This document shows positions 1-64,000 of a stretch of 64,000 nucleotides of DNA, one piece after another. The stretch is from Tremella fuciformis. Lineage: Eukaryota > Basidiomycota > Tremellomycetes > Tremellales > Tremellaceae. Below the pieces are notes generated by a model. It was not told the origin of the DNA and made no database searches. It saw only the letters and a list, made by a program, of their open reading frames with translations. The stretch lies in NCBI GenBank assembly GCA_032768795.1, contig CP136495.1, forward strand, positions 1,676,501 through 1,740,500, given 5' to 3'. How positions within the stretch are numbered: the first letter of the stretch is position 1; each line of letters starts with the position of its first letter. The translations under genes were made by a program, and so were the position numbers.

Positions 1-158
1 GCTGCCAGCGAGATCCATCGTCGCGTACCGGTGCAAAAGTCAGTCAATTGCTCTGCAGTATACCCAACATCGAGAAGAGGGCGACGAGGTCAGCAAGATA
101 GCCTCGTAGCCCTGCACACCGCTTCTTTGTCCGGCTTACGACCGTGTCACGACCCGTC

Positions 159-1379
159 ATGCCTTCTCGGACCGCCCTCATCCTCCCCTTTTTCCTCGTC
201 CTTTCGCTCTTCCTCAACCCACCATCGGCACAGGCTGTCAGGTTCGAGTTGCCAGCCGAGCGGAATCCCAGACCAAGTCAGTTGTGCTCTATTCTTTCCT
301 GCAGCTGGTCTCACTGAGCTCGGCGAGTCGACGGGTCACTCGGTTCACCATGCGCCTTCAACCTCGACGCACTAGAACAGAGCTGACGTGGCAGAATGGT
401 GAACTTGTGCTCCACCAGCCCAATTGACGGTGTACTGATGTACCTAGTATCTGGAACTTTGCAGGCGCCCACTCATTGGTCATCGTCACCGCCAATGTGC
501 CTGCTTCTTCCGGGCAGCGGATAGATATCGAAATACTCGATGGATCTGATCAGGGGAATGTGTACCTGTCGAAGCGGGTGAGTCAAAGGTCTCCGCCTGA
601 TCTTTTGCTTCTTCATGATATCCTACAGTACTCTGCAAGCTACAAGCTGAAAGTGGCGCTTCCCGAACAGGATATGCTGACTCAAGTAGGATATCAACGG
701 GGAGACTCGACTAGCGGTGACCACTCACGAGTCTGCTGACGTCGGGGTCTGCCTATCAAACCACCTCATCGGTATGACCTCTGCCCTCCTTCACCGGATG
801 CGACTGACCGGTCAGATGCTCCGGGCAAACCCTCACGGTCAGTCGAGCTGGACATCGACATCGGCGCAGATGCCGTGGATTACAAGTGAGGCTCGATACG
901 CTTGTGCAACGTATGATAGCGCTGATGGACAGCGCCATTGCAAACCAGGAGAGCTTGTCGATATTGGAGGTGGAGATGAGGAAGCTGGAAGCTATGACGC
1001 GGGAGGTCGTGGACGAGCTAGCTTACTTGCAACGGCGAGAAGCTCGAATGAGAGATACGAACGGTGAGTCCATATTTCCTTTGAGCGCTCTCCTTCATTG
1101 GACGACCGATGGCAACATTGTCATCCTCGGCGCTTTCTGTGATTGGGCGAGGAGTGCCTCCGAAACGGCACGGAAGGCACCTTCTGCCATCGGCTCGAGC
1201 TGACATTTCGCAGAAAGCACGAATGAACGAGTCAAATACTTCTCGGTACTCATCATGTTGGGCATCATTGCATTGGGCGTGTGGCAAGTGAGTGGTTTGC
1301 TATGCGGGCGGTAGACGGTGGCTGACTGCAGATACTGCATCTGAGAAGCTTTTTCAAGAAGAAGTATCTCATCGACTAG
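159..1379 (+). CDS. ERV25: p24-family cargo receptor, Erv25 (delta) type
   Basis: A p24/emp24 protein that cycles between ER and Golgi in COPII/COPI vesicles and helps select cargo. The N-terminus (MPSRTALILPFFLVLSLF) is a signal peptide. The spliced GOLD domain carries CIWNFAGAHSL and, after further introns, VCLSNHL, giving the conserved cysteine pair. A coiled-coil stretch (LSILEVEMRKLEAMTREVVDEL) precedes one membrane span (YFSVLIMLGIIALGVWQ) and the cytosolic tail LRSFFKKKYLID, the phenylalanine/lysine-rich COP-binding tail of Erv25 orthologues. At least six introns; the first (about 276-447) has unclear borders and may hide a small exon. The ATG at 159 was chosen because it opens the signal peptide. 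Identity is clear from the tail and the spliced core. Confidence 0.9.
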
Positions 1380-1618
1380 CAAATATCACGAATGCATAAC
1401 CTCTGCACGACGCAGAGAACTGCCAGGATTGTGTGATCCACTTACAGCTGAGCCGTTGCAGAGAGCGCTGTGAAGCTTTGGAGAGGAGAAAGAGGCGACG
1501 CAATGTGACGCGCCATGGGTCCGTGCGCCTTTCCCGCTCTGACCCATTTTGCCACCCGACTCCTCTTGCCTTTCCACTTTTCTCTCAATTTCATACTCTC
1601 ATACCTCCCAGAGCTATC

Positions 1619-3858
1619 ATGGGCTCCCAAGGCGACATGTCGACCTCTGCGGACACAGAGCAGCAGCCGACTCAAGCGGATGTCCCTCCCATTGCACAGG
1701 GACCCGTGGCTGACGAGAGACAACGACATCGTTCTCCTTCCTCTCACAGCGCTCCGCAGCTGTTCGACTCACAACTAATGCATCACGAGTCGTTCGATGG
1801 GATCGGCAACCCGGCACACGAATCCCATCCTGCGGAGGGTACTACTCAGTATTGCGAAACAGAGGATCTCATCATCAATGGCCAGATTGACCCTCATTTA
1901 CCAGATCATCCTGCAGAGCAGGACCCAAGCAACACCGGCAATGCAGATACGGCGGATCCTGTCAAGTCCGACATTGAGCTCTTTGAAGAGTACCTGAAGG
2001 ATCCCGATGTCGAGACGGACCATGTCTTTCAGACGTATAATGAAGTTCAAGACGAGGAGCAGACGAAAGGAGGAGTCGCAATCAGCACGCTGGGTGGTAC
2101 GCGCAGGCTCGTCAGGCGGACAAGCACATCTGGATCGATAGGAGGAAGCGGTCGGAGTGGCGATCCGTACGGCGTACCGCTTATTGACTACTCCTCCCCT
2201 CGCTTTCCTCGCAGCGCGGCGAACGAAGGACAGGACGACGCCGACGACGACGAAGAAGTGACGGAAGTGGAAGAAGACAAGATCCCGCCGGTCGTCGCCA
2301 GCAAGCGCGCGCTGAAGCCGTTTCGCACGCCTGCTATCGTCAGGTCGGCGTCCCTTGAATCGACCAAGAGACAAGGTCACGAAAAGCGATCGTACTCTTC
2401 GCCACCGGCCAGGGCCAACAGGTCTGCGCCCAGCTGGAAGACCGACAACATGCCGCTCACAGAGCCCCCTTCACCTTCGCCGCTTAGCACCAATCTTGAG
2501 CGCCAACAGGGGGCGGCTACCATCGATGACGGACCTCACTCGATTCCCAAGGCACAGCAGGCTTCACCTGTGACCCGGGAGGACTCGGTGCAGCAAAAGT
2601 CAAGAACTCCAGCCGGCGCTAGATCCGAACTGGCCGCTCGTCCTAGAACAACACCGGCACCGGAAGCGAAACGCAAGACCTTGGCAGAACACCCCGTCAG
2701 AAGGGAGTCTCCGCGTGTCGAGCAGACACCGAGAACCAAGATGCCCACACAGTACCCCGGCGAACGTCAGGCCGCTGCGTCTCCTTCTGTCCGGCACAAG
2801 CCTGACGCACGCTTCGAAGGGGGTCAGCCCAAGTCTACGTCTCAGCCTTCAGAAACGACAGCGAGAAGGTTGACTCCGCTTTTGGAGCCTGCAGACGATC
2901 ATGACCTGCCAGCCCGGGCTGTTCTAGGCGATTGTTGGCAAGATGCCCCAATCCCATCGACGAGGAAACGCGTGCAACCAGAGACTTCGTCTCTTCACCC
3001 TAGACTTCCGCCTCCTGAACGTCGAGGAAGGAGACCCCTACAGCCTCACCCCATGGTCCCACATGTCCTCAGTCCCGTCAGCGAACGTGACGCTGAACTC
3101 GGCTATAGCGACGGCTCCATCCCTCATGCCCGAGATGGGACTACCCCGAAGGACGTCTCGCGCGGTGCCAAGAAACGAGTCCACGGCTATGACCGAGAGT
3201 CTTCGTACCATTTGTATGATGAATCGATGCCGATGGCCCCGCCGGCCCGCCGCGGATATGGCTCTTTCAGTCGAAGTACCACCGCGGGGAGGCCAGAGCT
3301 GGATGCATACGCACAAAACCGAGCCCAAGCTCAAGACCTTGCTGAGACCGAGATCTCGGACGAAGAGCCTGACCAGGACGTACCCTTCGACCCTCAGGCC
3401 CCTGTGAGCTCTGCCAGGTTTCCGTGCGCCATTCTGACGACCAGGTGGCCAAATTCGACTTTCACACCGAGCTAGTTGAAAAATGGGATGTCATTCAACA
3501 GCGCATGAGCCCGGTTCTTCAGGAGTTCGCCGAAGAGGTCTTGTTGAACACGTGAAGCATACCAGATAGCGAGGAGACGAGCTGACGCTGCTGTAGCTTC
3601 GAGGCGATCTTCACTGTGGCGCACGTCTTTCATCGGCTGAATGAAGATACTCGAAGCGAGCTGGAAGAGGGTGTGCGGCAGATCGAAGCGGAAGAGGCCA
3701 AGCATGGTGCGTATGTCAGCACAGTCAGATCTCGCTGACTCGCAGAGGAGAACAAGAAGGCTATCGAGGACTTTTCCGCGGAGATCCGCCGTGTCTCGGC
3801 GATGTTTAGGGGGTTTGGCAATGCTTCACGCGAAGCTTCTCTGTCTCGACACGGGTAA
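1619..3858 (+). CDS. Unrecognised protein: long disordered region plus C-terminal coiled coil
   Basis: Four exons fit cleanly: 1619-3403, 3445-3551, 3597-3706 and 3746-3858, giving 704 residues. The first ~590 residues are disordered, rich in S/P/R/Q/E, with an acidic run near residue 210 (DDADDDEEVTEVEEDK). The last ~110 residues look folded and helical (FDFHTELVEKWDVIQQRM, then FEAIFTVAHVFHRLNEDTRS and a charged coiled coil ending ASREASLSRHG). I do not recognise the family. The layout (disordered N-terminus, short helical C-terminus) is loosely like fungal Ecm11-type meiotic proteins, but I see no residue-level match that proves it. The ATG at 1619 (MGSQGDMS) is preferred; the open frame extends upstream without a better start. 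Confidence 0.75.
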
Positions 3859-4080
3859 AACCAGTGGACCTTTCTCCATGCCTCCCCTGCACCATCCATT
3901 TTTTAACACCATGTAAGCATTCAAGCACCTCCCTTCCCTCTCCAGATACCGAATGTCGTCCCGCAGCGCACAGCAAGAAACCGTCATCAAGTTAGGGAAG
4001 ACTGGATATATCGTCCATGCAGATACAAAGCATGCATATGTGCCCATGTCCTGTATCTCCATTGTATCCAGATGGGCGAG
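3859..4080. other. Convergent 3' intergenic region
   Basis: Lies between two genes pointing toward each other. AT-richer than its surroundings; no further gene seen. Confidence 0.5.
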
Positions 4081-5114
4081 CTATACCAGGCAGACGCCCA
4101 TCGTCCATCCCGGCTGCATCAGGTAGCCCTTGTTTGCCTCCAAGGCCGCTTGGGTGTGTGCAGGCGTGTCGAAGGTGATCATGAAAGCTTTCGCACCGGG
4201 ATTTTGGCGGGATATTGAGGGCGGGACAGACGAAGATGCGAGAGAGCTGGCAGACTGGAAGCCAGGATATCTGGAAGTCAGGTCACTTGCCCATTGTCAG
4301 CCCCTTTTGGGCAACTCACTGTCCAAAGAGCGCTTCCATGATCTCCGGACTCGCTTCTGGAGGTAGGTTCGAACATGCTATTTGCGTCCCCGTCGAGGTG
4401 GACGCCGATGGGGCGGCGTCCTCATCGTCCTCCATCTCCATCTCAATCTCCATGTCGTCCTCGTCCTCTCCACTCGGCTTGGCGCGCTTCGGCGCCGGTG
4501 CGCCGCCCTGCGCATCCCCATCTTCCAGCGTCCGCTTGCCTGCTTCGCCTGCCTCGCGATCTTTTTCTAGCTGCTCGTATTCGCCTTGGGCGTTCGATAC
4601 TGCCAGTCGTGCGGCGGCGATCTTGGCTGCGTCTCGAGATTTTGATGGATCTGTCCGTGCTAGCGTGGCGTAGGAAGGTGTTTTGGCGTATGTTATGCGC
4701 TGAACGTCAACACGGGACAGGCAGGTCGACCATCGTCTAGCAAATCCAACAGCTCCAGATGCCTCAAGATCGTCCAGCTCGCCTCTGACCGGTTTTGGGG
4801 TACGGCTACGAGTCAGGAGGGACAGCTCACTAGGTCTTTGTCGTAGAATGGCTCGCCGGACAATCCCCGCATGGCAGCAGTTGCTGCTGCTTGTTCCTCA
4901 AATACCACGAACGCCTGTCCCCGCCCGCCGCCAGCCTTTTTTGCGATGACATCGATTCTGAGATCAGAACTCCTCATAAATGTCAGCTATCAACCACTCA
5001 CACCTTGCCATAGGGTGTGAAGAGCGAGTACAGCTGAGCTCGTAGTTCTGGCTTTTTGGTCTTGGATTCGAGATTGGAGATGTAGAGGGTGGGCGAGGGC
5101 AGCGGGACTGCCAT
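4081..5114 (-). CDS. U1A/U2B''-type snRNP protein with two RRMs
   Basis: A spliceosomal protein of the U1A/U2B''/Snf family, binding U1 and/or U2 snRNA hairpins in the nucleus. RRM1 begins TLYISNLESKTKKPELRAQL and continues after an intron with VIDVIAKKAGGGRGQAFVVF, containing RNP2 (LYISNL) and RNP1 (GRGQAFVVF). After a second intron comes RITYAKTPSYATLA, then a Lys/Glu linker with an acidic Met/Glu repeat (DDMEIEMEIEMEDDEDA). RRM2 starts SNLPPEASPEIMEALFGQ and after a third intron carries AKAFMITFDTPAHTQAAL, ending YLMQPGWTMGVCLV. All three introns splice in frame. I cannot tell U1A from U2B'' by sequence; fungi often have one gene doing both jobs. Confidence 0.9.
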
Positions 5115-5652
5115 GGTGCCGAGGGTAGCAGGGGAGAAAGGCGAGAGTATCAGTCCTCCTATCGCTCTCCTGATCTCTTCTGGTTCTGCCTGTTCGTCCT
5201 TTTGTCGCTTGAACGAGAGAATGAGACGTCGATGTCAAGCAGTACTTTGGTGGTACTGTCCATTTCTTAAGTGAGGGGCATTGACAATGAGATATCCTGG
5301 CGCGTGCCCACGGGAGATGTGCCTGGAATTTGTGGTTCAAAGGTCTTTGGGGCAAAAGTCACCTCTTCAACCGAACACGTTGCCATCATCTCTCTTCTTG
5401 TTGCTTCTCTCTCTCTTCATACCGACATGGGCGGTGTACAGCCCTAGAAAAGGACAGATCAGACAGCATAGAGGTATACATACATACACGACAAAGACAC
5501 AGCACCTCCGTGGTGGCAGGACCACCGGCGCCCAAATCCCACCTCGCACCAATCCGCAACGACCTATTAACGCCCTGCTCTCCTGCGCCCCTCTTTGACT
5601 CCATTGCGCAGCACTGGCATAGTACCCCATAGCGACGACACAGCGACACGAC
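5115..5652. promoter_or_regulatory. Divergent promoter region between the snRNP gene and LAG1
   Basis: 538 bases between two divergent start codons. It holds pyrimidine-rich tracts (around 5380-5420 and 5575-5600), typical of fungal core promoters and 5' leaders. No TATA box or further gene recognised; the small open frames here have no coding support. Confidence 0.5.
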
Positions 5653-6897
5653 ATGAACATCAACATGAGCTCGCCCACCTCGTACATCCAGTCGATCCCC
5701 TCCACCCTGCATTCCACCCTGCTCCCCTCGCTCCACCCCTTCTTCCTCCTCTCGTACCCGGTCCGACCGTCCACATCTCGCCTCACATCCCTCTTCGGGT
5801 CTGACAGGCCGGAGACGCTCTACTCGAAAGGCCCAGAGGATGTCTACATCGTCATCACCTGCGCTATCGGCTTCACCATCCTGCGCGAATTCACCATGCG
5901 TTACGTGCTCAGCACGCTGGCTCGGTTCCTCATCGACCGGCCGCCGCCCAATGCCAAGTCGCTCACGAGGCGGGAAGAGCGACAGCGCCGCCGGCATGTA
6001 AGACACCTTGTGACGCGCTTTGCAGAGCAGGGTTGGAGCTTTCTCTACTGCACAGCGTTCTGGACGATAGGCTGCGTGCGTTTCGTCTGCCCTCGTGCTT
6101 TGATCGCTTGCTGAGTCACAGATTATCCTCTGGCGCATTCCTTCTCCCTTCTCGCCCGAACAGCTCTGGGGCACCTATCCCGTCACTCTCCTCCCTGGAC
6201 TCACAAAGTTCTACTACCTCGCCCAGCTCGGCTGGTGGTTCCACCAAATCTATGTCATCAACACGGAGAAGCGGAGAAAAGACCACTGGCAGATGTTCAC
6301 ACACCACATACTGAGCATAAGTCTCATCGTAGCGAGCTACGCGGCGCACTTTACCCGCGTCGGCACCGTCATTCACTCCCTCATGGACTTTTGCGACATC
6401 CTCTTGCCTGTGAGTCTCCTCAAGTTTAGCAGTGATGGATACGGCACTAACGTCAGTTCGCCAAAATGCTGCGGTACCTTTCATTCACCACTCTGTGCGA
6501 TGCCGCTTTCGTCCTCTTCCTGGTCGGCTGGCTCGTGTCTCGCCAAATCGGTCTCTTCCTGGTCATCAAAACGTCCATCTACGACGCACCCAAGTTCATC
6601 CCCTTCGAGTGGGTCCCTGAGAAGGGCCACTTCCTCACACGGACAACATACACCGCTTTCATCGGTATGCAGGCTTTCTTGCTTATCCTGCAAACCATCT
6701 GGTTCACCATCGCGCTCCGCGTGGCGCTCCGGGTCGTACGTGGCGACGGAGCCGAAGACACCCGCAGCGACGACGAGGACGAGGTATCGGCTGGGACGGA
6801 GAGCCCTCTGGAGGATGTGCCGGATGTGCATGTCCCCATCTCGACGGCTCAAGCCGACGCAGTAGCGGATGCGGGAGTCAGGAGACGCAAAGCATGA
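5653..6897 (+). CDS. LAG1: Ceramide synthase (sphingosine N-acyltransferase), TLC domain
   Basis: Acylates sphingoid bases with fatty acyl-CoA to make (dihydro)ceramide in the ER membrane. Three exons (5653-6075, 6122-6409, 6457-6897) give 383 residues. The TLC/Lag1 motif is plain: FYYLAQLGWWFHQIYVINTE, followed by the tandem-histidine segment DHWQMFTHHILSIS needed for catalysis, and the acidic GTVIHSLMDFCDILLP segment. Several membrane spans flank it. The C-terminal ~60 residues are acidic (TRSDDEDEVSAGTESP), resembling the regulatory CK2-type tail of yeast Lag1/Lac1, and end RRRKA, a possible dilysine-like ER signal. Basidiomycetes often carry more than one ceramide synthase, so the isoform is not fixed. 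Confidence 0.93.
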
Positions 6898-6960
6898 ACA
6901 ATCATGATATCTGGGCGCCGGGTAACGATCACTATATACAGTATGCATGACTTGTACGAA

Positions 6961-8331
6961 CTACATACCGGGTCGGACTACATAGGTCTCCACTGCCGCC
7001 GGACAGCCACAAGAACCCCATGGCGATTGCGCTTCATTCCCACCGACGATCACGCGGATCTTGTCGTGCAACTCAGGCGCGACTTCGTGCTTGATGAGCC
7101 TGTATGCCTTGTCGGAATCGAGGGCGAGCCTGCCGGATACACAAGAAGGATGTTGTTCCTCGAGCACGAACTCGAGCGTGGGCCAATCCTTGGCGGACGT
7201 TCCTGACGCAAGCCACATCCGTGGGCGATAAGAGCAGCCGACGTCGATACCTTGGAACCAGTGTAACACCCCGAGGCGAACATCGCCACCACGTGGTGCG
7301 TACCGACGGCACGCATAGACACTTGGGAGCCGAAATCGCGTACCGCAGTCGTGGCTGACGAATATGGCGGGCGCATGATCCCCCATCACCTGCCGTGACG
7401 GAAATGGGGGCCCACCTGAAATCCACCGGCAGAGATGGTTCCAGGCGCGATGCTGGCAAACCCATTTGGGTCGTACCACAGTGAGGAAGCGGTCAAACGC
7501 AAGGAAAAGATCGTCCCGGGCGTGGCGCTCAACGCGCGTGAACTGCGTATCGCGGGATCCGAGGGCCTCGTACCCGTGCTTTGGCTCGTGGTACAGGTCG
7601 AGGGTGATCTTGTTCAGGCGCCCGAGCGGGTTGTTAGTCGATGGGCTTGCGCCTGAGCTTGCTCGGTGGAACATCTCGAGGCCGCGGCGTGTCGCGAGGT
7701 AATTGGAGACGTGCGCCTTCTCGAGGCTATGGAAGTGCGAGTACCTGGTGAATGGTTCCATGAGGGAAGCAGTGGCGAGGCGCGGGAAAGCAGTGGCGAG
7801 GTGCAGGACCTGTACGAGGCAAAGCAGGTCCCGCTTGGACGACCGTTTATTTTTGCTAGGTGAGTCCTCATCATTGCCGCCAAGGACCACTGTTGGCACA
7901 GGAAAAAGTGCAGGAGGGACAGTGGCGACCCTTTCGCAGATCATGAGTTGCTGGCAAGCTTCAGTCCAGAACCGCTCCGAGTCCTCGGGTCGCTGTGTCT
8001 GCCCGTCGAGCCCGACGAAGAACATCTCGAGATCCACTACCACGCATTCGCGGTACAGCATCGGGCCAACGAGCTCGTGCAGCGCCTGCTCGTCAGCACT
8101 CGTCCAAACGTGAGCCGTGCCGTTCGCCTGACTCCGCCCCAACCGCCTGGAACCTGCGGCGCGTGGTTGATGGCCCCGACTCACGGGGTGGACTGCCATC
8201 AGACGCGCCAGGACCGGCTGGAAGCAGCAGTTGTGTCCGCCCCGCCAGATGGACGGCCACGGTCGCTTGACATTTTCGAAGATGCGCGTCCAGATGGTCT
8301 CGGGGAAGACGTCGAGTGGGTGCAAAGACAT
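6961..8331 (-). CDS. Orphan F-box-like protein
   Basis: A single exon of 456 residues. The N-terminus (LDVFPETIWTRIFENVKRPW) looks like a short F-box core, suggesting a substrate adaptor of an SCF ubiquitin ligase; this is inference from one short motif. The rest is hydrophobic/aromatic without recognisable leucine-rich or WD repeats, though leucine-spaced stretches (DLLCLVQVLHLATAFPRLAT) recall fungal F-box proteins that carry degenerate LRRs. The stop lies only 63 bases from the LAG1 stop (convergent). No intron is needed, unlike most neighbours, as is common for lineage-expanded F-box-like genes in basidiomycetes. Confidence 0.65.
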   Translation of the reverse strand: MSLHPLDVFPETIWTRIFENVKRPWPSIWRGGHNCCFQPVLARLMAVHPVSRGHQPRAAGSRRLGRSQANGTAHVWTSADEQALHELVGPMLYRECVVVDLEMFFVGLDGQTQRPEDSERFWTEACQQLMICERVATVPPALFPVPTVVLGGNDEDSPSKNKRSSKRDLLCLVQVLHLATAFPRLATASLMEPFTRYSHFHSLEKAHVSNYLATRRGLEMFHRASSGASPSTNNPLGRLNKITLDLYHEPKHGYEALGSRDTQFTRVERHARDDLFLAFDRFLTVVRPKWVCQHRAWNHLCRWISGGPPFPSRQVMGDHAPAIFVSHDCGTRFRLPSVYACRRYAPRGGDVRLGVLHWFQGIDVGCSYRPRMWLASGTSAKDWPTLEFVLEEQHPSCVSGRLALDSDKAYRLIKHEVAPELHDKIRVIVGGNEAQSPWGSCGCPAAVETYVVRPGM

Positions 8332-9523
8332 CCTGGCGATGTCATTTGGTCATCTACGGCGAGAGATGGGAAAGGAAGGAGGTTGACGGTGGCGAAAGCG
8401 GTCGCGGGTCGAGGGTGGCTCGGTGGCAATGGTGAGATTTCTTTTGGGTGTGGCGACTTTTGATCAGAGGCAACGACAAGCATGTGTACATGCAGAATGT
8501 GTCTACAGGTCATGGGTCCCTGGTGGGGGTCGGGTTCATGGGTCATCAAGCTACTGTACCGCAGAAGGGAGAAAGAGGGGGCACCGTGTTTGACACTTTC
8601 GGTCGGGCCTAAGTGGTACGTTGTTTCGATGCTCGACGCCACATACACGAGGAGAGCGGCCAGCTGAGTGTTCATGACTGCGATACGACTAGCCAAACCG
8701 CGTTGATATGGTAGGATGTCGTGTTCAGCCAGATGGAATACTTCGACCAATCCGATGACAGCGCGCTTGGAAGACCGATTGATGCCACGCGCCGGATGTA
8801 CGACTGAGAATGCGATTGACTCTTGATAGTTCTGTCGAGACAATGGTCTAATGGTCCCTCAGGATGGGGCAGTACCGTTCTCCAAGTCCTTTGCTCGTTG
8901 AAATAATCGTCCGTTGCTACATGCCATACGCTTTCCCCTGGCGAGCTCTGCCCATCCAAGCAGCGGACAAAAGGTCCTGCCATCCAAGGCGATGACTCAG
9001 CGGTATGATATGGCGCTGACGGCTCACGATTCATCTTTTTGTAGCACCTTTCGAGCCTGGACTCTGACAGAGCAGGCGGTGTTACTGGAGCCAGCGGACT
9101 TACCAGATGCCCCCGCATCAACGCTGTTAGATCGGATATCCCGTGTCGGTGGGCAGTCAACAGAGTAAATGCAAGAACGCGCGCATGACTGTCTTACAAG
9201 CCTGAAGACGTGTGTTCAAATTGCCTCTGGAATGATGTTGAGGGGTTGCAGCGACGATTTTTAACTCGGCCTTGCACAGAGAACAATGAGAAATTGCCCG
9301 AATTGGGCAAAAGTGGAGGTCGGAGGGGAGGGAACAATTCCGAGTCGTCGGGTGACGCCTATCAGCTCACCCGCTCGCTAATCCCGCCTTTTTGGATCTC
9401 TCATTCATTTGCATCATTTGCATTTGCATGTTGCAACGTCTCTCGTCGCTTCTGATACCCACCAGACACAGCCCCCGTCTCTCCTTCGATCACTACATCC
9501 CCCATCTTGTCCAGCATCGCAGC
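8332..9523. other. Intergenic region without a convincing gene
   Basis: About 1.2 kb upstream of the dehydrogenase gene and of the F-box-like gene. A minus-strand open frame (8672-9160, 162 codons) has no recognisable motif or hydrophobic core and was not called. Near the right end (9408-9430) short direct repeats of CATTTG occur, and pyrimidine-rich leader sequence precedes 9524. Confidence 0.4.
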
Positions 9524-10694
9524 ATGTCCGTCTTCAACTCGTCTCGGTGGGTCGCATTCCTCCTCCACCTCATTCCCCCATCTCGGGATAAGGCGGGATT
9601 GCCGCTGATCACAGTCTTGTCGGCAAGACCGCCCTCATCACTGGTGCATCGGCCGGTATCGGCGCCTCGACTGCCATACTCTTTGCCAAGGCCGGCTGCA
9701 ATGTCGTCCTCGTTGCCAGGCGCGCCGACAAGCTGCAGGAGGTAAAGAAGCTCGCCGAGGCGGCTCACAAGGAGGGAGGCGCGAAGGAGGGCGGGAAGAT
9801 TGTTTGCGTCGAGGCGGATATGCAGGACAGGAAGGCGCTGGACGCCATCCCGACCAAGCTCGAGGGCCTGACCGTTGACTTGTGAGCCATGAGAGAGATG
9901 GGTAATCCCGATACTGACGCCAAGCCTTGTCAACAATGCCGGTATGGTTCGCGGTCGAGAGCAGATCGGCGGTGAGGCCTCATCGGCATGGCACTGGCCT
10001 GCCAGCTGACGATGATAGACATCGCCGACGAAGACATCGATGTCATGTTTTCCACGAACGGTAGGCGCCCTCTTGTGCGGAGTGCACAAGCCTGATTGCA
10101 GTTATCGGCCTCATTCACATCACTCAGATCTTTGTGCGCGAATTCAAGAAGCGTAACACGGGCACCATCATCAACCTTGGCTCTGTCGCTGGTCGTGAGC
10201 CGTATGCGGGCGGTATGTATGGATCCAACACCTGCGCGTTGAGACTGAACTCCAGGCGGTATCTACTGCGCTACCAAACATGCCGTCTCGTCCTTCAACG
10301 GCTCGCTTCTCCGAGAGCTCGTCAACACCAACATCCGAGTCTGCGAGGTTCAGCCAGGTGCGTTCTCTCTCCCTTTCCCGAATGTCGGCTGACAGGCAGG
10401 CATGGTCGAGACCGAGTTTTCGATCGTCCGTTTCCGGGGCGACGAGGCAGCAGCCAAGGACGTGTACAAAGGTCTTGACCCTCGTCAGTAGGACATGTCC
10501 CGGCTGTGTGCATCTCTGACGTGCAGTGACCGGCGAGGACATCGCAGAGGAGATCGTATGGTGCGCATCGCGACCCGCACATGTGCAGATTGCCCAACTT
10601 TGTGAGCCAATACCTCCCCATAGAACGCCGCTCATTCGCAGACGTCCTGCCGACCAACCAGGCCAGTGCTACGCTCAACTACCGCCGGAATTAG
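9524..10694 (+). CDS. NADP-dependent short-chain dehydrogenase, YMR226C/YdfG type
   Basis: A classical SDR of the branch that oxidises serine and 3-hydroxy acids with NADP (yeast YMR226C, E. coli YdfG), probably cytosolic. Eight exons splice to a protein with the cofactor motif TGASAGIG, the NNAG motif, the catalytic serine ([12 protein letters not shown]) and, after an intron, YCATK (Y-x-x-x-K). The C-terminus ([16 protein letters not shown]) is diagnostic, since YMR226C also ends with a PTNQAS motif. Short introns (~45-60 nt) interrupt almost every secondary-structure element. The start MSVFNSSR is followed by an intron and [10 protein letters not shown]. Family confidence is high; the physiological substrate is inferred. 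Confidence 0.9.
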
Positions 10695-10913
10695 GGCAAA
10701 TTAGGAGCATCGACGATCCTTCACAAGCATTTCTGGGTTCAGGCTCTCACACTTGTCTCCAGCATATGCATAGAAAATCCAGTCGGCCCGGACTCTCCGC
10801 GACCCCCGCGTGCCTGAGGTTGCGGAGTGACGTTCCGCAACTGCCTGTTGCTTCTTTCCTCTTTCTTCTTGGGTTCACAGTTCACTCCTACGTATGAATC
10901 GGACACCGACGAG

Positions 10914-13900
10914 ATGCCCCCGCCGCGCTTCTCCACGTCCAAGTTTCGCAATGCCGTCCCTCACGTCCCGGCGAGGGAGGAGTGGTACCGCTCCTCGCTA
11001 CCCTCTGCGCCGGCCACCTCAACGTCATCCGCACTGTCCACATTCACCTCCGAGCTGAAAACAACTCGAGAGTGGATCGTGACCGTCGCGCCGTCCGGGG
11101 AATGCTCGTATAGACCCTTTGAGCCTTCGGGTCAGGTGCGCACGGCCAAAGTGGGTTCGGGGACCGTGGGGGATTGGGACGTCTCCAGGTTGGAGGGAGG
11201 GCATCTCGCGGTGGGATGCACGGATGGCTCGGTCAGTCCGCTCTTGAGCGTGTCCTCATCGCTTGACTGACTTTCAGGTGCACGTATATGCCCTACCCCG
11301 CACGGCAGATGGAGGAGAGCTCAAGCAGCTGCACACCATACCCGGCTCTTCTCCCATCTCCCATGTCGTCTTCCACCCAACTACCCCAGACTTACTGCTC
11401 GTTTCCTCCCCAGTTGCCCCCGGAGCGATATACGACCTCTCGTCGCCCTCTTCACCAGCTATCTCTCTTGAGTGTACCGAACCAAAGGGGCTATGGAGCA
11501 TATGTTGGTCACCTGATGGCCGGTCCGTCGCGGGCGCAGGGAAGGGCGGCACAGTGTACATCTGGACCCCTAGGGCCAGCAGCACCCCCACACTCTCTCG
11601 CTCCATGACGCTTCTGTCGCCTCTGAAACCGATGAAGATCGTCTGGGTCGGGGAGCACCTGTTCCTCACTTCATTCTCGAAGACCCGGCAGAGGGAGTAT
11701 CACGTCCTCTCCTCAGCCGACCTCAAGACTGCACACACTGGCTCGCTCGATACTTCCACAGCGCCGCTGGTCCCCGTAGTCGACCAGGAGCGCAAGATCG
11801 TCTATCTCTCCGCGAAGGGCGACATGACGCTACGCCAAGTAGAGCTCATCTCGCCCGTCAGCGAGACCGTACACCCGCTACCACATGCCCTGTCGTCTGC
11901 TAGTCTGGCTCTGGCTTGGCCTGGCGTGCTCGACGTGATGCAGGCGGAGATTGCCAGGGTTTTGATGCTGGTCATGGATAAGGACGGCGAGACGATTCTG
12001 CCTTTGGGGATCAAGGTACCGCGGCGGCAGCTTATCGACTTCCATGATGACCTGTATCCGGACATCACTGGCACTGGTGGGTATTCTGATGTGCTTGACC
12101 CGAGTTGGACATGGGCACGCTGATATCCAGTGCCGGAGCAGAGTGCGGTAGAGTGGGTCCAGGGCGGAGACAAGATGCCATTGCCTATGTCGCTAGATCC
12201 CAGCAGGCGAGGGGTCTGGGAGAAGGCATTGGAAAGCGCACCCTCCGCACCACAGCATCGAGCCGCAGCTAGTCCGCCTGAGGCTTCTCCTGGCGCACGC
12301 AGTGGAACGCCTGTGCAGGAGTCCAGCAGCACAACACCTGCATTGGCGGCCGTACGGGATGAGGCCAAGTCAAACCTGCCCGCGCCAAGCGGGCCCGCCG
12401 GTCCCGCGCCTTCTCCTGATCTACCGCCATTGGCAGAAGGCGAGTCATACGCCTCAACATCATACAAAGTCCGCATCATTGGCGACCATATCGCGACCCA
12501 GCTCTCAGGTCCGCGAGCCCACCCCGAGCGTCCGCTGATGGTGGGTCTCCAAGGTCCACAAGGCTGCGGCAAGACCACCCTGTGCGATTCCTTGGTCGCC
12601 AACCTGTCTGAGCGTGGTCTGCGGAGTGCGGTCCTTTCCCTTGACGACCTCTACAAGACCAATGCGGGACTCAAAGCGGTCGCAAGAGACAATCCGAATA
12701 TCGTGCTGCTCGCTGGTCGAGGACCGCCTGGTACTCATGATTCCGACCTTGCCAAAGAGGTGCTATCGACAGTTGCATCCATCAACGATGAGAAGGGGAA
12801 GAAGGTTGAGCTTCCGATCTTCGACAAATCCCTTTGCGGAGGCGAGGGTGACCGGTCGACAGAGACCATCTCAATATCTGGCCCTCTGGACGTCTTTGTG
12901 CTAGAAGGCTGGTCCATGGGTTTCACAGCCTTATCTTCCGACGAGCTCAAAGCGGCCTACGAAGACCCTCCACCCGCGCCGCCAGCAACCGCATACCACA
13001 AACAGCATCCCTTATCTGACTTGATGACCCTTAACGGCTACCTGCGGGATTTTGGGTCTCAGGTATATCCCTCCTTCGAAGTCATGGTCGCCGTCGAGCC
13101 GACCGATTATGCCAATGTCTTCAAATGGCGCTTGCAGCAAGAGCATCACATGAAGAGCAAGAATGGTGGGAAGGGTATGACGGACGAGCAGGTGCACAAA
13201 TTTGTTGAGCGGTACATGCCCGGATACGAGCTGTGGCGAGACGGCGTCGTCAAGGATGATGCGCCTTGGGCAGGAAGGGTACTGAGATTACTGTATGCAC
13301 CTGAGCGAGAGGTCATACGGGTTGAGAAGCCTGCAGCTCCCCCCAGCCGTCCTGCACCGACCGTCTCCTCGCAACTGCCAGCTGCAACCGCTTCCAAGGC
13401 TGAGCAGTCCGCCACAGCAAAAGTGGACACGCCGTCTCCTCGAACTCAGGCGGTCCCCGAGACACCCGTCAAATCGACCCCGATCACATCCAGGACCGCG
13501 CTGCTCTCAACAGACGGAGGTCAACCGAATTTGAACTGGTCGCGGAAATTCCTCGCTGCCAAGTCTCCACTGATACCCTCCTACGACCAGGTGCCGCCGC
13601 TGTCTACCCTGCACCAGGACTCACTCGTTCTGAAGATTACGCCTCAGCTCGCATTTTTCCCGGTTCAAGGACCTGGAGGTCGGCTTGGTGTGCATCCGCT
13701 CAAGAAAAAGGGGCGGATGGCAACCGGCGGCGAGGGATATCTATCGAATGGTGTCGAGATTGTGGACTTTGCGGTAGAGCCTTTCGCCTCGACCTCGGGG
13801 ACCAGAGTGGCTATCGCAGGCGAGGACGGGGTGATCAAAGTGTGGTCGATCGGCGAAGATGGTGTGCAGGGCACGGGGCCGCCGGCGGAGGTGACTCTGA

Positions 13901-15050
13901 AAGGTGAGCTTGGGGTCAATGTGAGGCGCACATACGTGCTGACTTTCAGGTTACGCTATCGACAAAATCGTCTCAATAGCCTTCCACCCCACCGCCAGTG
14001 GCCTCTTATCGGTCTCGTCTAATGACGCCGGGAAGTCCATTGTACACTTATTCGATCTCTCGAAGCAAAGCGAGGTGAAGTCAGTCGAGCTTCCGGCTAC
14101 GAGCGGCATATTCAACTCTGTTTGGTCGCCATGCGGCGACAAGCTAGCACTGGCTACGAAGACCGGAGAAGTCGTTGTCGTCGATCCAAGAGCGCCAGAG
14201 AACGGGCTTCGAGGAAAAGCGCACGACTCACCTCGTTCTTTCCAATTGGCATGGCTTGATAGCGAACACCTTGTCAGTGTCGGGTTCGGCAAAGGGTCGG
14301 CTAGGAAGATCAATCTCTACGCCCTATCCACGAACGGCATAGACACGCTATACTCGCTCACTGTGGACATCTCCCCGTCCGTGCTCTTCCCGTTATATGA
14401 CCCCGACACTGGGATCTTATACATCTGGGGCAAAGGAGAGCGCGCGATTCAGGCGTACGAAGTCCGGCCCGATGAATCGGGCGAGAAGATCAGCAAATTG
14501 CCGACGTTCACCGCTGGTAGCCCACAGCTGGGCGTCGGCTTCTTTCCCAAGAGATGTGTAGACGTGAAGAAGGTCGAGATTGCCAGGTGTCTTCGCTTGA
14601 CGGCGCGAAGTATCGAAGAGGTGTCTTTCACAATCCCAAGGAACAGGGTATGTCTTGCAATTGATGGGTAATTCAGCTCTGATGAATAGCCCAACTTTTT
14701 CCAGGACGATATATATGTCCCGACTCTTGATAATGAGAGTCCGGCTGTGTCTGCGCAGGAATGGCTAGACGGGGCAGCTGTGAAGTTGCGATACCGAGAC
14801 CTGCGGCCGGAAGGCATGACACCATGTCAGCTTGCCTCTTCTCGATCCTCAGAGCTGACAATCAGTATCGGAGGCTCCGAAGACGACGACGCCTGCAAAG
14901 AAGAAGTTTGTCCCTGCTGCGAATATCATGTCGGAAGAAGAGAAAAAGAAGCAAGAGATGGACCGGCTCTTCCAGAAAGCCAAAGCGGATGAAAGTAGCG
15001 ATGACGAGCCGGTGCAGAGCGGTCTGGCCCCGCCGGACGACGACTGGTAG
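10914..15050 (+). CDS. Tandem-propeller coronin with an inserted Tda10/glycerate-kinase-like domain
   Basis: Six exons (10914-11231, 11278-12076, 12131-13903, 13950-14647, 14705-14825, 14866-15050) give 1297 residues in one frame. Residues 1-~430 form a first coronin unit: start RFSTSKFRNAVPHVPAREEW, WD-type repeats, end VPRRQLIDFHDDLYPDITG. Residues ~475-770 form a P-loop kinase of the yeast Tda10/D-glycerate 3-kinase family: GLQGPQGCGKTTL (Walker A, ~514), GRGPPGTHD, GGEGDR, VLEGW, WRLQQEH, GKGMTDEQVHKFVERYMPGY. From ~836 a second coronin unit follows (LNWSRKFLAAKSPLIPSYDQ; DVKKVEIARCLRL; DDIYVPTLDNESPAVSAQEW) with a short charged coiled coil at the end. Coronins bind F-actin/Arp2/3; two-propeller forms are the Crn7/POD-1 class. 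An in-frame TGA at 12121-12123 lies inside a canonical 54-nt intron and is not a break. Confidence 0.85.
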
Positions 15051-15177
15051 GCAGTGATCATCGCTGATCTTGGCGATTGTATGGAAATTTTGCACACCGT
15101 GCAGTACGACGAAGTGTGTGATGCATACAACTGTCTTGCGTAGCGCTACAGTTCATGGGCTGTTATACACCGGCTGA

Positions 15178-15902
15178 TTATGCCCACCATGGCCTACTGC
15201 GCATCTTGAGTGCTTGTTCCGTCGATGCCGCGTCTCTTTCCTCTTCAACGTCCCGGCCAACAGGCAGTGGGGCGCTAGTCCGTCTTGCAGGGGCGACAGT
15301 CGATACGGCTGAACTCGGCGCGTCTAGGGCGTTCTGGCGGAAAGCGATAAACGTGTGATTGCCGACATTCGTATTGTTTCTATTTGGCGCGGCACCATCC
15401 GCATTCACCCTAGCCAGTCAGCACGCCGTCTCCTCACAAAAGCTTGTATCGGGCTCACGCAAAGACCGACCCCGCTTGACAGTGCGTGGAGCTGGCATCG
15501 TAGAACCACATCGGCCCGCTCGACGACACAGTCGTAGAGTACTGCCCATCAGCCACTTCTTACGCGGATCAGCATGGCCGACGCACCTCTTGCTGATACA
15601 CCATGGGACCTGTGCTGAAGCCGCCCTTGGCCGGCTCGCACGGCGTGTTAAATGTCGATTGGACCACTGCATGTTCGCCCCATGCGGTGAATGCAAAGGT
15701 CAGAGTGTCGCCCTTGTCGGCTGTAATGGACTGCGGCGCGAAACTCTGCTCTTTAGCTTGGGGCAGAGCATCACTTGGGGAAACGGACGAGAGCGCCGTT
15801 AGGCCCGACGAAGATCTTGTGCTCGGCCGCGAGTGCAGGAAGGAGCAGCGCCAGTACCGCACAGGCGCGGGTGCAGGCGGTGGAGGTGGTAGTGCGCTTC
15901 AT
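15178..15902 (-). CDS. Secreted plastocyanin-like cupredoxin
   Basis: A small extracellular type-1 copper-like protein. Signal peptide MKRTTTSTACTRACAVLALL ending near ALAAE, then a cupredoxin fold: HKIFVGPNGAL, SITADKGDTLTFAF, WGEHAVVQSTFNTPCEP (His ligand and Cys), GPMWFYDASSTHCQAGSVFA (second Cys/His region) and VNADGAAPNRNN. This is the usual motif order of fungal plastocyanin-like proteins that are often GPI-anchored. The C-terminus here (ending MRSRPWWA) has no hydrophobic GPI tail, so it is probably released or wall-associated. The first intron (near 15760-15800) has an ambiguous acceptor; the two later introns splice cleanly. It is the first gene of the accessory island. Confidence 0.8.
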
Positions 15903-16722
15903 CTCGCAATTGGCTCCTTTGGCTAGTACTAGTATGTGAGGAGATTGAGATGGGAGGCGTTGCCAACTCGACGCAGCTTCTTATGCCATTCAAGCAGCCG
16001 TCGAAGCAAGTATGCATCCGGCCTCGCCTGTGCTCGCTGTGTACATCATTGCGCCTTCAGGTACATACACCTCATCAGCACCTGCTGCCCGCTGTCGCTG
16101 CTCCCCCTCAGCGATAGCAACGATGCTGATGGACGACTGACAATTGCCCAGCCCGAAGGCGCGGAAAGCATAACCGCATCGCCGACGCCGATCAAACAGG
16201 CACCACACCCTTTCGATCACACTGCCACGTACTGCCACACCCACGTACTTCGCCACAGCCCGACGCACGGGCAAGCGGTGCCGAATTCAGGGATTGATGA
16301 TTAGGGCACGATCGGGCTTAGCGCACGTACGTGCATCGCCCTCACCTCCACATTCGCCGTCCACCGGTGCTGCTTCTCAGACTACCCAGCACTGGCCGCA
16401 CAGCTCACAGACATCGCTCGCAGTGCGTGAGAGATGGGGCCGGCTGCGCAGTCGGTAGCGAGGAGACGTCAAAGGTGTGCGAATGAATCGAGCGATTGGA
16501 GCGATGGGGTCGTCGAGACAATGGGCCCAGCCTAATCTCCCCCCAATGGTGGCTTGGAACTAGTGTCGGACCCCTCGATACCGGGGGCTGAACAAAGAGC
16601 CTTTGTATCGCATCCCCCCCCAGATCTGCCGGCGTCCTTTGAGCCATCGCGCTCCACAGCAGCCTCGTCAGCCGTTCCAACACTATATAAGGCGTCGTGC
16701 TGGAACGCTTTTGAGATTACTC
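15903..16722. other. Intergenic region upstream of the tandem gene array
   Basis: Contains the promoters of the cupredoxin gene (minus strand) and of the first array gene. A 12-base palindrome (GCACGTACGTGC) lies near 16322. No gene model could be supported here. Confidence 0.4.
16684..16690 (+). promoter_or_regulatory. TATA box of the first array gene
   Basis: TATATAA sits 39 bases before the ATG at 16723 and 105 bases before the one at 16789. If transcription starts about 30 bases downstream of the TATA box, the downstream ATG (16789) is the likelier translation start. Confidence 0.55.
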
Positions 16723-16788
16723 ATGCCGCTGCACAACCCATTCAGGCACCACGAGCAGCAGCCAGCACACGCCCAAGCAGGACACACC

Positions 16789-17293
16789 ATGTCTCTTGTC
16801 AGTCTGCTCCCTGACACTGTGATGGTCCTGCTGACGGGCAGTACTACGTTGTCTACCCCAACTCGGCCTTCAACGAGCGAGGCTTCAGAGAGGCTTTCGA
16901 CCACACCTACTACCAGGCGGAGAAGGGTGGGTTGCCTTCCAAGAGTGTGGTCGGCCAAGGTTTTCAGGCTCACCCACAGGCAAGACGCAGCTCACCCTTA
17001 CCTTCTCGGCCCTGCCGGCCAAGGTGCAGCAGGGATACGGAGCGGGCGGCGCCCACCCCGACAAGTTCCTGACGGTCACCCCTCGCGGCGCTTTCGACAA
17101 GAACGACAAGAATCTCATCCAGACGGCCGTGAGCACCGCTGCACGACAGATTGGGGCGTCATGTGAGTACTCAACTGCCGGGCGGCGCCAACGCTGATGA
17201 CAGCCTCGCCGGTCAGCAGCTACCCGTAAACCCCCGGCCTCCGAGAACGTCGAACAAGGACAAGCAGAAGGGCGCAGTGTACGAGTAGTGTAG
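16789..17293 (+). CDS. Array gene 1: small orphan protein, divergent family member
   Basis: Exon 1 is MSL (16789-16797; an in-frame ATG at 16723 would add 22 residues), exon 2 is 16842-16926 (YYVVYPNSAFNERGFREAF), exon 3 is 16980-17162 (KTQLTLTFSALPAK through LIQTAVSTAARQIGAS), and exon 4 starts at about 17217. Intron phases are 0/1/1, as in all array genes. The exons are longer than usual (85 and 183 nt instead of 67 and 138-147), so this is the most divergent member. The predicted order is strand-helix-strand-strand-helix. No signal peptide or membrane span. The last acceptor is uncertain: alternatives stop at 17229 or 17293. Function unknown. Confidence 0.6.
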
Positions 17294-17601
17294 ATACAGC
17301 TTAGAAGTAGAAGAACGATGTACCAACCACCTTTGTCGTCGAACAGACCTGTACACAGGCGGCTACATCGGTGCTAGGTGTGACTCGCCTGGGCTGCCAA
17401 GGAGCTGTTTGAAGCTCGCGCTGCATCGCACACTTGAGCCACGCGACAGAGTGTGTGCGTCCATGCACGCTCCCGAGCGCGTGCTTCACGCGACTTTACA
17501 ATACGAAGACCGTCTGGTCACAGGCGACAGCCAACTTGCCAGCGGCGGGGAGCTGTTGCCTTCTTATCCCGCTGTAGCATTCGACCGTCACTCGTGGAGC
17601 G

Positions 17602-18298
17602 ATGTGTCTCTCCATACTGTGCTCTCTTATTTGCAGACCTTTAGTCTCCAGATTTCTGGAGCGCACCAAATTGCCAGACTGGGCCCTCGACGCCGACGGT
17701 GATCGGGTCTCCTTGCGGGTGAGTGATCACCTTCATGACAATCAAGGCCCCGCTGATGCCTGATTCAGTGGCAGACATATCGTCTCGATGGACTGACGAC
17801 GATCGATCACCTCCAAGCAGCTATCGACAGGTTGGGTAGGTGATCTAGGTATGCTTGACCTCGGTGAGGGACTGAGGAACAGACAGGCGGCACACGAATA
17901 TCGCCGTCTGGGTGAAGCCTCTCGACACCGGTCACGATATGTGCTACGTCTACGTCCCCGGACAGAACACCACCGAGAACGAGGCGTTGGTGGAAAGACT
18001 ATTGAATGACATTGGGAATGGGGTGTCCCGTCAGCTGCCTTTTATATTCGCGCTCCTTCCCCCAAGGGCGGCAGGCCTGACCTATTACTGACTTTCAGAC
18101 GCGCCGATGCCCCCGACTGTGATGCCTTTTCCAACGTGGTCGAGAAAAAACATGCCGGGGAATGAGGCATTCTTCTCGATATGGTCGAGGGGCCCGGAGA
18201 GCAGACGCGAGACGGATACCTCTTATACCGTTTCCGGACTGTACGTGACTCGGGGCCGCAAGAAGTGCCCTTGTCTGTGTCGGCTTTGTTGGACGTAG
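17602..18298 (+). CDS. Array gene 2: Cys-rich-termini orphan protein
   Basis: Exons 17602-17718, 17769-17835, 17883-18029 and 18099-18298 (117, 67, 147, 200 nt) give 176 residues; phases 0/1/1. Exon 1 encodes MCLSILCSLICRPL..., exon 2 begins WQTYRLDGL, exon 3 contains TNIAVWVKPLDTGHDMCYVY and an amphipathic helix ENEALVERLLNDIGNGV, exon 4 has PPTVMPFPTW and ends KKCPCLCRLCWT. Cysteine clusters at both ends suggest palmitoylation and membrane attachment, or metal binding; this is inference. Gene 3, directly downstream, has identical exon lengths and clear similarity throughout, marking the two as sister duplicates. Family unknown. Confidence 0.72.
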
Positions 18299-18533
18299 TC
18301 TGGACCGTCATGTAGTATAGTGCTTGCGCCCAACAACTGGGTGTCTGGTCACCCATCTCCTGTGTAGAGTGTGCAGCGGACCACGTAAGGCGAGACAAGT
18401 CTCGGGACGCGGAGGCATGTTTAACGCGTGTTTCAGCGCACGACGAAGGTGTCACTACCTACATAGACGTTGGTACGACTTTGCTCCACTTGTCGAACGC
18501 ACTCCACCGACGAACCGATCATCTTGTCAGAAG

Positions 18534-19224
18534 ATGTGTCTGACACTCTTCTACGTTCCAGTCATCAAGTGCATCCTCTCGAAGATAATTAAAAGCTCCC
18601 ACCCGCCACCATGGGCAATCGATGCAAACGGCAATGATCGGACATTGCAGGTGTGTCTTACACCTTGACGCTTGCGCAGTCCCCCTGAGTTGTAGTGGCA
18701 GACCTTCCGCCTGCAAGGCCTGGTCTATTTCGCACCGATCCAGGCTGTTCTGGATGGGTTGGGTTTGTGGCGAATCGCGTCATGCACCTCAGACACTGAC
18801 GAGCAGACCAGAACAAGACGAACATCGTCATATGGGTCAAGCTGCTCGGAGGTGATACCCATTTGTGCTTTGTCCACGTCCCTGGACCCGACATCGCCCA
18901 GAACGAGGTATTTGTCGAGTCGTTGTTGAACAGCATAGGCAACGGAGTCGTCCGTGAGTGTGTCCACTCACAATGGCCCCTCGTTGATGAGGAGATCGTG
19001 TAGAGCTCCGGGTGCTGACCCCAGATACGCGGCTGCCTCCGACTGAAATGCCGTTCCCAACTTTGTCTTACAAGACTGTACGGAGAGACGAAACCATCCA
19101 TTACATCTGGTCGGCCAAGACGGGACACGGGAGTCACACAGAGAGCTTGAGTCTTCAAGGGACTTTATATGTCCCCCGGAGACCAAAGCGGCGCGGCTGC
19201 TTTGCCCGTCTGTGCTGTTGGTAG
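18534..19224 (+). CDS. Array gene 3: sister duplicate of array gene 2
   Basis: Exons 18534-18650, 18696-18762, 18807-18953 and 19025-19224 (117, 67, 147, 200 nt) give 176 residues, the same four lengths as gene 2. Exon 1 starts MCLTLFYVPVIKCILSK, exon 2 WQTFRLQGLVYFAPIQ, exon 3 carries NKTNIVIWVKLLGGDTHLCF and NEVFVESLLNSIGNGVV, exon 4 has LPPTEMPFPTLSYK and ends RRGCFARLCCW. The reading frame is intact through all splices, so it is not a pseudogene, although read unspliced it looks full of stops. Conserved positions relative to gene 2 include TNI-x-x-WVK, the Cys before the PG turn, IGNGV and PPT-x-MPFPT. Function unknown. Confidence 0.72.
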
Positions 19225-19541
19225 GTCATCAAGCCGCCCGTAGTACAGAGGCCGTACTGTACATAGCAATGTGATGAACAAGTCTTCCCCACGGACTGCC
19301 TGTAAGCTTGTTCCTGCACTACCGAAGAGCAGGTCCCCATCTACAAACTACAGAGCCTTCCCCTGAAGAGCACGGCTCTATTGTGACCATCCTTCGATGA
19401 AACACACGACGTGTCCGTCAGAAGCGAGCCTCGTGTTCACACGCAGACTAGCACGCTCCCTTGACACTGTCACCTGGAATTTTCGTGTTGAAAGACAACT
19501 TGACCCAACTCAGCTCACTCTACTAAGCCTCGCGCACCAGG

Positions 19542-20277
19542 ATGTGCCTCGGACTGCTCTGCATACCCTGCTACCAATGCTACCAGAGCACATTCACCAG
19601 TAAGGCCTTGTTCGAGAAGTCAAAACCCCCGTACTGGTCGGTTTCCAATGGCGAGAACCTTCGAACTCTGACAGTAAGTCCCGCCAGGTCTAAGTAGGGA
19701 TATGTGCTGACGCCGTAGTGGCGGACGTACAAGATAGAGGGTCTGAAAGACGTGGTGCCTCTCAAACAGGCTCTTGAGGCGCTTCGCGAGTCCGAATTCA
19801 GCACATTCGAAGGCTCACTGACACCCAGCCAAAGGTACGAACCTCGGCGCGCATCTACGGCCTTACGAGGGGGGTAATCATATCTGTTACTTCTTCCAAC
19901 CTGGCGAGCATACAGAGGAGGCGGACGCATTCTACGAAAAGTTGCTAAGCATACCGGGCTGGGGCGTCACCTGTCAGTCCGCAATTCGGGTCGTCAGGTC
20001 ATGAGGAGCTGATGGAGTAGACAGCATGCTGGGCGATACCGAGATGATTTGGCCCATCATCATCGCCGGCCACTGTCCTGACGATCAATTCCTCTTCGAC
20101 ATGTGGTCGTACGGGTCAGACGAGCATCAGGTCACTGGAATGCGGACACTCTGCGGGGAGGACCTTTTGCCTGTAAAGATGCGGAAATGGCGTAACAGAC
20201 CCTTTGGGAAGAAAGTCATCGCGGTTCTCAGCAAGCTGAAGTATCAGCGGAAACGAAATCCCTGGGACTACTACTAG
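19542..20277 (+). CDS. Array gene 4: orphan family member with a GC-AG intron
   Basis: Exons 19542-19673, 19719-19785, 19835-19972 and 20021-20277 (132, 67, 138, 257 nt) give 197 residues. Exon 1 starts MCLGLLCIPCYQCYQ, close to genes 2 and 3; exon 2 begins WRTYKIEGLKDVV; exon 3 holds TNLGAHLRPYEGGNHICYFF and EADAFYEKLLSIPGWGV; exon 4 has MIWPIIIAGHCPDDQFLFDM and ends KRNPWDYY. Intron 2 can only be joined in frame with a GC donor (GCGAGT at 19786), which gives the family's 67-nt exon 2 and phase 1; the only nearby GT breaks the frame. The alternative is a one-base frameshift, which would make it a pseudogene. Confidence 0.68.
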
Positions 20278-20590
20278 TTGAGTTGGTACAGTACATACTC
20301 TACGCGAAAAAGCCTGTCATGCACCGCGATTCTTGCTGCCTCATCGAATACGAAAGCCACTTCCATGTCTGCCGCTCGCTCGCCGCCGCGCACGTTCCCG
20401 CCGCCATGACTCGGAGGTGCTCCAGCGTCGTCCGTGCACGCGATAGCGGCATGCGGCGCGCGCGCAGAGCGCCAGGCTCACGGCAGGCGAAGAATGGCCA
20501 CTGACGACCCCATTCCCATATAACGCTTCTCAACCTCTCCCCTCCCTACACTCCCACATCTTGCTCGCCACTCCGACAAGAACCGCAATC
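20278..20590. promoter_or_regulatory. Upstream region of array gene 5
   Basis: 313 bases. Contains an alternating GC stretch (GCGCGCGC near 20456) and ATATAA at 20518-20523, about 70 bases before the start of gene 5, a probable TATA element, followed by a pyrimidine-rich leader. Confidence 0.45.
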
Positions 20591-21790
20591 ATGTCAACGA
20601 TGATCGGTCCGTACTGGGCCTACTCCAATGCCCAGCTCAGGGATCTGCAGGTACGTCTCATCTACGCATCGCTGCTCTTCGACTGCTATGGTGAGGTGTC
20701 GCTGACAGGTAGTGGCAAAAGTACCACATCGGCGGTATCACCGACCCCAACAGCTTCATGCACCAGCTGCATCAGCTCTGTAAGCCCCTCGCTCTCTCAC
20801 GATCGTGCTGACCTGGCTTCAGTGCCCTTCCCAGAGCTCATCGCGGACCTTCGCCCGTCTCCGCGCAGCGGGTACTCGCTCTACGTGACCACACCATACT
20901 CTTGGGGCATTCACGACGCGATGAAAGTGGCGATGGTCCTGGCGAGCATGGGTCCTACCATCTCTCGTCAGTCCTTCTTCCCTTAAGCTGACCCGTACGG
21001 AGCTGACAAGGAAGAATGCCTCGTCGGGACTTACACCTTCTTCTTGCCCGTCGAGCTTGGCCCTGGGGTCTTCCGCATGACCAAGTGGGTCGAAGCAGGC
21101 GAAATCATCACCAAGTTCGAGGGCGACCTCGACCGCGGCAAGATCATCGGCGAGCCGCACGTCCTGAGCCCGGCCGCACAGGCGTTCGCACCGCAGGGTG
21201 TCCCTCTTCCACCCACGCCCCAGGGGTACGGCTCGCAGGGATACCCGTCGCCGCAGACCTACAACCCGGCTTTGGACCAGCAACGACCGCGACCGTATCC
21301 CGCCTCTGAAGCGCCCAACCCGCCACAAGACTCCGGTGCCGGTCAAAGCTACAACGCCAACCAAGGCTCGGATCCACGCCAAGGCTACGGCGCTGCGCAA
21401 GGATACAACCCCTCTCAGAGCTACAACCCCAACCAAGGTTACGGTCCTCAGGGCTATGGCCCCGCTCGCGGTCGCACTCCCGCTCAGGCCCAAGGCTACA
21501 ACCCCGCTCAAGGCTACCCTCCTGCTCCCGCCCAAGGCTACCCGCCTGCTCAAGGTTACTCGTCCCCCCGAGCCCACAGCACTCCTCAGCCGTACAATGC
21601 CCCTCAAGGTCAGAACCAGACCCAAGGCTACCTCCCGCCCCGCGCGTATACCCCCGCTCACGGGTACAACGGCCCCCTGCCCTACCCTCCCGGTCGAAGC
21701 TTCAGCCCGGGTCCTGGCGGTACGGCGCCCCCTTCTCCTCTCGTCAGAGACATGCGACCCGCCGTGTCGCATTGGCTCCAGCAGATCTAA
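20591..21790 (+). CDS. Array gene 5: orphan family member with a PQGY-repeat prion-like tail
   Basis: Exons 20591-20650, 20713-20779, 20823-20966 and 21015-21790 (60, 67, 144, 776 nt) give 348 residues; phases 0/1/1. The folded part (~165 residues) follows the family plan: exon 2 starts WQKYHIGGITDPNSF, exon 3 has SGYSLYVTTPYSWGIHDAMK, exon 4 starts CLVGTYTFFLPVELG and FRMTKWVEAGEIITKF. From about residue 175 to the end the protein becomes a low-complexity domain of imperfect G-Y-N-P-A/S-Q units rich in G, Y, P, Q, A and lacking charge, like phase-separating prion-like regions. No other array member has such a tail. It ends RPAVSHWLQQI. Function unknown. Confidence 0.72.
21230..21720 (+). repeat. 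Coding minisatellite: GY(N)P(A/S)Q units
   Basis: Imperfect repeats of about 15-24 nt encoding GYGSQ, GYNPSQ, GYNPNQ, GYGPQ, GYNPAQ, GYPPA and similar, at the 3' end of array gene 5. The units are degenerate at the DNA level, so the repeat is not a recent perfect expansion. Confidence 0.75.
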
Positions 21791-22049
21791 GTCCCACTTT
21801 GCTATGCTATCTTTGCGCGGCATCCTTTGTACAGTAGCTCCATCAAGTAGGCTTGCCGCTTGAAATGCGAATGTATCCGCGATAACGCGTGACAGCCATG
21901 CGTAACTCGCTTCGACGATGATGATGATGGCGGCGGACATGATGGGACCGAGGAGTGCATCCTCGGTTGGACGGACGCCGTGTGCTTCCGACTCAATGTG
22001 CTTGAAGTTGTGAGACGATCTTTCTACCTCTGTCTGCCCTCCATCCAGA

Positions 22050-22689
22050 ATGAACGCCCCCGAATGGGCGTACCTCGACGGCCGGCTTATCGACTTGACC
22101 GTAAGCATCTCCTCCGTGTGCCGCAAGCGGTGGTGTCGCTGATGGCCGGTGGCAAAAGTTCCGCATCATCGGCCTGACCGAGCTCAATCCCCTGGTGGAC
22201 CTCCTGGATAGAGCGTGTGAGCCTGCCTCGCCTCAGCGGTCCCGAGAGAGCACGACTTGCTGACAGCAGTGACCATACCGCTCCTCGCGGTGTACATTCG
22301 ACCGTCCGCCACTCAGGGGCACTCCCTCTTCGTCGGCACGACCAGGAAATGGCAACAAGAGGAGCTCGCCCAGCTAGCAGGCGTGCTCAACAGCCTGGGG
22401 CCGGCTCTACAATGTCTGTACTCATTTGCCTTTGGTCTCAATACTGATGCTAGGTGCCTGGATCGAAGAGTGCTCGGTGCCGTATCCCATTGGCACCCAG
22501 ACCCCTGGCATACGGTACGCCCGCGCCCTCAACATCGGCACCGAGACCACCAGTCCCGATGGGGCTATTGCGCAGGAAGCTCGTAGCGACTTGGAAGAGG
22601 TGCAGCGCACTCCTGGTCGTGCCGGGGGAAAAGGGCGGCCGAGGGGATTTGTCGGTTTTGTGAGGGGCATCTTTGCTCAGCGTGGTTGA
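22050..22689 (+). CDS. Array gene 6: orphan family member with a damaged or shifted acceptor
   Basis: Exon 1 22050-22100 (MNAPEWAYLDGRLIDLT), exon 3 about 22270-22413 (TIPLLAVYIRPSATQGHSLF, 144 nt), exon 4 22454-22689 (WIEECSVPYPIGTQTPG, ending FVRGIFAQRG). Exon 2 by family rule would be 22150-22216 (67 nt, starting WQKFRIIGL), but the two bases before it are GG, not AG. The next AG downstream gives exon 2 at 22159 and removes exactly W-Q-K in frame (162 residues; 165 if the GG acceptor is used). So either the acceptor moved or the gene uses a rare acceptor. Exon 3 has a CAGCAG acceptor pair, either of which keeps the frame. Function unknown. Confidence 0.65.
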
Positions 22690-22899
22690 AACGTGTTGAT
22701 CTGCGTCGCCTGAGCAGGGCAGGGTGATTGTCAGTGTGTTCCTGTGTATTCTCGTTCCTGCACGAGGCTGAGAATGTGCTGGTGATTGGGCAGTGACAGG
22801 GAAGCCGCCTCGAACAGAGCTGAGCACACAATCATGCAAGTTACATTCTCTCCATTCTCCATCTCAACGACCGAACTATCCTCTTCACTCAGAAGCAAC

Positions 22900-23510
22900 A
22901 TGGGTCGGCCCCCTCTGCTTACCGGTGAAGCGTTTGCTACCAGTCTATACGTGAGGTACTGCAAGATGCCGAAATGAAACTGACCTCCAGTGGCGCTATA
23001 TCCGGATAGGCAGTCTATCCAAGGCCGAGATAGCAGAAGGGGTCGCTTCACGGCGTTCGTGCTCGAAATCTTCTTGTAGACTCCCCGCTGACCGACAGTA
23101 TGCGGACCGCCCATTTGGCTGTGGTTTGCAGAGCAAACCTTTGGGAGGCCTTTCGCGCTGGGAAAGCAGCTCCCGTGGACCGCACACGAAATTGACTCGG
23201 TTGATCGTGCTTTAAAAGCCCTTTGCGCCAAACGCCGCTGCAGCTGTGCGTCTGCGGCCTTGGCCAGAATGACCGAAAGTCTGACGCAACAGACGAGTGG
23301 CTCAGCAGCACCGCCGAGCCAAATTTCAAGTCTCCCGATGGGATGATGGTGGCCAGAAGACTTCCCTCAGAGGAAGGACAGATGCGTTTGAAGCATTTGG
23401 TCGAGAGCCGATCGAACAAGGGCACGGTCGTGTTTCGCGTGGATCGCAAAGACCGAGAAGGTCTGGGGAAGTACAAGCCTTGGAAAACAGGATTTGCCGT
23501 CAGCAGTTGA
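22900..23510 (+). CDS. Array gene 7: orphan family member
   Basis: Exons 22900-22950, 22991-23054, 23099-23245 and 23293-23510 (51, 64, 147, 218 nt) give 159 residues; phases 0/1/1. Exon 2 starts WRYIRIGSLSKAEIA and is one codon shorter than the family's 67 nt. Exon 3 has PPIWLWFAEQTFGRPFALGK and a helix TAHEIDSVDRALKALCAKRR. Exon 4 is basic (MRLKHLVESRSNKGTVVFRV) and ends KPWKTGFAVSS. The exon 3 pattern (P-x-I-W-x-x-F) groups it with genes 8 and 9 rather than with 2-4. No targeting signal seen. Function unknown. Confidence 0.68.
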
Positions 23511-23897
23511 GCGTAGTTACCTAGTACAAGTAGGCGTATACACGCCGATGCGTTTTGATGAATCTCGGCTCGTATTTATGTTGCTCTCCTGCTCAGTAAA
23601 GCTCGTCATCAGGCTAGACGACGCGTGCTCGTCTCGTGTCAACCACGACCTCCTCACCTACAGCTCACAGCTGGACGCGCGGCTTTCGAAGGCCGAGGGC
23701 GAGGCACGTCCGGCCGCCATGAGGCAGCCTGCCTTTTCACGGCACTCCGCCTCGAGGTGCGAGTGGCAACTGTCAGACCCAGAAGCATAAATCTCATCTA
23801 GCCTGCTGCGGATGAGCATCCACTCCTTCATCCTTCTCTCAGAACTCCTCTCTGTTACCTCTCTACCAAGTCCGACGACGACAGCGAGCAAAGAACG
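23511..23897. other. Intergenic region between array genes 7 and 8
   Basis: 387 bases with no supported gene; probably the promoter of gene 8. An AT-rich ATAAAT motif occurs near 23788, about 110 bases before the start. Confidence 0.4.
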
Positions 23898-24406
23898 ATG
23901 CTGAGTAGGTGGAGACCAAGAGAGTACACCTCGGTCGGAACGCCTCTCTATGTACGCCGACCGACTTACAGTACCCCTGACCAGGTGCTGACGTGCAGTG
24001 GCAAACTTACGATATCCGCACTTGGGACCCAGCGCAGGCTATCGCCGACCAGCTCGCGGCTCGTCGTGCGTGCCGCGTTTCGTCGGGGTAGACGGTGCTG
24101 ATAACAGTCGCTGGTCCATCGATCTGGGTCGAAGTGGGCAACGGAGGCTATGTCGGTATCGGCAAGGAGCTCTCGTGGATGGACTATGAGGTGGATTCGC
24201 TGGATCGGGCCTTGCGCGGCCTCAGCGAGTTGCGACACTGGCAGTGTGAGTCGTTCACATCGGTCTGAGAAGAGGCTGAGGACCATGTAGACCAGTGGAC
24301 CGGCCGGTACACGCGGCCTTATGCCTACGACCCGACCCTCTCGCTCTTCACTCGGAGGCTGATTGCTGCCGAGGGCGACAATCGACTCCGTTATCTGCTG
24401 GGCTGA
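23898..24406 (+). CDS. Array gene 8: smallest orphan family member
   Basis: Exons 23898-23951, 23999-24065, 24108-24245 and 24291-24406 (54, 67, 138, 116 nt) give 124 residues; phases 0/1/1. Exon 1 is MLSRWRPREYTSVGTPLY; exon 2 starts WQTYDIRTWDPAQAIADQL; exon 3 has GPSIWVEVGNGGYVGIGKEL and MDYEVDSLDRALRGLSEL, the latter close to gene 7's helix (EIDSVDRALKAL); exon 4 ends RRLIAAEGDNRLRYLLG. This minimal form probably represents the family's core fold: two strand-helix units. Function unknown. Confidence 0.7.
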
Positions 24407-24875
24407 GTCGATGTTGGACATGCCCGCACTGCGTCTGCATCGGTGATGCTCACCTCCCTTCTCCCGTCTCTGCCTCATGCCAATCCTGCCGTAGTCCCGT
24501 TATTCCCAGAATGATTCCTTCCCGTACCAGATAGACATTTTCTGCATGTGCCTCCCCTCTCTCCTCACGTCATGACGCCCAGCACGGTCTAAAAGCTTAA
24601 ATGCCCCGAGTCGCAGCTTCTCCTTCACTGCCCAATCAGCATCACATCCATCACGAATTGTGATGCATAGGAACGACCAGATCGCATCTTCACTGGATTG
24701 TGTTGCACACACTAAGCGAGCCTATGAGGCCCCACCAAGGATCAGTCGGACCCGATACATACACAATGACGCCCCTTGCAGACGGACAGCACGCCGAACA
24801 ACGCCCGTGCCGCATTCCAGCTTCTGAGACATCTTTCCATTCTGCTTGTCCATCCTCATAATCCAATTCACCAGG
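24407..24875. other. Intergenic region between array genes 8 and 9
   Basis: 469 bases. No gene supported; a short minus-strand frame (24500-24712) lacks any motif. Presumed promoter and leader of gene 9. Confidence 0.4.
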
Positions 24876-25585
24876 ATGAGCTCAGCACAGGCTCAGAAAC
24901 CATTCTCGGGAACGTTGTTTGTCAGTCCTCTCATCCATGAACACAGCATCATGATGTGCTGACTGCCAGTGGCGAGTCTACACAGTCTTGCCCGCGGTCT
25001 ATCCCGAACATGCCGCACAATGTCTAGCGGGCAATCGTATGGCCTTTTGCCTGAAGACGATTCGTTAGCTGACGGTGACGTCTGTGGAGATCCCATCTAC
25101 CTCTGGTTCCGACCGCCTCCCATCGCGGAAGGGTTTCAGAACCTCTACATTGGGAAAGCGGACGATTGGACACTGGACGAGAAGCTCTCGCTCGACAAAG
25201 TGCTCAAAGTCCTTCATCAGGAGCACGGCTGGGTATGTGAGTCACACTCTGCGTGATTCAGACACGGCTGGAGTAGCTGACGGCAGTCCTGCTGTCTGAC
25301 GACACCCACGAGCGACATCGCCCCGGTCGGATGGACACCTCGTTCAAGATGGACTTGCCGAAGGAGCCCGGCCAGACACGGCTGACGCAGAGGACAGGGG
25401 TGACGGGTGACCCGCCGGATGTTCCATCGCCGCCGGAGCCGCGGGATGTGGGTGATGCATCCAGAGACACAGCTGCTATCCCGGGACCGGGAGCGGAGGC
25501 CAAGGAAGGCATCACCGGCTCGCCAGGAAGAAGAGCTCCTCGTGCGTCCGGAGGTTGGCGTCGATGGCTCTGTGTAGCTCCTTAG
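24876..25585 (+). CDS. Array gene 9: orphan family member with a Pro-rich tail
   Basis: Exons 24876-24920, 24970-25036, 25090-25236 and 25287-25585 (45, 67, 147, 299 nt) give 185 residues; phases 0/1/1. Exon 1 MSSAQAQKPFSGTLF; exon 2 WRVYTVLPAVYPEHAAQ; exon 3 PIYLWFRPPPIAEGF, NLYIGKADDWTLDEKLSLDK and VLKVLHQEHGWV; exon 4 is a disordered tail (DVPSPPEPRDVGDASRD) ending GGWRRWLCVAP. The cysteine four residues from the end invites comparison with a CaaX box, but a terminal proline is not a usual prenylation signal. The exon 3 length and P-I-W/Y-L-W-F motif match gene 7. Function unknown. Confidence 0.7.
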
Positions 25586-25811
25586 CGCGCGCGTTGTTGT
25601 ATTGTTCTGTCAGCTTCACCCGAGAGATTCTTTGAAGACGTCACTTTCTGTGTATCTCCTGTGGACGTCTATTGGATTCGTCTCGTGGTCACGGCGACCC
25701 CAAAGGATGCACACACTCACACAGACATAAAGCCGTCTCCAACAACGAGTGTGATCGTGTGCAGGATTCTCGCCTCCGTAAGATCACAATCCGCCATCGA
25801 CTTGCCCCAGG

Positions 25812-26555
25812 ATGAGCTCCTCCGACGGCTTCTTGAACATTCGACGCCCATGGTTCATCGAAGAGTCGGGGAAGCCTGTGCCCCTCCATGTGAACAGATA
25901 CCATACCCTCCCCAAAAGCAGAGATCTGATCCGCAGTTCCTACACCTGGCGCTGGGAAGGGTGGACGATGTAGGCAAGCTTGTGACGGACCTGACTAGCG
26001 AAGGTATTCGGCGTGGTACGCCATGATGATGCGCTCTGACGAGGCTAGTGGACGGAGTCGACTGCTACATTTGCGCGCACTCCGACGCCCACAAAGACAC
26101 CTTGTTGGTCCTGGGAAAGAAGGAGCGCTGGGACAAGGCCCGGCGCAATCGCATGATCAACATCTTGGAGACCCAGTTTGGGCAGAAATCCAGCGAGTCT
26201 TCCTCCTACATTGATCGACTTAGGATGGACTGATCGCCCAGTCACCCCGCTCCGAGTCACGATGGGGGTCCACCCGCTCGCCGAACGAGCACAGGATCTC
26301 TGGCTCGAATACCTCACGGCGCCGACCTACCACCAAGCCTCCATGTACATTGACCGCAGCCAGCGGTCTCGAGCGCAGGCGTGCTTCCAGAGGGGGGCCG
26401 ATGGCTGGAGAGACGACGTGGGCGAGCAGACATGGGACAACGCCGCTTTCTACATTGAGGACCTGCGCCTTTTGGCGTATCACTCGACCCATCCCGACTT
26501 GTACACGAAACGGGTGGAATTGGACCGAGATCTGGACTGGGCTGCGCTGCATTGA
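25812..26555 (+). CDS. Array gene 10: orphan family member with a GC-AG intron
   Basis: Exons 25812-25889, 25937-26003, 26049-26192 and 26242-26555 (78, 67, 144, 314 nt) give 200 residues; phases 0/1/1. Exon 1 MSSSDGFLNIRRPWFIEES; exon 2 FLHLALGRVDDVGKLVTDL, with F instead of the usual W; exon 3 VDCYICAHSDAHKDTLLVLG and a basic helix KARRNRMINILETQFG; exon 4 PLRVTMGVHPLAERAQDLWL, ending VELDRDLDWAALH. Intron 3 joins in frame only with donor GCGAGT at 26193, the same GC donor seen in array gene 4; the nearby GT donors give the wrong frame and a different disordered tail. Last member of the array. Function unknown. Confidence 0.66.
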
Positions 26556-26899
26556 GTGCGCCGGGATCGAGCTACGGGAATGATTGTTCTGCCTTTAAAG
26601 AGAGCCCCTCCTACCACTGTATGAATAACCGTGTGCAGATTTGAAAGCCTGACGAGTGTTCTGTATCCCGGACGCGCGAGCTGCAGGGCGACGACGAGAC
26701 TTCAAGGCGAGACACTTGCCAATGCACCCCTTGTCTGTCCGAAGCAGCTACGGGCAGCCATCCTTTGCCCACATTTCAAGGTCAGTCGCTACCGAGAGCT
26801 AGCCTCCCCACCGTACGATCCTCCCGAATCGCTTTTCTTCCTGATCCCGCCTCCATTCCTGTCCTTCACAACAGCAAGGCTACTTTCCAATATACAACC
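26556..26899. promoter_or_regulatory. Upstream region of the intronless orphan gene
   Basis: 344 bases with a pyrimidine-rich leader just before 26900. The open frame continues upstream to 26765 but without features that favour an earlier start. Confidence 0.4.
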
Positions 26900-28249
26900 A
26901 TGGACCCCTCCGTACCAGAGGAGTCAGACGAATGGACCATAGTTCATGCTCATGACCACTCTGACATCGCAGCAACTCGGGACGCAGCCTACTGGAAGGG
27001 CTTGCGTAGACCACACCACCCCAACTCGCTGGACAGTGCCGATCAGCTAGCTTATGTGCGGCATGTCTTGTCAAAGCAGGTCGCGTTTGCCAAATTGCAT
27101 CAGCAAGGTGCGCTGACAGTCTTGAGCTCACCCGAAATTCAAGGCAGAGAAATCTTGCTGGAAGACTACATACCTGTCAGCGAAGAGCTGCAAGGCGTCA
27201 ATTTCACTGTCAAGATGGAAATCGGCACACGGGATCAAGATCCTCTCCTCATCAAAGCCCATGTGAGCTGGAACAATGACACACATACCAATTTCAAGGA
27301 TATCAAGAGGAGCTTCGTAGGATTCCGCTTGTGGGGCCAGAACTCACAGGTGACCAAGATGAATGCGACTCTTGGTATGTTCGATTGGAGCTATACAGAG
27401 GAAAAGCGATTTGTCTACCGAGGCGCCGATGTCGGCGGAGTCTACAATCCTCGGACGGGCGCCAGCATCTCTTTGACGAGGATATGTGAAGCTGAAGAAA
27501 TGCTTAGAGACTCCGTGACTCCAGCAGAAGGTTGCGATACCGATTGTATTCCCGTGGCGCGAGATCAAGTGCTTGGCTTCTGGCGGAAGAAGACAACTCC
27601 CGTGAAGCACTTGAAGTATTCTGACGAGAAGTCTGTGCTGTTCAGTCAGCCAACCGCAACTCAGAAGGTGATAGTCACATCCGCCACTCTGAAAGAGTAC
27701 CTGACTCTGCCATATGCCTTTTCCAAGGTCTTCCAATCATCGAGCTTCGCGCCATGTATAGGGACGGACAGTGGAGAACGTATGCTATCGCTGGGGGCGC
27801 TCGAAGGAGCAATCCCAAGCATCCTCATCAACACGGACTTTGCTTTTCGAACGTCGTCGGCCAGAACGCCACAGGGTGGAGAGTACAGTTGTGATCTCTT
27901 CTGGAACCGCAAAGAGGAGATAGTGCGACTGAAGATGAGCGAGTCCGAAATGAGAGAAGCTTTCTCTCTCGAGGATGTGCCAGCGGGAAATGAAAATACT
28001 CCCTGTCCCATCGCTGACCGGCATTACGCAGGCAGTTTCAAGGCGACCGTCTCCTGGCCGAAGGTCAGCATGACGCTCACATCGCGGTTGGGGTCTTTCA
28101 CCGAGACCAAAGACTTCTCGAAAGAAGAAGTGAAAGGATCGGGTCTCTGTGGTCTTCGCCAGAGCAGTGTGGATGAGGCGCTGATCTTTTCAAAGGCAAT
28201 GGAGTTCACAGACTTTTCCGCCCGTGTGGAAACCAGAAGCTGCGTATGA
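26900..28249 (+). CDS. Intronless orphan protein (449 aa)
   Basis: One uninterrupted frame starting MDPSVPEESDEWTIVHAHDH, 449 residues, mixed alpha/beta in appearance with many charged and aromatic residues (FKDIKRSFVGFRLWGQNSQV; AFSKVFQSSSFAPCIG; FKATVSWPKVSMTLTSRLG). No signal peptide, membrane span or catalytic motif recognised. It lies directly after the tandem array on the same strand but lacks the array's four-exon plan, so it is not a member. The opening (acidic residues, then W-T-I-V) faintly resembles the orphan starting at 31467 (GDGWSLVQ); this may be chance. Intronless status is unusual in this intron-dense region and could mean retro-origin or a lineage-specific gene. Confidence 0.65.
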   Translation: MDPSVPEESDEWTIVHAHDHSDIAATRDAAYWKGLRRPHHPNSLDSADQLAYVRHVLSKQVAFAKLHQQGALTVLSSPEIQGREILLEDYIPVSEELQGVNFTVKMEIGTRDQDPLLIKAHVSWNNDTHTNFKDIKRSFVGFRLWGQNSQVTKMNATLGMFDWSYTEEKRFVYRGADVGGVYNPRTGASISLTRICEAEEMLRDSVTPAEGCDTDCIPVARDQVLGFWRKKTTPVKHLKYSDEKSVLFSQPTATQKVIVTSATLKEYLTLPYAFSKVFQSSSFAPCIGTDSGERMLSLGALEGAIPSILINTDFAFRTSSARTPQGGEYSCDLFWNRKEEIVRLKMSESEMREAFSLEDVPAGNENTPCPIADRHYAGSFKATVSWPKVSMTLTSRLGSFTETKDFSKEEVKGSGLCGLRQSSVDEALIFSKAMEFTDFSARVETRSCV

Positions 28250-28354
28250 ACAAACAGCTTGGCAATATCTCATGACCAAGGTAACGGGTCTCTGGTAGCA
28301 GCCAATACTTGCAGAGCGACTGGCTGATCTCGAGACACTCTGAATTCCAGTCGG

Positions 28355-28380
28355 TACGGTGGCCCGATAGTTTCAACGAC
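28355..28380 (+). repeat. Left arm of a 26-bp perfect inverted repeat
   Basis: Bases 28355-28380 are the exact reverse complement of 29054-29079. On this strand the arm lies in a short open frame containing QSVRWPDSFNDFENRI. Confidence 0.85.
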
Positions 28381-29053
28381 TTCGAAAATCGAATTTCGAT
28401 ATTGTAATTGCATTTCACTCCTTGAACAATGGATTTCGATATTTGGCCATTCTCAGATCTTGTCATCCATGCATGCAATCGATCTCAGACTCGGAGGATA
28501 TACCCTTCATGCATGTATCAACAGTCTGTGAGCTTTGTAACTTCCAGCTTTGCATGCATGGTGACATTTGGACACCCGTCTGAAGCTGGGATGAGCCTTG
28601 AAGGGGTCTCGGCCAAATTGAGATGGTGACCGGCTAACCTTCGGAGATCACCGCAAATCCTCCGACCTCCAATTCGGACCCCTCGGATGGTCGTGGCTGG
28701 CTGGTCAACCAGGACTCCCTTGTCATGCATCCGTCATGAGCTATGTTAAGCTTCAAAAACCCACTGAGGGGTAACAGACGAGTGTACTGTACGCCCCTGT
28801 GCTTGTTAGATGCATATAACATGGAAAATGACAGAGAAACAGGTGGCTCTACTCAGTATTCTGCCAGACTGGGGCTGTGTGGTATGGGCGCTTCATTATC
28901 ATGATAGGAGGGCGCATGCATAGCATGAGAAGATGCGTGCTGATCCCACGAGCTCTCACGCGAAGAGATCTCAACTCTAGGAGCAATATGAGCTGAGATA
29001 TGATGAGAATTGACTTTACATCTCATACCAAAAGTGAAAATGCGATGGTCGAT

Positions 29054-29079
29054 GTCGTTGAAACTATCGGGCCACCGTA
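29054..29079 (-). repeat. Right arm of a 26-bp perfect inverted repeat
   Basis: Reverse complement of 28355-28380, about 670 bases from the left arm. Read on the minus strand it encodes RRLRWPDSFNDIDHRIFTFG; similarity continues past the exact arm at the protein level, which suggests two diverged copies of one coding piece in head-to-head orientation. Confidence 0.85.
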
Positions 29080-29671
29080 GTCGGCGTGTTTCTGATACAT
29101 CACTCATGACTGATGAGAGCTTGCCTGCGTGAAGCAGCATCACTTATGTATATACTTGGTTATGGACAGGTCACATGTATCGTAGCGGGGAACAGACAGG
29201 CGCCTGGAAGCGCGTCGTATGCCAATAGCCCTACGTGGCCCTTGTGGTAGATCGACCTGGTGAAACATGGCATACAAGCAGTCAGCGGCGCGAATGGATG
29301 AGACCGCCCTTCTGCGCCAGTCCGTTAGCCTGGCAGTATCCACCTTTATACGTTGCGGACCGAAGCGAAGCTGGCCTCGGTCGCGTTTCAGAGCCGGGGC
29401 AAAAGCTGTACTTGCCCAGCTCAGGCTCTGCGCGGCTGCCTGCATTGCAGAGGCTCACTGTTCGTCAAAGGGCAATTCGCCCGCTCGATTTGATATGTGC
29501 TGTATCCTTTCCACTCACTCGTCGAAAGGATTGCCCTCCTAGCTTCAAGCCTGCTACAAAGAGCGAGGCGTTGCGTCGTCTTGCACTTTCCTTCCCTCAT
29601 CCCGTCTCTCGTCTCAAGGACTGCACGACTTTGCAGCACTGGTTCGCCGTGTCGTATTCGCACTCACAGCC

Positions 29672-30661
29672 ATGTCGTCTCTTGCGACTGAGATTGACTT
29701 CCAGCTAGTCAAGAAAAAGGGTAGACCTAGCGTCCGCGCAGTCTCGCACTCAGCCGGCCAGGACGGGTCCACGGGTGTCTCCCCGTCTAGGGGACCATCC
29801 TGGGACTTGCGCCGCGCGGGATCCAAGGATCTGTCCAAGTACTTGACCGACGACTTCATCGACAAGATCAAGCGTGCCTCCTTCAGGCGGTACATTGAAG
29901 ACCTTGACAAAGATCCAAGCCGACGCCCTCTGCCCCCGGGGAGATACAGTCTCACCGAGGCCGCCACGACCATTTCTTGCAAGGAGGGTTACAACTCCTA
30001 CAAGTATATTCCGATAGAAGAGACTGTAAAGTATCTCTCGGAACACTGTCCTGTGCAGATCGCTTTCATGACCCTTTACAAAGATGGGGCACTGAAAGAT
30101 TACATCGACATGCACGGAAGTCAGCTCATAGACGACTTGGACTTGCCAGAGGTCCCGGAGGATCTCAAGAACAGGAGTTTTCGCTTCTTTAGCGGGTTTG
30201 GGGTCGAACGCTCTGAGAAGGGCTTTGTGAAAGATTTCCAGATAGACTACGGTTTCAACTGGACGAAGAAGCCCCAGGACGATAGAGAGAACAATGGTCA
30301 GAGAAACAGTCAGAGGGGCTCCGGTTGGAGCGAAACCCAGGTTAATCAGACAGCATATCAGACGGACAATCAGACGAATAAGCCGCAGAAAAAGAGAGGG
30401 GGATTCTCGCACAGGGCCACGAAAGACCATACCATGGCAGTCCACTTCTATGCTGGCGACTTCCATTACACCGAATTCAAGGATTTCAACACGGACAGCC
30501 CGGGCAGCGAGTTTGTCTACGGCTGGCTGGATCGTAGAGACAAGGAGATCATACGTTACACGGAGGATCAGGCTCTGTTCTTCACCCGTGGCACCAACTG
30601 GGAGCACTTGATAGACTTGCTGGCCTTCCCTACAGAGGAGGAGGTCGACAGCTCCAATTGA
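29672..30661 (+). CDS. Intronless orphan protein with an N/Q-rich linker (329 aa)
   Basis: One frame starting MSSLATEIDFQLVKKKGRPS. Residues ~45-200 look folded (DKIKRASFRRYIEDLDKD, YNSYKYIPIEETVKYLSEH, VQIAFMTLYKDGALKDYI); residues ~205-250 are an N/Q/T-rich low-complexity linker; the last ~80 residues are again folded (MAVHFYAGDFHYTEFKDF, FVYGWLDRRDKEIIRY). No known domain recognised. A shortened relative starts at 31467 and shares the F-x-x-K-I...SFRR and FMT-x-YK blocks, so the two are paralogues. Cytosolic by default (no targeting signal). Confidence 0.65.
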   Translation: MSSLATEIDFQLVKKKGRPSVRAVSHSAGQDGSTGVSPSRGPSWDLRRAGSKDLSKYLTDDFIDKIKRASFRRYIEDLDKDPSRRPLPPGRYSLTEAATTISCKEGYNSYKYIPIEETVKYLSEHCPVQIAFMTLYKDGALKDYIDMHGSQLIDDLDLPEVPEDLKNRSFRFFSGFGVERSEKGFVKDFQIDYGFNWTKKPQDDRENNGQRNSQRGSGWSETQVNQTAYQTDNQTNKPQKKRGGFSHRATKDHTMAVHFYAGDFHYTEFKDFNTDSPGSEFVYGWLDRRDKEIIRYTEDQALFFTRGTNWEHLIDLLAFPTEEEVDSSN

Positions 30662-31466
30662 GTCTTGACTGTACACATTTTTTGGAGTACATTTACTTTT
30701 GCGTTCGTTCGCAGTATTTCGATGCCCTTCCATACGAGGTGCGCCGACCTGTAATAAGATCTCAGTCGTGCCTCCAAGTTCTGCACCTCAATAGAGGGCC
30801 GGGCCCCTATGTGGCTTGTGAAGAGAGTCCTGGCATGACGGCCGAAGGTGGCCACTGCGCCCCCAGTGGTACGCCTTGTCGGTCCTTCTTACGGCTCAGC
30901 ATTTATCTGACTCTCCGAGACTTACACTTGATTTACCTTCTCGACTTAACCGAAACTCTAAACGCGGGTAGCTCAGAACATTGCTAAGGAGCGGTGTGAG
31001 ATACTCCATTTGAGGCGAATGTACCGTACAGTACAAGATGCACAAGATTTGCGTCTAGTAGAGTACCACCAAGGTCTGTCCCGCTCGCCATCAAAGCCCC
31101 CCTTCCCACTTTCTCCCCCAAGCCCTTCCCCCCCCCCCCCCCCCCCCCCTTCACCCCCTCAAACGCGTCAGCTGTGGCCGCCTTCAATGATAAAGGGTGC
31201 AAGGGCTTCACTCTCGCCCAGAGCATCGTAGAGACTGACAGTCCTCCCTTGATTTTTGATTTGATACATGTTGTGCGAAGCGAGGTCTAGACAAACATAT
31301 GTGCTCCTGACCAATTGAAAGGGTTGGTGCCCACTTTGCCACCGTGTGCAGCACAAATATATCAATAGATGGGGACATTGCTTCCTCTCTCTACCTGGTC
31401 GTTCGTCTCACCTTCCGCCTAGGTTACGCAGCGCCTGAGTCATACCTTGTTTTGTTGAGCCTAACG
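30662..31466. other. Intergenic region with a long poly-C tract
   Basis: About 0.8 kb between two paralogous orphans. No gene found. Contains a 22-base C homopolymer in a C/T-rich stretch (31090-31160) and an ACGCGT at 31163-31168. Confidence 0.5.
31128..31149 (+). repeat. 22-base poly-C homopolymer
   Basis: Uninterrupted run of C within a pyrimidine-rich tract upstream of the truncated paralogue. It could fold as an i-motif (G-quadruplex on the other strand) or mark an old insertion junction; length may also be affected by sequencing error. Confidence 0.8.
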
Positions 31467-31859
31467 ATGTCGACTGGTGACGGTGACGGCTGGTCCTTGG
31501 TGCAGAAACGCACGCGCAGTCAAAAGCACCCGAGCGACAACTTGCCCTCGTCCGCCGGTTCTTCCACCGCAGTGACCCTGTTCAAGTCCTCCGCGGACTC
31601 GGCCACGAATGAGCTGTTCAGTAAGATCGAATACATCTCTTTCAGGCGCCCCTTTGCGGAGCTTCATTCGCCCGCTTACAACACGCCGAACGGCTACACT
31701 TTCCACATACCCGGCGAGACTACTTCTCGTATATACGAATCTTACCCTAGCATTCCTTCCAAAGAGATACTGCCGTATCTCAAGGAGAACGCCGGCATCC
31801 AATTGGATTTCATGACGTATTACAAAGCTGTAGACTTTGTGTGGGCCGTGCGTGCCTGA
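31467..31859 (+). pseudogene. Truncated paralogue of the 29672 orphan
   Basis: Starts MSTGDGDGWSLVQKRTRSQ and runs 130 residues. It aligns with the N-terminal folded part of the 29672 protein (here NELFSKIEYISFRRPFAEL and PSKEILPYLKENAGIQLDFM against DKIKRASFRRYIEDL and PIEETVKYLSEHCPVQIAFM) and breaks off right after FMTYYK, ending AVDFVWAVRA. The rest of the relative, including the N/Q linker and C-terminal domain, is not seen downstream. It is either a degraded copy or a shortened functional gene; a cryptic intron near 31833 cannot be excluded. Confidence 0.55.
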
Positions 31860-32224
31860 GGATCTGCGCGCGCGCACAGCCAAGTGCGGGTACCTATCGG
31901 TTCGCGACACTTACAAATCGTGCGACGAGCAAGGACACGACAGATCAGAAAAATGTAGACCACTGTTACTAGCCTGATGCTGGAGACACGCGGCATCAAC
32001 TCGTGCTAAAGGGCGCACCCTAAATGCCGCCAAAGATGATGCGGACGACGATCAGCGCAAGAGGGATGATCCGACGAGACATCGGGCCCTCCTTTCACCC
32101 TCACCTCATGCCTGCCACGACTGCTTGACCTACCTTTCTCCTGAGGCGGCGCGATCGTCGCAATCAGCTTCTTTCTCCTCCTTCACGCCTCGTCAGCGCA
32201 GTCGACCTCACAATCTCATCCAGC
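31860..32224. other. Intergenic region
   Basis: 365 bases, GCGC-alternating near 31866. A minus-strand 20-residue hydrophobic frame (MSRRIIPLALIVVRIIFGGI, about 32084 down to 32022) was noted but has no supporting context. Confidence 0.35.
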
Positions 32225-32571
32225 ATGTCAGATAAGCCAGCGATGGTTGTGGCGCGGAGCAACGTCACTTGTCAGTGTTGCCAACGCAAGCCTATGGCGT
32301 CGTACGGCGCCCTGCCATATGGCGGGCGATTGGGATTGGTCCTCGGTGCTCTGTGGGAAAAGCAGGACGTCAGCTCCCCTCTTGAGCCCTTGGGTGTCGA
32401 GTTGATAAGCAGCACTCTCCGCCACCAAGTCCCAAGTCGCCTACTGGCCCCTCCCCGGCCACGTCGCCTTCCGCTGATCAGCACGCAGACCGCTCTACGG
32501 CAGAACAACCGGTGGCGATCGAGCTTCAGAATCTCCCTCGGCGGCCAAAGGATGCCCACCTGCGCCTGACA
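32225..32571 (+). CDS. Possible small spliced gene, unknown
   Basis: Tentative. The start MSDKPAMVVARSNVTCQCCQ leads to SYGALPYGGRLGLVLGALWE; an intron (GTCAGC at 32371 to about 32413) then joins in frame to HSPPPSPKSPTGPSPATSPS and a tail ending RRPKDAHLRLT. The C-x-x-C pair and a short hydrophobic segment are the only features. It ends 16 bases before the convergent SRP receptor gene. Other splice choices give different tails, so the model is weak. No family recognised. Confidence 0.35.
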
Positions 32572-32587
32572 TAGACGACAACCTGCA

Positions 32588-33710
32588 TCACAGATCCCCC
32601 AATAACGCCTTCAGTTCGTCCAGCCCATTGCCTTCTGTCTCAGTTTCCTCCTTATCTGCCCCTTTTTCAACGACCTGTACCATGCCCAGTCCGCTCGCCG
32701 CCCATTCCACGTCCACCCCTTCCACGTCCTCCCATCTGAATCCGCCCTTCTCGCCCCAGATCAAACTCTCGTCTTCCTCCCCTTCCGCGTCCGCTTCACC
32801 CACTGCCGCTGCACCAGTACCGAAGAAACGACTCCACCATCCGCCACCCGTACCGCTCACGCGCGACATGCCCTCTATCCGACCACCCGTCGAGCCACGA
32901 GCTGCCTTCAGGCGGTCCATCTCGCGAGTCAGAATAGATTTCAGGCGTTCATGGGCGGTTTGCAGGGTCTGTTGGGAGATGTCGGGCGGGCACGGATATG
33001 GTGGGGGTGATGGCCGAATAAGAAGATCGGTTTTGTGGGCCAGGAGGATGAAGCGGGACGTGCGGTTCTGTCGATACGAGGCGTTCGCTAACGTTGTCAA
33101 AATGGGCGGGATTTCCCTACTTCATTAGCATGCAGACTTATGGACACTGAGAAAGCTTACTCCACAATGGTTGCGGCGTTTCTCACGAGGCCCACAATGT
33201 CCACAACGAAAACAACGGCATCTGCTTCGGGGATCCGCTTCTTCACCTCGTCTCGCAGCCTCGGATGGCCGGGCAGGTCGAGAAGACGGACTTGCCGACT
33301 GCTGCCGTCCAAGCTGACGGTTGTAGAGCTGGGCACGACAGAAGTGTGGGTCTGAGGATACGTGCCATGCACGAGCTGCATCCTCAGCTTAGGCCCGGAT
33401 TTTGAGTGGACAGCAGCTGACCTTGGCAAACAGGGAGGTCTTGCCGCCGTCAGAAGGGCCGACCAGTAACACAGTAGCCGGGCCTGACCGCCCAGCAGCT
33501 TTGGACTTTGGCCGGAAGACTGCGAGTCAGACCAAGTTCCGCAGCAGACGAGCAGTGTAAGTACGACCTACCGGTGACCAGGACGACCAGCAATAGCAAG
33601 CCGACTGCCGCAGCAACGAATTTCGGATCGTGTAACAGCGGGTGTGCCAGGAGCTCGCTGAGAGGCTCGACCTCGGGCGTGACCTTTGCCTCTGCCTGGG
33701 CTTGTGCCAT
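32588..33710 (-). CDS. SRP102: Signal recognition particle receptor subunit beta
   Basis: ER membrane GTPase that anchors the SRP receptor alpha subunit for co-translational targeting. The N-terminus has one membrane span (FVAAAVGLLLLVVLVT); after an intron come the P-loop VGPSDGGKTSLFAK, the switch region GTYPQTHTSVVPSS, the G3 motif LLDLPGHPRLRDEV, and after further splicing RFILLAHKTDLL with the G4 motif (HKTD). The C-terminal part contains a Gly/Glu insert (GTGAAAVGEADAEGEEDESL) and ends FRWEDVEGVDVEWAASGLG then LKALLGDL, the usual SRbeta ending. The insert is longer than in yeast. Divergent from the coactosin gene with a 219-base spacer. Confidence 0.9.
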
Positions 33711-33929
33711 CGCGAGTGATGAATTACCGAAGGTCTGTCGAAGCTAGAGGAACAGCGAGGCCCCCCATCCTCAGGTCGCTTGTCGCTGTTGCGGCTCCTT
33801 TCGGCGAACGCCGCTCTCCACGTGATGCGTCATAGCTCCCCTTCTTGGCGAACGACCGATGACCTCTCTACACTGTGTTGCTTGCACTTGTGAACAGAAG
33901 GAGAGACATAGAGGGATAGAGTGTGCACA
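33711..33929. promoter_or_regulatory. Divergent promoter, SRP receptor beta / coactosin
   Basis: 219 bases between two divergent start codons, so both promoters must share it. Confidence 0.5.
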
Positions 33930-34552
33930 ATGGCCGATGTGAAGGATCCCAAAATTCAGGAAGGTCAGCTGAATGGATCCCGCTATCGTTGCCCAGCTGA
34001 ACGAGCAGCATACGAGAAGGTCCGGAGCAATACCGACGACACCACCTGGCTGCTTATAGACTACGAAGTGGGCTCTCGTCAAACGCAGTGAAAGAAAGGC
34101 CGCTCACGACCAGTCGGACAAGTCAAATGCCCTCACACTGACTGCTACCGGTACCGGCGACCTCGCCGACCTTGCCTCACACCTCGAACCGCAACGCGCC
34201 TCGTTCGCATACGCCAAGGTCAAGTACAACAACGACGAGCACAGCTTCAGAGAAAAGTTCATTTTGGTCATTTGGATCGGGCCTGAGGTCAAAGTCATGC
34301 GCCGGGCGAAGGTTCGCCTGCCTCATCGTGACATGGGCTACGACTGACAAGGCAGGTGTCTGTGCACACCGCGGATGTGAAGAACGTACTCCGGGCATAT
34401 TCTATCGACGTCTCGGCATCATCTGCTGCTGATCTCAAACAGGCGCATCTCCTCTGCTTATCGTATGTACAAGAGTTGACGCGCAGGACGAGATCGTCAC
34501 GCGACTTCGAAGGGCCGGTGGTGCGAACTACGACCGATCGAAGTTTGACTAG
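33930..34552 (+). CDS. Coactosin-like ADF-homology protein
   Basis: A small F-actin-binding protein with one ADF-H domain. Exons join MADVKDPKIQEAYEKVRSNT (the intron interrupts after the Glu) to DDTTWLLIDYE, SDKSNALTLTATGTGDL, FAYAKVKYNNDEHSFREKF and ILVIWIGPEVKVMRRAKV, VSVHTADVKNVLRAYSIDV, ending DEIVTRLRRAGGANYDRSKF. The pattern and the WIGPEV-x-VM-RAKVS block are typical of fungal coactosins. Four introns. It is the second actin-binding protein in the window besides the coronin fusion at 10914. Confidence 0.92.
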
Positions 34553-34851
34553 ATTTTGTACTGCATTAGCGCTTTCGATTGTCTGGGAGCAGCAGAGACA
34601 TCTTCGACACACCGGGCTGGCTTCATTGCCCTTGCAGCATCATTGTTCAGCATGCATGCATTCTTGCTCTTCCTCTCTTGACGTGATCGCCTTGCTGGCC
34701 GTGGGAGAGCTGGGCTGGTCTCGAAGTGGAGGTGTCCTTCTATACCGAAGATTCCCTTTGTCGCTGCTTTTCGTCTGTTGGCCATCATGAGCCTCTCAAC
34801 ACCCCGCAGATAGCATCTCTCATCGCTGAATCAGCGGTCACAGGACGTGCG
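34553..34851. promoter_or_regulatory. Upstream region of TTI1
   Basis: 299 bases between coactosin and TTI1 on the same strand. An ATG at 34789 is followed by a stop in its frame at the codon after MSLNTPQ... and could form a short upstream ORF. Confidence 0.35.
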
Positions 34852-37800
34852 ATGTCCATAAGCGATGGTCTGCCGACCCCGCCTCGCTCGCCTAGCAACC
34901 GGTCTCGACCTATACCATCTCTCTTCCGGCCATCACCAGCCTTGCAAGATGGAGCGTCCGAGATTCGCATGGCTGCGTTTCGCAGAGTCAGCTCTGCGTT
35001 TCTTCGCGTCACAAGCTGACAGCCAGGTCAAGCCTATTTGCGTCCCGCTTATGGGCCTAGCGGCGCAGCCTCCCACCCTTCACTCACCTCACACTCGCTT
35101 ACTCGACGAGCTGAACAGCGTGCTCCCTTCCCTTCCGACCGAGGCCTTCTCCTTGCCCCTTATCAACTATCTCCTCTTCCCGGTCACTCAGATCCTGCGT
35201 CAAGCCGATGTGTCCCTCCTTCCCGATAACTTCCTCGAAGCAATCTTTCGCTTGCTCGCCCTGGTCATCCGGCGGTGGAGGGGTCTGGAAGGAGGGGTCG
35301 AAGTACGGGCATGGGAGCAGCTATGGCGCTTTGCCGCTGCCGCTGTGGGGCCACTCCCTGGGGCAGGAGGGTCCGGCAAGGGCAAGGAGAAGGCCCGCGA
35401 CACAGGCCAGGAAGCCCAGCTTCAAGCTGTCGAGCTTCTTGCCGCGCTTCTTGATTCGGGGCCCGGGTTTCCCAAGAGGGAGATGCTAGCTGCTTGCGCC
35501 TCGTCGAAAGCGCCGTTGATGCCGACCCTCTTCCAGACTATCACCCTACTGCTCGAGACATCCACACCCTCGCCGCCTCATCTGCATCTTCAACTGGCAT
35601 CATTGCGCCTGCTTCGCCAAGTTATTCCCACTTTTCTCCGAGGACAGCACCAAGTTTTGGCAGCTATACTGCCCGGCACGATTTCAGCGATGGCACGTCT
35701 CGTACAACAGCAAGGCAAGATGATGAAAGGCGACGTAGCAGAGGCTGTAGCAAAAGTTATCGAAACCATCATCGTGCAGACACTCAACGATGCCGATCTG
35801 AGGTCTCTCGGAGTCCTACGACCCAGGGTCAACGACTTGTCTGAATTGGCCGAGGAATGGGAGGGTCGACGATCTTCAATACCCCCCGATGAGCCTCCAC
35901 CTGCATCGCCGACCCCTCCCAGGAGCTCTACTTCAGGTGGACTGGACGCGTTTCCGCCATTGACGACTGCGTATCTCGAGTTCACCTCAAATCAGCTCCT
36001 TGCGTCGCTGCCTCCCATCCTCGCGGTCTTGAGCGCCCACACGTCCTCTCAAAGTCGTTTAGCCGCCGTTGCCTTGTGCTCGTCCATCGTCAGACGCTGT
36101 CACGATGGTCTAAATATTCTGGTCAGACCGTTCCTAGGATCTATACTTCGACTCTCCGAAGACGACTTTGAACCTGTCGCGGAGGAAGCTCGAGTAGCCG
36201 TTGGGAACCTGGTCAACGACGAGAACGTCAATGCAGCATCAATTCTGCTCGAGCTGCTCAACACTGCAATCAACTCTCTCCCGCGTCTCATACCATCGCA
36301 GCAGGACGAGAAAGTGAAAGACGCCGCTCAACTGATCTCGGGCATCGCCAAGCTCACAAGCTTCTCCACACAATCCGCCTCCACGCCGCTCGTCAATCCC
36401 ATCGCGGACATGCTAGGTCCAGGTGGCAACATCGAGCGCTGGTCCTGGGGCCTCCTGGGATGCCTTGAGCTGGGGCGTCCGACTGGATGGTCTGCTGGAG
36501 ATGCCTCGGCGGCCCGGGCTGCGGAGAAAGGTTGGAGTACGGGCTTGATCACCGCCAGCAACACCTATCTCTTAGAGGGCAAAACTGCTTCATCAGAAAG
36601 CGGTCCGTCGTCCCAATTCCCTCCTTTGCCCTTCAAAAATATCGAATCGGCGGCAACTACGCGTATACTGCTGGAAATGCTCTTCCAACTTGGAGCTGCA
36701 GGCGGGGAGGCTGCACTCCACTCTGTCGAGTTTCTTATCCTTTTCGCCAAAGCTCAGGCGGGATCGCAAGCGGACCGGGCAAGCTCAGCCGTTCTCGTGG
36801 CCGAAAGACTGCTTGACGGAATCACGGCGGCGCAGCTGAGTGGCGCCGAGGGCAAAATCAGCCGCACGACAAGAAAAGCCGTGAAGCAGATGGTGAAGAT
36901 CCTTGTTGCCCTAGACGATGAGGATGATCTCGATGAGCCCGCTCCGTATACGTCAGAGCAACAGACGCCCGAATCGGATGCCCTACTCCCCATAGAGCGT
37001 TCAAGGGGAATAGACGCTGTGACGACCCTTCTCGACCGCCCACTACGAAACGACACGCACGCTTCTCACGAGACGCGAAGATTGCATCAGCTCGCTCAGC
37101 GCTCGCTTCTCACTTCCCTGTCCCTGCAAAGCTTGGCCACTTGTGCGAGGATACTATCGACAGGCTTCCGACCTTTACTTCTCACGACGCTTTATGTGAT
37201 ACTGTCGCATCTGGCGTCTCCGCAACCTCTTGTCGCCGAGTTCGCGTCGACAGCTCTCGACCAGATCGCTTATCACACGGGGTATGCGTCGGTCCAGAAT
37301 TTGATCTTGGACAATGTCGACTACGTCATCAACGTCGTCTCCCAGAGGCTCACTCATGCAAGACTGTCTTCGCAGGCACCCCTCGTCCTGATCGCGATGA
37401 TCCGCCTTGTGGGTGCCGAAGTGGTTGGCATGGTGCACGATGTAGTCGACGAGGTCTTCGATGCTCTCGATGACTATCACGGCTACGAGGTGGTGACATC
37501 CGCGCTTTTGGCTGTACTTGTCACACTGGTGGACGCGATGAAGGATGATGTCGAAGCCATGGGCATCACCAAAGAGAGGCAGGCCCAGCTCGACGAACAG
37601 AGGCGAGTCGACAAGCCGCCTCGACCAGAGCGCGACTTTGCGAATCTCCTGAAATGGTACCAGGAGAGGCGTAAAGCCAATCAGCAAGAGATCGACTCGA
37701 TCCTCGAGCGCGCGCCGCAACATGCCTGGGGCAAGGAACGGAGCGATGATGTGGACATGGAGAGTGGGGCGAATCCAACGCAAGATCCTGAAGTCGACGA

Positions 37801-38518
37801 GTACGGCGAGCCGAAGCTCACTCGCCCTCAGCAGATCTGCAAGCAGATCCTCGACAAATCGATCTACTTCCTCTCGCACCGCTCACCATTTCTCAGGGCC
37901 AAGATCCTCGGACTGATCGCTGCTGCCGTGCCGGTGCTCGCTCGGCAGAACCTCGAGTCGACACTCCTACCTCTCGTAGATCGCGCATGGCCACTCATCC
38001 TCGCCAGGCTAGACGACGCCGAGCCAGCAGTGGTGACCAGTGCCGCCGAGGTCATTGCGGCTCTCTCAGAGGACGTGGGCGACTTCATGTCCAAGCGAAT
38101 CGTGGACCATGCCTGGCCGACATTCGTCAAGCTGCTCACGAAGCAGAAAGTCGCCGACGAGCATTCTGCCCTGGCGCGAAGGGGCGCAGTGGGGACGTCG
38201 AGCAGGTACACGTCGAGCCACCGGCTTTACGTTGCCATTCTTCGCGTGTGCGATTGGGTCATGCGCGAAGTCCCAGTGGAAGATAAGCTGTTGTGGGACA
38301 TGGGCCTGCTCGTGCGCCCATTGATGGACGCCCGTGCTCACGAGGGGCTGCAGGACCTGGCGAAAAGGGTGATGCGGGACTGGGCCCGCCGGGATGAGGA
38401 CGCGGTATGGGTGATGCTGCGTTCGTCGACGGGCGAGATGCAGGGGGTGTGGGGGTATCTGCACGACCCGACCATGGACATTCGGAAGAGCGCAGAGGAG
38501 ATCTTGTCTCTGGCATAG
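34852..38518 (+). CDS. TTI1: TTI1, TTT-complex HEAT-repeat protein
   Basis: Partner of Tel2 and Tti2 in the TTT co-chaperone complex that matures PIKK kinases (TOR, ATM/Tel1, ATR/Rad3). Exon 1 (34852-34986: MSISDGLPTPPRSPSNRSRP to MAAFRR) joins exon 2 (35027-38518) as FRRVKPICVPLM, the conserved opening of TTI1; total 1208 residues. The body is alpha-helical HEAT repeats with an acidic linker near ALDDEDDLDEPAPYTSEQQT. The C-terminal block (KQILDKSIYFLSHRSPFLRA, LLPLVDRAWPLILARLDD) matches the conserved TTI1 C-terminus. The start at 34852 rests on the splice joining, not on the longer unspliced frame. Convergent with the dCMP deaminase gene. Confidence 0.9.
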
Positions 38519-38627
38519 CACGAGCATTGCATCTGAAGATGAAGATGCAGATGATGTTGCATGATGCGATGATGCTTGCTGTGAGATGCTGAATAATGAG
38601 ATATTGACTCGGCACAGATATGGCGGT

Positions 38628-40034
38628 CTACAAGCCTACACCCGGCGGGAGGTGCAGCTGCCGCAGTACCACCCCGCCTTCTTTGAGGACCATGGCAGAG
38701 GCCTCGTCCATCGAGTACGACTGATTATACACGACCTCGCGCACTCCACATTGGACAATCTTGACCGAACACCTGAGGCAGGGGCATCTGTCCTCCCATC
38801 AGCCCAAGCCCAGCCTTTGTCATGACCGAGAAGGTAGCTCACGTGTTGCAGTACAAGACCGAGTCGTCGCCCGTCCGATCTCTCCCAGCTTCGAGCAGCG
38901 CATTCTCCTCTGCGTGCAGACAGAGGCACTCGTCCACTCCGCGTCAGCCCATGACAATTGGTGGGTCGAGCGACTTGACTTACACGCCTGTCCACCCTTT
39001 GCAGAACCGTTGCACCGCCGACATCCGCCATGATTACAATTGCGCGTTCCGCGCGGCGTGCCGTTGTATCCCGTTGAGAGGATGCGTTTGCTGCGCACCA
39101 GTAGCGCTCCTACGCGGCGCTTCATGCAGTTGCTGCGGTGCGACGCGAGCGAAGCGAGGGTCTGGGGTCAGCCACGATGCCGAGTCGACTGCCACCGTTG
39201 ACGGAGACTCGGCTTGGGGTAGGGGACTAGACCCACCATGAAATACGTATCCCAGCCTGGACGTAGCCGCTCCTCGTTACACAGGTCCAGCTGGTCCAAG
39301 TACCCCCACAGCCCCTGGGTACTCGCAAAGTTGTTGAGGACCTTGACCTGCGCTACGCCCTGCACGCGCGAAAAGTCGGTCTGGGGCTGGTGTCCCAGCA
39401 CTGGCACTGGCGCCGGTGCACCGGGAGCAGCGGGAAGAGGCCCATTCAGCAGGAGGTCGTAGGCGTCGACAAAGGCGTCCAGCGTCAACGCGGACGTCGA
39501 AGCCAATCTACGCTCAGCCGGCCTTCTCCTTCCCTGCACTGGGGCGGACTCACGAGGAAGACTTTGCCCTGACGCGCTCGTATCGCGTCCGCAGGGGCCC
39601 GTCGACGGTGACCAGCAAGAACCACGGCCGTTTCAAGAACGGCTCCACCTCCTCGTACGTCTTCAAATCGCAAGTGACATGGTGGGTCAACCACGCCTTG
39701 GTCGTGTAGTCCAGCAGGGCCCCTGTGGATGGGAAGGAGCTGGATGCGGATGGGGAGGACGGGGTAGGGGGGAGCGGGGGCGTCTCGAGTGGCGTCTGGA
39801 CTGGAGTCTCGGATACGGTCAGTCCTGCGAGTGGGACGTCGAGCGTGCTGCCGCTCTATACATCAGCGTTCGTCTCACCGGTCCGTTCGACTGGGGGATA
39901 TTCACGAGTTGGGCCGCTGCCATGGGGTCGCTTGGCCGGTCGAGGCCTACCACCGTGAAGCCATGTTTCTCCACGAGGTATCGCTGGACGGTCTTCTTGC
40001 CCGCCGAGGGCGTCCCGACGATGGCGATGAACAT
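38628..40034 (-). CDS. DCD1: Deoxycytidylate deaminase
   Basis: Converts dCMP to dUMP, feeding dTTP synthesis. The N-terminal ~200 residues resemble the kinase-like extension of yeast Dcd1 (MFIAIVGTPSAGKKTVQRYL with a degenerate P-loop, later AFVDAYDLLLNGPLPAAPG). The deaminase domain starts WDTYFM, splices to TLASLASHRSNCMKRRVGAL, continues STGYNGTPRGTRNC and NHGGCRRCNG, then LHAEENALLEAG (H-A-E catalytic/zinc site) and, after an intron, CPCLRCSVKIVQCGV (P-C-x-x-C zinc ligands), ending QLHLPPGVGL. A Ser/Pro/Thr-rich linker occurs after the first exon. Its short upstream region carries an ACGCGT palindrome (see findings). Confidence 0.9.
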
Positions 40035-40076
40035 TTCTTGTGGATGGAAAGCGACAGAAAGCAATTTGACATTTAG

Positions 40077-40082
40077 ACGCGT
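40077..40082. promoter_or_regulatory. MCB-type site (ACGCGT) upstream of dCMP deaminase
   Basis: ACGCGT inside a 10-base palindrome AGACGCGTCT, 43 bases upstream of the DCD1 start. ACGCGT is the core MCB element bound by MBF (Mbp1) in yeasts and drives G1/S genes. Binding in this species is inferred. Confidence 0.6.
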
Positions 40083-40201
40083 CTCTTTGCTTGTCGTGTG
40101 GCATGACGCTCGGACCTCCTCCACCTTCACCAGCCAGGACAGGCTCTATAAATGCATCGTAAAGATATATGTGATAGGTAGTAGCTACAATGAGAAGAAG
40201 A

Positions 40202-43200
40202 TCAAGAAAGATACGAGTCGGGCGGTGGACCACTGACTCTCACACGCCCCTTGTGACTCAACGTTGCCCCCTTGCACGTACTCTCCACGCCAGCACTGGC
40301 ATTGGCCTCAATCTCCGCCTCGCACAACCCAAGATCGTCTTTGGGCAACCACAGAATCGGCTGCGGCTGTCTCGTGGCGGGGTGGAAGAACGCATAGACG
40401 TCGTCGGGGTCTTGCTGATCGAGACGCTTGACTCCCGGCCCTCCCGGTACCGCAAAGTACGTCTCGTCTTCGTCTTCATCCTCGTCCCTATCCGGCTTGT
40501 CGCCATTCGCATTCGGCACAGTCGAGTGGGCGGTGCTCGCCGGTGAGGCCATCTGACCCAGTTCCACATGTCCTTCCAGCTCAGAAGGGAAGAACGGCTT
40601 GGGCGGTCCAGCTGAAGTAGGCGATGCTGCAGTAATCTCCCTGTCTTCCGGGACCGAGTTGAGTGATTTGGATTTCGGCTTGGACTTTTCAGCTGCTGCC
40701 GCATGAAGGACAGCAGAGGTCGCGGGAAGCGGCTTTGGGGGTGCAGTGTACAGCTCTGGCTTGCTGCCGTTCCCAGACTGTTCGATCATGGGCGATCGAG
40801 ATGTATAGGTATCCGCCGAGAAGCGTCGGTGGGGTTCTGTGATGCCCGTCCGGACGCTGGACGCTTCCGACATGAGCTCGCCAAACATCTTCATGTCCAC
40901 GGGTTTCGGTGTCTCGCGATGTCCGACCTCGGCCAGTGACAGCGGGAGAGGGTGGACAAGTGGGTCGAATGATCTATTCAGGATGTAGTGGCAGCACGCC
41001 TGCCGGTTAGCAGACCTAAGGGATTATCCTGCACACGCACAGTCAACACCGTCAGGACGATCATGATGATTGCCTGAGGCAGAGCCGAAATTTTGCCCTC
41101 ATCGTTTCTCGCAATGAAGAACAGAGCACAGAGACAAATTTCCTGAACATACAAGCCGACGAACGTGTGTTGAACCGCTTTGGGAAAGAACAGGCCACCC
41201 GTGTCGCTCTCGGGAGACTGCTCCTCGACCCATATGAACAGGTACTTGTAGATAAGGGCGGAGAGGATGAAGAATAGAGCACCGAAGCAATTGATGATTG
41301 GCGAGATGATGCAGTATCCGAGGATGATAACAGAGTAGACGGTGACACCGGGAAAAGTCGTACCCCAGTTCTCGGACTGCAAGCTGTATCGAACTTTGTA
41401 TACTGAGCGCCTGGAGGTCAGCTGCGATGACACAGACGGGAGGCTGCACGCGAGTAACGAGAGACTCACGGAGATCCACCTAGAAGCACAATCTTAACGT
41501 AGTACAACAAAAGCCTTACTGCCTGGATGAGGGTCCCCATGGTTCCGGTAAACTGCGTCAAGACGAGGGTGATGAAGAAGGTAGACGCCGTCGGCATTTG
41601 ATTGGCGAGGATACTTGCCGCAGAAGAAGGGTTCTCGGCGAGTGGCTTGATAGAGGAAATGAGACCTGCCGACAGGGTGACGGTGAAGAACGTGTGCTGA
41701 TGCTCAGCAGTGCTCAAATGCATCATTGAAAGCGGCGACTCACAATGACCAGGAAGACAAAGTACCGGTGCATGAGGTCTAGCTCGACTGCTTTTTTGGA
41801 AGGTATGCCCTCAAACTTGATAAGGACTGACAAGTCAGTTGCCAAACTCGGGAATAGGCTGTTGATAGCTTACGCCTGAGCACAGTTGGCAAGAGCTTCA
41901 TGAGCAGAGCGAGCAGTACGGGTGGAAGGACACCGGTAATGACGCCCTGCAAGAGCTGGTGACCGAAGTCATCGCCAGCGAGCCACTGCATCCATTTGTA
42001 TGTCTCGAGCGTAGAGAGACTTGATAGGCCACCAATAACAGTGACTGAATCGTCAGAGCGATTCGGGTGAGTGATCGCTACCCACCTGGGAAAGTCCACA
42101 GCAGGATCAAACCCCCAGTGGCAGCATACGACAGGGCTTGCCGGATGTTTTGCTCGTAGGGATTGAGCTTCATGTTGCTCCAAATGACGTCGGACGGTGA
42201 CATCTCGTTGTAATGCAAGTGCATACTGTATCTGAGATGTCAGTCAATCCCCATGTCCAAGTAATCGGACATACGGATGGTGATGGGTCTGACATTGCAT
42301 TGCCATGTGCGCTGCAATTTGCTGATTGAAGTGGATGAAAGCCGAGTTGAGCGGTGCATACATATCCTCATCTGCACCAGGGGAGAGTATGTCGGCCTTG
42401 AGCTGTTCACGACCTTTTTCAAGGCCAGCGGAGCATTCTGCGATCTCTTTGCGAGCCCATTCTACCGTATCGACCTTTTGGCCGCTGCCTAGAAAACTCA
42501 ATCCCCAGCGCGCATTGATGCGTGTGGTCGGACGCTGTGACCGAGGGACGAGCTGATCGACCAGGGCGAGCTTGGTCGGGTCCATGATGAATCCGGTCTC
42601 GGGATCCCCGTCGGAGCCTCTGAGCAGGTCGGGATTGACGGGACCAGTCAACTCGTCGGGGACCGGTTTGCCCTTTTCCTCCAGCTGGGCGATTTTCGCC
42701 TGAGTTGCCAGCCGATGCTGCCTGGCCAGTTTGATGAGCTTGACCTGTGCAGATTCGAGCTTCTTGCAGGCATTGATACGCCTCTGCCACAAGTCTGGCA
42801 GGTCCTGCAAGTTTCTGAGGGTCAGCCGGGGCGCATGAAGGCGGGGAGGATTCCAGCTAACCTGACTAGCCAGATACGCTTGACACCGCCAGGAAGATGG
42901 GAGAACAGCTGTTCCAACTTGACTTCGTCCATATACTCCTGAGGTATGCTCTGTATCAGAACAGTTGTCGCCTGTGGCAACTTTGAGTGTGCGGGGTTGA
43001 CAAGCCACTTGAGGCGGATGGTGAGCCAATACTTGTATTCGCCTCGGATGAGCCACATGATCCAGACTGTCGTCAGCCGCAAGCCCTCTGACGAGTGAGG
43101 TCTTCGGCTAAGAGAATCACAGCAAAGCACAGGGAGACACACAATTGAAAACCCATGCCAGCAGGAGATGCGCCCACAACCTCGCCTGCTTGTCCTTGCC

Positions 43201-43753
43201 CACATTCCCGTATGTGAACCTGTCCAGGCCAGTCTTGCCCGCGACACCCGTGTTGGCCGCATCGATGGGGAGTAGCACGATCCACGAAAGGAGCCAGATC
43301 GGAACCATTGCTTTGCCCATCATGAGCAGGTACCGAATGAAGAAGTACGGGTCGACGCCCGTCTTTTCCAGCACTTCGATAGGATCGGCCTGAACGATGC
43401 GCCATAATGGCCAAAAGGGATGCAGTCGGCCGAGCGGAGGAGCCTGTTGATTGCGGGGCGGCACGTATGTGCGGGGCTCGTAGCTGGCATCAGCCCACAT
43501 TCCGGGCAATTCAGAACCAGAATGACCTCGGCAACTCACATGGCCCGAATATAACTCCTCACCACTATGAACGCGGCAAACTCCCCACCTGCGAGTGCGC
43601 CGTTGATCGCCAGCGAGGTGAGGAAGCTCGAAGTCGACGCGGAAGTCGCATCATCTTTCGTGTTGCTGCTTGTCAGTGTCTCGCCCTCATCGTTGCACCA
43701 AGCCTCATCGTCGCGGGCAAACCTGTGGGCATGAGGGCGTCCACTCACGACAT
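40202..43753 (-). CDS. OSCA/TMEM63-type channel protein (DUF221, Rsn1/Csc1-like)
   Basis: Multi-pass membrane protein of the family that includes hyperosmolality/mechanically gated cation channels. The N-terminus contains the first span (LAINGALAGGEFAAFIVVRS) and LHPFWPLWRIVQADPIEVLE; a cytosolic RRM-like domain follows (ATTVLIQSIPQEYMDEVKLE), then a coiled region, and the 7-TM core (ETYKWMQWLAGDDFGHQLLQ, GVLPPVLLALLMKLLPTVLR, FITLVLTQFTGTMGTLIQAV, YSVIILGYCIISPIINCFGA, LPQAIIMIVLTVLTACCHYI). The C-terminal ~230 residues are a disordered Ser/Pro/Asp-rich tail with an acidic run (DRDEDEDEDETYF). About nine introns; exon 1 is only ATGTC, with the likely join MSNTKDDATS; this first splice is the least certain. 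Confidence 0.85.
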
Positions 43754-43991
43754 GTTACGGGACTACTCGTAGTATGGGGGAGACCAGCTGCGTGCCAGTC
43801 TCCCTCTGCTCTATACGACTGTGTGCAGTATGTCTAGGCCAGTGGTACGCCCCACCTGGGACTGTGATCCGGAGTAATGAGAAGTATCCAAAAAGACAAT
43901 GAATGCCATGAGGATTCGTGCGCAGCTGATGAAACCTCAAACATTCCGTAAATGACGTCACTTTATGCATCTACCACCGCAAGGGGGTATG

Positions 43992-45809
43992 TCACTCCAT
44001 ATCCTCGTCGTCCTCTTCGTACTTGACACCGTTCATCTCGCCAGACCATGCAGGCACCTCAAAATCCACGGTCCTACATTCCAAGGTCTCCAGACAGAGC
44101 AGGACGACTTGTCCTGTCTTGGCAAACGATGGGACGAGGATGATTCGGGTGGGAGAATCGGCATCTAAAAGATCAACGGACTTGATGGAATCACAAGACG
44201 TAGCTCACCTCCTACAATGGCCGTTTCGAATTCAGGCTGATTGCCCAAAATATACACATCTGGTCGATGATGTATGATGAATGGGTCCGCATCAGGAAAG
44301 GGGTAGATCCCTGGTCATCAGCTCAAAGAGAGGGCCTCGCGTAGCTGAGTCCTCACAGAGCGTATCTGGTGCCGTAGGGGCGATATGTCTCCATTCCAAG
44401 GTCCTCCTCGCCATGCCCAGCCGCCCATTCGCAGGCAGATATTTGTAGACGTCGTCCAGTGTCTGCCCGCCCGACAAGAGGAAGCCCCGGCCCTCCACTT
44501 CCACCCAAGCAGGATTCGTGACGCTCTCTAGACCCTCCATCTTGCTCTTTCCGCCCAGCATGACCTTTGGCAGAGGCTGTTGCGGAAGAGTTGCGCCAGC
44601 CGGATCCCCAGGTCCAGGCAGTAGGGTGATCGGTAATGAAGAGGAGAGGAGATCAGATAGAAGGGTCTGGAGCGATTTGGTCGGATGTGAAGAGTAGATT
44701 GGTTTCGAGGAAGCATTATAGCGTTTCTGTACATGAGCTTTGCCCGCCCGGGGTCAGCCAGCTCACGATCTTCTTGTCATCTTCTCCTCGTACTGGCGCT
44801 GCTAGCGAGTTGCCAGCAAGGATGAGCCGAGATATCCGACTGCCCTCTTCCAAGTCCTATAGATCAATTGACCTTCCCCCAAGAGGCTGGATACTCACAT
44901 CAATTCCACCGCCTTCACCCATCAGCCACTCCACTAGCAGCTGAGCTTTCAAGTCCGCCGGCGCCTCCTGTGCTCCGACATTGAGACCAGACACCACGGC
45001 CACCCATGTCTTTTCGGTTGTATCCAGGTCCATCTCGCCGTCCCTGGCTTTCGCCTTTCCCTTGCCTTTCGCTGCCGAATGCCCATTCGTCTTCGATGGC
45101 CCGGCTTCAGGCCGGAAGACGTCCGGGAGGCCCGCAAAACAGACATCGATGACCTCAAAGTCCCCCGAGCCGGTCTCCATCCCCAGGGCAGCCATAATCA
45201 CACCTATTCCCCATCAGAGAGGCCCAGCAGATTTCAGCTAACGACGTACCGGTGACCAGTCCGCCACCTTCCCTATCCCTTTCTCTTCGTATGACATCCC
45301 CTACAAGCCGTACACGTCCAGACTCATCCTCGAGATGCACAGCATCCTGCGACGAGAAGAATTTGGCACGAGGCGCCGGAGGGGCGATCCAGTGCTGCAT
45401 GTCAGCTTGAGACAACTCTCGGGTTCGATCAGCTGACATCTCGCGCCATGTCTTCCAGAATGTTCGGCTTGAGCGGCATGTCCATATACACTGTGCCGAC
45501 GATGTAACATAGCTGGGACCGCTGCAGATTGAGGATCCTCGGAAGAAGTGGCGGTTTGCCTGTCGAGTCAGCTGACATGCATCTCTTGAGCAGCTTACCT
45601 CTGACGCTGCCCCATCTCTCACTCGCCCTTCTTTCTACTATAGGCCGCAGCTCAACCAGGCGCACAAAGTAGATGTTCGAGTACTGGTGCTTGTAGCTCC
45701 GCGTAGTCGGATCGAGGAGGAAAGGTTTCGACAATTCCGGTAGAGACGAGTAAGATGTTGAGGGCCGTTGTCGTGCCCTCTCATCGGGGAGAGATAGCCT
45801 CGTCGCCAT
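43992..45809 (-). CDS. DNA polymerase delta small subunit
   Basis: The B subunit of Pol delta (budding yeast Pol31, fission yeast Cdc1), linking the catalytic and third subunits. N-terminus MATRLSLPDERARQRPSTSY; OB-fold region (ILNLQRSQLCYIVGTVYMDM, FFSSQDAVHLEDESGRVRLV); inactive calpha phosphodiesterase-like part with VAVVSGLNVGAQEAPADLKA, SRISRLILAGNSLAAPVRGE and, near the end, YPFPDADPFIIHHRPDVYIL, NQPEFETAIVG and RIILVPSFAKTGQVVLLCLE. A Lys/Ala/Gly-rich insert (NGHSAAKGKGKAKARDGEMD) is lineage-specific. Several introns. The C-terminus is acidic (YEEDDEDME). It is divergent with RAD52 across 371 bases. Confidence 0.9.
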
Positions 45810-46180
45810 TTTGACAGCAGCACTCTGTCGGGCTAGCTCGCTGCTGCAAGGCGTGATGCGATGGTTGTAGGTGGCTAATGTGCTCGACGCGATTCGCGGC
45901 TGACCAGACCGCGACCAAGTTTTGGGATAGCTTACGTAATCGATGAGTCAACCTGGTCGCGACTGCTTTTTGCCGCCGAAGCCGAAGACAACGCCCTTCC
46001 TCTCAACATAACATCTCTTGGTGACCGAGAAACCATTATCCTTCGTGTATCGCTTGGCCTGCGGTGCTCGAGGTACATCAGCGCACTTGGCATGGAATGA
46101 ACCTCTCCGCCCACCTCGTGCAGACATACGAAAATCAAGGCCATCGCTTCAATCCCAACACCCGACCGCGCCCATCAGCC
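45810..46180. promoter_or_regulatory. Divergent promoter, Pol delta small subunit / RAD52
   Basis: 371 bases between two divergent DNA replication/repair genes. Contains ACGCGA near 45892 and TCGCGA near 45957, related to MCB/SCB-type cores, and CGCG dinucleotides clustered at 45889-45962. Confidence 0.5.
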
Positions 46181-48177
46181 ATGGACCCGAACGATACGAG
46201 CTGGACGGCTGGGCACGGGACGTCTTTCATCTCGGCGTTCGGTCAAACGCAGATGTTAGGTGGATCTGGACGGTTCAGTCAGTGGTCCGAGGAGAAGGTG
46301 GCAAGCTTGCAGGCGCGACTGGCGAGGAAGCTGGGGCCGGAGTATGTTACGCAACGACCGGGGCCTGGAGGGGGGCCGAAGCTGAGGTACGGTGCTAGCT
46401 GGAGAATTGCGACTAGACCAGCTGACATGTAGCTACATAGAAGGCTGGAAGGGTTAGCTGAAGCTCGCCTTTGATGTGTAGCTGACGTTGAGTGATCAAC
46501 CTGGCAAATGAGGTGTTTGGATTCAACGGGTGGTCATCTTCCATACAATCTCTCACAACAGACTATGTGATTACGCCTGAGAACACAAAGAACCCATTAC
46601 TCACCTCAGATCGATGTCAATGACCAAGGCAGGGTATCTGTCAACGTGACGGCGATAGTCCGCATCACTCTGCAGGACGGATGCTGGCACGAGGATGTAG
46701 GTTGTGGCCAGGGCGAGAACATCAAAGGCAAGGGCGCTGCTCTGGACAAGGTAAACTGAGCTTCCGATCCTACCGTATCGCGACTTATCTTTAGGCAAAG
46801 AAAGAAGCCGTCACCGATGCGACCAAGCGGGCGCTCAAGACTTTTGGCAATGTCCTGGGCAACTGTCTTTACGACAGGGAGTACACCAAAGAGGTGGTCA
46901 AGATGAGGGTCCCACCCGTAGGTTCAGACTCTGCTTGGATGCGAGAGAGACGGATGTCTGGACGCTCACATGTAGGCAAAGTTCAACTCTTCGGAGCTAG
47001 AACGGCGACCCGAGTTTGCGGAGAACGCTCCAGGACCCTCTCGATCAGTACCGCCTCCACCTCCTGTAGCTGTTCAATATCCCCAGCATCCGCCGCGACC
47101 GACCTCGATCGGGCCACCCCCTGTCGCTCCGGGCACCCCTCTCAGATCTGTACTTGAGGCTGAAGAGACCTTTGTCGAGGAGCTGGACGCCGAATTCATG
47201 GACTTCGAGGGAGACTCATTCCTCAATCAGGTCGAGGAGTCGATGCTTGAACCGCCAGGGTGAGTGAGGCTGCTGGTCTCGATCACAGCTAAGCTCCAGT
47301 CCAAGCAAAAGGCCAGAGGTGCCAATGCACTCCACTCCGCACCTACCACTTCCACCAAAACCCACTGAGGTGCCAGCATATCAGCATCGTCATCGACCAG
47401 ACATACCGGTAAACGACAGTGCGGGCGGGAAGAGATTCAGTAATGCGCCAACCACCTTTACTCGATCGCGCACTCTGCCCGAAGCATCCCCAACAGCTGA
47501 CCGAAGATACCCATTGGAGACCGTGGTTGTACCCGACATTCCGCAGACAAGCTCTGGTCATACTTGTATCCCCTCTGATCCTCCTGTGCCGAAACCCCAG
47601 CCCGCACAAATGATGGCTACCAAAAGTGTCAGTCACTTGCAACCTGCCACTGCTTTGTTGATATAGCAGATTGTAGGCCCGACCGGAGCTTCTGCCAGAT
47701 TAGCAGCCATCAACTCTGCCATGTCGACAACCGTCGCTCCTCGCCCCGAGTCTCCTCGTATACCCACCGGGGGGGTAGATGCTGTCGCAGCCAAAGCCTC
47801 GACCAATCTCCTCACGCACGGTAAGGCACTCGACATCGAGTCTCCAGTCACGAAGGGTCCCGCGGCTGCCTTCAACGGCTTTGGCAGTGCTCGGACGCTG
47901 AAGCGGAGCATCTCGGGCGAGGAGCAAGCGCCGCCGAGCCCTGCACCCACATCGTATGCGGCAAGCCGGAACTACGATCAGGGGGCCGGGACCAGAGGAG
48001 GGTGAGGCGCCCACCAAGAACGGGCTTGGCTTACAAGCCAGGAGTATCTCGCCTACCAAGCCATCGGCGGGTGGACAGCCTGGACACTTTTCGCGATCCG
48101 GGCCTCGGCGGGCTCTGGGCGAGATCACTGTGTCCGCGCAAGACGGACCCGAGTGGAAACGGCCGCGAGGACCGTAG
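46181..48177 (+). CDS. RAD52: Recombination mediator RAD52
   Basis: Anneals ssDNA and loads Rad51 in homologous recombination. The conserved N-terminal domain is assembled from short exons: [32 protein letters not shown], a 20-nt micro-exon (46433-46452, YIEGWK), [60 protein letters not shown] and [20 protein letters not shown] to [16 protein letters not shown]. The C-terminal half is disordered and Pro-rich with acidic patches ([20 protein letters not shown]), probably binding RPA and Rad51; it ends [18 protein letters not shown]. One intron near 47890-47990 is needed to reach this end; its exact donor is uncertain. The ATG at 46181 (MDPNDTSW) was chosen. Confidence 0.93.
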
Positions 48178-48381
48178 ATTCCGCGAGAGGGCCCTGGCGA
48201 ACATGAGCATCGCACTGTGTATAGTCCGCATGTCATCGTCGTCGTGTGTGTAGCCTCTGCATGTATGTGAGTAAGCGAGTGTCGGACGTGAGCTGGGCAG
48301 CGGCAAGATGCTGCATACTGCCTAGTAGTACATGTGACACCTCCCCACCCCAGCGAAAACCACACGGCAGCTCTTGGACGC

Positions 48382-49143
48382 TTATGCGGTCCACGACCTG
48401 CGCACCAGCTCGGTGAGACCAATATCATTCGTATTGAACTCGTACACGCCCCACACGGCCAGACCCGTCGCGGCGCGCAAGAGCCATGTGCACAGCGGGC
48501 CAAGCACGGGGAACTTGCGCGGGTGGACGTAGTCGATGATGCACGAGTCGAAGCCGATGTGCGAGTGCACAATGAGGGACACGGCGAGGATCCCGTCGAG
48601 CGCGGCCTGGGGTGAGTCCGAGCCCGCGAGGACGAGTTTCTGCAGACAATGGATAAAGACACTCACATATGCGCTGCCGGACGAGACGGCCGCTGCGCCC
48701 ATCACGGGGATCAGGGAGGCCGAGAGCAGCCGCTCGAATGCCCAGTGGTACGACCCGTGCGACTTGCTTGGTGCGGGAAAGGTCGTGGCGTCGTTCACTG
48801 TGCCTTTGAGGACGGCTGGGCGTCAGCTTACCCTCATTTCCCTCTGCAACACCCCTCCCCCTCCCTGCCCACTTCTCCACCACGCTTCCTCCAAGGAGAG
48901 AACGAGGAGACTCACGCCCTCCTGGCACGTACGGGAACCCGCCCGTCTCATTCGCAGCGGCCACAGCGTCCAGCCTTGCCCGACTCGCACGAAGGGCCGT
49001 CACCCGCGCTGGGCATCAGCTTCTGTCCGCACCAAGTCGCGCAGCTAAATGAGAACGGCGGACTGACTGGCATGGAGTTGTCTCACGCCCAGACCGGCAC
49101 GCGCGAGCGAGAATGTCGATGAGGATGGGCGGATGAAGGACAT
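48382..49143 (-). CDS. SDH4: Succinate dehydrogenase membrane anchor subunit (CybS)
   Basis: Small membrane subunit of complex II that binds haem and ubiquinone in the inner mitochondrial membrane. The mitochondrial presequence MSFIRPSSSTFSLARAGLGV is basic and amphipathic; splicing then gives RASRARLDAVAAANETGGFP, AVLKGTVNDATTFPAPSKSH, GSYHWAFERLLSASLIPVMG (first span), then LDGILAVSLIVHSHIGFDSC with the conserved haem-ligand His region, DYVHPRKFPVLGPLCTWLL and the ending FNTNDIGLTELVRRSWTA. These blocks are diagnostic of fungal Sdh4. Four introns. The start at 49143 follows from the presequence. Confidence 0.92.
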
Positions 49144-49350
49144 TGTGCGTGTGGACGAGGAGGAGACGCAGAGAGATGGTGAGAGACGAGTGAGATATCG
49201 CCCGGAAACGATTGGTCCCCTCTGGTTCGGGCAAGAACGGAACTGAACAGATGTTACGTAAACATACCTTGAGTATCAACAGTCCGGGATGCGCCGATGA
49301 CAACAGCACCTCTCTCCATGCAAGATTATGAAGATAGATCATGAAGACCG

Positions 49351-51246
49351 CTACAGACTCTCAAAGAGCTCGACGCCCCTGCCCGCGTGCTCGTACCCCG
49401 TGCTCCGATCCACGTCCGCCTGCTCACCATACCTGACTGTCCAGCCCCACCGCCCGCCCCTCCCCTTCCAGCCTTTCGGCACATCCACCGCGTCCCCCAG
49501 CCGCCGCTTGGCCCTAGCGGCCGGATGGACGATATCGTCCGGCTCAGCGCCGTCGAAAGCAAGCACGAATGCCCGGCGCTCGGTGACGCCGTACAACCGG
49601 CCCGAGTCGGCTTTGAGGGCGTAGACAGGGGAGTTCTTGCCTCCCGGCGAGAAGCATGACCAGTCGCCCGCATAGCGCGCCGGTCGACCCATGTAAGTCG
49701 TTGAGCGGGAGTCGTCGCTTGTGGTGGACGTGGCGGTATGTGCGAACGGGCCCTTTGGCTGGCGTATATCGAAGAGCGCGACGGCGCCGTGTCGCGCGCC
49801 TCCACCTGCAACGCACCATTCGGCCAGGTAAGTGCACGCGTACATCGCACTGCCGTCCGCCCAAGTCCACGGGTCGCACATCTCCAGGACGCCCGTCGGG
49901 GCAGGCCGGCGCAGGTCGTGCAGCCGGAGAGTCGAGTCGTACCATGCGCTCAGGAGCAGCTGGCGCGAGTGGCCGCTGCCAGACGGAGGGAGGGTCATGT
50001 CGTACGCCGATGACACGGCTGGCGGGTCGGGTCCCACTAGCCGCCGTACAGAAGGAAGGATGGCGTCGGGCGTATAAGGGTGGATGTGAATGGTGTCTGA
50101 CATGCCGAGCAGGATGTGGGCGTGGTACGGGTCGACGGAGGAGGACCATGCTCTATTCCTGTGTTTCTTGGCTATACCATCTGGGAGAGACGGGTCGGCT
50201 GTGTGCAGAGTCAGAGGTGGCGAGGTCGGCGAGGCTGCGCGGTACAGCGCCGCAGTGGTAGACGAGGTTGTGAGCACCATGCCGCCTCGAGCGGACATGG
50301 TGTGCAGGCCATTTGTCCCTACACTCGGCGTGGACCTGCCCGAAGCGGTCACAGACGCCGAGGTGAAAGGCGGTATGGATGCAGGGGTGGACGAGCGCGA
50401 CTCGGTATCTGCATCGATGCCGTCTGAAGACGGGCCGGGGGTTAAAGGAGGAAGGTATCGCGCGACAGGCCGAAGCGACGTGCCGGACGCATTGAGCGAG
50501 AAGCGCTGCAGGGTCCCATCGTACTGCGCCACGACGATATCTTCTTCTTCGTCTGAGCCAGAAGGAGAGAGCGAGGCAATCCCAATGATGTCCGCAGAGG
50601 AACCTTGGTGTTTCCCAACGATAGGATGTTCGTATGCCCTATGAACCGTCTTGGCTCCCCTTCTGGGCCCTGCTGTACTTGCGGCAAGACGCTCGTCCGT
50701 GTTGAGATCGTCTGTGCTGCTGTAATGTGGGGGTCGCAGAGGGTGCACCACCACCTTTCCCCCTACCCCAAGGAGGAGCCTATGCGGCGTGAGCTCCAAA
50801 GCAGGTATGACCGCCCCGCTCCACGTCTGGCCGACCTGCATGGCCCTCCACCGTCTGTGCGCGAGCGAAGTATTGATGTACACATTCCGCTTGAGAAGGT
50901 CGAGCGGCGGCCATTGCGCTGCGGGGGGTGAGAGGGTGAGGTGGGACTGAGGGTGGTTGGCCAGGTAGAGCGGGATGCCGAGCGAGGCGATCTGCCATGA
51001 GCCACCTCGTCCACATTGGGGCTGACAGTGTCATGTATGCTGGGGACACAGAGGAGACGGAGAGCTCACACGGTGGTGTAGTCGTTTGCTGAGCTGTTGC
51101 AGCGATAGGAGCTGTGGCAGCGGGAGTTGGGAGAGCACGAGACCGAGGATGTCGTCTGGGAGCTGGTCGAGGGATGGGCTTTGGTCGTCTCTCCCGGATC
51201 TACTGCTGCTGGCAAGTGGAGCCTCGCCAGTCCCCTCAGGCTCCAT
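49351..51246 (-). CDS. F-box/WD40-type substrate adaptor
   Basis: Probable SCF ubiquitin-ligase adaptor. N-terminus MEPEGTGEAPLASSSRSGRD then an F-box (LDQLPDDILGLVLSQLPLPQ, LLSLQQLSKRLHHRV), one intron, and a long single exon with WD-like repeats: WSGAVIPALELTPHRLLLGV, DIIGIASLSPSG, LLLSAWYDSTLRLHDLRRPA, GAVALFDIRQPKGPFAHTAT, SPVYALKADSGRLYGVTERR. The propeller is degenerate, as in fission-yeast Pof-type and similar F-box/WD proteins; a Ser/Pro-rich disordered insert separates the early blades. Target unknown. It ends GRGVELFESL. Confidence 0.75.
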
Positions 51247-51427
51247 TTCGACGCCGAGATTGACCTCAAGGAGGCAATCGCTATGTACAAAGACTCTCGA
51301 CAACGAATTGGACGTCTCAGTGGCAAACCTCCACTTCCGCCCTTGGATCACGACAATGGCATAGAGCTGCATCATGGATATGACTAGCGTGCAGTGAACC
51401 AAGAGCATACATGCAGTACGAGCATGA

Positions 51428-53178
51428 TCAGACAGGCGAGGGCAGGAGCATCCTGCGAGGATCTTCAATGTACTCTTTGATGCGGACTACCGATCAGCCT
51501 CGGTAAGAACGAAGATGACATGGACTCACCGAGGAAAGTGACGCCTTCGCGTCCGTCCAGCAGCCGGTGGTCGTAGGTGAGTGCGACGACCATGATTGGT
51601 CTGATGACAATTTGGCCATTTACAACTACGGGCTTTTCTTTGATCGAGTGCATGCCGAGGACGGCAGCCTGGGGGAGGTTGATTCTGACAGTCAGCTCGT
51701 TCAACTTGGGCAACGTGTGAGGAGCTGACATTGGGGTGCCGTAGAGAGAGCCAAACACGCCGCCGTTGGAGATGGTAAATGTGCCGCCGGACATGTCTTC
51801 GATGCCGAGCTTGTTGTCGCGGGCCTGGGGGTCAGTACCGCACACGCTGCCGTACAACCTAGACGTACCTTCTTGCCGAGCTCCGCGATGGCCTGTTCAA
51901 TTTCGACCAAGCCCATACCCTCAGCGTTCCGGACGACGGGGGTGACGAGACCTTTCGGTGTAGCGACCGCAATGCTGAGGTCGACGTAGTCGCGGTAGAC
52001 AATGGTGTCGCCCTCGATGGACGCGTTCGCCGCCTGGACCTCTTTCAGAGCCAAGCAAGATGCGCGGGCGAAAGCAGACATGAAGCCCAGCTTGACGCCC
52101 TCGTTCTTGAGCACGCCGTCCTTGTACAAAGAGCGGAACTCCATGAGGGAGGACATGTCAATCTCGTTGAAGGTAGTGAGGGAGGCGGCGGCGTTCTGCG
52201 ACGCCTTGAGGCGCTGGGCGATGGTCTGGCGCATACGAGACATCTTGACCTGCATGATCAGCCACCGCAGGTGCTGAGGCGCGGAGGAGACCCACCCGGG
52301 TCTCATGCCGGCTGCCAACGCTCTTCTGCGCGACCGGCTGCTCCTCCTTATCCTTGGGCGCCGGCTTGTCCTCCTTCTTCGGTGCCGGCGCCGGTTTCGG
52401 TGCGGGCTTGTCGCTCAATCCCGGGGCGCGCTCTTCCTGCTTCTTGTGCGTGTCTTCCGGTGCGCCCTTCTCCTTGGCCGCCTCGGGCGCGGCCTGGTCC
52501 TTGTTCCCCTCTTCCGGCTCTTTCGGCTCCGATTTGGCCGCGCCCTTGGGCTGCGAGTCGGACGCATCCCCGCCTCCCTCTCCCGGCTCGATCTTCAGGA
52601 GGTCCTGTCCCACACTGACGGTCGAGTCCTCCTCGACGAGGAGTTCGACGATTTTGCCGGCCATCGGCGCGTTGACCGAGACGTCAATCTGGAGTCAGCC
52701 ATAGACAAATGGCGAGAGTGCGGGCCCCACCTTGTCCGTCTCGATCGTCGCTATTTCCTCGTCTTGCTTGACGAAATCCCCCACTGCTTTGTTCCATTGT
52801 TTGAGCGTGCCCTCGGTGATACTCTCGGCCTATCCATGAGCGCGACCCTTCATTGCACTTGTGAGGAGTGAACATACCATTTGTGGCACTTTGACAGTCT
52901 CGGCTGCTCGTCAGCTCTGTCCAAGTGCGTCACAGCGAACTGACCGAGGAGAAGGGAAGAAGAGTGAAAGGCAGATCGGCGGATAGGCTGAGAAGAGGGC
53001 AACACAAGCGCAGCATTCCGCTTTCTACACTCATCAGCTTAACTTGTGGTGTACATGGAAGCTGAACGTACAGTGCTGTTTGGGGTACGGTGGAGAGTGA
53101 GCGGGTTGTCGGTCGGAGTTGAGAACGAGACGAGCTGCCCGCGCGCACGATGGTGGTGCGCAGGGGTGTGCGGTACAT
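51428..53178 (-). CDS. KGD2: Dihydrolipoamide succinyltransferase, E2 of 2-oxoglutarate dehydrogenase
   Basis: Mitochondrial TCA-cycle enzyme moving the succinyl group to CoA. Presequence [20 protein letters not shown]; lipoyl domain [20 protein letters not shown] with the lipoylated lysine in ETDKVDV; a long Lys/Pro/Ala/Glu linker (residues ~150-230); no clear E1/E3-binding domain, as usual for KGD2; catalytic domain [59 protein letters not shown] and the active-site [11 protein letters not shown] (His/Asp). Ends [16 protein letters not shown]. Seven or so introns. Ends 182 bases from the start of the F-box/WD40 gene (same strand). Confidence 0.93.
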
Positions 53179-53420
53179 CTTCGTCCACGGGGTTGTTGAT
53201 GCGGGAGAAGGGAGAGAGGGGGAGGGTGCCAGTGATCAATGTATAACAAGACGAGATGCAATGGATGCTTTGGTTGTATGACGCAGAGCTGAAAGAAACG
53301 GACGAGCCGCTTGCATGTGGGACCGCGTTTTTAATCCCGCTTCCCTCGGACTTAGAATCCTAAAGCCGAACTAGTCTCACTGCCTTCCGGCCGTATCAAA
53401 CTGCTTCTTCGCATAACATA

Positions 53421-55993
53421 TCATGCTTGTGCTGTCCACTGCCCAGCGTGGCCGTTGCCCATCCCCACCCCTACGCCTACGCCTACGCCTACACCCACGC
53501 CTACACCCACACCGACTGGCATATGCAGTCCAGCCCCAGGTGCAGCAGGTTGACCCAATGTCTCGTTTTCGTTTTCAAGCATCTGCCATCAGCAAAGCTC
53601 CCAACCCCGAGACGCCACTACTCACCTCCAACAGCTGCGCCATCACACCGTCCACGTCGCCAGGAGCGATGCTGCCTCCACTGCTGGCACTGATGAGTTG
53701 ACGATATTTGCTGATCTTCTCCCCCGTGCCAGCCTGCCAATCAGAGTCGGCCGACTGGGTTCTTTGGGCGACTTACTTCTGCCTGTGCCGTGACAAAGCT
53801 TTGGACCAGCTCCTCTCTACGCCGCCGCTTCTCATCAATCTCCCACCTCAGACGCTCCTCTTCGCCATCACCAGCGGGAGCCAGAGTGGCCTCAAGATCA
53901 CTCAATTCTTCGCCCCTCTCGCCCCCTTTCCACCGAGATTCCCGGATCGCCTCGCCGGCAAGCCACGTCTCCCAGCCCTGCTTCAATACCTCCTTGACTT
54001 TTGATTTCAAGTTGGCCTGTAGGCTCTCGTACTCGCGTTTCCGCTCTTCGAATGGGGCCGCCTGCGCAGTCAAGCTTTCGATCAGTTTAGTTGTCTCGGT
54101 GATCTCCGTGTGCGTCGTCGTGAGAGTCGCCTTGGCCTGCAAAATGTCCCTCTCTTTGCTTTGATATTCCGACTCGATAGACCGAGCTAATGACTGCACG
54201 TTTGACACCAGGTCACCGAGCAGATCTCCACCAGCCATGCGGGCCGCTTCCGAATAGAACAACTGGACAGGCTGATCATTCTTGAAGCTGCTGCCCCAGC
54301 CATTCGACTTTTCCCCTTGTACAGGAGATGATCGGAATCTCTCATCCTCGAGGATGTATTCCTCGGCAGACTTGAAATCTCGATTGCGTACTTTCGGGTC
54401 TGCGCCGTGGTCCAAGAGAGCTTTGACCAGTCGCTTTGATCTCGCCCTAGCAGCTAGCGTCAAGGCGGTCTCGCCGTCTTCATCTTGGAAGTTGATGACG
54501 TCTGCGAGCTCCTGAGGATAATCCGCCAAACGAGACAAGATCGTCTCCATATAGTATCTGGCGGCATGCGTTTTGCCCTTGGTCAGAGCGAGATTGGCGA
54601 TGTGGTGAAAGACGGTCCTATTGTGCTTGTCGATGTTCAATGTCGAGCGATGCAAGAGCTCATAAATCTCGGCAAACTTGCGCATGTCGTAATTATTAGA
54701 GAACATGACGGAGCGCATCAGAGGCGTTTGCTCCGTGTTGTTCGCTGCGAATATCGATGCGCCGCCAGAGAGAAGGAGTTTGACGACTCTTACACGCCCC
54801 ATTGCACAGGCCCAGTGGAGTGGGGTGTGACCGTCATCATCGATTGTCATATCGGGATTAAAGTCAGTCGGGGGCGTGATCAGGAATTGGGGAATAGTTG
54901 TCGTCTCGGTGATGAAGTAGTTGAGGATGTGATCGCGATACCGCCCGGGGCCATCACCGACAAGGCCGAGATCGGGTAATGGTGGCGGAGATGATCGCGG
55001 TGTATGTACGGCGGAGTGACCCCGAGCGCGCTGTAGGTTCATATACGGATCGACGTCGTCTTCCAACATCATCTGAGCTGTCCGTTTTCTCGACGATCCC
55101 GGGGCACCGTCTAGGTCCATTGCCTCCACGGGAAGCTCGGCACCAGAAGCTACCGGCGAGGGCGTCTCGGAAGAATCATCGTCCTCATTAGGGGACTCCG
55201 ACAGACTCTCATCTCCGTCGCGAGTGCGGTCCTCTTGCGCTGGTGAAGATGAGGACGGACCAGGCCCAGCGGCGCCCGCTTGCTGGGCAGCGGCCGCGCG
55301 CTGAGCTGCAAGTTGTGCTTGAGCCTGCAAGGCAGCGGCTGACATGGGACCAGTCTTCGTTGGCGTGCCCGAATCTTTGATCGGCTTGCCATCCTTATCC
55401 TTCTTGGTCTTCGTCGGAGGCGCAACAATGTGTTTGGGGGCCGGCGGCGGGGAGACGGATGTCGGGACATAATCGATGATCGGTCTCAATAGATCTTCGA
55501 CTCCGTATTGTTTCGATAGCGCCAGACCTCGTTCTATAGGGATCCAAGTGCCTAGCGGGTCAGCTTGGGCGAACAAACAAGTGCAAGCTGACCTTGGTAT
55601 TTCCCATAACCACCTTGCACCTTTTCGTGCTCGCCCTTCTGCACTTCGCGCTCCAAAACTCGCGTACGCTGAGGTTTATCGAACCCGGCAACTTTCAGAA
55701 TCTGCGTCGCGTTAAGATAGCCGTCAGATCGCCGGCGCATGACCGCGACATTACGACATATCATTTCGTAGACAGGCCTGAAATCAATCGCCACTCGGTC
55801 GACCTGGCTAACACTTACACGCCACTGTTTCCCAAAGAAGAGTCGGCGTCAGTACATCATACAATCAGTGGATTCAAGGCTCACCTGTACGTCGCCTGTA
55901 TGTCAGCAGAGCCAACGAGCCATGTGCAAGGTTGACCTTGAAGATGGTATTCGGGCCGGTGTCTCCACCAGGCGCGACTGGTTTCTTGCCCAT
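53421..55993 (-). CDS. MBP1: APSES/ankyrin transcription factor Mbp1 (MBF subunit)
   Basis: DNA-binding subunit of the MBF complex controlling G1/S genes. The first exons are tiny: 55937-55993 ([19 protein letters not shown]), 55885-55895 (11 nt), 55819-55824 (6 nt), then from 55777, together spelling [20 protein letters not shown], the conserved KilA-N opening. The domain continues [40 protein letters not shown] and [19 protein letters not shown] Gln/Ala/Pro linker leads to ankyrin repeats ([40 protein letters not shown]) and a coiled coil ([20 protein letters not shown]). Two C-terminal introns join [20 protein letters not shown] to [18 protein letters not shown], nine Val-Gly pairs and [13 protein letters not shown]. 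Confidence 0.92.
53463..53516 (-). repeat. Coding microsatellite: nine Val-Gly pairs in Mbp1
   Basis: Hexanucleotide-type repeat (GGCGTA and variants on the coding strand) of 54 bases encoding V-G nine times near the Mbp1 C-terminus. Third positions vary, so it is only moderately slip-prone. Confidence 0.8.
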
Positions 55994-56333
55994 CTTGGCA
56001 GACGGGCTATAAACGTCTCCTCTGCCAGCCCGCCTCGTGATTTTGCGCGTAAACTCGGTTCTACTTTTTTGGAGAGGGATCTTCGTTATCCAAGATGCTG
56101 CTCGTGCACCGAGTAAAGGGCTGAGTGAGAGTGAGTGAGGTATGGTATAGAAGTGAGTCGCGTAGTTACAAGCTACGACGCGCCTCCCTCCGAAAAGGTG
56201 GAGGGAGGAGCGGAATCAAATAGGATCTCCTATTTTGGCCTCCCACTTTTGATCCTATGTCTCAGACAGCGAGTGGAGGACGTTCAACCGTCTCTCTCGA
56301 TCCTATACAACCCTCAAGACGCGACATGGGGCG
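55994..56333. promoter_or_regulatory. Divergent promoter, MBP1 / nucleoside transporter
   Basis: 340 bases. Holds GCGCGTAAAC near 56043 and a perfect-looking inverted pair around CCTCC...GGAGG (56180-56215) that can form a hairpin. Confidence 0.45.
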
Positions 56334-57932
56334 ATGAGATTGCTGGACATCATGTCAGAAGCAATATCGACCGTCCGGACAGTCGTCGTGCACGGTCTCT
56401 CACGCCGAGAGATATCGAATTATGAGGCGATCCCATCAGCGAGCGGCAACGAAGGCGACGCGGAACAGGATGTACGCGTTGAGAAAGGACACGATCCCGA
56501 AGTCCGCCTCTGTTTCTGGATCATGGGCGCCGGATGTCTCTTGACATGGAGTGGTGAGTCTAAGTTTTCCACTCGTCAGAAGTGGGGTCCGATCTGATGG
56601 ACAGCTCTCATGTGCACATTCCCCTTCCTGACCTCGCTATTCCCTTCCACCTCGTCTACGTCCCATACCCTCGCCTCGACCCTGTCGTCGGTCTACTGCT
56701 TCGCCCTGCTCATCTTCATGGGGCTCGCCCAGAGATCGGTCGGACATGGCTCGCCATCAGCGCAACTGCTCTGGTCCTCCTTAGTCGTCTTGGGCTGCTG
56801 CGTCGTCTTCACGTTTCCCCTACTCCCGATCGTCTTCCCCCTCCTATCGGGGACATCGACTCTTCTTCTTGTCACTCTTGTGGCCTTCACAACCCTGCTT
56901 GCCGGTGCCACCTCGTACTTCCAATCAGCGGTATTAGCACTCGCAAGCCTCTGGGGGAGCTCCGAAGTCTTGTCCGTCATGTCCGGTCAAGGTGGTGTGG
57001 CAGTCATCGTCTCCCTCGCCCAGCTCATCCTGGCCATCATCGGCACCGTCAATCCGGTCGGCAGTACTCCAGAGGGTGGTCGCGCCGGCGACACGGACGG
57101 CGTCGGCAGTCAAAGCAGCCTGGCAAGTGTCGGCTTGTGGGTCCTGACCTCTCTCGCCGCTACACTGTCCGTTGCCTCGTTCCGGTTTCTCGAGAAGCAT
57201 CCACAGTATTTGAGGGTCCTTGCTCCTATCCTCGAGCGGGATCAGGAAGACGAGGTGCAGAAAAGCAGTGCAACTGGGAGATCATGGCGAGTCATGAGAA
57301 AGAACGCCTTGCTCTATGTGGCCGTCGCGTCAACCTTTGCCATCACCCTTGTAAGTCCCGTCAAGGATCTTCGCCCACTAAAGCTGACCGGCAGTCGGTC
57401 TTCCCTGCAGTGACAACCACAATCGTGTCCGTGCGTGAGAATCCACCGCGACTTCTTCAGCCAGACATTTTCATCCCGCTACATTTCCTCGTATTCAACA
57501 GTGCGTCTCGCATGTCAGCGTAACCGAAATGAATACTAACGTGCAGTCGGCGACTATTGCGGCAGAACGTACCTTCCGCTCATGCCATCTTTGCTGGTCA
57601 CGTCCCATCCTCGGGTCCTGCTGCTGGCTCTGCTCAGAATCGTCTTCATCCCTCTGTTCATCTCGTGCAATCTCTCTACCTCGCCTGCAGCACCGCTCAT
57701 CCGCTCCGATCTAGTGTACTTTGCCATATGCCTTCTCTGCGGGTTATCGAATGGCTACATCGGCTCGTTGTGCATGATTGTAGCCTCCACGCCTGGGCTC
57801 AATCCGCGGATCACCGAAGAGGAGAAAGATTATGCTGGGACACTAGGCGCGTTTTTCCTGGTGGGAGGTCTGTCCCTGGGTAGTGTGGCAAGCTTTGGCG
57901 TAGCGAGGCTGGCCGGCGTACCGGTCAGCTGA
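56334..57932 (+). CDS. Equilibrative nucleoside transporter (SLC29/ENT, Fun26-like)
   Basis: Facilitative nucleoside/nucleobase transporter, probably vacuolar or plasma-membrane. The N-terminus (MRLLDIMSEAISTV..., or MSEAISTV from 56352) is cytosolic; after an intron comes the first span in FWIMGAGCLLTWSALMCTFP, then ten further hydrophobic segments (VLGCCVVFTFPLLPIVFPLL, LLVTLVAFTTLLAGATSYFQ, GVAVIVSLAQLILAIIGTVN), a central loop with RFLEKHPQYLRVLAPILERD, and the diagnostic C-terminal half: SVFPAVTTTIVSV, FLVFNIGDYCGRTY, LLALLRIVFIPLFISCN and LCGLSNGYIGSLCMI with the conserved GLSNGY motif. Four exons. Ends ARLAGVPVS. Confidence 0.9.
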
Positions 57933-58052
57933 GCTTCGTCATCGCATGCATATGTTGTACAAGGCAAACAGCCGTTGGTGGGTATCCCATGCAGGGTATC
58001 TGTCGAGTATCGCGTTGTCGTTATTGTCGTTATTTCTCAGCCGGAAGGCGTC

Positions 58053-59023
58053 TACTCCATATCGCCATTCGGCTCGTCGTCCACCGCATCCTCCTTGTCC
58101 GCACCCCACGTTGCCTCGTGAATATAATCCTCTTCGTCAATGCCACCATGCCCGCCATCACCATTCGTCAGCCCACCGTGATTAGGCGGGTCCGGTATCC
58201 GGCTGAACTCAATCTTCTCCGGCAAGGCGTACTGCTCCAGCTCTGCGAGCGGCGCGGGGAGTAGAGTCGAGGCAATGAGGTCGAGTATGGCTTGCAAAGC
58301 TCCATGGGCGTCAGGGTGGAATCGCGTATCGGGCTCTTCTACTATCTGCCATCGCCGATCAGCTTGCATAGCCGAGAAGGAGGATGAGGGAGACGTACGG
58401 GGTAAAGCTCGGCCATCTCGGAGGGGCAGAGGTTGATTATTTGCAGTACCTCTGCTTTTGTCAGACCGTGGTCTTGCAGCTGATCGGCCAGCTGGGCGAT
58501 GCCTTCTGCCGTTTGACGCGCCGGGGGGTTGTAGTGCGCCGCGAGATACTTGATGAGCTGTCCTCAGCGCTGGGCCCCAACGGGAACGTCGTTTCCAGCT
58601 CTCGGGAGGCAGAGACTTCCGAGAGAGAGATGGGAAATGCAGAAGGGGTAAAGCGGATCCGGTCAAAGACACACCTCGTCCTGCACCCAAACGAGGTCCT
58701 CGCTCACACCCCGCCGCTCAGCCTGGTACTCCAGCCCCGCATCCCCGTCGGGCGGTCGCTCGGTGTTCAACGGCCGCTCTTCATCGGTCGAGATGGGGTA
58801 CAGCGCCCGCAGGTCGTGCTGCTGTCTGGTCTCGTTTGCCTCGAGAGCCCCTTGGAGCTTTTGGTTCTCTTTTTGCAGAGCCAGGAAGTGGTGCAGGACT
58901 TCGTAGTTGGACAGATGCTGTGCTGGGGCGTTGGCGAACTGCAATCAGCCTGCGTCCATTAGAAGGGTTACTCCGATGCTCGAAGCAGTTCTGTCAGATA
59001 CAAGGCGGGGGACGGACCTTCAT
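58053..59023 (-). CDS. RPC17: RNA polymerase III subunit C17 (Rpc9/Rpb4-like)
   Basis: Part of the Pol III stalk with C25, involved in initiation through TFIIIB. Exon 1 is MK; after an intron comes FANAPAQHLSNYEVLHHFLA (the NYEVL block is typical), a coiled segment (LQKENQKLQGALEANETRQQ), then VKYLAAHYNPPARQTAEGIA, LADQLQDHGLTKAEVLQIIN and LCPSEMAELYPIVEEPDTRF, matching the HRDC-like Rpb4/C17 core. The C-terminus is extended by an acidic tail (DEEDYIHEATWGADKEDAVD) not present in yeast. It ends DDEPNGDME. Confidence 0.88.
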
Positions 59024-59742
59024 GTTGCCTCGACCTTGGTGCAGATGATGAAGAAGCCTGAAAATCCCAGCTCTTCGAAGTGATGAGCCTCCACCTGCTT
59101 AGCCGAGCTAGTTGTATTGACGCCCCCCCACTTTGGAACGATGGGACAGACGCGACAACCTACCGGTCTGCACGATACTTGTCTTTGACCGCAGCCCAAG
59201 TCTTGCATGAACATGATAGGGAACGGTTGTGCAGCTGCGTCTACTGCTGGAGCTACACTCCGGATATACCCACTTTCTTGAACGACAGTGAATAGCAAGG
59301 CATCTCACGGTACTGGAAGCTAGAGTGGCGGATCATCCCTAGGTGGTGACTCTCCTTCTACACTATTCGGTCTCCGTCAAGGGTCTCATAGGCCTTGCTC
59401 TCATCTAAATCAGTCCATACTCGGAGCTGATAGGTCTCTCGCGACTGTGCTTACGTGGCAGCTGCCTGACTGCTGGACCGACGGCGGGTATGGACTGGCC
59501 AGAGGGGTCTGGGATTGCCCGCCAAATAAATACCTTGTATGCCATCTATGCAACCATGCCCTGCTTGCCGCTTCTGCAGGACCAATCCACCGTCTGTCGA
59601 GCTGCCTCTTCGACTCCCTTCTGAATGGGAGGTGCGAAAAAGAAGACTGCCTAGCAGGTGAAGATGACCAGGCGGCTCGATTTTCACTCGATGTTGCCTC
59701 TCTTCCCTATCCCATCTTTCCCTCGTCCAGCACCACCTCACA
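59024..59742. promoter_or_regulatory. Divergent promoter region, Pol III C17 / unknown gene
   Basis: 719 bases between divergent starts. No additional gene supported; a minus-strand frame from 59451 overlaps the start of the next gene and is a shadow. Confidence 0.45.
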
Positions 59743-61599
59743 ATGAGCTCTGAGCCAGGGCCGTCAACGTACCCCGGCGCACTCGCGGCCGAGCCAGAGC
59801 ACGCACCGCGCAGCCCGCCAGCCCGCGAAGCAGACATGTCCAGTTCGTCGACCCTCATCGATGTGCCCGCCGCCGAAGCCCCAATCGCCTCGTCTTCCAA
59901 ACTATCTCCCCCTCCCCTCGCACTTTCCCAGCCGCCTCCCACCACCCCTGCCGCTCCAGAGCCTCCTCGTGTCGCTACAACTCCCCCTGCTATCCCCCCA
60001 CTACCAACCGCCCCGCCACCGCAGCCGACTCTGCCGAACGGCGCTGCAACTGCACCACCCAAGAGCAAAGCGGCCCGTCGCGTCCCATCGTCCGTCGAGT
60101 CCCGCACGACCTACACCGATAGTATCGTCGTCATCCGGCACGGCCTCGAAGCTACATATGGAAGCAATACCGAGGTGTACCATGCGCTGTCCACACATGG
60201 CGGCGGCAACCTGGCCCTGGCGGACAAGATCATCAAGCTGCTGCAGTCGAACTCGGTCGCTCTAAGGCGGTACCCCTCTCACCCGGCGCCCGCACGAGGC
60301 GAGTCTCCGACCTTCGTACACGTATTCACTGCTGACCGTGCAGCCTTGGACGCGAAGCTCTCGCCCTACTACACGTACCTCTGTGGAAACGAGAAGCCCC
60401 CTCTTGTGCCGCTATGGCCTAGCGGCGACACGGTCCCGTGGACCAAGGTCCCCTCCGTCTTCCTCGACGTTGCTGATCTCATCAATGCGCGTGCGAGACG
60501 TATGTGGCCCTCAGAGAACGAGTAAGCTCCAGCTGTGAGGTGCGATTTCGTCAAGCTGACGCGACAGGATGTTAAACTCGGTGCTCGTCGTAGCCCAGCC
60601 ACCCGACCTGCCGCCAGATACCAACCCCGTCAGTGGTCCCGATGGTGTGTAGGATCCGCTGATTGCCCAGAAAGTTGTGCTACGGCCAAATTGCTACTAT
60701 GCTCTGCTCTACCTCGGCTCGGATGGCACTCTCAAGTTCCGACCGATAGCAGGCGCGGGCAAGGGGAAACAAGGAGAGCTGGTCGTGCAGCACGGGGATG
60801 TTGTTGGTATCAGGACAGGCCCGCTAGGCATGGAGATCGTCCCGAAGCTGGATGGCTTTGGCTTTAGTAAGTTGAGAGACCACTTGCTCTCGCATGGCTT
60901 ATCATAGTGTGCTTTGCACGGCAGGTGTTCAAGTCGGCAGCAGCACCGGCAAACGGGGTGGCCGTGTCGTCGACCTCGGTTCAGACCAGCTCGGAACGAC
61001 CGTCCGTCCCCCCACCTCAGCCTCCTAAACAACCGCGAAAACGTAGCTCGATAGTCTCGACACCGTCACATGCCACGACCGCGGCAGCACTGGGCGCTCT
61101 CGCAGATGCCGCCCTTGCCGTAGAACCGGTACCAGCGGTCAAGATTAGTCTTGATGGCTGGTATCTTGGCGGCTTCCCGTTGTGCCCGACCGATCCCATA
61201 CGTGTTCTCGCCCCGCTCAAAACCTTGAGATGTCCCTTGGACTGGGAAGCACTCGCATTCATACATACGTCCTTGCCAAAACCCGCACAGAAAGGACCCG
61301 GCAGGAAGGGCAAGGCCAAACGGCCGGCGACCGAGGATGACCAGGACAGCGAGGACATATCTAGCGAAAGACGGTGGACTGGCGCGGTCACCATTGAGGC
61401 AATCCAGATTGGCGAGCCCTACGAGCCTCCGGGATGGAGCGAGGCGTGGAAGGATTTTGATGGACTCAAAGCCCCCAGTAGGGGACGCAAACGGAAGAGC
61501 GAGGTCGGGACTGACCATGGAACCCCCAGGTCCACGGCTGGTCCGGGCAGGAAGAAAGCGAGGCAAAGCACCACGGCCACTTCCGTCATTGAAGTTTGA
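59743..61599 (+). CDS. Unrecognised protein with Pro-rich N-terminus
   Basis: Starts MSSEPGPSTYPGALAAEPEH; residues 1-~115 are a Pro/Ala/Ser-rich disordered region. A folded part follows (SIVVIRHGLEATYGSNTEVY, GGGNLALADKIIKLLQSNSV, VPSVFLDVADLINARARRMW), joined by an intron to NSVLVVAQPPDLPPDTNP, then by a 42-nt intron (60629-60670) to KVVLRPNCYYALLYLGSDGT and QGELVVQHGDVVGIRTGPLG, and finally by another to FARQVFKSAAAP. The last third contains KISLDGWYLGGFPLCPTD, RWTGAVTIEAIQIGEPYEPP and a basic, probably nuclear-localising end (RGRKRKSEVG, GRKKARQSTTATSVIEV). I do not recognise the family; a nuclear role is inferred only from the basic tail. Confidence 0.7.
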
Positions 61600-61850
61600 C
61601 AGTCTTGAATTATGGAGGAGGTCTTGACTGCTGGACTCTCGCATCTGAGGCATCTGTACTGCATTATAGCAATCAGCATAGTAGACGGCAGTGTCATGTA
61701 GCCTGTTCTTGTCTGACAGTTGACGGTTCAATCTCCCGACAAATCCCCGAGGTGACGTTGGAGGTGGTCCACTCCGTGTTGCTCACACCGGTCAACTCTC
61801 TATTGCTTCTTGCTTCTATACGGCCGTGGCTAAGGGCTAGGTCCCGCAAC

Positions 61851-64000
61851 ATGTCGGATATTCCGCTGCCAACGGCGACGTGCGTTCGGCTTGCACTCCT
61901 TATTTCTGTAGATGAAGGATACAGGCTGACTCGCAGGTGGGACACGATTCAGAATGTGTTCTATCGCAAAGATGAGGTGTACCAGATGTCATGGAAGATA
62001 CCCGACCTGAGCGACTACCTCGTCGCAGTAGGCAAGAACGGTGGACCCATAGGTCAGTCAACGTCTCGTGCCGACGAGATTCATCACTAACGAGCCAGCT
62101 ATGATGCGAGACGAGCGCAAGGTCATGCTGCTCGGCAAGCACACCCCCGGCAAGCCAAAGATCCATATCTACACCTCGTCCGGACTCCCAATAACTTCCA
62201 TCAGCGTGCGTGTCCAGCTGCCCGAATGTCCGCGAAGCTGAGAAGCAGTGGGACCTCTCGCCGCCCATCTTGCTGCACCTCACCCCGTCCGCCCTGCTCA
62301 TCCTCTCCAACGAAGGCACATACCGCCTCTATCCCCTCTCGGCACCCCAGAGCTTCTCGCAGCATACCCTGGGGCAAGAGATCGCCGACCAGGGACTCGT
62401 CGCTGCGAAAGCGTATGATGATGGGTTTGTCGTGCTCACTGGCTCGCTGGAGTTCCTCGAAGTGAAGGGTTTCAGGGGGAGCCAGATGTCCGCGCTGGCG
62501 AGGAGCGAGCTGGCGGGCCTGCCGAGCGCATGGACCGTTGTGGGCCCGGACCAGAGTGCCAGTGGGCATGTGGAGGTGCTTGTTGGGATCGGCAGCACGG
62601 TCGTTGCGCTCGATGCGCTGGGGCGGATGGACCAGGTGTGTTGCTTGCTGGATAAGGGTGGGCTGCAAGCTGACTCTGAGCGTGTGGCCAAGGGTCCGTT
62701 CACGCATATCGTCCCTTCGCCCAATGGGCGCTTCCTCGCCCTCACCACTATGAGCGATACGCTCTGGGTCGTCTCGGCCGACTTTGCCCGCAGTCTGTCC
62801 GAGGTCGATATCAGCGGGTACTCGCACGGCGCAGGAGCGCCAGACCAAGCAGAGTGGTGTGGCGATAATGCAGTCGTGCTACGATGGGGAGGCAAGGTCG
62901 TTGTGGTTGGACCCAATGGTGACAACCTCAGGTGAGCCTCGATCTGATGTCCGATCGATTCCAGGTGGCAGCTCATACGCAGCTATGATTACCCTCCTTC
63001 GGCGTACATCATGGGAGAGTCCGACAGCCTTCGTCTGATCACCTCGGCCACATGCGAGATCATACAGAAAGTACCCGATGCCTCGCTGGCCATCTTCTCA
63101 CCTGGGTCTGCACACCCCGCTGCTATCCTCTACGACGCCCTGGACCACTTTGACCGCAAATCGCCAAAGGCCGACGAAAGCATCCGCAGTATCCGTCCGG
63201 AGCTTGCGAGTGCTGTCGATACGTGTATAGAAGCAGCTGGGAGAGAGTGGGACGCGTATTGGCAAAGGCGACTTCTCCGAGTATGCTATGGATCACTGCG
63301 TGGGATGCAGCTGACAGGCAGGCGGCCCAGTTCGGGCGTGCTTTCATGGATCTGTACAATCCGACAGACTTTGTCAATATGGCTCAGACGCTCAAGGTAT
63401 TGAACGCCGTGCGCTTCTTCGAGATCGGAATCCCAATTACATATGAACAGTACGTCTCATGGACGTCCGACAGGCATTGAGCTGAGAGAGTCTAGGTACA
63501 TTTCGACCTCGCCAGAGTCTCTAGTACACCACCTCATATCTCGGAATCTTCACCTGCTTGCCCTTCGTATTTCGCAACATCTATCTCTTCGACCGGGTCC
63601 GGTCTTGAAGCATTGGGCAACGGCCAAGATCTCTCGAGCAAGAGGGGCGGATCCGACAGAACGAGGCGCTGTCGATGACGAGGCTCTGTGCCGTGCGATC
63701 GTCGTCAAGTTCCAAAGAGAGGGCGAGAAGAGCGTCTCGTACGCCGAGGTAGCGAGAACGGCATGGGAGTCGGGTCGCGTCAGACTCGCTACCATGCTGC
63801 TCGACCATGAGCCGAGGGCGGCAGAGCAAGTGCCATTGCTGCTGCAGATGAAAGAGGACAAATTGGCTTTGGCTAAAGCGGTCGACTCGGGAGAGACGGA
63901 TCTCGGTGAATCAGCTGCGAAAGAAGCTGGTGCCATGGCTGACCGGCAGTGTACCAAGTCTTACTTCACCTCCGCGCGTCTCTCAGCCCGGGTGACTTTT
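61851..64000 (+). CDS. VPS16: VPS16, HOPS/CORVET core subunit (3' end beyond window)
   Basis: Core subunit of the endosomal/vacuolar tethering complexes CORVET and HOPS. Exon 1 MSDIPLPTAT joins after a 58-nt intron to WDTIQNVFYRKDEVYQMSW, DLSDYLVAVGKNGGPI and AMMRDERKVMLLGKHTPGKP, the conserved VPS16 N-terminal propeller start. It continues LTPSALLILSNEGTYRLYPL, GSLEFLEVKGFRGSQMSALA, DTLWVVSADFARSLSEVDIS, WCGDNAVVLRWGGKVVVVGP and ESDSLRLITSATCEIIQKVP, then the VPS16 C-terminal alpha-solenoid begins (AAQFGRAFMDLYNPTDFVNM, NAVRFFEIGIPITYEQYIST, VSYAEVARTAWESGRVRLAT). The gene runs off the right edge in or after an intron near 63905. Start at 61851. Confidence 0.9.

Follow-up and report, generated by a model that had tools for sequence, protein, structure and literature searches.

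A run of ten candidate genes, all on the plus strand and within the glycerate kinase-TTI1 interval, occupies positions 16789-26555 of the 64-kb stretch of Tremella fuciformis DNA that we analyzed (hereafter, the window). Each of the ten starts listed in a preliminary description of the locus (16789..25812) is an ATG, and in all ten genes the predicted four-exon frame is open and intact after splicing, with the final gene ending at 26555, so the four-exon design claimed in that description held throughout (Table 1). The introns were selected manually so that the genes would agree with one another, following an automatic enumeration whose best-ranked models often contained additional introns.

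Table 1. Predicted genes of the tandem array, in positions of the window.
Gene	Position	Strand	Protein	Exons	Remarks
G1	16789..17293	+	117 aa	16789-16797, 16842-16926, 16980-17162, 17217-17293	doubtful tenth member
G2	17602..18298	+	176 aa	17602-17718, 17769-17835, 17883-18029, 18099-18298	
G3	18534..19224	+	176 aa	18534-18650, 18696-18762, 18807-18953, 19025-19224	
G4	19542..20277	+	199 aa	19542-19673, 19719-19785, 19829-19972, 20021-20277	GC-AG intron 2
G5	20591..21790	+	348 aa	20591-20650, 20713-20779, 20823-20966, 21015-21790	
G6	22050..22689	+	162 aa	22050-22100, 22159-22216, 22270-22413, 22454-22689	
G7	22900..23510	+	159 aa	22900-22950, 22991-23054, 23099-23245, 23293-23510	
G8	23898..24406	+	124 aa	23898-23951, 23999-24065, 24108-24245, 24291-24406	
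G9	24876..25585	+	185 aa	24876-24920, 24970-25036, 25090-25236, 25287-25585	
G10	25812..26555	+	200 aa	25812-25889, 25937-26003, 26049-26192, 26242-26555	67/144 nt exons; GC-AG intron 3

In these hand-chosen models, the intron phases are 0/1/1 in all ten genes, a regularity that does not amount to ten independent results, as the expected phases helped to decide the introns of G1, G4, and G10. Exon 2 measures 67 nt in seven of the ten genes (85 nt in G1, 58 nt in G6, and 64 nt in G7), and exon 3 measures 144 or 147 nt in eight (183 nt in G1 and 138 nt in G8); G3 and G2 have the same length in each of the four exons. Exon 2 of G6 is shorter by 9 nt because its acceptor sits downstream, after TGGCAAAAG. 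The splice sites of the models are GT-AG in 28 introns and GC-AG in two (intron 2 of G4 and intron 3 of G10, both with GCGAGT donors). Codon usage was best in the called frame for nine of the ten genes, G9 slightly favoring another frame.

Among the spliced proteins, blastp linked G2 to G3 (E 4e-49) and to G4 (E 4e-25), G5 to G6 (E 4e-14) and to G4 (E 2e-5), and G7 to G8 (E 5e-22) and to G9 (E 1e-7); G4 matched G2, G3, and G5. For profile-profile comparison, the subgroups A (G2-G4), B (G5 and G6), and C (G7-G9) were used, and none of 60 shuffles was as good as the real comparison for A-B (E 2e-7, probability 93.5), A-C (E 2e-3, probability 14.6), or B-C (E 0.02, probability 2.2). In an anchored exon test, exon 3 was equaled by 0/2000 shuffles for each of G2-G10, and exon 1 of G10 by 0/5000. 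No clear win over shuffles was obtained for exon 2 of G6, exon 1 of G8 and G9, or exon 2 of G10 (284/2000 shuffles), and the profile comparison of G10, equaled by 9 to 24 of 60 shuffles, showed no link. Judged on sequence, G2-G10 are one family. G1 had no significant blastp partner among the ten spliced proteins; shuffles equaled it in 30/2000 cases for exon 3 and 879/2000 for exon 2 in the anchored test, and, in the profile comparison, in 2 of 60 cases versus G10 and in 18 to 41 of 60 versus groups A-C. G1 is probably the tenth member. Of the ten-member family described previously, G2-G9 stand on blastp and profiles and G10 on anchored exons 1 and 3, whereas the place of G1 is weaker than claimed, exon 2 in particular. 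Six of the nine other members are less than 20% identical to G2. Closest relatives adjoin in the array, with only 328 of the 40320 possible orders of G2-G9 being equally good, and since the nearest relatives are physical neighbors, the array appears to have grown by serial tandem duplication. Exon sizes, phases, homology, neighbor order, and the window scans given below all bear out the idea of a tandem family that keeps one gene frame.

The predicted products are small, apparently nonsecreted proteins in which some 70 conserved core residues are joined to variable tails. Exon 3 was more alike than the tail in all seven pairs compared and exon 2 in five of the seven, in agreement with the variable tail noted earlier; variability is not uniformly higher in exon 1 (identical residues, 8/17 between G5 and G6 and 7/15 between G7 and G8). 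A W-x-x-Y/F opening, which had been put forward for all ten proteins, starts exon 2 in six genes (G2-G5, G8, and G9) but is absent from the other four.

Searches of Pfam, PDB sequences, and a protein database found no relative, as the preliminary description had anticipated. In the protein database, 0/2530 candidates passed at E 0.01 with the family alignment as the query and 0/58 at E 1 with G2, the only one of the ten members used as a single query; the same database gave TTI1 from many Tremellomycetes. Within the species' own genome, no convincing further copy was found outside the array. A leave-one-out exon-3 profile recovered five of nine members at E < 0.01 and missed G4 (0.54), G5 (41), G8 (1.9), and G10 (no match once G10 was left out), and one nonmember scored 0.09. 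These misses and the nonmember place the family near the detection limit, and likewise any claim of its absence elsewhere. As far as it can be searched for, the family is apparently lineage-restricted.

The genes could instead be very diverged members of a known, widely conserved family that sequence methods miss, a reading that we consider less probable but deserving of real weight, as the element pattern would be compatible with a ferredoxin-like or RRM-like domain. Two structure models, both built from the read-through of 23999-24403 in G8, were poor overall (mean pLDDT 54.0 and 53.3 over the whole models), with block means of 72-82 over residues 41-80 in both. What the two models, both of low confidence, have in common is limited to a beta hairpin and a helix in exon 3; beta1 was formed in neither, and alpha1 was low (block means 62 and 55). 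Their helix, hairpin, helix order is compatible with the middle of the small ferredoxin-like or RRM-type alpha-beta domains, and the weak structural neighbors of model 1 include de novo designs and S6 permutants. However, the outer strands of a beta-alpha-beta-beta-alpha-beta fold were without support, no known fold was matched by the models, RNP-type motifs were absent by eye, and Pfam gave no RRM or ferredoxin-like match for any of the ten proteins at E up to 10, a search of limited sensitivity.

A secreted or surface effector family directed at the companion fungus Annulohypoxylon stygium is, in our view, rather unlikely. Fast divergence and tandem expansion would suit effectors, as would the consistent finding of T. 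fuciformis with A. stygium reported in PMC13288022. Yet no obvious or typical signal peptide was seen by eye in any of the ten proteins, and the locus is situated in none of the low-heterozygosity regions that PMC10696834 lists for Chr06; in that account, all accessory chromosomes and compartments fall within low-heterozygosity regions and are tied to the interaction with A. stygium. The same paper describes RNA-seq of strain Tr01 from yeast, mycelium, colloid cells, colonies mixed with A. stygium, and fruiting bodies, and PMC13066641 reports 27 T. fuciformis haplotypes.

The family is best read as fast-diverging. By NG86, dN was lower than dS in four of five pairs, at saturated dS (1.8-4.1), the fifth pair yielding no value, and codon position 2 changed least or equal least in 8/8 pairs, a coding signature. 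Diversifying selection, which had been suggested previously, is not supported by these observations, and relaxed selection and fast purifying evolution are indistinguishable here. That the genes are remnants of an old array, decaying or silent, as a few atypical splice sites (the acceptor of G6 and the two GC donors) might suggest, is made very improbable by the conservation of position 2 and by ten frames intact across three introns each.

Both strands of the window were scanned for chains of a 67-nt exon, a 38-74 nt intron, and a 144- or 147-nt exon, all open. Unfiltered, the scan counted 10 chain starts within the cluster, against 10 on the rest of the plus strand and 12 on the minus strand. 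With a Trp codon first, there were six in the cluster (five real genes and one spurious chain within G5) and none outside it on either strand of the window; with a donor filter instead, there were six in the cluster (five real and one spurious at 16878), none beyond it on the plus strand, and two on the minus strand. When 266 pairs of exon sizes were tested within the cluster, 67/147 and 67/144 came out on top, with three chains each against a mean of 0.13, the six donor-filtered chains behind this ranking including one spurious chain. Short exons fit easily, as the chains outside the cluster illustrate, but the exon-size ranking and the blastp matches between spliced neighbors leave a negligible chance that a pattern-seeking reader fitted exons onto noncoding DNA, an origin ruled out for G2-G9 by homology at the protein level and unlikely for G10.

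The explanation that we favor, and hold to be probable on balance, is a single-locus family of the T. fuciformis lineage in which serial tandem duplication of one four-exon ancestor would have produced the ten-gene array, each copy combining an inner-exon module with variable ends. It is supported by the intact frames, the near-constant lengths of inner exons 2 and 3 between outer exons that vary in length, the homology of G2-G10, and the adjacency of closest relatives. The inner exons (approximately 70 residues) would encode a small intracellular alpha/beta module, ordered beta1-alpha1-beta2-beta3-alpha2 by sequence pattern, with fair-confidence modeling for the beta2-beta3 hairpin and alpha2 only, and the module may serve dimerization or the binding of a partner or ligand. 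A more speculative proposal, which we regard as a long shot, is a new intracellular recognition family with a fixed core approximately 70 residues long, length-locked inner exons, and exchangeable ends, tandem-diversified in one mushroom lineage, possibly with its own fold and possibly acting in self/non-self or partner recognition between fungi.

Like fungal lineage-specific tandem orphan families in general, the genes occupy a single locus on the same strand, neighbors are most alike, and no outside homologs were found. Unlike them, the array keeps inner exon lengths almost fixed despite its low sequence identity and has no obvious secretion signal. It offers a natural series in which gene structure outlasts sequence, exon lengths and phases indicating common descent where blastp fails. 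ORF callers readily overlook arrays of this sort. In an edible mushroom that shares its life with a second fungus, this array provides material for studying the origin and the function of orphan families.

The variable ends would set the place of action and the partners of each copy: the hydrophobic, Cys-rich N-termini of G2-G4 and the basic, Cys-rich C-termini of G2 and G3 suggest membrane lipid anchoring, and the long low-complexity QGYxP tail of G5, with tandem repeats at 21477-21559, suggests scaffolding.

The window is fungal DNA (~57% GC), and its introns are short. The preliminary description had placed ten four-exon genes (G1-G10) in tandem on one strand, and these gene models held when introns were hand-picked for agreement between genes: an ATG is present at each of the ten proposed starts, and the frames spliced from these ATGs through three introns each (40-71 nt) encode 117 to 348 residues. 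Automatic enumeration frequently favored extra introns in the tail. With the hand-picked introns, the phases are 0, 1, 1 in all ten genes. Exon 2 is 67 nt long in G2, G3, G4, G5, G8, G9, and G10, 64 nt in G7, and 85 nt in G1. Exon 3 measures 144 or 147 nt in all but G8 (138 nt) and G1 (183 nt). In G6, GG rather than AG stands at the usual acceptor place, and the next AAAAG, nine bases downstream, restores the frame; exon 2 is therefore 58 nt (67 minus 9). GC donors were found in two introns of this one gene family, both GC-AG and both with the donor GCGAGT. Tandem repeats of 24 and 42 nt in the G5 tail encode QGYxP units of low-complexity composition.

Coordinates of the array and of other features in the window
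Feature	Coordinates	Strand
Array, G1-G10	16789-26555	plus
G8 exons	23898-23951, 23999-24065, 24108-24245, 24291-24406	plus
G8 read-through used for structure models	23999-24403	plus
GC-AG introns	19786-19828, 26193-26241	plus
Tandem repeats, G5 tail	21477-21559	plus
Spurious chain, donor filter	16878	plus
D-glycerate 3-kinase frame and flanking WD40/coronin-like stretches	11248-14671	
Next gene 3' of the array	26900-28249	

Whether such an exon design could recur by chance was addressed by scanning for a 67-nt open exon chained through an intron of 38-74 nt to an open exon of 144 or 147 nt. Without further filter, such chains started at 10 places within the 9.9-kb array; the plus strand outside it had 10 more, and the minus strand had 12. 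Requiring a leading Trp codon left six chains in the array, namely five genes and one spurious chain inside G5, and none on either strand in the rest of the window. A donor filter in place of Trp likewise left five genes and one spurious chain in the array; the plus strand outside it had none, and the minus strand had two. When 266 exon-size pairs were compared within the array, 67/147 and 67/144 came top with three chains each (mean 0.13), one of these six being that spurious chain. In addition, codon position 2 was the least different (tied least in G7-G9) and position 3 the most in 8/8 pairs compared, and codon usage favored the called frame in every gene except G9.

Comparison of the spliced proteins by blastp linked G2-G3 (4e-49), G7-G8 (5e-22), G5-G6 (4e-14), and G7-G9 (1e-7), with further links for G2-G4, G3-G4, G2-G6, and G4-G5. 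Profile comparison joined the three subgroups G2-4, G5-6, and G7-9, each join being reached by 0/60 shuffles, with low hhalign probabilities for two of the three (14.6 and 2.2). G10 had no blastp partner below E 0.009 among the spliced proteins, was not joined to the subgroups by profile comparison (9 to 24 of 60 shuffles), and was not recovered by an exon-3 profile built without it. With scoring anchored at the exon ends, its exon 3 beat all 2000 shuffles and its exon 1 all 5000, while exon 2 did not (284/2000). G1 was the weakest member in this test (exon 3, 30/2000 shuffles; exon 2, 879/2000). Judged by these blastp, profile, and register scores, family membership is safe for eight members (G2-G9), nearly safe for G10, and likely for G1. 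Closest partners adjoin each other, only 328 of the 40320 possible orders of G2-G9 doing as well in this respect, and a tree of the core (exons 2-3) sets G2-G6 apart from G7-G10 with support of 80/84, no branch of this tree reaching the 95/80 mark. This is the pattern of serial tandem duplication.

Diversifying or relaxed selection had been put forward for the family. The former is not supported: in the four pairs that gave NG86 values, all saturated, dN was below dS (dN/dS 0.50/2.85 for G2-G3, 0.86/2.25 for G2-G4, 0.89/4.1 for G3-G4, and 0.85/1.82 for G5-G6); for G7-G8, likewise saturated, dN was 0.61 and dS undefined. Purifying selection is likely on average. The proposed variability of the C-termini was borne out: exon 3 was more similar than the tail in 7/7 pairs and exon 2 in 5/7, while exon 1 varied.

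In agreement with the claim that the family has no recognized relatives, none of the Pfam, PDB, and protein-database searches gave a convincing match. Nine of the ten proteins had no Pfam match, and G10 had a single sub-threshold match to Nup120; the PDB profile search was empty apart from E 0.2. In the protein database, the ten-member alignment retrieved 0/2530 candidates at E 0.01, and G2 alone 0/58 at E 1. The control query TTI1, encoded downstream of the array, retrieved 61 proteins out of 8000 scored candidates in the same database, from many Tremellomycetes, the named matches being from Tremella, Kwoniella, Cryptococcus, Saitozyma, Naematelia, Dioszegia, Vanrija, Cutaneotrichosporon, Cryptotrichosporon, and Kockovaella. 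The nearest TTI1 was 84% identical, so T. fuciformis itself seems to be absent from that database. Its own genome (28,140,229 bases, 11 contigs) was searched with the consensus and nine proteins (all except G3; G5 as 146 residues). The cluster ranked first for every query; with the consensus, exon 3 from G2, G6, G5, G9, G3, and G4 (six members) came before all else, and nothing outside the cluster scored better than E 0.1. Single members retrieved close kin only, so a distant copy may exist elsewhere in this genome.

Structure models were built from G8 read through two introns, so that some modeled residues are intron-coded. Model 1 (mean pLDDT 54.0; block means 76-81 over residues 41-80) shows, within the exons, a helix (11-23), two strands (42-46 and 51-56), and a second helix (62-79). 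Strands 32-35 and 83-86 were disregarded, their residues being intron-coded. Model 2, with more exon rows (mean 53.3), has the same helix, hairpin, and helix; beta1 was not formed. Fold searches with model 1 yielded no fold assignment. The common protein plan proposed for the family is thus compatible with the helix-hairpin-helix of both models, and prediction does not prove it. Read by eye, each member would be a small protein with a core for binding or dimerizing and variable ends. Different cellular placements are suggested by the Cys-rich termini of G2-G4 and by the QGYxP tail of G5.

We assign the window to Chr06:1,676,501-1,740,500 of T. fuciformis Tr01-Haplotype A, described as having 11 chromosomes (28.15 Mb), with the Tr01 mating loci placed on Chr07 and Chr08 (PMC10696834). 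The HD locus of strain YN01 is assigned to a chromosome numbered 06 (PMC13288022), a numbering we take to differ from that of Tr01. Ordinary genes surround the array. On its upstream side are a TLC-domain protein, glycerate kinase, and WD40 pieces; downstream of it come TTI1, a PHM7-type transporter, a polymerase delta subunit, an F-box protein, a 2-oxoacid dehydrogenase acyltransferase, ankyrin repeats, and Vps16. The gene that follows the array on its 3' side is an open frame of ~450 residues starting MDPSVPEESDEW; it had no Pfam match (queried as ORF 26645-28249) and no PDB sequence match, and may be another orphan. Upstream, a WD40/coronin-like stretch lies on each side of the D-glycerate 3-kinase open frame; the two might represent coronin-like genes that flank the kinase or are fused to it.
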